Assembly (NCBI GenBank): GCA_028247015.1
Contig: JAOKFJ010000011.1
Span: forward strand, 1 to 33,800
Reading direction: 5' to 3'
Length of the DNA: 33,800 nucleotides
Origin: Methylophilaceae bacterium
Lineage (GTDB): Bacteria; Pseudomonadota; Gammaproteobacteria; Burkholderiales; Methylophilaceae
Each line of letters opens with the position of its first letter. Position 1 is the first letter of the stretch. The notes under the pieces are model-generated. The model made no database searches, was not told the origin of the DNA, and worked only from the letters and a program-made list of their open reading frames with translations. Of this stretch, positions 1 through 33,800 are shown one piece after another. A program made the position numbers and the translations under genes.

Positions 1-415
1 AAAAGAATTTATTACTAAGGTCGTAATGCCGTGCAATATTTTTTTTACTTCCATAAAGTGAATTTCTATTTAATGCATGTAATATTCTTAGAATTGGGGC
101 AATCAGAATTTTAAATGGGCCTTCAATAGAGTCCATAGTTGATTGATTACGTGCCATCAACTGTATTACTTTAGTTATATTTTTTGATGACCATGATTTA
201 TGAATATAAGCCTCGCTTGCCCCTATAGAGCCACCAAGAAGAATTTCTGTATAAAAACTTGGATTGAAGACTTTGATTTCAGCTTTTAGGGTGCTTTCAT
301 CGCCAAATTTATAAACTTTATTGCCTTCAGTAATTAAAAGTTTTCCATTAGAAATATTGTTTAAATTTCTAAACACTATTTTTTTTGAAAATTTGTTTAT
401 ATATTCTCTAATCAT
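1..415 (-). CDS. CFA-synthase family methyltransferase, N-terminal part (truncated by window edge)
   Basis: This is the N-terminal 138 codons of a SAM-dependent methyltransferase of the cyclopropane-fatty-acyl-phospholipid synthase family, running off the left edge. The start ATG (415-413) overlaps the stop of the DUF1365 gene as ATGA, so it is the next cistron of the minus-strand lipid operon. The visible part is the family's N-terminal substrate-binding region. It ends with NIARHYDLSNKFF, which matches the conserved entry to the SAM domain in CFA synthases (HYDLGNxFF). By family knowledge the enzyme would add a methylene or methyl group from SAM across the double bond of membrane acyl chains. 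The catalytic half lies outside the window, so the exact product cannot be judged. It is a separate gene from the shorter CFA-like methyltransferase at the head of the same operon. Confidence 0.85.
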   Translation of the reverse strand, partial: MIREYINKFSKKIVFRNLNNISNGKLLITEGNKVYKFGDESTLKAEIKVFNPSFYTEILLGGSIGASEAYIHKSWSSKNITKVIQLMARNQSTMDSIEGPFKILIAPILRILHALNRNSLYGSKKNIARHYDLSNKFF

Positions 416-1143
416 GGGTGTGGGTAGAACCTTACTCTTTTTATAAATAATATTAATGCATTAAAATAAATTAGAGCAATTGATTTAATTGACATTGGTA
501 GAGATAAAAATAGAATTTTATTTAGCGTAAAATTATTCCATGCTTTCTTTGTCATTTTAAGAGTAGCGTTAAATACTAATTTATCATTATGGTAACTGTC
601 CATTGAGACAAAAAGAAAGTCTTTGGGGGGGCTAAATACCCAACTATAATTTATGTTCATCGGCATGAATGGTGAGACATGAAACTCTTTATCAAATTCA
701 AACTTCTTAGACATTGATGGCTTATTTCTGCAGTCATGAACATATGCATATTTTTCATCCCATGGGGTATTTGTGATGTGAGTTACAATTGCCTGAATAT
801 TCGATGATTCATCAAAGCAGTAATAAAAGCTTACAGGGTTAAACGCAAAGCCAAAGTAACGGATAGTTGTTAATACAAAAACTTTTCCTTTATGCTTTAA
901 ATTAATTTCTTTTAACAATAAAGTCTGAATCGAATTTTTAATTGATTTTCTTTTTTCCCCATAAAAATCTGATCGATAAAAGGATGCAAGGTTAGGTTTA
1001 TTATAGCCCCAAAATAATTTTCCTAAGAATGCATCCTGAAGTTCATCAAGATCTAGGAATAGCATATTAGTTTTATAAATAAATTTATGTGGTTTTGATG
1101 AAAACCGTGTGTGTAAAATTGTTCCTTGGTAGATTGCATGCAT
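412..1143 (-). CDS. DUF1365 family protein
   Basis: This 243-residue protein belongs to DUF1365. It shows the family's opening (YQGTILHTRFSSKPHKFIYK), the block RYFGFAFNPVSFYYCFD near residue 95, and the later HVSPFMPMN motif. No biochemical activity is firmly assigned to the family. It recurs beside FAD amine-oxidase-like proteins and CFA-type methyltransferases, and that arrangement is seen here: the FAD gene ends 1 base upstream and the partial CFA-type gene overlaps its stop by 4 bases. The inferred role is a step in modification of membrane fatty acids. The C-terminus (about residues 205-235) is hydrophobic and basic and may touch the membrane. Confidence 0.9.
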   Translation of the reverse strand: MHAIYQGTILHTRFSSKPHKFIYKTNMLFLDLDELQDAFLGKLFWGYNKPNLASFYRSDFYGEKRKSIKNSIQTLLLKEINLKHKGKVFVLTTIRYFGFAFNPVSFYYCFDESSNIQAIVTHITNTPWDEKYAYVHDCRNKPSMSKKFEFDKEFHVSPFMPMNINYSWVFSPPKDFLFVSMDSYHNDKLVFNATLKMTKKAWNNFTLNKILFLSLPMSIKSIALIYFNALILFIKRVRFYPHP

Positions 1144-1144
1144 A

Positions 1145-2386
1145 TTAATTTATCAGTTTATTTAGTTGATTTACCACATCATATGCGCTTTTGACTCCGT
1201 CCTCATGAAATCCATTCCCCCAGTACGCACCAGCATAAAATGTTCGGTTTACTCCTGAGATCAAGTGATGTTTTTTTTGTGCATTAATGCCATCAATGTT
1301 AAACGTAGGGTGTGAATAATTTAATTTTTTTATGATTTTTTTTGGGTCAATATTACTTTTTGGGTTTAATGTTACAAGAACAGGACTTTCACTTTTAATA
1401 TTTTGAAGTATATTCATATTGTATGTCAGAGATATAGGTTCATGGCTTTTGTTATCGATATTATAGTTCCATGCAGCCCATGATAATTTATGTTTTGGCA
1501 TAATTGATGCGTCAGTATGCAAATAAACATCATTATCAGCATAGGGTATTGAGCCTAATAATTCTTTTTCAACATAGCTCGTATCTTTTATTAGTTTTAA
1601 AGCTTCGTTGCTATGACAAGCCATGAATAAATAATCAAAGTTCTCGCTACCTTGATTGTGATGAATAATGACTTTATTTTCCATCCGCTCAATAAATCTT
1701 ATATTAGAATTCAGTTTTATTGAATTAATAAATGGCTCACATAGTTTTTTAACATAAGATTCTGATCCTCCAGTAATTGTTAGCCATTGGGGCCTATCAT
1801 TGATATTGAGCATGCCATGGTTATGAAAAAATTTTACGAAAAACTTGGCTGGAAAGTTAAGCATAGTTTCTATATTAGATGACCAGATTGCTGAACCCAT
1901 AGGCAATATATAATGTTTTGAAAAGTAGCTAGAGTAATTATGATTAGCTAAATAATCACCTAATGTTATTTCTTCTTTAGTACTAAGTAGCTCAAGAGCT
2001 TTTTTATTGAAGCGAAAAATTTCTAGAACCATCTTAATAAACTTAAAATTGAATAAGTTTTTTCTTTGAGAAAATAAAGTGTTTAGATTTGTGCCATTGT
2101 ATTCAAGGCCAGACAGTTTTGAAAAGACACTAAAACTCATATTACTGTCTTCGTAATCAACGCCTAATTTATCGAGTAGTGATGTAAATAATGGGTAAGT
2201 TTTTTTGTTGAAAACAATAAACCCTGTATCGACAGAAATAGTCTTATCTTCTATCTGAATTTTGTGGGTATGAGAATGGCCACCAATTCGGTCATTCTTT
2301 TCGAATAATGTAATTTTATGTTCTTTATGAAGAAGATGAGCAATAGCATTACCGGAGATGCCGGCTCCAACTATAGCTATTTTCAT
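1145..2386 (-). CDS. FAD-dependent amine-oxidase-like oxidoreductase
   Basis: This is a 413-residue flavoprotein. The N-terminal dinucleotide-binding motif GAGISG (residues 7-12) is followed by an acidic strand end (LFEKNDRIGGHSHTH), typical of the NAD(P)-binding-8/amine oxidase superfamily. The C-terminus YAGAYWGNGFHEDGVKSA is the usual FAD-contacting closing motif of this subfamily. Members sit next to DUF1365 and CFA-type enzymes and are thought to oxidise or desaturate lipid acyl chains. In Rhodobacter, flavin-linked and methylase steps of this general kind contribute to methylated furan fatty acids. Whether this protein does so is inference. Its stop is 1 base from the DUF1365 start, and its own ATG shares one base with the desaturase stop (TAATG), so translation is probably coupled. 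Confidence 0.88.
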   Translation of the reverse strand: MKIAIVGAGISGNAIAHLLHKEHKITLFEKNDRIGGHSHTHKIQIEDKTISVDTGFIVFNKKTYPLFTSLLDKLGVDYEDSNMSFSVFSKLSGLEYNGTNLNTLFSQRKNLFNFKFIKMVLEIFRFNKKALELLSTKEEITLGDYLANHNYSSYFSKHYILPMGSAIWSSNIETMLNFPAKFFVKFFHNHGMLNINDRPQWLTITGGSESYVKKLCEPFINSIKLNSNIRFIERMENKVIIHHNQGSENFDYLFMACHSNEALKLIKDTSYVEKELLGSIPYADNDVYLHTDASIMPKHKLSWAAWNYNIDNKSHEPISLTYNMNILQNIKSESPVLVTLNPKSNIDPKKIIKKLNYSHPTFNIDGINAQKKHHLISGVNRTFYAGAYWGNGFHEDGVKSAYDVVNQLNKLIN

Positions 2387-3354
2387 TATTGGTTAATAGA
2401 TTTTTTAGGGTTATTAATTTGATTTGATTCCCTAATATTATTGGACACAGTTCTTACATCCCATATCAAGCCGAATAACGACATTAATTTTAGAAGGTAA
2501 TAGGTAATATCAATTTCCCACCAATAGAACCCTTGGCGAGCTGAGCCTGGGAAATGATGATGATTATTATGCCAACCCTCACCGAATGTAAGTAAGGCGA
2601 TAAAAAAATTATTTTTACTTTCATCCTCAGTTTTATATCGAGGCTTTCCCCAAAGATGAGCTACTGAATTTACAAGAAACGTAGAGTGATATAAAACAAC
2701 TGTTGACAATACAAATCCCCATGACAGCAACTGTAGGCCGTTAGTATCTAAATTAGGGTGATTTGCATACAAATATTCACCAAAGAAATAGAGGGATACG
2801 CATGTCATGATAGGTACAATTACATCAAAACGATCAATTAACCTTAATTCCGGGTAGCGAGATAGTTCCTTTACCATTTTTGTATGAGTAAGAAAATTAG
2901 CTTTCGTTAGAAACCATCCTGTGTGACTCCAAAAGAAACTGTGTGCCTTTGGTGAATGTTTGTCATTTATTGTGTCGGAATGCATATGATGTTCTCGGTG
3001 ATGAGCGGCCCACCAAATTGGACCTCTTTGAACTGCTGAGGCACCTACAATAGCGAAGATTAACTGCATTAGTCGACTTGTTTTAAAGGTTTTATGGGAA
3101 AAATAACGATGATAGAAGCCAGTAATAGCAAACATTCTAATGGCGTACATTAATATGAATACTACAATTGCAGCTTTGCTTACCCCGACAAAAAATAGAG
3201 ATATAAGAGAAAGGTGAATAATGATGTAGGGAATAACTCTTGCCCAATCAATTTCTTTTCCGTGCAGGTTGATGTTGAGATATTTTGTTTCAACAACCCT
3301 ATTGTCAAACCAGCCAACAAAGTAACGTATTAAATGTTTTGATAAGCGGATCAT
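2386..3354 (-). CDS. Membrane acyl-CoA/acyl-lipid delta-9-type fatty acid desaturase
   Basis: This is a 322-residue integral-membrane di-iron desaturase. All three His boxes are intact: HRYFSH (82-87), HHREHHMH (118-125) and HNNHHH (262-267). They carry the acyl-CoA desaturase context GFYHRYFSHKTF and GEGWHNNHHHFPGSARQG. Hydrophobic stretches near residues 42-58, 60-80, 95-110 and 175-230 fit the usual four transmembrane segments. It would use O2 and an electron donor to insert a cis double bond, producing the substrate that CFA-type methyltransferases need. It lies in the middle of the operon, with ATGA overlap to the lipocalin gene upstream and one-base overlap with the FAD gene downstream. 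Confidence 0.93.
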   Translation of the reverse strand: MIRLSKHLIRYFVGWFDNRVVETKYLNINLHGKEIDWARVIPYIIIHLSLISLFFVGVSKAAIVVFILMYAIRMFAITGFYHRYFSHKTFKTSRLMQLIFAIVGASAVQRGPIWWAAHHREHHMHSDTINDKHSPKAHSFFWSHTGWFLTKANFLTHTKMVKELSRYPELRLIDRFDVIVPIMTCVSLYFFGEYLYANHPNLDTNGLQLLSWGFVLSTVVLYHSTFLVNSVAHLWGKPRYKTEDESKNNFFIALLTFGEGWHNNHHHFPGSARQGFYWWEIDITYYLLKLMSLFGLIWDVRTVSNNIRESNQINNPKKSINQ

Positions 3355-3869
3355 TGATGCGGAACCATTCTAAGTAGGTCGGTGTTATAGCCTAAAGCGC
3401 TTATGTGAGCCATTATCTTATCGAGCTCTGGTTTATCTATCACATTACCCCTTGACATTATCCATACATAATCAAGCGCATCACGAGCTATTACAGTTGT
3501 TTTGTAGTCATTATCTAGATAAGTTATTTTATATTGAGACTTAATTGGCCATATAAACTGCATATCCCATTGGGCGTTATTTGAGCCTTTTATAATAAAG
3601 CCTTTTGGGTTATATATTTTCTTTTGCCCCTCAAGAGAGCCTTTATTGAAAGTAAACGTTGTAGCAATGGTGCCATCATTATTAAGCTTATAGGATTCAA
3701 TTGCGTTATAAGCTTCTTTTTCGATAAACGTAGGTATATGTGCGATCACATACCATGAGCCCATAAACTCATTTATGTTGACTTGATCAACAGTTTTTAG
3801 GCTAACTGAGTTCATTGAGCAACCAGAGATAAAAAAAAATACAAAAAAAATTCTTTTTAAAACAATCAT
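3351..3869 (-). CDS. blc: Blc-like outer-membrane lipocalin lipoprotein
   Basis: This 172-residue lipocalin has a lipoprotein signal peptide. A hydrophobic stretch ends in the lipobox ISGC, with the acylated Cys at about residue 17. The lipocalin GxW motif appears as GSWYVIAHIP (about 37-46), and the C-terminal strand and helix region (VWIMSRG, then PELDKIMAHISALGY) matches bacterial Blc. Blc binds fatty acids or lysophospholipids at the outer membrane and is generally stress- and envelope-associated. Here it is embedded in the lipid-modification operon: the stop overlaps the desaturase ATG by 4 bases, and a 13-base gap separates it from DUF6134. This supports a role in handling or repairing the modified lipids. 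Confidence 0.9.
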   Translation of the reverse strand: MIVLKRIFFVFFFISGCSMNSVSLKTVDQVNINEFMGSWYVIAHIPTFIEKEAYNAIESYKLNNDGTIATTFTFNKGSLEGQKKIYNPKGFIIKGSNNAQWDMQFIWPIKSQYKITYLDNDYKTTVIARDALDYVWIMSRGNVIDKPELDKIMAHISALGYNTDLLRMVPHQ

Positions 3870-3882
3870 ATATAATAAGTAA

Positions 3883-4509
3883 TTAAATTAATTTATAGAA
3901 AATATCACCTATTGGTGTTGGTGATTTTAAGCCAACCCAATTCATTTTTTCATCGTACCAAAGTTCAATTACTAGACGCTCATTTCCTTCCTTAGTTCCT
4001 TTTAAAACATAGTGATTTGTTATTATCTCGCGACCTTTAATTATCAATGATTCTTGTTTAATTAATGTTGTTTCGATATCAAGCCATTCTGCATTTTGTG
4101 AATTAAGGAGCTTTGTTTGTTTTAGTATATTTGGATCCCAATAAGCAAATGTCATAATACAAGGGGGGAGGGATTCGCTAAGTTTGTTTGTTTTAATAAG
4201 AAATTCATTGTCTTTTAAAAGACCATTCACCTCATAAATTTTTCCATCATCATCTGTTTTACTGACAATTTTAGTCAAACATCCCTGAGCCCATAATTCC
4301 TCTGATACATGTTTGTAGTATATATCCATAAACATAAATTCAATATGAAAATCAGCAGAACTGACTGTTTTTTTATTATCAACTTTGAATGTATGCTGGC
4401 CTATAACTTTATCATTCAGAATTGCATTAAATTTCCACTCTTGAGCCATCATATTTGTGGAGGTAATTAGCAGCAGGATAAGTAAGTAAGCTATTTTTTG
4501 GGGGGCCAT
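3883..4509 (-). CDS. DUF6134 family exported protein
   Basis: This 208-residue protein has a Sec signal peptide: a basic start, a leucine-rich core at about 7-17, and likely cleavage after the Ala of MMAQ. The mature part has the DUF6134 pattern: WKFNAILNDKVIGQHTF at the start of the first strand, EELWAQGCLTKIVSKTDDDG in the middle, and PPCIMTFAYWDP near residue 115. The family is periplasmic, predicted to be mainly beta-strand, and has no known enzymatic function. It is repeatedly found beside DUF1295, lipocalin and CFA-type genes. Its ATG lies 19 bases inside the 3' end of the DUF1295 gene. Confidence 0.8.
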   Translation of the reverse strand: MAPQKIAYLLILLLITSTNMMAQEWKFNAILNDKVIGQHTFKVDNKKTVSSADFHIEFMFMDIYYKHVSEELWAQGCLTKIVSKTDDDGKIYEVNGLLKDNEFLIKTNKLSESLPPCIMTFAYWDPNILKQTKLLNSQNAEWLDIETTLIKQESLIIKGREIITNHYVLKGTKEGNERLVIELWYDEKMNWVGLKSPTPIGDIFYKLI

Positions 4510-5252
4510 GGGACAAAGCTCGATGTTTGTTGAACGTAGACTTTATAGCCAGGGCGTCTACTCGCAATAGTGCTTTCCATTCTCCCAATGCCAGAAAATT
4601 TAAGAAGTAGCCACGTCATGAGAATGGGTGAAAAAATTGCAATTAGATAACCAGACCCAAAAGAAACAATATAAAAGCCCCACCAAATTAAGAATTCACC
4701 AAAATAGTTTGGATGTCTTGAGTATCGCCATAAACCTTTGTCTAGAACCCCTTTTTGATTAGCCTTGACAAATTGTTTAAGCTGATAGTCCGCTACCGTT
4801 TCATATAATATACCAAATACAATAATTCCTAATCCAACTATATCAAGCGTGCCAAAAGAGTGACTGCTGATAGCTACGGCAATAAGCGGCATGGATATGA
4901 TCATAGCTAATACAGCCTGGAATATAAATATTATATACAAGCTCTTGAATTTAAAATTCGGTTCATTTTTTTTCCTAATTTCCTGATACCGAATATCTTC
5001 TTGAGAACCAAAGTTTCGGAATGAAAGATATGCTGTAAGCCTTGCTGACCAAATCAAAAGTAGAAAGAAGACTGCTGTATTCTGATATGTAAGCAACTGT
5101 ATTTCTTGCATTGCTGTAATGTAGCCTACAACAAAAAAAATACTCCACATACTATCTACATGCGTTACGTTTTTAGTTATTAAACTGACTACCCAACCAA
5201 GGACTGCAAAAAGAAATAAGTAACCGGCTATATGAATATAAATATCAATCAT
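4491..5252 (-). CDS. DUF1295 family membrane protein (steroid 5-alpha-reductase-like fold)
   Basis: This 253-residue polytopic membrane protein has about six to seven hydrophobic segments. The C-terminal motif WRYSRHPNYFGEFLIWWGFYI (about 178-198) is diagnostic of DUF1295 and the wider 3-oxo-5-alpha-steroid 4-dehydrogenase/isoprenylcysteine methyltransferase-like fold, where the RHPNY segment binds a cofactor. By family it would be a membrane reductase or methyltransferase acting on lipids, and the true substrate is unknown. It overlaps its upstream neighbour DUF2878 as ATGA and its downstream neighbour DUF6134 by 19 bases. Confidence 0.88.
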   Translation of the reverse strand: MIDIYIHIAGYLFLFAVLGWVVSLITKNVTHVDSMWSIFFVVGYITAMQEIQLLTYQNTAVFFLLLIWSARLTAYLSFRNFGSQEDIRYQEIRKKNEPNFKFKSLYIIFIFQAVLAMIISMPLIAVAISSHSFGTLDIVGLGIIVFGILYETVADYQLKQFVKANQKGVLDKGLWRYSRHPNYFGEFLIWWGFYIVSFGSGYLIAIFSPILMTWLLLKFSGIGRMESTIASRRPGYKVYVQQTSSFVPWPPKK

Positions 5253-5749
5253 TTTTTTTCAGATAAATAAACTAGTAGGGGGGTAATAAATGCCCACCCG
5301 ATAGAAAGTACAAATAGTGTCTGGGTTTCAGTGATAGTTATAGCACCTAATTTTTCTCCCGCAATATATGCTAAAGGCCCACCAATTACCCCAAATAATC
5401 CAGCTAAAAGAATGCGTCCCTTAAGCCAGCTAAGGCTATGGTTCAAAGTCATTGCAAACATTATCCAAAGAATTATTATCCATAATGGTGTTAGTGGGTA
5501 AGGCCATACAGGGCTACTGTATAAAATAAGATTGTTATATTGTATTATTCCATCAAAGACAAAGCCTGCAATACCCGCATAAAAAAATAATTTTATATCA
5601 TCCATACGATTTGGAATAATTTTCAGATGAACTATGATAATAATTACTGAAAAAATTAATGCTTCTATTATTCTCTCGTAAGCCGCCCCTAAAATAAGAG
5701 CAAACCACCCAGCCTGAAATAAAACAAAATTGATTAATTTAGATTTCAT
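5249..5749 (-). CDS. DUF2878 family inner-membrane protein
   Basis: This 166-residue, almost entirely hydrophobic protein has four to five transmembrane segments. The opening (LINFVLFQAGWFALILGAA) and the central YSSPVWPYPLTPLWIIILWIMF region match DUF2878, a family of small membrane proteins routinely found in CFA/DUF1365/lipocalin operons. No function is established. Its start overlaps the stop of the CFA-like methyltransferase by 4 bases, and its stop overlaps the DUF1295 start by 4 bases. Stoichiometric co-translation in the lipid operon is therefore likely. Confidence 0.85.
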   Translation of the reverse strand: MKSKLINFVLFQAGWFALILGAAYERIIEALIFSVIIIIVHLKIIPNRMDDIKLFFYAGIAGFVFDGIIQYNNLILYSSPVWPYPLTPLWIIILWIMFAMTLNHSLSWLKGRILLAGLFGVIGGPLAYIAGEKLGAITITETQTLFVLSIGWAFITPLLVYLSEKK

Positions 5750-6777
5750 TTTTTAAATAAATAATGGGAAACTCGCCACTCATCTCCGTCGTTATAGCCC
5801 CAAAGTTCAGCACATGCCATAAAAAATATTCTCCACCGTTGCAGCCATTTCTTCGCATCATTTTTGCCATATATAGACTCTAATGTTTGTATAGCTTTTT
5901 TATTATTTTTATCGATATTATCGAGCCATGCATTGGCTGTCTTTTCATAATGCACTCCTGACCATGACCACTGTTTTTCAATCTTCAATTTATCTTGAAA
6001 GTGAAGCGGTAGGTCTTCACTCGGCATCATTCCACCTGAAAAAAAATACTGACTCATCCAATCGTCTTTATCTTGAACTTCGAATAGATAAGGTTGTGAC
6101 TTATGAACAAATATATGCATGAAAAACATACCTTTATGTTTGAGCCACCCAGAGATTTTTTCAAACAATTTCCGATGGTTTCGCATGTGCTCTATCATTT
6201 CTACAGATACTACTCGGTCATATTTCTTGTTAGTCGTAAAAGTATTTATATCACAAGTTATTACTTCTATATTTTTAAGCTTCCTTAATTTTGCTTGAGA
6301 TAATATATAAGCACGTTGTGAGGATGAATTTGATACAGCTGTAATGGAACTTTTAGGATAATTTTTAGCCATCCAGAGAGTGAGTGATCCCCAGCCACAA
6401 CCAAGCTCTAGTATACTCAAGCCGTTCTCAAGATTTGCGTGGCTACATGTTTTTTTTAAAGCTAACTTCTCAGCCTGTTCAAGATTATTTGTTTGCTCCT
6501 CCCAGAAGCAAGCACTGTATTTTTTATGTCTTCCTAAGCAAAGATTATAAAATTCAGCAGGAACTTCGTAATGCTGTTCATTTGCCAATTCTGGAACTAA
6601 AGCAATTGGAGACTTATCCATTGCATTGATAAAATCTTGCTTTATTTTTTGCCTTTCTTCGGGAGTATCTTTTAAGAGTAAATGTAATCTTTTTTTAAGG
6701 AGATTCCTGATACCAAACCTTATTAAGGGGTCTGGTAAAAGCTTATTTTCAGCAAGTTTTATTAATGTCGTAATCAT
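5746..6777 (-). CDS. CFA-synthase-like SAM methyltransferase (first gene of lipid operon)
   Basis: This is a 343-residue class I SAM methyltransferase of the Mycolic_PCS/CFA superfamily. The SAM-binding motif I is LELGCGWGSLTLWMA (about residues 124-138). The approach HYEVPAEFYNLCLGRHKKYSACFW and the tail FFMACAELWGYNDGDEWRVSHYLF are typical of the subgroup sometimes called coclaurine-N-methyltransferase-like. An open frame extends to a TTG at 6810. I prefer the ATG at 6777 because the family normally begins right before a segment like LIKLAENKLLPDPLIRFGIR. It is the promoter-proximal gene of the nine-gene minus-strand cluster. The likely role is methylation of unsaturated membrane fatty acids. 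Confidence 0.88.
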   Translation of the reverse strand: MITTLIKLAENKLLPDPLIRFGIRNLLKKRLHLLLKDTPEERQKIKQDFINAMDKSPIALVPELANEQHYEVPAEFYNLCLGRHKKYSACFWEEQTNNLEQAEKLALKKTCSHANLENGLSILELGCGWGSLTLWMAKNYPKSSITAVSNSSSQRAYILSQAKLRKLKNIEVITCDINTFTTNKKYDRVVSVEMIEHMRNHRKLFEKISGWLKHKGMFFMHIFVHKSQPYLFEVQDKDDWMSQYFFSGGMMPSEDLPLHFQDKLKIEKQWSWSGVHYEKTANAWLDNIDKNNKKAIQTLESIYGKNDAKKWLQRWRIFFMACAELWGYNDGDEWRVSHYLFKK

Positions 6778-6852
6778 ATTTTTCACGCTGAAATTGGTTT
6801 GTTGATACAAAGTATGACGAAATTAACTAAAAATAGTTTAGATTTAATTAAT

Positions 6853-6928
6853 TGGTGACCCCAAGGGGAGTCGAACCCCTGTTGCCTGGATGAAAACCAG
6901 GTGTCCTAGGCCTCTAGACGATGGGGTC
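6853..6928 (-). tRNA. tRNA-Glu (anticodon UUC)
   Basis: Read on the minus strand, this is a full cloverleaf. The 7-bp acceptor stem is perfect (GACCCCA with TGGGGTC), and the CCTGG/CCAGG anticodon stem closes the loop TTTTCAT with anticodon TTC (6894-6892). The T arm is AGGGGTTCGAACCCCCT-like, and the CCA end is encoded (6855-6853). The D-arm run CGTCTAGAGGCCTAGGACA is typical of bacterial tRNA-Glu. It lies 75 bases upstream of the lipid operon on the same strand. There is no sign of an integrated element or duplicated 3' end nearby. Confidence 0.97.
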
Positions 6929-6982
6929 GTTCTAGAAAGTGAAATATTTTACTACAATATAGAGAAATATATTCATTAAATT

Positions 6983-7426
6983 TCAATTGTTTTGCCTATA
7001 AGGACGTTTTTTTATATTAATAACGCCTTTAGATAAGCTAACTTCTCTTAAAAAACTTAATAAACCAAAAATCAATGTTGCCATTGCAAGGATAAAGAGC
7101 ATTGAAAGATACTGATCTAAATTAAAGTTTACTTCCGTTGCTATAAAGATCATTGCGATTAGAACGCAAATTAATAATGCTGAAATAGTTGTTAGGAGAA
7201 TTGCTATATGAGTCCATCGGGCACGACATATCAATGAGAGAACTTCATCTGCTTTATCTTTCTTTTTTACAAAAAGATTTTCTCCTTCATTAAGCACTCT
7301 AAAACGGTCTACGATCCTTGTTAGACGTGTTGCCATAACAGTTAATATTGCACCTATACCAGTAAGTAAAAAAGCTGGGGCAACAGCCATTTGAATAACA
7401 ATAGCAATTTCACTAAAATCAATCAT
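6983..7426 (-). CDS. DUF2721 family membrane protein
   Basis: This 147-residue protein has three predicted membrane segments (about 10-30, 75-95 and 105-125). The signature run AVAPAFLLTGIGAILTVMATRL followed by TRIVDRFR places it in DUF2721, a widespread uncharacterised inner-membrane family. It follows the 173-residue hypothetical gene on the same strand with a 15-base gap, so the two probably share a transcript. Nothing in the sequence suggests a specific substrate. Confidence 0.85.
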   Translation of the reverse strand: MIDFSEIAIVIQMAVAPAFLLTGIGAILTVMATRLTRIVDRFRVLNEGENLFVKKKDKADEVLSLICRARWTHIAILLTTISALLICVLIAMIFIATEVNFNLDQYLSMLFILAMATLIFGLLSFLREVSLSKGVINIKKRPYRQNN

Positions 7427-7441
7427 AATCAGGCCCTTAAT

Positions 7442-7963
7442 TTAATCATTTTTTAACTGAATTATTTGAAGGCTTGGCTTAACTTGCTCATACAAATCAT
7501 TTAAGAACTTTTGTGTATCCTCAGGGAAAGGTATTTTTTCAAAATAAGCATTAACTGCTGGGCAAATAACGTTTTTGTCACTGCTATTCGTATATTTTTT
7601 TTCAACATCAGTTACCTTACTTGCATTGTCGACATGGAAAATATTTTGCTGGGACCAAATATCATTATCAATACTCTTGATATCAAAGCCAATAAACGAT
7701 GTTTGATCTTCTAGGACGTAAGCAGAAGCCCTTGCAAATGCTGTTGCGTTATATTTTTCTGCTAGAAAATTAACAAAGTAAGCTTCTAATTCCCCATATA
7801 TCCCTTTCCCATTGTTCACCTCTGAAAACATTCCAGTAAATAAAAGGTATTGATTCTTGTGGTCACAGAAGGTGATGACTTTATTGACTGCCTTATGTTC
7901 CAAAACAATGTCTCTATATATATTAGGAAAATCTTTTCTTAAAAATTCGAATGCTTTATTCAT
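7442..7963 (-). CDS. Hypothetical protein, 173 aa
   Basis: I do not recognise this family. It is a soluble, acidic, mixed alpha/beta-looking protein with no signal peptide or membrane segment. Visible traits are a central aromatic-rich stretch (YGELEAYFVNFLAEKYNATAFARASAYVL, 77-105; not a known motif) and two Cys, one near residue 33 and one near residue 134. It is the first gene of a two-gene minus-strand unit with DUF2721 and is divergent from the 65-residue gene at 8065. The ATG start is the only reasonable one. Coding reality is supported by length and spacing. Confidence 0.65.
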   Translation of the reverse strand: MNKAFEFLRKDFPNIYRDIVLEHKAVNKVITFCDHKNQYLLFTGMFSEVNNGKGIYGELEAYFVNFLAEKYNATAFARASAYVLEDQTSFIGFDIKSIDNDIWSQQNIFHVDNASKVTDVEKKYTNSSDKNVICPAVNAYFEKIPFPEDTQKFLNDLYEQVKPSLQIIQLKND

Positions 7964-7988
7964 TTAGTAAATATACCTATAAAGTTAT

Positions 7989-8018
7989 TTGACCTATTAT
8001 ATAATGGGTAGGTAAAAT
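7989..8018 (+). promoter_or_regulatory. Putative sigma-70 promoter for the 65-aa gene
   Basis: TTGACC (7989-7994) and TAAAAT (8013-8018) are separated by 18 bases, and the start codon is 46 bases downstream. The region is very AT-rich, so chance matches are likely and the call is weak. Confidence 0.3.
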
Positions 8019-8064
8019 ATTTAAAAAACATTTATTTTATTAATTTAATTTTTTGAGGTTGATT

Positions 8065-8262
8065 ATGCATACAGAAGAATACACAGAAATGATAATCCAA
8101 ATATCAACACTGCTTGATATTGAGCATGATGAGGTTACGAAATTTCTTGAGCTAATGCTTGATGGATATAATTTTGAAGACGCAGTTAATGCCTGCACAT
8201 TAACTACAGAAGAATGTAAATTAGTCTTAAGTGAAATTCAAAAAAGAAAGCCCAAAGAGTAG
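8065..8262 (+). CDS. Small acidic hypothetical protein, 65 aa
   Basis: This is a 65-residue acidic protein, mostly predicted alpha-helical (for example LDIEHDEVTKFLELMLDGYNFEDAV), with two Cys. No family is recognised. The open frame reaches back to TTG at 8053, but the ATG at 8065 is preceded by GAGG (8055-8058) with 6-base spacing, so I choose that start. It stands alone ahead of the photolyase operon, separated by 153 bases containing an ECF-like promoter. It is therefore probably transcribed independently of the photolyases. Confidence 0.65.
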   Translation: MHTEEYTEMIIQISTLLDIEHDEVTKFLELMLDGYNFEDAVNACTLTTEECKLVLSEIQKRKPKE

Positions 8263-8350
8263 ATGTAGTTTTTATTCTAACTAGTAACTCGTCGTCTCCT
8301 GTTTTGGCTTTTCACCTTTTTTTAGCTCACTAAATTATATTTCGGGAAGT

Positions 8351-8378
8351 GAACTCCAGGTTTCCTTAGTTGTCTTTA
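8351..8378 (+). promoter_or_regulatory. RpoE/ECF-like promoter upstream of the photolyase pair
   Basis: GAACTC (8351-8356), a 16-base spacer, then TCTTTA (8373-8378), ending 37 bases before the cryptochrome-DASH ATG. This follows the GAAC-N16-TC architecture known for RpoE-type extracytoplasmic-function sigma factors. The same geometry occurs at 13835 and 17415, which raises its credibility. Confidence 0.5.
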
Positions 8379-8415
8379 TGTTCACAAATGCATCTAACTT
8401 AGTTTCAGGAGAATT

Positions 8416-9696
8416 ATGAGATCTATATATTGGTTTAGGAACGATCTTAGATTAAATGATAACCTTTCACTAAATTTAGCTTTAGCAAAATCTGATGCAA
8501 TTTTATTTGTTTATGTTCATGATATTGCAAACGAAAAAAATTGTCCTTGGGGCTTTGAGAGGCTTGGACAACATCGAAGATTGTTTTTATCTCAGGGACT
8601 CGCTGAACTAGAAGAAAAATTAAGTAAAAGTGGACATTCGTTAAATACATATGTTGATGATTCAGTAACTGTTCTAGCTGATTTAGTTAAGAAGCATAAA
8701 ATTGATACTATTTTTTGTGAGTCTATTGCATCGTATGATGAAGCTAAACAAATAGAAGGGCTCAAGGCCCAGGGAATTAATGTTAATTCTTTGTGGCAAT
8801 CCTCATTATTTTCTAATGATCAGCTACCATTTGATATTAATGATTTACCCAATGTCTTTACTAATTTTAGAAAAGCTATTGAATTAAGTGGAATCAAGCC
8901 TAATAAACCTGTAAATACTCCAGAAAAATTATTTAATACAGATTCAATTACTGATAATCATTTAGTTTTGTTTAATGTTAAAACTATTGATTATCAAAAA
9001 AGCTCATTTCCAATCTCATATAAAGATTTTATGGGGGGAGAGAAAGCGGGGATATCTTATCTAAAAAAATATTTTAATAGTGAAAAACCGTCTACATATA
9101 AAAAAACAAGGAATGAATTAATGGGGATAAATTTTTCGACTAAGATGTCTCCTTGGCTATCAAATGGATTCCTATCATCAAGGCAGATATTTAATTTTTT
9201 AGAGGATTATGAAAATAAAAAAACTAAAAATGAAAGTACCTACTGGATCTTTTTTGAGCTAATGTGGAGAGATTACTTTAGATTTATTTTTAAAAAATTT
9301 GGAAATAATATTTTTCATAAACAAGGCCTTAAATTTTTTAAGGCTAAAGTAGAGCATTCAACAAATAATTTTAATTTATGGATGGCAGGTGAAACAAAAA
9401 ACGAATTTATTAATGCAGGTATGGTTGAATTGAAGGAAACTGGATTTCTTTCAAATAGAATGCGTCAGATAGTAGCCAGCTATTTAGTTAATGAGTTAGC
9501 TTGCGATTGGAGGGCAGGGGCAGCATGGTTCGAATCTCAATTAATTGATTATGATGTTTACAGCAACCAATGTAATTGGGCTTATATAGCAGGTTGTGGG
9601 ACAGACCCTAGGGGAGGTAGGCATTTTAATATTGATAAACAAAGAGAGGCATACGACCCACAATCCAAGTATGTAAAATTTTGGTCTCGCTCATGA
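8416..9696 (+). CDS. Cryptochrome-DASH family photolyase
   Basis: This is a 426-residue FAD/antenna-binding photolyase-cryptochrome. The N-terminal alpha/beta antenna domain begins IYWFRNDLRLNDN. The DASH subfamily is indicated by LPNVFTNFRKAIE (about 156-168), GGEKAGISYLKKYF, FSTKMSPWLSNGFLSSRQI and STYWIFFELMWRDYFRF. The C-terminal block DWRAGAAWFESQLIDYDVYSNQCNWAYIAGCGTDPR is typical, with the DASH-type ending FNIDKQREAYDP. DASH proteins use blue light to repair cyclobutane pyrimidine dimers, especially in single-stranded or loop DNA. The start ATG has AGGAGA 5-8 bases upstream. The stop overlaps the next photolyase start (ATGA), so the two are translationally coupled. Confidence 0.93.
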   Translation: MRSIYWFRNDLRLNDNLSLNLALAKSDAILFVYVHDIANEKNCPWGFERLGQHRRLFLSQGLAELEEKLSKSGHSLNTYVDDSVTVLADLVKKHKIDTIFCESIASYDEAKQIEGLKAQGINVNSLWQSSLFSNDQLPFDINDLPNVFTNFRKAIELSGIKPNKPVNTPEKLFNTDSITDNHLVLFNVKTIDYQKSSFPISYKDFMGGEKAGISYLKKYFNSEKPSTYKKTRNELMGINFSTKMSPWLSNGFLSSRQIFNFLEDYENKKTKNESTYWIFFELMWRDYFRFIFKKFGNNIFHKQGLKFFKAKVEHSTNNFNLWMAGETKNEFINAGMVELKETGFLSNRMRQIVASYLVNELACDWRAGAAWFESQLIDYDVYSNQCNWAYIAGCGTDPRGGRHFNIDKQREAYDPQSKYVKFWSRS

Positions 9697-11219
9697 AAAA
9701 ATTAAGATTAATATTAGGCGACCAATTAAATATTAACCATTCATGGTTTGAAAATTTAGATGATGAATGTATTTATTTGATGATGGAAATAAAAGATGAG
9801 ACCAATTATGTTCTTCATCATATTCAAAAAATAGTAGCAATATTTTCTGCTATGCGTTCATTTTCAGAGCAGCTTAAGGAAAAAGAACATAATATTATCT
9901 ACATAAAAATAGATGATAAAGCTAATGAACATAGCTTTGAAAAAAATATTATCAATGTATTGAAGGATTACGATTTTGATATATTCGAATATCAACAGCC
10001 CGATGAATATCGTTTAGACTCATTATTTAAAAACTTTCAGTCATCATTAGGGGTTGAAGTTAAGCATGTCTGTTCTGAGCATTTCCTATCACCCCGTGAT
10101 CTTGTAAAAGAACTCTTTAAGGATAAAAAACAGTGGCGAATGGAAGAATTTTATCGGCATATGAGAAAAAAATATTCTATATTAATTGATGATGATAAGC
10201 CGATTGGTGGTAAATGGAATTATGACGCAGACAACCGAAAAAAATGGAATGGGGAACCAAAAGCGACAATAGACTTTAGACCAACCCATGACCATAGAGA
10301 GCTATTTAGAGCAATATGTAATGAAAAAATTAATTATTTTGGTGAGGCACAAGCAACTAATTTTCGTTGGCCTATTAATAGAAATGAGTCATTAGATCTT
10401 CTCGAAAAATTTATTGAAATAGATTTGTGTAACTTTGGAAATTTTCAAGATGCTATGGACGATGAGAATTGGCGACTTTTTCATTCTTTTTTATCCTTCT
10501 CTCTTAATACGAAGATGCTCACTCCACTTGAAGTTATTAATAAGGCTGAGGATGCATTTCATGGAAATAAAGCACCACTCCCTGCTGTTGAGGGTTTTAT
10601 TCGACAAATACTTGGTTGGAGAGAGTACATAAGAGGTGTGTATTGGTCACAAATGCCTGGTTATGAGGACAATAATTTTTTTAACCACAATAAAAATATA
10701 CCTGATTGGTATTGGACAGGTAATACAAAAATGAGATGTCTTTCAAAAAGTATAACTCAGTCATTAGAAAATTCTTATGCCCATCATATTCAACGATTAA
10801 TGATTATTGGTAATTTTAGCTTGCTAGCAGGAATAGATCCAAAAAATATTCATCATTGGTACTTAGGTATTTATATTGACGCCTTCGAATGGGTTGAGTT
10901 ACCAAATACTTTGGGAATGAGTCAATATGCCGATGGTGGATTACTTGCTACGAAACCTTATGTTTCATCTGCTGCCTATATAAATAAAATGAGTAATTAT
11001 TGCTCAAAATGTAACTATAATTACAAGGAAAAAATTGGGCCGGATGCTTGCCCTTTTAATTCTTTGTATTGGAATTTCTTTGATAGGCATCAAGATAAAT
11101 TGTCTAAAAATCCAAGGCTAGGGATAGTTAACAGCCAATTAAAAAAGATGGATGAAAATCAAAAGAAAGCAATTAATAAAAAAGCAAATGAATATTTAGA
11201 TAATATTGATATTATTTAG
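9693..11219 (+). CDS. FeS-containing bacterial (6-4) photolyase/cryptochrome (FeS-BCP, PhrB type)
   Basis: This is a 508-residue protein of the iron-sulfur bacterial cryptochrome/photolyase class, opening with LRLILGDQLN. The four predicted [4Fe-4S] ligands are visible at Cys349 (MRCLSK), Cys437 and Cys440 (YCSKC) and Cys453 (DACPF). These sit almost exactly where Agrobacterium PhrB has its ligands (350, 438, 441, 454). The FAD region includes GFIRQILGWREYIRG and WVELPNTLGMSQYADGG. By family it repairs (6-4) photoproducts with blue light, using FAD and usually a lumazine antenna. I choose the ATG at 9693, which overlaps the DASH stop, rather than the GTG-type start at 9681. The pair covers both major UV lesions. 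Confidence 0.95.
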   Translation: MKKLRLILGDQLNINHSWFENLDDECIYLMMEIKDETNYVLHHIQKIVAIFSAMRSFSEQLKEKEHNIIYIKIDDKANEHSFEKNIINVLKDYDFDIFEYQQPDEYRLDSLFKNFQSSLGVEVKHVCSEHFLSPRDLVKELFKDKKQWRMEEFYRHMRKKYSILIDDDKPIGGKWNYDADNRKKWNGEPKATIDFRPTHDHRELFRAICNEKINYFGEAQATNFRWPINRNESLDLLEKFIEIDLCNFGNFQDAMDDENWRLFHSFLSFSLNTKMLTPLEVINKAEDAFHGNKAPLPAVEGFIRQILGWREYIRGVYWSQMPGYEDNNFFNHNKNIPDWYWTGNTKMRCLSKSITQSLENSYAHHIQRLMIIGNFSLLAGIDPKNIHHWYLGIYIDAFEWVELPNTLGMSQYADGGLLATKPYVSSAAYINKMSNYCSKCNYNYKEKIGPDACPFNSLYWNFFDRHQDKLSKNPRLGIVNSQLKKMDENQKKAINKKANEYLDNIDII

Positions 11220-11378
11220 GTTGAATTAATATAAAGTATTGATTATAAACAGCTTAATTAAAATATTCTACCCTTATAAAGTTGCCATTAATTTTTTTAT
11301 GTGCCTAATTCTATTATTAAATGAATTATTAAAATTAAATATAGTCTGATTTTTTTAAATTAAAAAGGATTGTAATTC

Positions 11379-11507
11379 ATGGAAAAAAACAACCAAAAAG
11401 AAGATTGCCCGGCCCATAAATGTAAACCTTTTATGATTCTGTCCTATTTAGCTGCTCTATTTCTTGTTCTAGGTATAGCGGCTTTTATTAAATATCTTTT
11501 TATCTAA
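11379..11507 (+). CDS. Small single-pass membrane protein, 42 aa
   Basis: This is a short gene in an otherwise empty gap. The ATG at 11379 has AAGGA (11365-11369) 9 bases upstream. The product has a polar, acidic/basic N-terminus containing the pair DCPAHKC (Cys10 and Cys15), followed by one transmembrane helix from about residue 18 to 41. The stop is 14 bases before the GTG of the DCC-family thiol protein, so the two form a plausible operon. The Cys/His cluster could bind a metal or exchange disulfides with the downstream CxxC protein; that is inference. I do not recognise the family. Confidence 0.55.
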   Translation: MEKNNQKEDCPAHKCKPFMILSYLAALFLVLGIAAFIKYLFI

Positions 11508-11521
11508 GTGTTTAATTAAAA

Positions 11522-11893
11522 GTGATTACTATCTTTTATGATGATAAATGTAAACTTTGTTCTAGAGAGATTAAATTATATAAAAAAATAGCGCCAAATC
11601 ATTTATTTACCTGGGTAGGTATTGCTTCATCACCACAACTATTAAAACTTGAAGGTATAAAAATTGTTGATGCTTTGATGTATTTGCATGCAAAAGATTG
11701 TAAGGGTAATTTTCATATTGGAGTAGATGCTTTTATCTTGATATGGGGTAAATTACCTTATTTTATGTATTTAAACTATATTGTTTCATTACCTTTAATC
11801 TATCAAGTTGCAAATTTTTTATATGCTAAATTTGCTAAATATCGATTTAATAAACTTGAGCACTGTAAAGTAGCTTTTAAGAATGGGAAATAA
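11522..11893 (+). CDS. DCC-family (DUF393) thiol-disulfide oxidoreductase-like protein
   Basis: This is a 123-residue DUF393 protein. The signature FYDDKCKLCSREI places a DxxCxxC motif at residues 7-13 (Cys10 and Cys13), and the C-terminal portion is hydrophobic (PYFMYLNYIVSLPLIYQVANFLYAKFAKYRF). DCC proteins are thioredoxin-fold-like and predicted to handle thiols, but their substrates are unknown. The start is GTG at 11522. An in-frame stop lies at 11513 and no ATG precedes the motif, so GTG is forced. It is preceded 14 bases upstream by the 42-residue membrane protein gene. Confidence 0.88.
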   Translation: MITIFYDDKCKLCSREIKLYKKIAPNHLFTWVGIASSPQLLKLEGIKIVDALMYLHAKDCKGNFHIGVDAFILIWGKLPYFMYLNYIVSLPLIYQVANFLYAKFAKYRFNKLEHCKVAFKNGK

Positions 11894-11992
11894 ATTTTTT
11901 TCTTTTTTTGTCCAACAAATATTTTTAGCTAATTTTTTAATAGAATGACTTCTTTTCAAGCTTTAAATTTTCTTTAGGAGTATTAGACGATT

Positions 11993-13816
11993 ATGCTGCA
12001 ATGGTTTGAAAATTTAGTTAGTCCGTTTCCCAAAGACCTTATAAAAACACCTCCTAAATCTTTATTTAAGTTTGCTTGGCTATGTATTAAAGACATTAAA
12101 ATATATATTGGTTTAATGGCACTGTTAACTGCAGCAATAGCAAGTTTTGAGGCCATCCTATATGCCGTTTTAGGGCGGATAATTGACCTAATGGTAACCG
12201 GCGACCCTAGTCAATTTTTCAATAATCATATGCATTTCCTCTTATTAGTCGGAGTCATTCTAATGGGAAGTACGTTTTTTGTTGCTATTAGAACAATGAT
12301 AAAGCACCAAACACTTGCAGGAACTTTTCCGATGCGAATGAGATGGAATTTTCATCGGCTATTACTCAACCAAAGTATTGATTTTTATAACAATGAGTTT
12401 TCTGGACGAATAGCTGCAAAAGTAATGCAGACTACTCTTGCCTTAAGAGACATGTGGTTTATATTGTCCGATATTTTGGTCTATGTGATTGTTTACATCA
12501 CTACCATGATCGTTTTGGTTGGAAGTTTAAATACCTTACTATATTTTCCGTTCTTAATATGGTTAAGCATATATATTGCGACATTATTTTATTTTATCCC
12601 TAAACTTGCAAAACTCTCAAAAAATCAAGCCGATGCCCGGTCTCTAATGACAGGCCGAATAACAGATGCTTACACGAATATAAGTACGGTTAAGCTTTTT
12701 TCTCACGCAGGCAGAGAGTCTAAGTATGCCAAAAATGCAATGAAAGAGTTCTTACATACTGTCACACTTCAAATGCGTAAAATTACTGCAATTCAAATTA
12801 TCAATCATTTTCTGAGTATGCTTTTAATTTTATCAACGACTGGAACAGCACTTTTTCTGTGGTCAAATAATGAAATTGCTATTGGGGTTGTAGCAGCTGC
12901 AGGTGCTATGTCATTAAGATTAAATGGAATCTCGCACTGGGTAATGTGGGAAATGACCTCGCTATACGAGCAAATTGGTGTTGGTCAAGACGGACTCAAC
13001 ATGCTTTCCAAAAAACAGGTAATAAATGATAGGCCTAATGCCATAAATATGAACATAAAAAAGGCTCCTATTTCATTTAAAAATATTTATTTTTCATACC
13101 AAAAGAATGATAGTTTTTTTTCTGACTTTAATTTGAATATTGAGCATGGAGAAAAAGTTGGGATAGTAGGAAGATCTGGGGCCGGTAAGTCATCATTGGT
13201 AAATCTTTTACTCAGGTTTTATGAATTAGATAAAGGCGCGATTTTAATTGATAATAAAAATATAAACTCAATCACCCAAGATAGCTTGCGATCTAATATC
13301 GCAATGGTTACTCAAGATACATCTTTACTTCATCGTTCTATTGAAGACAATATTTCCTACAGTAAGCCTAGCTCTTCTGACAAGGAAATTATTACAGCAG
13401 CTAAAAAAGCTCAAGCACATAAATTTATAATGAGACTCAAGGATCAATATGGGAATATTGGTTACAAATCTTTAGTCGGGGAGAGGGGAGTTAAGCTTTC
13501 GGGCGGCCAAAAGCAAAGAATTGCAATTGCAAGAGTTATCCTTAAAAATGCTCCCATATTACTTCTGGACGAAGCCACAAGCTCATTAGATTCAGAAGTA
13601 GAAGTGATTATCCAAGACAGTCTTGATATTCTTATGAAGGGGAAGACTGTAATTGCTATAGCCCATCGGTTATCCACTATCGCAGCAATGGACAGACTGA
13701 TTGTGATGGATAACGGAGAAATTATTGAAGAAGGCAATCATAGGGAGCTTCTGAAGAAAAAGGGGCTGTACTATCAATTATGGCAACACCAGAGTGGGGG
13801 TTTTATTGGTGACTAG
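11993..13816 (+). CDS. ABCB/MsbA-type ABC exporter, fused permease and ATPase
   Basis: This is a 607-residue half-transporter. Residues about 1-340 form the six-helix exporter membrane domain. The ATPase domain follows, with Walker A GRSGAGKSS (393-401), Q-loop VTQDTSLL (about 438-445), signature LSGGQKQR (about 502), Walker B ILLLDEATSSLDS (about 522) and H-loop AIAHRLST (about 556). It acts as a homodimer in the inner membrane, exporting lipids, drugs or peptides. The substrate is not readable from sequence. The ATG at 11993 has AGGAG 12 bases upstream. It lies between the photolyase/DCC block and the MsrB fusion on the same strand, but the 99-base gap and the ECF-like promoter downstream argue for separate transcription from MsrB. 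Confidence 0.95.
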   Translation: MLQWFENLVSPFPKDLIKTPPKSLFKFAWLCIKDIKIYIGLMALLTAAIASFEAILYAVLGRIIDLMVTGDPSQFFNNHMHFLLLVGVILMGSTFFVAIRTMIKHQTLAGTFPMRMRWNFHRLLLNQSIDFYNNEFSGRIAAKVMQTTLALRDMWFILSDILVYVIVYITTMIVLVGSLNTLLYFPFLIWLSIYIATLFYFIPKLAKLSKNQADARSLMTGRITDAYTNISTVKLFSHAGRESKYAKNAMKEFLHTVTLQMRKITAIQIINHFLSMLLILSTTGTALFLWSNNEIAIGVVAAAGAMSLRLNGISHWVMWEMTSLYEQIGVGQDGLNMLSKKQVINDRPNAINMNIKKAPISFKNIYFSYQKNDSFFSDFNLNIEHGEKVGIVGRSGAGKSSLVNLLLRFYELDKGAILIDNKNINSITQDSLRSNIAMVTQDTSLLHRSIEDNISYSKPSSSDKEIITAAKKAQAHKFIMRLKDQYGNIGYKSLVGERGVKLSGGQKQRIAIARVILKNAPILLLDEATSSLDSEVEVIIQDSLDILMKGKTVIAIAHRLSTIAAMDRLIVMDNGEIIEEGNHRELLKKKGLYYQLWQHQSGGFIGD

Positions 13817-13827
13817 TAAAAATGTAA

Positions 13828-13862
13828 TTTTATAGAACTTTGTTCGACAATTACTCTCATAA
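13828..13862 (+). promoter_or_regulatory. RpoE/ECF-like promoter upstream of the thioredoxin-MsrB gene
   Basis: GAACTT (13835-13840), a 16-base spacer and TCATAA (13857-13862) fit the RpoE-type -35/-10 pattern. The preceding TTTTATA is also shared with the copy at 17408. The start codon is 48 bases downstream, which leaves room for a short leader with AAGGA. Confidence 0.55.
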
Positions 13863-13910
13863 TAATAAGGAATGTAAAAATTTTCTCTGTTATTATTTTA
13901 AGGAAATAGT

Positions 13911-14645
13911 TTGAAAGTCTTATCCATATTAGTTGTGCCGAAAATGAAACTAAAATTTTTTTTAGCTTTTCTATTTTTTTCTTTAATATCTCAAGCTGGA
14001 GATCAAAAATTGAATGACACTAGTAAAATTTTAAATGGAAAAATGTTAGCTAAAACACAGCTCGTTGTTTTTGAATCTGAGACCTGTGGCTCCTGTAAAG
14101 CATTCGAAAAAGATGTAACAGCTAATTGGAAATCATCATATGCAATAGATAAAACCTATAGTATGGAAGCTCCAACTGGATGGGAGCTTAAGGAATCGAT
14201 ATGGGCTACCCCAACTATCGTAATGTTTGATGATGGTAAAGAAGTTTCCAGATATACCGGTTACGATGGGAATAAACAATCTTTTTGGCGATGGTATGGC
14301 CAACAAACATTGACTCCAGAACAAAAAAAAATTGCTTTTGAAAGCGGTACAGAACCTGCATTTAGTGGTTCACTATTAGACAATCATGAGCCAGGATTTT
14401 ATGTAGATCCCCTTACAGGTGAGCCCTTGTTTCGCAGCGACAAAAAATTTAATAGCGGGACGGGGTGGCCAAGTTTTTTTAATCCTGTTCCAGGGTCTTT
14501 AGTTTTTAATGATGATGGAAGAAGAATTGAAGTATTGAGTGCAAGTTCAGGTATTCATTTAGGACATGTTTTTAATGATGGACCCCCTCCAACTGGGAAA
14601 CGCTATTGCATTAACAGTGCTGTATTGAAGTTTGTAGCAGACTGA
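13911..14645 (+). CDS. msrB: Secreted thioredoxin-like domain fused to methionine-R-sulfoxide reductase B
   Basis: This is a 244-residue two-domain protein. An N-terminal hydrophobic signal segment (about 14-28, ending SQAG) implies export. A thioredoxin-like domain follows with CGSC (Cys59, Cys62) and a cis-Pro motif ATPT. The MsrB domain (about 120-244) has FNSGTGWPSF, the HLGHVF motif and the catalytic Cys233 in RYCINS. It would reduce methionine-R-sulfoxide in periplasmic proteins. The MsrB domain has no other Cys: the zinc CxxC pairs are replaced (YVDPLTGEP), and there is no resolving Cys. The TTG start at 13911 has AAGGA 6 bases upstream. A downstream ATG at 13944 would give a cleaner signal peptide but lacks a ribosome site. 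Confidence 0.92.
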   Translation: MKVLSILVVPKMKLKFFLAFLFFSLISQAGDQKLNDTSKILNGKMLAKTQLVVFESETCGSCKAFEKDVTANWKSSYAIDKTYSMEAPTGWELKESIWATPTIVMFDDGKEVSRYTGYDGNKQSFWRWYGQQTLTPEQKKIAFESGTEPAFSGSLLDNHEPGFYVDPLTGEPLFRSDKKFNSGTGWPSFFNPVPGSLVFNDDGRRIEVLSASSGIHLGHVFNDGPPPTGKRYCINSAVLKFVAD

Positions 14646-14673
14646 CGAACTAAGTGACTAAGCTCATATTATG

Positions 14674-15813
14674 CTAAATTGATTTTATGGCTGTTTCTAT
14701 GCGATCTAATGCCTCATTAAGTAACGAGTGAGGCGTCGCGATATTAATTCTTACGTGATCAGGTTGATTAAACATATAGCCTGGCTGAAGTGCTACACCA
14801 TGATTTAAAAATAATTGATGTGGGTCTTTTACTGGTATACCTTCACATGAAATCCATCCAAGATAACTAGCTTCAATGTCATAAATCTTTAAGCCTGGAA
14901 TTTGATTAATTCTCTCTATCAAAAGCTTTCTATTTTGATTTAGGTAATCAAGTAAGGCTAATCTCCAATCTTCTCCATCTCTTATAGCAGCATTGGTTGC
15001 AACGTAGCCAAAAATTTCAGGATGGGGAATAAGTGACCCAATTCTATTAGAGGCCATTTCCCTAAGGCTAGGATTTTTACAAATCATCCAACCCAGACCG
15101 GCCCCTGGAAAATTAAAAGTTTTATTAAGAGACATTAAGGTGACTGTTCGGTCAGCCGCCGCTTTTGAAATACTCGCGATTGGAATGTGTTTATGTCCAT
15201 TCAAGACCATACCAGCGTGAATTTCATCAGAACAGATAAATAGATTATTTTTATTACAAAAATCAACAATCTGAATCAATTCATCTTTTGTATAAACTGT
15301 CCCTCCAGGGTTGTGTGGGTTACAAAAAAATAGAAGCTCTGAATTATTATTTATTACCTTATTTAAACTTTTTGTCGATAAAATTTGACGATTCTTAATG
15401 GTTTCAACTTGCGCCTCATTAAAACTTCTTCCAGATTGTTCAGCTGCTAACCTAAGGTGATGATAAATTGGTTGTGGTGTGATTATATGTGAGGCACTTT
15501 TAGTACAGCTAATACCAATTGAATATAGGGCTGATACAACACTTGGGATAATTACAATCCATTCAGTTTCTACCTCCCAACAATAATGTTTTTTTAAGTA
15601 ACTAGCTATATTTTCTTTAAAATCATTTGGTTCATGAGTGTAACCAAAAATGCCATGCTCTACTCTATTTTTCATAGCATTAAGTACGCATGGAGGAGAC
15701 AAAAAATCCATGTCTGCTACCCAAAGGGGAATGACTGTTGGTTCGTATTTATCCCATCTAATTGAGTCAGTTTGAAATCGGTTAATTACTTTGTCAAAAT
15801 TATATTTACTCAT
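14674..15813 (-). CDS. patB: PatB/MalY-type PLP-dependent cystathionine beta-lyase (C-S lyase)
   Basis: This is a 379-residue fold-type I PLP enzyme of the MalY/PatB family. Its hallmarks are IPLWVADMDF at about 28-37, GIFGYTHEP at about 54, NPHNPGGTVYT at about 166, the Asp-containing CSDEIHAG, and the PLP lysine in SLNKTFNFPGAG (near residue 231). The family cleaves C-S bonds of cystathionine, cysteine or related thioethers to give a thiol, pyruvate and ammonia. It is convergent with the MsrB gene (28-base gap) and downstream of the POT transporter gene on the same strand. Uptake of sulfur-containing peptides followed by C-S cleavage is a reasonable but unproven link. Confidence 0.92.
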   Translation of the reverse strand: MSKYNFDKVINRFQTDSIRWDKYEPTVIPLWVADMDFLSPPCVLNAMKNRVEHGIFGYTHEPNDFKENIASYLKKHYCWEVETEWIVIIPSVVSALYSIGISCTKSASHIITPQPIYHHLRLAAEQSGRSFNEAQVETIKNRQILSTKSLNKVINNNSELLFFCNPHNPGGTVYTKDELIQIVDFCNKNNLFICSDEIHAGMVLNGHKHIPIASISKAAADRTVTLMSLNKTFNFPGAGLGWMICKNPSLREMASNRIGSLIPHPEIFGYVATNAAIRDGEDWRLALLDYLNQNRKLLIERINQIPGLKIYDIEASYLGWISCEGIPVKDPHQLFLNHGVALQPGYMFNQPDHVRINIATPHSLLNEALDRIETAIKSI

Positions 15814-15950
15814 AAGTTTTTAGCGCCTTCGAGAGAAGAAAAACTTAATTATTTTGTAAATAATTACTAATATGATTCGTTTAAATAAAAATATTTTAAT
15901 AAAATTTTTAATCATCACTTATTAAATTCCATGCTTATTGTTCGGTAGTA

Positions 15951-17360
15951 TTATTTTCTGACTAATTTTTCCATTAAAGGTGCGATTGAAATTAAGACGA
16001 TACCAGCAACAAGAGACATAATTGTTAAGAAGGTAAATAAATCTATATTATTTGATTTAAGAATAGTTGGTAATTTTCCGGCAGAATAGTTTGCAATAGC
16101 TGCTGATAAAAACCAAAAACCCATCATTAGTGAAGCAATTTTCTTTGGTGAAACCTTTGAAACCATGGATAGGCCAATTGGTGATAGGCATAACTCACCA
16201 AGCGTATGAAGAAAATATACTCCCACAAGCCACCAGAGACTTATGTAGGAAGCATTTGAATTATTGACATACATGATTAGAAAAAAACCGGCTGAAAGAA
16301 GAATAAGTCCTATTCCCATTTTTTGAGAAGTATTTATTTTATGATCACTTCTATCAATTCTTAACCAAAAATTTGCTATTAGAGGCCCAAGTAAAATTAT
16401 AATTAAGGGATTAATGGATTGAAAGAATGAAGCTGGAACAATAAAGCCAAAGAAATTTCTATCAACTGAATTACTAGCATAAAGCGTTAAAGAGCCACCA
16501 GCTTGCTCAAAACCAACCCAAAAGAATATTACAAATAATGAGAGAGTGCCAATATAAAAAATTTTCTTTATATCTTCTTTGATGAAGTTAATTTTATTTT
16601 TTTTCTTTAAAAATAAAATAATTGCTAGCGTAAATAGTAAGGTTAAAAGTTCATAAAAATTATCATTGATAAAACCATTTATTTTAAAAATTAATAAGAT
16701 AATGGGGATATTGATTAATGATAAAAACCCAATCAACCCCCAATCACTATAATTTAATCTTTTCGTTTTTTTAGAAAAATCTTCCTGAATAATTTTATTT
16801 TGTCCCAAATAAAATTGTATTAATCCTGCAAGCATACCTAATCCTGCAATTGCAAATCCATAATGCCAATTAATGGTTTCCCCAACATACCCAACTATTA
16901 AAGGTGCTAAGAAAGCACCTAAATTTATTCCTATATAAAAGATACTAAACCCACTATCTCTTCGTACATCATTGTCTTTATATAGCCTCCCTAGAAGAAC
17001 GCTTATATTAGGCTTGAAATAACCATTACCTATAATTAATAAGCCCATAGCTAAAAATAACAGATCAGGAAATGCCATTAAAAAATGCCCAAGCATCATT
17101 GTGAGCCCACCAATAAAAATTGCTTTTTGAGTGCCTAAATATTTATCTGCTAAATAGCCTCCAATGATTGGAGTTAAATATACTAGTCCAGTATAGATAG
17201 CATATATATGAAGAGCATCAGCATCTGAAAATCCCAATGAATTTACTAGGTACAGTACAAGCAAAGCTCGCATTCCATAATAGCTAAATCGCTCCCACAT
17301 TTCTGTGAAAAATAAAGTAGTTAGGCTGTATGGATTTCTGTCTTTTATTAATTTAGTCAT
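15951..17360 (-). CDS. POT/PTR family proton-dependent oligopeptide transporter
   Basis: This is a 469-residue polytopic MFS protein with about 12-14 hydrophobic segments. The N-terminal EMWERFSYYG (20-29) is the ExxERFxYYG proton-coupling motif of the POT family. YFKPNISVLLGRLY (about 113-126) and LGELCLSPIGLSMVSKV near residue 388 are further family signatures. It imports di- and tripeptides with protons across the inner membrane. It is slightly shorter than E. coli DtpA. The gene is divergent from the methyltransferase at 17498 and is followed by a 137-base AT-rich gap before patB, with no clear terminator. Confidence 0.94.
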   Translation of the reverse strand: MTKLIKDRNPYSLTTLFFTEMWERFSYYGMRALLVLYLVNSLGFSDADALHIYAIYTGLVYLTPIIGGYLADKYLGTQKAIFIGGLTMMLGHFLMAFPDLLFLAMGLLIIGNGYFKPNISVLLGRLYKDNDVRRDSGFSIFYIGINLGAFLAPLIVGYVGETINWHYGFAIAGLGMLAGLIQFYLGQNKIIQEDFSKKTKRLNYSDWGLIGFLSLINIPIILLIFKINGFINDNFYELLTLLFTLAIILFLKKKNKINFIKEDIKKIFYIGTLSLFVIFFWVGFEQAGGSLTLYASNSVDRNFFGFIVPASFFQSINPLIIILLGPLIANFWLRIDRSDHKINTSQKMGIGLILLSAGFFLIMYVNNSNASYISLWWLVGVYFLHTLGELCLSPIGLSMVSKVSPKKIASLMMGFWFLSAAIANYSAGKLPTILKSNNIDLFTFLTIMSLVAGIVLISIAPLMEKLVRK

Positions 17361-17407
17361 CTATGTTTTTTTATACACTATGAGGTCCATATTACGTATT
17401 TAATTAG

Positions 17408-17442
17408 TTTTATAGAACATTGTTAGATAATTATTATCAATA
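17408..17442 (+). promoter_or_regulatory. RpoE/ECF-like promoter upstream of the 197-aa methyltransferase
   Basis: GAACAT (17415-17420), 16 bases, then TCAATA (17437-17442). The preceding TTTTATA and most of the spacer match the copy at 13828 (27 of 32 bases identical by eye). The ATG at 17498 is 55 bases downstream. Confidence 0.5.
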
Positions 17443-17497
17443 AATTTTTTAATTAACTTCTATTTTCCCACCAAGTTATCTAAGGTAAACTGCCTTC

Positions 17498-18091
17498 ATG
17501 AAAAAACTTTTACATGTTGGGTGTGGCCCTGAAAATAAAAATACTCTAAAGGGTTTTAATACTCCCTTTTGGGAAGAGATTAGACTAGACATAGATAAAG
17601 ATGTTAAGCCAGATATTGTTGGCACTTTAACGGATATGGGTTTAGTTAATAGCGGCACTATTGATGCTCTCTACTCATCTCATAATATTGAGCATCTATT
17701 TCCACATGAAGTTCCTGTTGCATTAAGAGAATTCAATAGGGTACTAAATGACGATGGTTTTGTTGTCATTACTTGCCCAGATCTTGTAAGCGTATGCCAG
17801 GCAGTTGTAAGTGATAAGTTAATGGAGCCACTCTATTCATCACCTGCAGGCCCAATTTCTCCAATAGATATCTTGTATGGTCACAGAGGCTATATAGAGC
17901 AAGGGAAAGTCTATATGGCTCATAAAACTGGGTTTACTTACACGTCTTTACTTAAAGCCTTCCAGGAGGCTGGCTTTACCTCTTTCTTTGGTGGAAGTCT
18001 GCCAAAAACATTTGAATTATGGCTTATTGCATTTAAGCAAGGTAGAACAGAAGAGGATTTAAAAAAAGCTGCAGGAGAATTTTTGCCTTAA
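17498..18091 (+). CDS. Class I SAM-dependent methyltransferase-like protein
   Basis: This is a 197-residue methyltransferase-fold protein. Its short motif I is LHVGCGPENKNTL (5-17). The acidic motif II is IRLDIDKDVKPDI. The post-I region is IDALYSSHNIEHLFPHEV, and LREFNRVLNDDGFVVITCPDL resembles the Methyltransf_11 motif. Proteins of this shape, with a predicted-SAM-dependent-methyltransferase label, are common in marine proteobacteria, and the substrate is unknown. It carries the ECF-like promoter shared with msrB. It is followed by the SNF2 helicase after 47 bases, so that promoter might read into the helicase operon. Confidence 0.8.
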   Translation: MKKLLHVGCGPENKNTLKGFNTPFWEEIRLDIDKDVKPDIVGTLTDMGLVNSGTIDALYSSHNIEHLFPHEVPVALREFNRVLNDDGFVVITCPDLVSVCQAVVSDKLMEPLYSSPAGPISPIDILYGHRGYIEQGKVYMAHKTGFTYTSLLKAFQEAGFTSFFGGSLPKTFELWLIAFKQGRTEEDLKKAAGEFLP

Positions 18092-18138
18092 TAAAAGGTA
18101 GAAAGTATACTTAAAGACAATAATTTATGTAAATAACA

Positions 18139-21100
18139 GTGGTATTAACTTTTTATACAGGCATATTGTTCGTGCAAAAAAACACACAAATCAAATTAAA
18201 AAATAATCCATCAAGAACAGGTCATTTAACTGGTGAAATACGTTCAAGAAAAGGAAGTATATATTGGCAAATTAAATTTACTGATGGCTCAATTGATTAT
18301 GTTGGTGAAAACGAGATTGAAGAAGTAGTAGAGAGTGATTTTGATGATCATTATTCTCTTTTAAAAAAAGGTGAGTATGGAAGAGCATCAGATCTAAGAC
18401 AGCACTTAACATTTGTTCATTTATCTGGAAGATTAGCTAATTTAGTCTATAGCATGGGCGTTACTAATACAGATTTTTGGCCACATCAATATAAGCCTTT
18501 GCTGGCCCTTTTAGATTCACCGGCTAATGGCTTATTGATTGCAGACGAAGTTGGGCTCGGCAAGACAATTGAAGCTGGCTTAATTTGGACCGAATTAAGA
18601 GTGAGGTATGATATGAGAAGGCTTTTAGTCATTTGTCCGGCTATGCTAAAAGAAAAATGGAAGGATGAGCTAAGTAATCGATTTGGTATAAAAGCAAAAA
18701 TTGTTAAGGCCAAAGAGCTTTACGACGATTTACAGGATGAGGGAGCCACAAGAAATAATACAGATGAAGCTTGGATTGCTAGTTACCAATCATTAAGACC
18801 ACCTAAAGATTGGAAGTCAAAAAACGAAGATATTAACAAGTCAAAAAATACCAGAAAATTATGTGACTTTCTTGAATCTAATTCTGAAGATACAAAGTTA
18901 TTTGATGCTGTAATTTTTGATGAAGCACATTATATGCGAAATGATTCAAGTGCGGCACATAAGCTTGGAAATATAATAAGAGATGTAAGTGAGTTCATAC
19001 TTTTATTATCGGCAACACCTATAAATTTAAAAAGTTTAGATTTATTTGAGCTTTTAAAGCTTGCAGATCCTGAACACTTTAAAAATACTTATGATTTTGA
19101 AGAAATGCTAGCCTCAAACAAACCTTTGATAAAAGCACGAGATATTGTTTTAGACAGTCGGTCTGATAAAAAAGATATTCTTGATATATTAAAAGAATCA
19201 CAAAAAACACAATTACTAAAATTTTCTTCACAGCTAAAAGCCCTAATTAATGAGCTTTCTATGTATAAAGAATCTATATCAAAAGAATATAGAGCAGAAA
19301 TTGCTGAGACAATTGAAAGAATAAACCTACTTGGTCACGTTGTTACAAGAACAAGAAAAAGAGATATTCAGGCTAAACGACCAGTAAGAAGAGTTAATAG
19401 AGAGGCCATTACAATGTCTGAAATTGAAATGGAGCTATATTCAAGTGTCACAGATTCAATAAGAAGTTACGCACAAGAAAATGACATAGTTACGGGGTTT
19501 CTTTTAGCAACCTATCAAAGACAAATTTCAAGTTGCCCAGCTGCAACTTTTGGAAATTGGGAAAAAAGAAATTTTGAGGATACGGAAAATATAGATGATG
19601 CTGAGGATGAAATAGATAAAGCACCTCTAAGACATCATATATACAATCATCTTAATACAAGTATTTCATATAAGGGCTTATATGATAATGATTCAAAATT
19701 TAATAGATTAAAAGATTTATTATTGAAATTTAATGATGAAAATAAAGAAAAAAAAATAATTATTTTTACGTCATTTAGAGCAACGGCTAAATATTTAAAA
19801 GAACGATTAAGTAAATTAGATATTCAATCAATGCTTTTGTGGGGGAGTATGGACAAACCAAAGCAAGAATATATTAATCAATTTAAGGAAAGCAAAAGCC
19901 TTAGAGTGCTTATTTCTACTGAAGTCGCCTCAGAGGGGGTTGATCTTCAGTTCAGTAATTTTCTAATAAATTATGATTTACCATGGAATCCCATGAGAGT
20001 TGAGCAAAGAATTGGAAGGATTGATAGATTAGGCCAAGAATCAGATGAGTTATTTATTTGGAATTTATTTTATAAAGATTCTATTGACGAGAGAATTATT
20101 ATTCGCCTAATGGACAGGTTAAATATTTTTGAAGAAGCCTTAGGAGAATCGGAGGCAGTTATTGGCGAACAAATATCAAAACTGGAAAGTGATTTATTAA
20201 TTAAGCCTCTTACGCGAGAGGAAGAAGATTTAAGAATTGCACAAACAGCTCAAGCTATTGAAAATTTAAAACAAGTACAACTAAATCTAGAAAAAAACGC
20301 TTCAAAAATATTATCTCATGGAGGACTATTAATAGAAAAAATTAAGGCAGCAGAAGAATTCTCAAAAAGGATAACAGATGAAGACTTGATAGTTTACGTG
20401 AGTGATTTTTTAGTAGGCCATGCGCAAGGTTTTATATTTAAGAGTGATATTGATAATTCAAATATATTTGAAGTAAAACTGCCTTCAAAAATTGCAGCAG
20501 AATTATTTGATTTTATAAGGGTAAATCAATTATTTGGAATGACAACCTTAGCAAATGGAAGCTTAAGAAAATGTCATTTTAAAAATAAAGTTGGACATGA
20601 AAATAAACATGTTGAGATTATCAATCAATTTCATCCTTTAATTAGATATATAAGTGATAAATATATACGCTCAAAAAAGAAATTTTATCCATTGGTTGCA
20701 ATTGAACTAAAAAATACTGAGCTGAATATTAAAAAGGGTTTCTATGTGTTTTGTGTAAAAAGAAGTAGTTTTCAAGGGTTAAGATCGGAGGAGCATTTAG
20801 ATTCAATTGCTATTAGATTAGATAATAGAGAAATATTAACAAGTGAAAAATCTGATCAGCTTATTAATTCTTCAAGATTAAATGGAGGTAATTTTTTAGA
20901 TATTTCAAAAATTGTTAATTCAGATGATATTGGTAAATTAATAGATACATTGGAATTAAATTTAGATGAAAGTTTTGAAAAAATGCGCTTAAAAAAAGCT
21001 AATGAGAATAAAGATAGAATTGCTTTTCAAAAAAATTCATTAGAGCAACATAAGAATAGAAAATTACCAGGCTTAAAAGAGATGCATGAAAAATTGTTAG

Positions 21101-21252
21101 GAGAGAATAAACTCAATGGTGCAAGATTAACAAAAAGCAGAATTGATAAATTAATTGAAAAAACAGAAGTGCAACTTCAAAAAATCATGTTGAGTTCAGA
21201 TATTAAAGCTACTAAAAGTTTTGTTTGTTCAGGAGTTATTAACCTTAAATAG
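18139..21252 (+). CDS. SNF2/RapA(HepA)-like superfamily 2 helicase
   Basis: This is a 1037-residue SNF2-type ATPase. An N-terminal Tudor/SH3-like stretch (about 20-70, GEIRSRKGSIYWQIKFTDG) resembles the start of RapA/HepA. Motif I is ADEVGLGKTIEAGLI (about 134), motif II is DEAH (261-264), motif III is LLSATPI, and the RecA2 motifs are STEVASEGVDLQF and QRIGRIDRLGQ (about 624). The C-terminal 350 residues carry a helical, Lys/Glu-rich, coiled-coil-prone region and no nuclease motif that I can see. Such proteins translocate on DNA and remodel bound protein complexes, and many sit in phage-defence loci. The start is uncertain: GTG 18139, or GTG 18172 with an AGG about 10 bases ahead. The next gene begins 8 bases after the stop. 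Confidence 0.92.
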   Translation: MVLTFYTGILFVQKNTQIKLKNNPSRTGHLTGEIRSRKGSIYWQIKFTDGSIDYVGENEIEEVVESDFDDHYSLLKKGEYGRASDLRQHLTFVHLSGRLANLVYSMGVTNTDFWPHQYKPLLALLDSPANGLLIADEVGLGKTIEAGLIWTELRVRYDMRRLLVICPAMLKEKWKDELSNRFGIKAKIVKAKELYDDLQDEGATRNNTDEAWIASYQSLRPPKDWKSKNEDINKSKNTRKLCDFLESNSEDTKLFDAVIFDEAHYMRNDSSAAHKLGNIIRDVSEFILLLSATPINLKSLDLFELLKLADPEHFKNTYDFEEMLASNKPLIKARDIVLDSRSDKKDILDILKESQKTQLLKFSSQLKALINELSMYKESISKEYRAEIAETIERINLLGHVVTRTRKRDIQAKRPVRRVNREAITMSEIEMELYSSVTDSIRSYAQENDIVTGFLLATYQRQISSCPAATFGNWEKRNFEDTENIDDAEDEIDKAPLRHHIYNHLNTSISYKGLYDNDSKFNRLKDLLLKFNDENKEKKIIIFTSFRATAKYLKERLSKLDIQSMLLWGSMDKPKQEYINQFKESKSLRVLISTEVASEGVDLQFSNFLINYDLPWNPMRVEQRIGRIDRLGQESDELFIWNLFYKDSIDERIIIRLMDRLNIFEEALGESEAVIGEQISKLESDLLIKPLTREEEDLRIAQTAQAIENLKQVQLNLEKNASKILSHGGLLIEKIKAAEEFSKRITDEDLIVYVSDFLVGHAQGFIFKSDIDNSNIFEVKLPSKIAAELFDFIRVNQLFGMTTLANGSLRKCHFKNKVGHENKHVEIINQFHPLIRYISDKYIRSKKKFYPLVAIELKNTELNIKKGFYVFCVKRSSFQGLRSEEHLDSIAIRLDNREILTSEKSDQLINSSRLNGGNFLDISKIVNSDDIGKLIDTLELNLDESFEKMRLKKANENKDRIAFQKNSLEQHKNRKLPGLKEMHEKLLGENKLNGARLTKSRIDKLIEKTEVQLQKIMLSSDIKATKSFVCSGVINLK

Positions 21253-21260
21253 GATTATAT

Positions 21261-22898
21261 ATGCCCACATTACAAGAAGAACTTGAAAAAAAATTTGGTG
21301 CAAAAAGAACCAAAAAAATAACTGAAAAAAGAAAGCCCACATCACCTTTGGGGGTAGTTCATAAGAAGGTTAAAAAAAATGAAAATAGAAAGCCTATAAA
21401 GTGTCAATATTGTGATCTTGATATACGCGCAGATATGATAAGAAAACATTGTAGGGAGCTTCACCCTGAACAAAACGTTAAGAAAAATAATAAATATATT
21501 GAATGTGATATATGTCAATCACGGATAAGAAGTGATTTTTTAAGTGAGCATAAAAAAAAGAAACATCAAGAGCATATCTATCCCGATATCAAAAGTGAGG
21601 TAACTAAACCTCGGATATCCATCAAAAATTTTAATTTCTCTTTATCATCGGTTAAAGATTTTAAAGTTCCTGATGATTGGGCTCTAAAAGAAGAGGTTAC
21701 TCAAGAAAATAAAAACGATGTAATAGATATTTATATAGGACTTGATTTTGGTACATCCTATACTAAGGCTGTAATAAGGTATTCCCAGGATTCTTATATT
21801 GTTGATTGGTCTGGCATTTCAAATTTTCCTAACTCTAATACATTACCAAGCGAACTTTCAATAAAAAAAAATAACCCTAATAATTTTAATGTTGGACGTG
21901 CCCCTGATAGTGATATATTTAGTAATTTAAAGATTCCGCTTCTCGAGAAGAGAGCAACAAAAGAAGAAGAAGATAGAGTGGTAATTTACTTATCCTTAGT
22001 ATTAAGGTACATAAGACAATGGTGGCATAAACATGATATATATCCTGATGCTAATTTAAGGTGGAACCTTACCATTGGACTCCCTGCTAAAGATAATACT
22101 CATGAAAGCTTACATAAACAATATATATCCTTAACAAATAAAGCTTGGGCGATGAGTTTTAAGAAAAATAATACCTTGAAACTTGAGCTTAACTGCTTTA
22201 GTGAATTTGCAGCTCAGATGCAAACATATTTAAAAAATATTAGGCGTCAAAAAGACCTTCATCTACTTTGTGATGTTGGGGGAGGGACTGTTGATATTGT
22301 TTGCTTTAATGTTCATTTAAATGATAAAGATGAAGATATATTGCCGACGTTTACTTCTGAAGTAGAACCTCTGGGTACTCATTATTTATTTCAGGAGCGA
22401 TTAAAGGCTTTAGATACTAAAATACAATCAGGCAAATTACATGATGCAGCTCAAGTATTATCAGCGGAAGAGTTTGCCCGGAAATATAATGCTAATATTA
22501 AATCAATTCAAGACGCAGATGACCGATATGTAGAGGACTTATCAAACCTAATTATAAAAGTTCTGAGCCGAATGAAAAGTAATAGATATGGAAATTCACC
22601 ATCTTGGAAAAATCGCTTGAGGGTATTCTTATGCGGAGGTGCAGCAAAAACTAAAGTTGTTCGTAGTGCCATGGCTAAAGCCCAAGTGTCATTTAAATGT
22701 CTTGGGGGGATATTGTTCCCTTTACCAGATGACATTCAAACAGGTAGTATGGATGAGGATGATTTTCAGCGTATCTCTGTTGCATATGGATTAGCTTTCG
22801 ATCCATTCAGTCTTCCAAAGTGTATTGATGAAGACAAAGAATGGCACCCTCCAACACTTCCACCAAGAGAGGATTACGGTGGTGATTATGATAAATAG
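21261..22898 (+). CDS. Hsp70/actin-fold ATPase with two N-terminal C2H2-type zinc fingers
   Basis: This is a 545-residue protein of the Hsp70/actin ATPase superfamily with an unusual N-terminus. Two zinc fingers of identical spacing (C-x2-C-x11-H-x4-H) sit at Cys48/Cys51/His63/His68 and Cys82/Cys85/His97/His102. The ATPase core follows: phosphate-1 loop GLDFGTSYTKAV (160-171), phosphate-2 DVGGGTVDIVCF (about 338-349) and adenosine motif VFLCGGAAKTKVV (about 452-464). The chaperone substrate-binding domain is absent; only about 80 residues follow the adenosine motif. The fingers suggest nucleic-acid or protein tethering. The ribosome site AGGA overlaps the stop of the SNF2 gene and lies 6 bases before the ATG, so the two proteins are almost certainly made together. 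I do not recognise a named system with this pair. Confidence 0.9.
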   Translation: MPTLQEELEKKFGAKRTKKITEKRKPTSPLGVVHKKVKKNENRKPIKCQYCDLDIRADMIRKHCRELHPEQNVKKNNKYIECDICQSRIRSDFLSEHKKKKHQEHIYPDIKSEVTKPRISIKNFNFSLSSVKDFKVPDDWALKEEVTQENKNDVIDIYIGLDFGTSYTKAVIRYSQDSYIVDWSGISNFPNSNTLPSELSIKKNNPNNFNVGRAPDSDIFSNLKIPLLEKRATKEEEDRVVIYLSLVLRYIRQWWHKHDIYPDANLRWNLTIGLPAKDNTHESLHKQYISLTNKAWAMSFKKNNTLKLELNCFSEFAAQMQTYLKNIRRQKDLHLLCDVGGGTVDIVCFNVHLNDKDEDILPTFTSEVEPLGTHYLFQERLKALDTKIQSGKLHDAAQVLSAEEFARKYNANIKSIQDADDRYVEDLSNLIIKVLSRMKSNRYGNSPSWKNRLRVFLCGGAAKTKVVRSAMAKAQVSFKCLGGILFPLPDDIQTGSMDEDDFQRISVAYGLAFDPFSLPKCIDEDKEWHPPTLPPREDYGGDYDK

Positions 22899-22939
22899 TT
22901 ATTCCATTACTCTAAAATAATTCTAACAAGAAAAATAAA

Positions 22940-23653
22940 ATGAATAATAATATATTAATAGCTGGGTCAACTGGTGCAATTGGGAAAGAATTCACAAGAT
23001 TTTATTGTGACGACCCAAATGTAGGAAAAATTGTTACATTATCAAGAAAATTAGATGATACCGAGCATAAAAAAATTCAATCAATAGAAATTGATTACAG
23101 TAAAGAGGAGTCATTTAATAACTTAGATAAAGTATCAGAATTAGAATCTATTAATACGATCATAATCGCAACAGGAATATTGCATACAGACCAAATTAAA
23201 CCCGAAAAATCGATAGATAGTATTAATTTTGAGGCCTTTAAAAATGTATTTCAAGTTAATGTTTTTGGACCTATGCTATTAGTAAAAAAGCTTATGCCCC
23301 TTATCAAGAGGTCACAAGGAGTTAAAATTGTCTTTTTAACAGCAAGAGTGGGAAGTATTTCTGATAATGAACTTGGTGGTTGGTACAGTTATAGAAGTTC
23401 TAAATCTGCACTTAATATGATGATAAGTAACCTTTCGATAGAATTACAAAGAACTAATAAAGATCATATAACAATAGGCATTCATCCAGGAACAGTCAAA
23501 AGCGATTTATCAGAACCTTTCTTAAAGCATGTAAAGCATAATATTTTTAGCCCAAGGGAAAGTGTGGAATTAATGACACAAGTTATTAGTAAAATTAGTC
23601 AAAAGGATTCAGGGAAGTGTTTTGATTTTTTAGGAAAGGGAATAGACCCCTAA
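22940..23653 (+). CDS. Short-chain dehydrogenase/reductase (C-factor-like)
   Basis: This is a 237-residue SDR. The cofactor motif is GSTGAIG (9-15), the strand LSRKL follows at the end of beta 2, and the catalytic YRSSK has Tyr151 and Lys155. IGIHPGTVKSDLSEPF is typical of the CsgA/C-factor-like SDR subgroup. It would reduce or oxidise a small carbonyl or alcohol with NAD(P)H in the cytosol; the substrate is unknown. It follows the zinc-finger ATPase by 41 bases on the same strand, with only a weak ribosome site. SDRs of this subgroup often accompany photolyase and CFA/DUF1365 gene clusters, so it may belong functionally with those rather than with the helicase. Confidence 0.88.
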   Translation: MNNNILIAGSTGAIGKEFTRFYCDDPNVGKIVTLSRKLDDTEHKKIQSIEIDYSKEESFNNLDKVSELESINTIIIATGILHTDQIKPEKSIDSINFEAFKNVFQVNVFGPMLLVKKLMPLIKRSQGVKIVFLTARVGSISDNELGGWYSYRSSKSALNMMISNLSIELQRTNKDHITIGIHPGTVKSDLSEPFLKHVKHNIFSPRESVELMTQVISKISQKDSGKCFDFLGKGIDP

Positions 23654-23734
23654 TTAACCATTGCTATATATGTTTACATAAAATTTAATGTTTGAAGGTA
23701 TTTGTGCAGTTTAAAACTCTATTAAGGATAAAAA

Positions 23735-24802
23735 TTGATAAGAAATAATACTAGAGATATGGAGTCAGAAGGGCTAGCTGGGGATTTCTTTTTGAAATGG
23801 GACGATATTCTTATTAATGCCTTCAGAAAAGATAGAGATTTTAAAAAAAAACTCACAAATTCCAGCAATATTGCTAAATATTTAAAGTTTAATCAAGAAT
23901 TATTCCAGAAATTATCCATTCATTACAAAATATATGGTTCAAAAAGAAATCCAGTAATAAATTTTATATTCCCCAGTCCAGCAAGAGAGAGAACTGATTC
24001 TATTGCTGATGAATTATTTATAATACTTCAATCAATTTGTCTGCCCGTGCAAAAACGTCAGTATGATTCTATTGTAAGCTTCGCAGGTGATTTTCATTGC
24101 CCGGTAACTAAGCATGCTGTAAGCAGAATTATACTAAGGCTTGGCATAAAGAAAGAGGTTTATGAAGGTGATTATGAAGTATTAATCAAACAATTCTCAT
24201 ACGTTCCTATTGTCTCCGAGTTTTATAACACTATCTTTTGGCTCTTAAGCAAATTTAAGATTATTCCATTGGGCGATTTACAAAATATTGCATTAATTAT
24301 TCCAGCAGAGAAGGGATTACTTTTAGGGAAATTAAATATTCGATCTGATGTCTCAGCTGATTATCGTAAAGCTTTCTCGACTTCTATAAAAACATTTGTG
24401 GATGATGAAATATTAAAAGGTGAAGAACAAGTGTCTGTAAAAGATACGTTAATTAAAATTTTTACCCAAACAACTCAGGCTATAGAAAACCCTTTTTTAA
24501 TGCCATCTGGGATGGTAGCTAATATTGATCCATGGAAAAATATGAGCAGTCATTGTATTTTTTACCTCTCGCAATTTATGCTTATTAAAGATGACATCAT
24601 TTACTTAATGTCTAAGGAAAATAAAAATTCTGATAATAAAATTTTCTTTAGGCTTGATAAGGCCTTTATAAAACTAAACAGCATATTTGATAAAGCAAAA
24701 AAAGAATCTGCTATTGCAGACAATGCTTCAATAGGTGAAATTTATGAAAAATTAGATGCACTCTATTTAAATAGTATGCTTCAGAATAATTCTGAAAGTT
24801 AG
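23735..24802 (+). CDS. Hypothetical protein, 355 aa
   Basis: I do not recognise this protein. It is soluble, predicted mostly helical, and has no signal peptide. Visible pieces are a motif-like SFAGDFHCPVTKHAVSR near residue 115, a hydrophobic helix around FYNTIFWLLSKFKIIPLG (168-185), and a Lys-rich C-terminal helical tail. Cys residues are scattered, with no metal-site pattern. The TTG start at 23735 is chosen because AAGGA lies 6 bases upstream; the first ATG would be codon 9. It lies between the SDR (81-base gap) and the DoxX-like gene on the plus strand. It could be a further member of the helicase/ATPase locus or an unrelated passenger. Confidence 0.75.
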   Translation: MIRNNTRDMESEGLAGDFFLKWDDILINAFRKDRDFKKKLTNSSNIAKYLKFNQELFQKLSIHYKIYGSKRNPVINFIFPSPARERTDSIADELFIILQSICLPVQKRQYDSIVSFAGDFHCPVTKHAVSRIILRLGIKKEVYEGDYEVLIKQFSYVPIVSEFYNTIFWLLSKFKIIPLGDLQNIALIIPAEKGLLLGKLNIRSDVSADYRKAFSTSIKTFVDDEILKGEEQVSVKDTLIKIFTQTTQAIENPFLMPSGMVANIDPWKNMSSHCIFYLSQFMLIKDDIIYLMSKENKNSDNKIFFRLDKAFIKLNSIFDKAKKESAIADNASIGEIYEKLDALYLNSMLQNNSES

Positions 24803-24848
24803 GCTAATCCGATGTTAAAGTGGCAGTAAATAATACAAGAGAAATAAT

Positions 24849-25262
24849 ATGAAATTAAAAGAATTATCAATGAAGATACCAGTCTTTCGTCGACTATCAC
24901 ATTGGTTGCTAAGAATACCTCTTATAATTGTGTTTATGCAACAAGGATTATCAAAGATGCCAGTAACACCAGAAACTGCAGATGCATTTGGGCTGCCCTA
25001 TATTGTTTGGTGGTTTGTAGCATACGGAGAGCTTGGTGCAGGAGTAGGATTATTGGTGGGAGGTTTAATTATGTTCACTCGATGGATTTGGATTGGTGAT
25101 TTAATTACAAGATTTAGTGGGTTTGTTATTGGGTGTATTGTGACTGGAGTTATTTGGATGAGTCAACCAGAATCACTGGCATTCGTATTACTGTACGACC
25201 ATTTTCATGTTTTCTTATGGGTAGGGGGTTTATTCTTTGCATTAAAAGGAACAAGAACATAA
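24849..25262 (+). CDS. DoxX-like four-helix membrane protein
   Basis: This 137-residue protein has four hydrophobic helices (about 20-35, 52-75, 85-107 and 115-132). The N-terminal segment LRIPLIIVFMQQGLSKM and the loop AYGELGAGVGLLVGG resemble the DoxX/DoxD fold, in which a lone helix is followed by a conserved Gly-rich second helix. The family is associated with thiosulfate:quinone oxidoreductase subunits or redox stress complexes, but most members are uncharacterised. It is the last plus-strand gene before the convergent PhyH gene, separated by 63 bases without a clear hairpin terminator. Confidence 0.7.
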   Translation: MKLKELSMKIPVFRRLSHWLLRIPLIIVFMQQGLSKMPVTPETADAFGLPYIVWWFVAYGELGAGVGLLVGGLIMFTRWIWIGDLITRFSGFVIGCIVTGVIWMSQPESLAFVLLYDHFHVFLWVGGLFFALKGTRT

Positions 25263-25325
25263 TAAAAAAATAGGAAGCTATAAATTAGCGGAAATAAGCT
25301 TTACTGGGCTAAAAGTCCTATGTTC

Positions 25326-26303
25326 TTATACCCTTCTTTTCTTAATTGAGGGCCAGCAAACGGGATTGAATTCGCTAGCTACAACACCTCCAGGGTCAGC
25401 ACCAGGAATGAATTTTTGCCAGTCGCCTGATACCATGGTGGGCTCCTTAACTACACGTGCTCCATCTGCAAAATAAGTATTAGCCAAAACTATACGGCTC
25501 TGCGAAGTCCTATTATTACCTGCTGTATGAAAACTCAAATTATGGTGAAAACTGGCTTCACCTATTCCGAATGGTTTGCTGTCAATAGACACGTTGTTTG
25601 CCTTAAAAATCTCCGTAACTTTTTTATCATAGCTTGTGTCATTTTTATTAAAAGTGATATTTTTGACGAGATTGAAAACATTTAATGGCTTTGCAAATGA
25701 CAAAGGGCCCATAGATAGAGGTACTGGTTGTGCTGGCATCCATGCGGTCACAACATCATTTGTCTCTAAAGGGAAATGATGATCGTCGTAATGCCAAGGT
25801 GTACGACCACAACCGGGCTCTTTTGATAGTGCATTGTCATGGTAGAGACGAACACTTTTTACGCTTAGCAGATCCGCTGAAATCTTTGCAATGCGAGGGC
25901 TGAGAACATATTGCCTAATAATAGGACTCTCTATCCACATCATTTCGAGGCTTAGGAAGCGGTTAGCCTTGTTATTTTCTGGAAATGTTTTGTTGAGAAG
26001 GCGAATGAGTTCCTTGCGCAAGCGAAATACAGCTGCTGGAGACAGCACGTTTGGTAGTCTGATGAATCCGTCTCGACGAAAGGCAAGCTTATGATCCTTA
26101 GTTAATTTGTATGGAGTTGAAAGCTCAACTCCTAGTTCACTATCAGATGGCATATCTAAATGCTGTATCGGTGGTATATCTATGATATTAGTTGCATTAT
26201 CTTTATTATCAGCAAGCGTTACATACCAATCCCACCAAGCTTGATTGTCCTGCTCCCAGTGTTGGTTTAAGTCTTCACTAAGTGCATTTTGTCCTACAAG
26301 CAA
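25326..26303 (-). CDS. Phytanoyl-CoA dioxygenase (PhyH) family 2-oxoglutarate/Fe(II) oxygenase
   Basis: This 325-residue protein has a PhyH-type jelly roll. The iron triad is readable as His171 and Asp173 in PWHYDDHHF and His259 in SFHTAGNN. Arg270 (TSQSRIVL) is placed to bind 2-oxoglutarate. Residues about 70-90 (LAFRRDGFIRLPNVLS) form the usual N-terminal PhyH element. It would hydroxylate or oxidatively modify a small molecule. The gene is divergent from egtD, suggesting shared regulation and pathway. The start is uncertain: TTG at 26303 has no ribosome site. The same frame is open to an ATT at 26333 that has AGGA 6 bases upstream. The GC content is visibly higher than in neighbouring genes (31 of 60 bases at 25381-25440). 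Confidence 0.88.
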   Translation of the reverse strand: MLVGQNALSEDLNQHWEQDNQAWWDWYVTLADNKDNATNIIDIPPIQHLDMPSDSELGVELSTPYKLTKDHKLAFRRDGFIRLPNVLSPAAVFRLRKELIRLLNKTFPENNKANRFLSLEMMWIESPIIRQYVLSPRIAKISADLLSVKSVRLYHDNALSKEPGCGRTPWHYDDHHFPLETNDVVTAWMPAQPVPLSMGPLSFAKPLNVFNLVKNITFNKNDTSYDKKVTEIFKANNVSIDSKPFGIGEASFHHNLSFHTAGNNRTSQSRIVLANTYFADGARVVKEPTMVSGDWQKFIPGADPGGVVASEFNPVCWPSIKKRRV

Positions 26304-26363
26304 ATCATTGGAGAGTATTTTCTTATTAATAATTTAATTTCCTAAAAATAAAATATTTTTTGA

Positions 26364-26377
26364 CAGCTTAATAGCTG
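26364..26377. promoter_or_regulatory. Inverted repeat in the PhyH/egtD divergent intergenic region
   Basis: CAGCT-TAAT-AGCTG forms a 5-bp inverted repeat with a 4-base centre. It sits between the two divergent starts, where an operator would be expected. It is short, so chance is possible. Confidence 0.25.
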
Positions 26378-26486
26378 GCTGTTATTTTCAGACAAATTTA
26401 AATCACAATTAGTTTCATCTATAACTTGTGTGTATTATATGCCTTTATGTTTTCTTTAACAGTCTACTAAACCCCCGGATAATGAG

Positions 26487-26549
26487 ATGGTCAAAAATAA
26501 TATGAGTCAAAGAGAAATTTTTTTATTGAGAATTGAATTTTATGGATGA
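26487..26549 (+). other. Possible 20-codon leader ORF overlapping the egtD start
   Basis: An ATG at 26487 opens a 20-codon frame ending in TGA at 26547-26549, which runs over the egtD ATG (26542) in another frame. The egtD ATG has only a weak, distant ribosome site, so translation could be coupled to this leader. No conservation can be judged here. Confidence 0.2.
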
Positions 26550-27525
26550 AGAAAATACTAGGGATCTTGACTATTTTTTAGATATTCAACCTAAGAAAAA
26601 AATAGAATTTTATGAGGCTGTTTTGGAAGGGTTATCATTACCCCAGAAAACAATATCTCCTAAATTTTTTTATGATGAGCGGGGCTCCAAGATCTTTGAT
26701 AAAATTTGTGATACACCAGAATACTACTTAACTCGAACCGAAATAGCATTACTTAATGAGATTCAAGAAGAGCTTTATTCTCTTGTTGAGCCTGGTTCAG
26801 CAGTCGTGGAATATGGCTGTGGTTCGAGTATTAAGATCAAAGCCCTTTTATCGGCTTTGCCAGAACCATCACATTATATTGCAATAGACATTTCAAAGTC
26901 GCATCTGATTGCAACTGCGAAAGAAATAGCTTCGAATTATAGTAATATTTCTGTTGCAGCAATTTGCGCAGATTTTATGGAACCTATCGACTGGCCAGAA
27001 AGGGCCTCTTTTGAATCTTTAAAGCGGCTTGCTTTTTTCCCTGGCTCTACCATTGGAAATCTAAACCCTAGTGAAGCTAGTCAGCTTTTAAAATATGTCC
27101 GACATTTAGTCGGTGATGAGGGTACATTCTTAATTGGTGTAGATATGAAGAAAGATGCTGAGGTTTTTAATAGAGCTTATAATGATGCACAAGGTCATAC
27201 TGCTGACTTTAATTTGAATCTTCTTCATAGAATGAAAAGTGAACTAGATGCTGATATAAATATCTCTGAATTTTCTCATAAAGCTTTTTATAATGAAAAA
27301 CTTGGAAGAGTTGAAATGCATCTTATTAGTGATACTAAGCAAGTTATTAAAATTGATAGTTTAGAGTTTCTCTTTGAAAAAGGAGAAAGCATACATACTG
27401 AATGTTCTTATAAATATTCCATAATAGAGTTCTCTGAGTTAGCAAAAAAATCAGGATTTAGTGTGTTAAAAAATTGGACTGATAAGAGAAGTCTTTTCAG
27501 TATTTATCTGATGAAAGCTATTTAA
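26542..27525 (+). CDS. egtD: EgtD-like L-histidine N-alpha-methyltransferase
   Basis: This is a 327-residue EgtD/DUF2260-family SAM methyltransferase. Visible signatures are SPKFFYDERGSKIFDKICDTPEYYLTR-type N-terminal substrate lid (about 35-60), SAM motif VVEYGCGSSIKIKALL, IAIDISKSHL, FFPGSTIGNLNP, and the closing GVDMKKDAEV. In ergothioneine synthesis EgtD trimethylates histidine to hercynine. EgtB, the sulfoxide synthase normally adjacent, is not in the window. Instead a second methyltransferase lies 39 bases downstream and a divergent PhyH dioxygenase lies upstream. ATG 26542 is preferred over TTG 26533. EgtD homologues can methylate other aromatic amino acids, so histidine is likely but not proven. 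Confidence 0.92.
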   Translation: MDEENTRDLDYFLDIQPKKKIEFYEAVLEGLSLPQKTISPKFFYDERGSKIFDKICDTPEYYLTRTEIALLNEIQEELYSLVEPGSAVVEYGCGSSIKIKALLSALPEPSHYIAIDISKSHLIATAKEIASNYSNISVAAICADFMEPIDWPERASFESLKRLAFFPGSTIGNLNPSEASQLLKYVRHLVGDEGTFLIGVDMKKDAEVFNRAYNDAQGHTADFNLNLLHRMKSELDADINISEFSHKAFYNEKLGRVEMHLISDTKQVIKIDSLEFLFEKGESIHTECSYKYSIIEFSELAKKSGFSVLKNWTDKRSLFSIYLMKAI

Positions 27526-27564
27526 AATTATATTTATGTACTTAAATCATTTAAAAGTGAAACT

Positions 27565-28455
27565 ATGAAAATTAAATCTGCTTGGATAAGCCAAGTAGAA
27601 AGTGGCCAACAGCCCAGTAGCTCCTCTTTACGAGATCATCTGAATGCTCTTCATGACAGCAATGCGGGTTTCACGGAAGCATTTGCTTGGAACTGTCGAG
27701 ATGCGAATGGAAAAAATAGCTATGAGTTGCTTGCTGATATTGTTAACGAAAAATATCATTCTCACGTTCTGGATCTTGGATGTGGTAGCGGTGTACTGCT
27801 AGACCTTTGCAATCAACGCTTCGGAGCTAATTTGATGCTATCGGGTGTTGATATGAATAGTTCCGAACTTCAGCTTGCGAGGGAGCGACTTGCACATACC
27901 GATATTAAATTCCATCAGGGATCGGCACAAAACCTTGATTGCTTTACTGATTCATCTTTTGATGTGATCTTCTGCCATTGGGCATTAACTTTGATGGACC
28001 CAGTAGTTCAAGTGCTTGCTACAACCAAGCGCCTACTTACGAAAAGAGGCATTTTTGCAGCTATTATTGATGGGGATCCTAAAACTGCTCCCGGCTATCT
28101 TGAAGTCCACGATATTATTTACAAACACGTACAATATAAGTATCCAGATTATGGAGTTTTTGAACTTGGTGATCCACGTGTGAGAACAGCTCCTCAATTG
28201 CAAAAACTTGCTGCAGAAACCTTTGAAGATTTTGATATAAATATAACACCAATAACTCTCAGTTTTAATGCAGCTCCTAGTATCTTGGCTCGTGAGGCCG
28301 CTGGTTTTTTCTACGCTTCATACGTTCTCTCACCCAATGATCTGAGCCATATGCTTAACGATCTCGAAAAATATTTTATTACGAGCCAGCAGGATGGAAT
28401 TAGCTGCTTTACCATGCCAGTAAACCGTTTAATTATTAGGGGTAGAGGGCAATAA
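27565..28455 (+). CDS. Class I SAM-dependent methyltransferase (Methyltransf_11 type)
   Basis: This is a 296-residue methyltransferase. Motif I is VLDLGCGSGVLLDL (about 68-81), motif II is LSGVDMNSSEL, motif III-like is FDVIFCHWALTLMD, and LLTKRGIFAAIIDGD is the post-III strand. The C-terminal 110 residues form a helical cap that would set the substrate; I do not recognise its specificity. It follows egtD by 39 bases and probably shares its transcript, so it may tailor the same metabolite. Base composition differs from the surroundings: 30 of 60 bases are G or C at 27601-27660, compared with 19 of 60 in egtD at 27181-27240. Confidence 0.88.
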   Translation: MKIKSAWISQVESGQQPSSSSLRDHLNALHDSNAGFTEAFAWNCRDANGKNSYELLADIVNEKYHSHVLDLGCGSGVLLDLCNQRFGANLMLSGVDMNSSELQLARERLAHTDIKFHQGSAQNLDCFTDSSFDVIFCHWALTLMDPVVQVLATTKRLLTKRGIFAAIIDGDPKTAPGYLEVHDIIYKHVQYKYPDYGVFELGDPRVRTAPQLQKLAAETFEDFDINITPITLSFNAAPSILAREAAGFFYASYVLSPNDLSHMLNDLEKYFITSQQDGISCFTMPVNRLIIRGRGQ

Positions 28456-28800
28456 TAATCGGACCGCGTAAAATCTGTCTGAACTTTAAATTACTGAAGA
28501 TAAGCGAGTTTTAGTTAGGGGGCTTATAATCTTGTTGATTATTACTGAATACTATATAGTTTATTTAATGTCCGTTCATTTGACAGCACCCATTGTTAAT
28601 CTCGGTCAATAATTAAAAGCAAATCACGACCAAAAGTCTTACCTTGTTTTATAAGATGATGATTAATCTCGTTCAATCAAAAATATAATTTAAACGTGAT
28701 TTACTTTTATTACTCATAGACATAATTAGTTATCCTTAATTATGTAGATTGCTCATGGTTAATCGTCACCAAAAAATTACAATAATTAAAGGAAATGATC
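28456..28800. other. Intergenic region (345 bases) upstream of the PanB homologue
   Basis: No convincing gene is present; the longest frames are under 20 codons. It holds a pair of near-identical 15-base direct repeats and a matched 8-base inverted pair (separate entries). It is the longest non-coding stretch in the window. A regulatory leader or small RNA is possible, but I see no known riboswitch or 6S-like fold. Confidence 0.5.
28596..28677. repeat. Two 15-base direct repeats, possible operators
   Basis: TTAATCTCGGTCAAT (28596-28610) recurs as TTAATCTCGTTCAAT (28663-28677), 14 of 15 identical, 67 bases apart. The pair surrounds AAATCACG (28621-28628), whose reverse complement CGTGATTT follows at 28695-28702. 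This looks like a two-site regulator-binding layout. Confidence 0.4.
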
Positions 28801-29604
28801 ATGAGTGTATTAGAAGATTTTAAAAAGTTAAAAGCAGAAGGAACGAAAATTGTAGTAGTTACTTCTCATGAATACTGGAGCGCAAAGATTCTTAACGACA
28901 CAGACATAAACGGTATCTTAATTGGTGATGATTTGAATATGGTAGTTCATGGCCATGAAGATACTTTGAGTTGTGATGTGGAAACAATTGCAATGCATAC
29001 CAGAGCAGTAAAAAAAGGAGCAAAAGATAAATTCCTTATTGCTGGTATGCCCTTCATGAGCAACAGAAAAGGGTTCAAGGATGCAATGGATAACGTCGAA
29101 ATCTTAATTAAGGCTGGAGCAAACGCACTTAAAATAGAAGGCGTTGATGGAAACGAAGAGCTCTATGCTCATCTCTCTCAATCAGGTATTCCAACCATTG
29201 GACATATTGGCCTTACACCATCTCACCACAATGCAATCGGTGGATTTAAAGCTCAAGGTAAAACTAAAGAAAGTGAGCTTAGCATTATTGAAGAAGCTAA
29301 AAAACTTGATAAGCTTGGGTGTATCGCAATCGTTTTAGAAGCTGTTCCACAGCACGTAGGTGCCGCTGTTAGAGATGCAGTTTCTATCCCAGTCGTTGGT
29401 GTCGGAGCAGGATTGGATGTAGATGGACAAGCGCTGGTTCTTCCAGATATGCTAGGTTTTTCTACAGACTTTAAGCCTAAATTTGTAAGAACATACATGA
29501 ATGGAGCCGATCTTATTAAAGATGCCGTAAATAAGTTTGCAGCAGATGTTCATGCGGAAGCATTCCCATCGGAAAAAGAAACTTACGCACCGGCGAAGAA
29601 ATAG
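28801..29604 (+). CDS. panB: PanB-family ketopantoate hydroxymethyltransferase homologue (variant active site)
   Basis: This 267-residue PEP-mutase-superfamily TIM barrel aligns along its length with PanB. Matching blocks are IGDDLNMVVHGHEDTL, MPFMS, AGANALKIEG, GHIGLTP, GGFKAQG, VLEAVP and VGVGAGLDVDGQALVLPDMLG. PanB makes ketopantoate from 2-oxoisovalerate and methylene-THF. Asp43, Glu113 and the general base Glu180 are kept. The second metal-binding Asp (Asp84 in E. coli, in ADLPFM) is Gly82 here, and Ser after Asp43 is Asp. It may therefore be a functional variant or a paralogue. The ATG at 28801 is chosen over 28795 because AAAGGA sits 7-8 bases upstream. panC is not adjacent. Confidence 0.85.
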   Translation: MSVLEDFKKLKAEGTKIVVVTSHEYWSAKILNDTDINGILIGDDLNMVVHGHEDTLSCDVETIAMHTRAVKKGAKDKFLIAGMPFMSNRKGFKDAMDNVEILIKAGANALKIEGVDGNEELYAHLSQSGIPTIGHIGLTPSHHNAIGGFKAQGKTKESELSIIEEAKKLDKLGCIAIVLEAVPQHVGAAVRDAVSIPVVGVGAGLDVDGQALVLPDMLGFSTDFKPKFVRTYMNGADLIKDAVNKFAADVHAEAFPSEKETYAPAKK

Positions 29605-29630
29605 CTACTTAATTAATAAAAGGGCTATAC

Positions 29631-29729
29631 ATGGTTTTACAAAATATGACGTTAGAGAGGATTATAAGGAGTGGCAATAAATGTTGTATACATTTAATTC
29701 GTAGTCCTTTTCTTACGTCACTATTTTGA
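29631..29729 (+). CDS. Small ORF (32 aa) coupled to the 5-formyl-THF cyclo-ligase start
   Basis: The ATG at 29631 has an AAAGGG ribosome site exactly 6 bases upstream. The frame encodes 32 basic residues with a Cys-Cys pair near the middle. Its TGA (29727-29729) overlaps the TTG of the next gene (29726) as TTGA. The next gene has no ribosome site of its own, so this ORF may serve as a translated leader that delivers ribosomes to it. No family is recognised, and existence as a stable protein is unproven. Confidence 0.4.
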   Translation: MVLQNMTLERIIRSGNKCCIHLIRSPFLTSLF

Positions 29730-30292
29730 AAAAAGATACAGTTAGAAAAAAATATTTAAAAAAGCGTCAAGAACTCTCTTCTTCCAAATTTGAAAAAGAA
29801 TCATCTCAACTTATTCAAAACACTATTGAGCTTATAAAAAAATATAAGCCTAAATGTGTTCATTGCTTTTTACCTATCCATTCAAAAGGTGAAATAAACA
29901 CTACACCAATCGTTCAGTATTGCTGGAAAAATAACATCAATGTTGTTGTGCCTGTTAGTAACTTTGAAGACGGGACAATAAAAACTGCAGAATTCAGACC
30001 TAATACCAAAACAAAACAAACAAAAAATAATATTACCGAACCAATTGATCCTGTTTGGAAAAAAAACGATAATATAGATATTGTAATCACTCCTCTTTTG
30101 GCTTTTGATCCTCAAGGTTATCGAGTAGGTTATGGGAAAGGATTTTATGATCGTTTTTTTGCTTCTTTACACAAGAATGTGAAAAGAGTTGGAATTAGCC
30201 TTTTTAAGCCTTATAAAAGTATAGAAAATATAAATGAATATGATGTACCTTTGACTCATTGTGTTACTCCTGATAAAACTTATTCTTTTTAA
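29726..30292 (+). CDS. fau: 5-formyltetrahydrofolate cyclo-ligase
   Basis: This is a 188-residue member of the 5-FTHF cyclo-ligase (YgfA/Fau) family. The N-terminal basic helix KKYLKKRQELSS precedes HCFLPIHSKGEINTTPI. The nucleotide- and folate-binding motif is ITPLLAFDPQGYRVGYGKGFYDRFF (about 114-138), the best-conserved block of the family. It converts 5-formyl-THF to 5,10-methenyl-THF with ATP, salvaging the one-carbon pool that PanB-like enzymes also draw on. The only in-frame initiator is TTG at 29726; no Met occurs later in the protein. It overlaps the small upstream ORF. The gene commonly follows 6S RNA in gammaproteobacteria, but the gap here is too short for that. Confidence 0.92.
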   Translation: MKKDTVRKKYLKKRQELSSSKFEKESSQLIQNTIELIKKYKPKCVHCFLPIHSKGEINTTPIVQYCWKNNINVVVPVSNFEDGTIKTAEFRPNTKTKQTKNNITEPIDPVWKKNDNIDIVITPLLAFDPQGYRVGYGKGFYDRFFASLHKNVKRVGISLFKPYKSIENINEYDVPLTHCVTPDKTYSF

Positions 30293-30306
30293 TAATTGGT
30301 GATTAA

Positions 30307-30582
30307 ATGAAAAAACTATTATTACTTTTACTCTTTATCCCTAGCATTGTTATAGCGGACTCAAGCTCAGAATTTTATGAGCCAAGTGATTCAAATGCTT
30401 ATCAAGGAAGATTGTTATACGACTCTAGCAAAGAAGATTATCCGATAGAAAAAATGATAAAACTTTGCGCGCCTTATACGGGCATAGATACTGCGCAAAC
30501 ACAATGTAAAAAACAAAACGAGCAATCAATAATGATATGTGAATATAAATGCAGCTTACATTGGTCAGTAAGCAGTAAATAA
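30307..30582 (+). CDS. Small secreted protein with four cysteines, 91 aa
   Basis: This 91-residue protein has a clear Sec signal peptide: MKK, a leucine-rich core to about residue 16, and cleavage near IADS. The mature domain of about 73 residues is polar and has four Cys (in KLCAPY, QCKK and ICEYKC), consistent with two disulfides in the periplasm or outside the cell. No family is recognised. It begins 14 bases after fau with a GGTG site 6 bases upstream, so it is probably co-transcribed. Confidence 0.7.
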   Translation: MKKLLLLLLFIPSIVIADSSSEFYEPSDSNAYQGRLLYDSSKEDYPIEKMIKLCAPYTGIDTAQTQCKKQNEQSIMICEYKCSLHWSVSSK

Positions 30583-30674
30583 AAAGTTAGCCCTATAAAC
30601 TATTAAGTACTTTAAAGTCTCGTAGGATAAATAATTAGTGAGAGCTTTCGTTCTAAGATCGTATGTGGCCATAT

Positions 30675-30703
30675 TTGACCTTTTTTTTGTCTGTATTTAA
30701 TTA
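30675..30703 (+). promoter_or_regulatory. Putative sigma-70 promoter for the type I R-M operon
   Basis: TTGACC (30675-30680), 17 bases, then TAATTA (30698-30703), inside the 294-base gap before hsdM. The -10 overlaps the palindrome TTTAATTAAA (30696-30705), which could be an operator. AT-richness makes chance matches likely. Confidence 0.35.
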
Positions 30704-30876
30704 AAATTCAAGACTACATTTTGGACAGAATAAGTTCTCAACATGGAAGCAAGTTTTAGACTATTTAATCTGATAAGATATTTCATGGATTCAGATAAAC
30801 TACCAGAGAGCCATGTGAGTTTTGAGGACTATGCTGGCAGTTAGTTGAACGAATGTAAATGATCATAGGATGGAAA

Positions 30877-32427
30877 ATGGATTCTGAGCAAATTAAAAGT
30901 GTAGAAAAAGAATTATGGGGTGCCGCGGATATTTTAAGAGCTAACTCAAAATTAACAGCAGCTGAATATAAAGATCCAGTTCTGGGTTTGATTCTTCTTC
31001 GCTTTGCTCAAAATAGGTTTGAAGAAACTTTAAGAAAAATTGAAGCTAATATCCCGGTTAATCCTCGTACAGGAAAGAAAGAAATTACCAAAGATCATTT
31101 TTTAGGGGAGTCTTCTTTATATCTTCAAGATGAATCAAAGTATGAATACTTAGCTAACCTTCCCGAAGGAAAAGATATAAGTGAAGCAGTCAATCATGCA
31201 ATGCAATTGGTTGAAGATGACCATATTGATCTAGCGGGTATCTTACCCAAAAACTATCAGGACCTTAATAGTGATTTATTAAAAGAATTAATCAGAATAT
31301 TTAATACTGAAGCAATTAGATCAATTCCAGGTGATGTATTTGGTCGAATCTATGAATATTTCTTAATGCAATTTTCAATGTCAGGTGCTGGAGCTCAAGA
31401 GGGCGGAGAGTTCTTTACGCCACCTTCACTTGTTCAGCTAATTGTGAACTTCATTGAACCTTATCATGGGATAGTTCATGATCCAGCCTGTGGCTCAGGT
31501 GGTATGTTTGTCCAAACAGCCCACTTCATAGGAGATCATAATAAATCTATTAATGAATCAATTACAACTTATGGAACTGAGCTCAAAACAAACAACACAA
31601 GATTAGCGAAAATGAACTTAGCGATTCATGGCATGGAAGGAAAAATTATTGAGGATAATAGCTTCTATAGTGATCCACATAATTTAGTGGGTAAATGTGA
31701 TTTCGTGATGGCAAATCCTCCTTTTAATGTAGATAAAATCGATAAGAAAAAAGATTTTGTTGTTAATGATGCAAGACTTCCTTTTGGTCTTCCTAAAAAT
31801 GACAATGGTAATTATTTATGGATTCAATATTTCCATTCTTACCTAAATGAAAAAGGTCGAGCTGGGTTTGTTATGGCTTCATCTGCAACGGATGCAGGCA
31901 ATACTGAAAAACTCATCCGTCAAAAACTTATAGAAACAGGGGACGTTGAAGCGATTGTAAGTGTTAGAAATAATTTCTTCTATACTCGAAGTTTGCCTTG
32001 TCATGTCTGGTTTTTTAATAAAAACAAAAAAGATAAAGACACAATCTTGATGATTGATGCGAGGAATACTTTTAGGAAAGTTAATTCCAAAATTAACGAC
32101 TTTACCCCAGATCAATTAGAGGGATTAACAACAATTATTAAGTCTTACCGAGGTGAAACAGTCGACTTTAAGGCAAATGAATGGCTAACTAAAAGCTTTG
32201 AATCAGGCAGTTATGAGGATGTAGAGGGGCTATGTAAGGTGGCTTCAATGGATGAGATTATCGAGAATGATTACAGTCTTACTCCGGGTAGATATGTTGG
32301 TTTTAGCATTCAGATTGATGAAGACTTTGACTATAAAGGCAGAATGGCAGAGATACATGATGAGTTAGCTAAGCTGAATGCTGAGAGCGATGATTTAATG
32401 AAGCCTATTCAAGATTTGAAGTTATGA
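30877..32427 (+). CDS. hsdM: Type I restriction-modification DNA methyltransferase subunit HsdM
   Basis: This is a 516-residue N6-adenine methyltransferase subunit. The N-terminal helical domain (ELWGAADILRANSKLTAAEYKDPVLGLILLRF) is typical HsdM_N. SAM motif I is DPACGSGGMF (202-211) and the catalytic motif is NPPF (280-283). With HsdS it methylates one adenine on each strand of a bipartite target, and with HsdR it forms the restriction complex. ATG 30877 is chosen over ATG 30859 because AGGA lies 6 bases upstream. The end overlaps hsdS as ATGA. The protein has the normal length, with no sign of decay. Confidence 0.96.
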   Translation: MDSEQIKSVEKELWGAADILRANSKLTAAEYKDPVLGLILLRFAQNRFEETLRKIEANIPVNPRTGKKEITKDHFLGESSLYLQDESKYEYLANLPEGKDISEAVNHAMQLVEDDHIDLAGILPKNYQDLNSDLLKELIRIFNTEAIRSIPGDVFGRIYEYFLMQFSMSGAGAQEGGEFFTPPSLVQLIVNFIEPYHGIVHDPACGSGGMFVQTAHFIGDHNKSINESITTYGTELKTNNTRLAKMNLAIHGMEGKIIEDNSFYSDPHNLVGKCDFVMANPPFNVDKIDKKKDFVVNDARLPFGLPKNDNGNYLWIQYFHSYLNEKGRAGFVMASSATDAGNTEKLIRQKLIETGDVEAIVSVRNNFFYTRSLPCHVWFFNKNKKDKDTILMIDARNTFRKVNSKINDFTPDQLEGLTTIIKSYRGETVDFKANEWLTKSFESGSYEDVEGLCKVASMDEIIENDYSLTPGRYVGFSIQIDEDFDYKGRMAEIHDELAKLNAESDDLMKPIQDLKL

Positions 32428-33653
32428 GTGAGTGGCAAAAGATTACATTTGGAGAAGCAGTCAACTTTCCTCCAAAATGTTCATTAGTAAAGAAAGAAGT
32501 TTATCCTTATATTGAGCTAGCAAATATAAATATTGGCTTTAAGTATGTTTATAGTTTTGGAGAGCAAAAATATAATGGTAGTGGCTCAAAGTTTGAAAAT
32601 GGAGATACCTTATTTGCAAGAATTACGCCAAGTTTAGAAAACGGAAAGATTGCTCAGGTAAAAAATCTTAAAAAAACAGGTTTTGGTTCTGGTGAATTTT
32701 TTATTTTTCGTGGAAAAAAGGGTATAAGTGATAGTGATTTTATTTATTATTTATCTCAGACGGAATCTTTTAAGAATAATGCAATAAATAGTATGGTTGG
32801 TGCATCAGGTCGACAAAGAGCTGACAATAAGTTTGTAGCAAAAACTAAAATCAACCTCCCACCACTCCCAACCCAACAAAAGATAGCAAAAATTCTCTCT
32901 AATTATGATGACTTAATTGAGAATAACCTAAAGCGTATTAAGTTATTAGAAGAGTCTGCAAGACTCACTTATGAAGAGTGGTTTTTACGCTTTAGAATCG
33001 ATGGTAAGAAGCTAGATATAGATCCAGAGTCTGGGTTACCTTTTGGGTGGGAAAAGAAGTCAATAACACAGTGTGATGCATTTAAGCAAGACAACCGGAA
33101 ACTAAAAGAATTTGATGGTGAAAAACTATACTATGCAACAGCTGATGTAGATGGTACAGAAATTACAGTAGATGGTGAAATAATAAAATGGCTTAACAAA
33201 CCATCAAGAGCACAAATAAAGCCAAATAATAATACTGTCTGGTTTGCCAGGATGAGTAATACATATAAGGTTTTATGTTTTAATAATAAGAATACCAATC
33301 TTCAAGATAGCTCAGTTTTATCATCTGGATTTGCTGGATTCAATGCAAAAAATGATTCATGTCTACCGTTTTTATATTTCACTATAAATAGTAAATTTTT
33401 TCATGATTTAAAAGATTTATACGCCACAGGTGCCACTCAAGTTTCATTAAATAATGATTCAATGAGTTATATAAAAATTATCGAACCCAGATCGGAATTA
33501 ATTGAAAAATTTGGAAATAAAACGTTACCTCTGATTGAGGAGATAAGTAATTTAAGGAGTAAAAACCAACTCCTAAAGGAAGCCCGAGATATCCTTTTAC
33601 CTCGTTTAATGACAGGTATGATTGATACAGATAAATTGAAGGTGGCGGCATGA
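32424..33653 (+). CDS. hsdS: Type I restriction-modification specificity subunit HsdS
   Basis: This is a 409-residue HsdS with two target-recognition domains (about 1-150 and 200-350). They are separated by the conserved spacer helix LPPLPTQQKIAKILSNYDDLIENN (about 146-169), and a second one lies at the C-terminus (ISNLRSKNQLLKEARDILLPRLMTG). The two recognition domains are unlike each other, so the target should be asymmetric bipartite; the actual bases cannot be read from sequence. The start overlaps hsdM and the stop overlaps hsdR, each by 4 bases, giving an intact M-S-R order. Confidence 0.95.
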   Translation: MSEWQKITFGEAVNFPPKCSLVKKEVYPYIELANINIGFKYVYSFGEQKYNGSGSKFENGDTLFARITPSLENGKIAQVKNLKKTGFGSGEFFIFRGKKGISDSDFIYYLSQTESFKNNAINSMVGASGRQRADNKFVAKTKINLPPLPTQQKIAKILSNYDDLIENNLKRIKLLEESARLTYEEWFLRFRIDGKKLDIDPESGLPFGWEKKSITQCDAFKQDNRKLKEFDGEKLYYATADVDGTEITVDGEIIKWLNKPSRAQIKPNNNTVWFARMSNTYKVLCFNNKNTNLQDSSVLSSGFAGFNAKNDSCLPFLYFTINSKFFHDLKDLYATGATQVSLNNDSMSYIKIIEPRSELIEKFGNKTLPLIEEISNLRSKNQLLKEARDILLPRLMTGMIDTDKLKVAA

Positions 33654-33800
33654 GTTGGGAGTACAGTGAGGATAATTTAGTCGAACAAGCAACCTGCGAC
33701 ACCTTCAAAGACCTTGGCTGGCAAATTGAAACTGCTTGGCATAACGAAACATTTGGTGAGGCAGGTCTATTAGGTCGTGAGAATAAATCTGAGGTTATCT
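33650..33800 (+). CDS. hsdR: Type I restriction endonuclease subunit HsdR, N-terminal part (truncated by window edge)
   Basis: The first 50 codons of HsdR are present. The opening SWEYSEDNLVEQATCDTFKDLGW and the following LLGRENKSEV match the usual HsdR N-terminus just ahead of the nuclease domain. The ATG (33650) overlaps the hsdS stop as ATGA. The nuclease and SF2 translocase domains lie beyond the window, so integrity cannot be judged. Confidence 0.9.
   Translation, partial: MSWEYSEDNLVEQATCDTFKDLGWQIETAWHNETFGEAGLLGRENKSEVI

Follow-up and report, generated by a model that had tools for sequence, protein, structure and literature searches.

RapA-like SNF2 ATPases recur in the systems that PADLOC names DISARM, BREX and Dpd, and ARMADA also has such an ATPase (PMC12458937, which cites DISARM as an anti-phage system). 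Hsp70-like domains, too, occur in a defence setting: according to PMC11090510, in CoCoNuT and related McrBC systems they are fused to McrB or McrC. The 33,800-nucleotide stretch of Methylophilaceae DNA analysed here (the window) encodes a RapA-type SNF2 ATPase followed by an Hsp70-fold ATPase, and it differs from CoCoNuT in showing no match to McrB or McrC by tblastn (E 0.001, one query each, a search that distant forms could escape). We found no description of an SNF2 plus Hsp70-like two-gene system in the open-licence papers searched, which agrees with the original prediction for this DNA that no named system has such a composition; nor did we find a paper on PDC-M61 there.

Eukaryotic SWI/SNF and INO80 remodelers contain actin-fold subunits and likewise join an SNF2 motor to a partner of the actin/Hsp70 superfamily, but the partner in the window is nearest by structure search to Hsp70, not to actin. 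It has the nucleotide-binding domain fold of the Hsp70/DnaK chaperones (Z 25.7); unlike them it lacks a substrate-binding domain, and it adjoins an SNF2 gene wherever this was checkable. The SNF2 protein for its part is similar to RapA (HepA), the RNA-polymerase recycling SNF2 ATPase, in having a near full-length fold match and its best sequence matches among solved structures, yet it falls far under the RapA equivalog cut-off (156.9 versus 576 bits), is patchily distributed and mobile, and comes with an Hsp70-like gene. Related SNF2 proteins also stand beside another chaperone-derived ATPase, of sacsin/Hsp90 type rather than Hsp70 type, and in one such locus (L081) the SNF2 protein is fused to a HEPN domain; the partner in these pairs resembles PADLOC TmtA, which we take to denote the Tiamat system.

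Composition of the gene pair

The pair lies in an insertion of ~5.47 kb (17418..22890, no strand assigned) between a PTR2 transporter and an SDR gene. The SNF2 ORF (18139..21252, + strand, GTG start) encodes the RapA-like ATPase of 1037 aa that had been predicted, and Pfam makes the SNF2 assignment firm (SNF2-rel_dom 1.7e-22, Helicase_C 9.8e-22). Its true start may be an in-frame GTG at 18172, as relatives start at about this codon and an AGG lies upstream of it. The second ORF (21261..22898, + strand, ATG start) encodes 545 aa and is separated from the first by the expected 8 bases, with the AGGA ribosome-site-like stretch (21251-21254) overlapping the SNF2 TAG stop (21250-21252) as had also been described. 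On the same strand, the insert also holds a gene for a small SAM methyltransferase of class I with 197 aa (17498..18091); it was considered as a partner and rejected, its one homologue in the locus set (L015) being 7.7 kb from the pair. Family-library scans, which covered 13 of the window's 32 ORFs, recognised no nuclease or other effector domain in the SNF2 or the Hsp70-like protein, and the whole window was searched by tblastn with eleven named proteins.

The SNF2 protein has a beta-rich N-terminus, an SNF2 core (about residues 100-690) and a RapA-like C-terminal half that carries a long helical hairpin (928-1018), and the residues of motifs I, II and VI are invariant in 50 sequences. Its active site includes the Walker A residue K142 and a DExH motif. 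RapA is its best sequence match among solved structures, and the predicted structure of residues 68-1037, which leaves the first 67 residues uncovered, matches RapA chain 8t0l_F over 784 residues (Z 20.5, rmsd 8.2); the core model also matches SRCAP, INO80 and SWR1 chains in a structure search.

A close match to a named system exists only in name: the protein is a relative of the RapA-like DrmD of DISARM and scores 983 bits against the PADLOC DrmD profile PDLC02623, but 453.4 bits against the NCBIfam DrmD model NF038317 (cut-off 610, not reached), and it has an Hsp70-like partner. PDLC02623 also suits the SNF2 clade of the window protein, in which L013 scores 979 bits, much better than it does a DrmD taken from a genuine DISARM operon (140 bits), and one DISARM operon (L021) has its own separate DrmD beside the pair (1026 bits on PDLC02621). 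Searched with DISARM proteins of L021 and L029 (tblastn, E 0.001), the window had no match to DrmA, DrmB, DrmC or DrmMI, DrmD alone matching the SNF2 protein, and PF09369 was not found in the organism's own genome (62% complete). A DISARM remnant was rejected on these grounds: the window shows none of the core genes drmA, drmB (DUF1998/MZB) and drmC, the SNF2 protein falls short of the NCBIfam cut-off, and in L021 a real DrmD stands alongside the pair.

The 545-aa protein matched no Pfam family at E 0.001, and its assignment comes from an AlphaFold2 model (mean pLDDT 77.5) in which nearly all 10-residue blocks from residue 151 to about 520 have a pLDDT of 77 or more. Over 312 residues, the modelled segment 156-522 matches the nucleotide-binding domains of DnaK (Z 25.7, rmsd 3.2), which bears out the predicted Hsp70-type ATPase and would make the protein a nucleotide-binding domain only (residues about 155-522). 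The 23 residues that remain past the fold match are too few to hold a substrate-binding domain, and this part of the prediction likewise stands. Invariant positions in 53 sequences are D162, K169, K224, E315, D338 and G340, and the Pfam Hsp70 family is absent from the 22 families matched by the 53 members at E 0.01. An actin/ParM-like filament protein, indicated by weak Pfam matches to ALP_N and Alp7A (E 0.1-0.2), was set aside when the structure search returned DnaK. Ahead of the fold lies a low-confidence N-terminal extension, in which two zinc-finger-like motifs of the form C-x2-C-x11-H-x4-H stand in tandem (residues 48-102; 21402..21566, + strand). The earlier description as a zinc-finger ATPase thus holds for the window protein, which does have both fingers, but a motif search found them in this one of 53 relatives, and they were therefore ruled out as a defining feature of the system. 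The extension varies: in cyanobacteria it is long and has a hydrophobic stretch, and a few others carry DnaJ-like CxxCxGxG motifs.

Recurrence and genomic setting

The predicted adjacency is conserved far outside the lineage, and a restriction to it, which would have counted against the original reading, is clearly contradicted. When loci were collected with the Hsp70-like alignment, an SNF2 gene adjoined in 53 of 57 genome loci, with nothing between the two genes in 52 of them and a 102-aa ORF in the other (L052); the remaining four comprise two at contig edges and two Hsp70s of another kind, so that an SNF2 neighbour is present in all 53 checkable loci, which is beyond chance. Not accepted as family members were L069 and L070, which score about 20 bits, have no SNF2 neighbour by profile and look YegD-like, and G071 (E 1.6e-4), as none of the ORFs in the wider stretch around it (L014) fits the profile of the family. 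Searching from the SNF2 side gave an Hsp70-like neighbour for 17 of 23 matches and a sacsin/Hsp90-like ATPase for the other six. All 56 orderable pairs are on the same strand, and many of their genes touch or overlap. The SNF2 and Hsp70-like trees are congruent (r 0.953 for 53 pairs, the best of 2000 permutations reaching 0.173) and have 38 of 50 bipartitions in common; the pairs used exclude near duplicates, as well as most copies whose ORFs are broken or truncated. In nearly all the loci seen, a RapA-type SNF2 protein with intact motor motifs is accompanied by an Hsp70-type nucleotide-binding domain.

Going by the titles of their records, pair-bearing genomes span eight phyla, and the distribution is very patchy: the Hsp70-like query matched four and the SNF2 query five of 398 Pseudomonadota genomes (the organism's own counted in both), and the pair is in six of 386 cyanobacterial genomes. 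The ~5.5-kb insert had no match among the matches listed in 30 sister genomes, and two of these show an empty site with 85 bp (L091) and 171 bp (L092) between the corresponding flanks. Six plasmid records carry the pair, three typed as conjugative and one as mobilizable, and one of the others a 4.6-Mb replicon; in two Sphingobium plasmids it is close to ParAB and relaxase genes. No match was found in phage genomes, and neither the Hsp70-like protein nor its alignment recovered a relative from viral contigs. Of 358 viral-contig SNF2 loci, 80 were examined for neighbours: L106, from a viral collection, shows a divergent pair in which a weak Hsp70-like neighbour (78 bits) stands beside the SNF2 gene, L107, L108 and L110 have sacsin-type matches, as has L109 on the opposite strand, L134 has a weaker one (69 bits), and the other loci have neither type of neighbour by the profiles used.

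The nearest neighbours of the pair are very mixed, and some are ordinary genes. A neighbour census took in 52 loci, L044 being dropped because it nearly duplicates L043; of the 86 nearest proteins scanned, each 150 aa or longer, 10 had SF1-helicase domains and three a NERD domain. No third gene recurred in more than four loci, and an obligate third component was rejected. A defence-type and mobile setting, the other expectation that was checked, was found in many loci: besides the plasmids, the pair is inside DISARM operons in two (L029 and L021), near Hachiman HamA, HEPN and restriction genes in pAA03, 7 kb from a type I-D CRISPR system in L009 and adjoining McrBC in L011, a locus identical with L022.

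Enrichment was assessed in 37 genomes (from 38 of the 57 loci, that of L040 left out). NERD genes lay within 10 kb of the pair in five of the 37 versus 0.23 expected, or four versus 0.23 (P 1e-4) when the close relatives G612 and G613, which share the same NERD neighbour, are counted once, the expected counts assuming random placement and rounded genome sizes. The ribosomal S9 control was near the pair in none of 36 genomes with a match. The association with N6_Mtase is weak: at least four of 37 within 10 kb versus 0.92 expected, all of them weak matches (listed down to E 5.6e-5), and P 0.09 within 20 kb; among the matches listed, no strong one (E below 1e-20) was within 20 kb of the pair in the 37 other genomes. 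For PLD domains there is no clear enrichment, with at least three within 20 kb; for the 10-kb range, 289 matches give an expectation of 1.4. The type I restriction-modification operon reported downstream in the window is there as hsdM (30859-32427) and hsdS (32424-33653); these alone are in view, the contig ending at 33800, and nearness to them is by itself weak evidence for defence.

Proposed role of the pair

Overall, the original reading of the pair is partly supported, and with a probability of roughly 0.6 we consider the two genes to be a horizontally mobile two-gene anti-invader module, most likely anti-phage, the defence role being suggested by its setting. The SNF2 protein would translocate on DNA and strip protein-DNA complexes or remodel them, and the Hsp70-fold partner would bind it. 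We speculate that the ATP/ADP cycle of the partner might act as a switch licensing the motor, and that the cue might be an invader-related signal met by the variable extension. A licensed motor could then disrupt the complexes that transcribe or replicate a phage or plasmid; alternatively, it could expose DNA to nucleases encoded elsewhere.

A module of the same kind could instead be directed at plasmids and competing elements, stripping away the complexes by which incoming or rival plasmids replicate or partition. The presence of the pair on conjugative and mobilizable plasmids, its nearness to ParAB and relaxase genes in the two Sphingobium plasmids, the lack of matches in phage records and their near absence from viral contigs would fit this, but the pair is also chromosomal, sits within two DISARM operons and has a divergent version on the viral-collection contig L106, and we regard an anti-plasmid role as unlikely. 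The same two DISARM operons, together with the SF1-helicase and NERD neighbours, would be expected if the Hsp70-fold protein were a dedicated assembly factor for an SNF2 protein that uses the nucleases of neighbouring systems, making the pair an accessory of, e.g., DISARM. We consider this quite unlikely: the DISARM of L021 has its own DrmD and therefore does not need the SNF2 protein of the pair, there is no common third gene, and the DISARM proteins sought are missing from the window, as is PF09369 from the organism's incomplete genome.

The RapA-like fold means that a role in transcription would also fit, and a RapA paralogue served by a dedicated Hsp70-like helper, recycling transcription or replication complexes as a housekeeping function, would account for a model that matches RapA nearly end to end. 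Against this are the very patchy distribution, the empty sites in sister genomes, the plasmid and DISARM contexts and the low equivalog score, and we think it very improbable.

Returning to the anti-invader module, the related SNF2 group with a sacsin/Hsp90-like ATPase suggests a more general design, in which a RapA-like motor is combined with a chaperone-derived ATPase switch. Tentatively, and as a possibility we hold in some doubt, the pairs may belong to a bacterial class of two-subunit SNF2 remodelers in which such an ATPase governs the motor, the Hsp70 type forming one clade and the sacsin/Hsp90 type a related clade; this class would be a prokaryotic counterpart of the eukaryotic SNF2 motors with actin-fold subunits, serving as an antiviral sensor-motor that lacks its own nuclease.

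For annotation, the PADLOC 'DrmD' label on this SNF2 clade masks what looks like a separate system. A minimal form of two genes, in which the Hsp70-fold partner is nearly constant, along with its related Hsp90/sacsin version, offers a small system for studying how a chaperone-type ATPase might gate a DNA motor. Should the motor prove to work with no nuclease, this would be defence through remodelling, not cutting.

The SNF2 and Hsp70-like proteins of the window

The observation behind the original prediction, that a SNF2 gene is paired with a gene for an Hsp70-like ATPase, was confirmed: the SNF2 ORF (18139–21252, + strand, 1037 residues, with SNF2 and Helicase_C domains) ends 8 bases ahead of the Hsp70-like ORF (21261–22898, + strand, 545 residues, with a DnaK-type fold), and an AGGA stretch overlaps the SNF2 stop codon. 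The window, 33,800 bases long, is a complete contig from an assembly of 0.88 Mb with 28 contigs and 62% completeness. The SNF2 model (pLDDT 80.7) matched eukaryotic SNF2 cores, namely SMARCAD1 (Z 23.3), SRCAP and INO80, and matched RapA (8t0l) over nearly its full length (784 residues, model 68–1037, Z 20.5, rmsd 8.2). As the residues of Walker A, DExH and motif VI do not vary across 50 sequences, the SNF2 motor looks intact.

At E 0.001 neither Pfam nor NCBIfam gave a family match for the Hsp70-like protein, and its sole PADLOC match was a weak one to the candidate profile PDC-M61B (E 3.8e-5). An alignment of 53 sequences served to build its AlphaFold2 model, whose mean pLDDT is 77.5 (high over residues ~151–520, low in the N-terminal quarter); the best 50 Foldseek rows were all Hsp70-type, with DnaK leading, and VIA-align gave Z 25.7 over 312 residues (model 156–522), leaving 23 residues before the C-terminus. 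Positions invariant in 53/53 family members include D162, G164, T165, K169, K224, E315, D338 and G340, which, going by motif order, presumably correspond to the phosphate-1, catalytic lysine, glutamate and phosphate-2 elements of Hsp70. The Pfam Hsp70 family was absent from the 22 families matched by any of the 53 members (E 0.01). By motif and hydropathy comparison of these 53 proteins, their extensions differ: two C-x2-C-x11-H-x4-H motifs occur in the window protein alone, C-terminal DnaJ-like CxxCxGxG motifs in 4, and a long extension in 10 cyanobacterial members with reversed gene order. The latter carry a hydrophobic stretch close to the start, with a Kyte-Doolittle peak of 1.34–1.61 versus ≤1.05 elsewhere, a hint of a putative membrane anchor.

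Constancy and mobility of the pair

When contigs of GTDB genomes were scanned with the Hsp70-like alignment we obtained 57 loci, and in 53 of these a SNF2 partner, recognized with our own profile, adjoins the Hsp70-like gene; by our own gene calls no ORF intervenes in 52 of the 53, the exception (L052) having one of 102 residues. At two loci (L037 and L067) the Hsp70-like gene sits at a contig end, and at two others (L069 and L070) it scored only ~20 bits against the family and presumably encodes a YegD-like protein. The record titles of the 57 loci span Pseudomonadota, Acidobacteria, Desulfobacterota-type bacteria, Acetothermia, Verrucomicrobia, Cyanobacteria, an actinobacterial MAG and Spirochaetes, many of the loci being from MAGs, so that individual phylum assignments may be wrong. 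Among 59 rows the SNF2 gene comes first in 43 and the Hsp70-like gene in 13, with 3 unordered, and all 56 ordered pairs share a strand.

Searches begun from the SNF2 protein found an Hsp70-like neighbour for 5 of 8 matches in 398 Pseudomonadota genomes (own genome counted), in 6 of 8 plasmid records, and for 6 of 7 matches in 386 cyanobacterial genomes, i.e., 17/23, a total in which one cyanobacterial plasmid stands in two sets and six loci are shared with the 57. The trees of the two proteins correlate (r 0.953; permutation maximum 0.173) and have 38 of 50 bipartitions in common, and the Hsp70-linked SNF2s split from 11 others with support 0.999. In Candidatus Accumulibacter phosphatis (L034:6496–11327) each gene of the pair is split into two ORFs, a decayed copy or assembly errors, and on a contig of a viral collection (L106:7848–12241) a divergent SNF2 gene (593 bits) overlaps a 411-residue Hsp70-like ORF (78 bits).

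The flanks of the pair are conserved within the genus (31 genomes, own included), and none of the matches listed outside its own genome covers the region ~17420–22886; among 187 genomes of the family sample the Hsp70-like protein had no other match save one weak one. The flanking PTR2 and SDR genes are 85 and 171 bp apart in two sister genomes, ~5.5 kb apart in the window, where a small methyltransferase gene and the pair lie between them, and separated by 1.9 and 3.0 kb of other sequence in two further sister genomes. No integrase was seen among the insert's three genes, and a repeat search found no repeat shared by the two ends of the insert. The pair is also carried on six plasmid records, 3 typed as conjugative, 1 as mobilizable and 2 as neither, one of the last being a 4.6-Mb Shinella replicon. 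Two Sphingobium plasmids have, downstream of the pair (L085:16972–21019 and L086:16936–20983), genes for a 533-residue and an 822-residue protein; on L085, the former had no Pfam match and the latter a PLD-like domain.

Defence neighbours and known systems

The original prediction read the pair as one ATP-driven complex on nucleic acid, for defence or for transcription/replication recycling; this reading is partly supported, in that the genes are adjacent in 53/57 loci and individual loci have defence neighbours. An Aromatoleum locus (L029:1–18085) has the order DrmMI, unknown, type II REase-like, SNF2, Hsp70-like, DrmA, DrmB and DrmC, its DrmA being called by homology to that of L021 (570 bits) and by the neighbour census. 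In the Acidobacteria MAG locus L021 (878–20327) the pair, on the opposite strand, lies amid a DISARM system that includes a DrmD and a DrmMI of its own; a UG19 reverse transcriptase is also among the surrounding genes. The two loci hold extra defence genes (the pair, the type II REase-like gene, the UG19 reverse transcriptase) inside DISARM, between the methylase part and drmA. On pAA03 the pair is surrounded by HEPN, TM0106-type nuclease, restriction endonuclease, Hachiman HamA and AbiEii-type genes; elsewhere CRISPR type I-D genes lie 7 kb away (L009), and nearby genes include McrBC and a SF1 helicase with an RNase_H_2 domain (L011 = L022), MkoC-, ZacB- and ZacC/PDC-M27C-like genes (L012 = L019) and a PDC-S68 candidate (L013 = L043). 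In the window, a type I R-M system is represented at the contig end by hsdM and hsdS (30859–33653), with hsdR outside view; neither gene is covered by the matches listed from 30 other genus genomes. Between them and the pair lies an EgtD-like histidine N-alpha-methyltransferase gene (26533–27525; TIGR03438, 364 bits, over the cut-off) whose DNA has matches in several genomes of the genus.

The 86 nearest neighbours include SF1 helicase domains (AAA_19, 10), NERD (3), DDE_Tnp_1 (3) and Fic (2), the majority of families being seen once and some being plainly housekeeping. Of 37 whole genomes, 5 have a NERD gene no more than 10 kb from the pair, versus 0.23 expected (Poisson P 4e-6, or 1e-4 when two close relatives count once). 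N6_Mtase matches, all weak, were within 10 kb in at least 4 of the 37 versus 0.92 expected (P 0.015; within 20 kb, P 0.09), PLD genes near the pair gave nothing clear, and the ribosomal S9 control was near it in 0/36 genomes. The defence link is therefore good locus by locus but mixed in counts.

The window SNF2 protein scored below both NCBIfam equivalog cut-offs, for DrmD and for RapA. The PADLOC 'DrmD' profile PDLC02623 probably mislabels the Hsp70-linked clade, as two of its members scored 983 and 979 bits whereas the DrmD of the L021 DISARM scored 140. The retrieved parts of three papers describe CoCoNuT, with fusions of Hsp70-like domains to McrB or McrC (PMC11090510), HEPN fused to SWI2/SNF2 (PMC3710099), and RapA-like helicases in ARMADA (YprA/ARMADA preprint, PMC12458937); no description of the SNF2 and Hsp70-like pair was found in those parts.

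The support assembled is that the motor motifs are intact and the Hsp70-type ATPase domain keeps invariant positions, that linkage of the two genes is near-constant and their trees match, and that the pair is mobile and has defence neighbours in several loci. We consider the pair a candidate variant of RapA-like SNF2 defence systems. The two proteins would form a physical complex in which the Hsp70-fold ATPase may act as a nucleotide switch and the variable extensions may serve in sensing or targeting; the complex would strip or remodel protein-DNA complexes, perhaps handing the DNA to unrelated nucleases.

SNF2 genes beside sacsin/Hsp90-like ATPases

The remaining 6 of the 23 loci found from the SNF2 protein (L081, L082, L083, L087, L088 and L105) have a sacsin/Hsp90-like gene in place of the Hsp70-like gene, four called by Pfam SACS, and L105 and the split ORFs of L083 by a profile from those four. 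In five of them the SNF2 gene is followed by a gene for an ATPase of ~1034–1113 residues (L081:7038–13702, L082:2–6837, L087:9788–16272, L088:9797–16117 and L105:7369–13864). A Swt1-like HEPN domain is fused to the N-terminus of the L081 SNF2 protein, which suggests an RNase output in that system; no counterpart was recognised in the window SNF2 protein. As this related group exists, the design of a motor with a chaperone-type ATPase is more than a one-off, and SNF2 with a sacsin/Hsp90-like ATPase is a second two-gene family that merits separate study.
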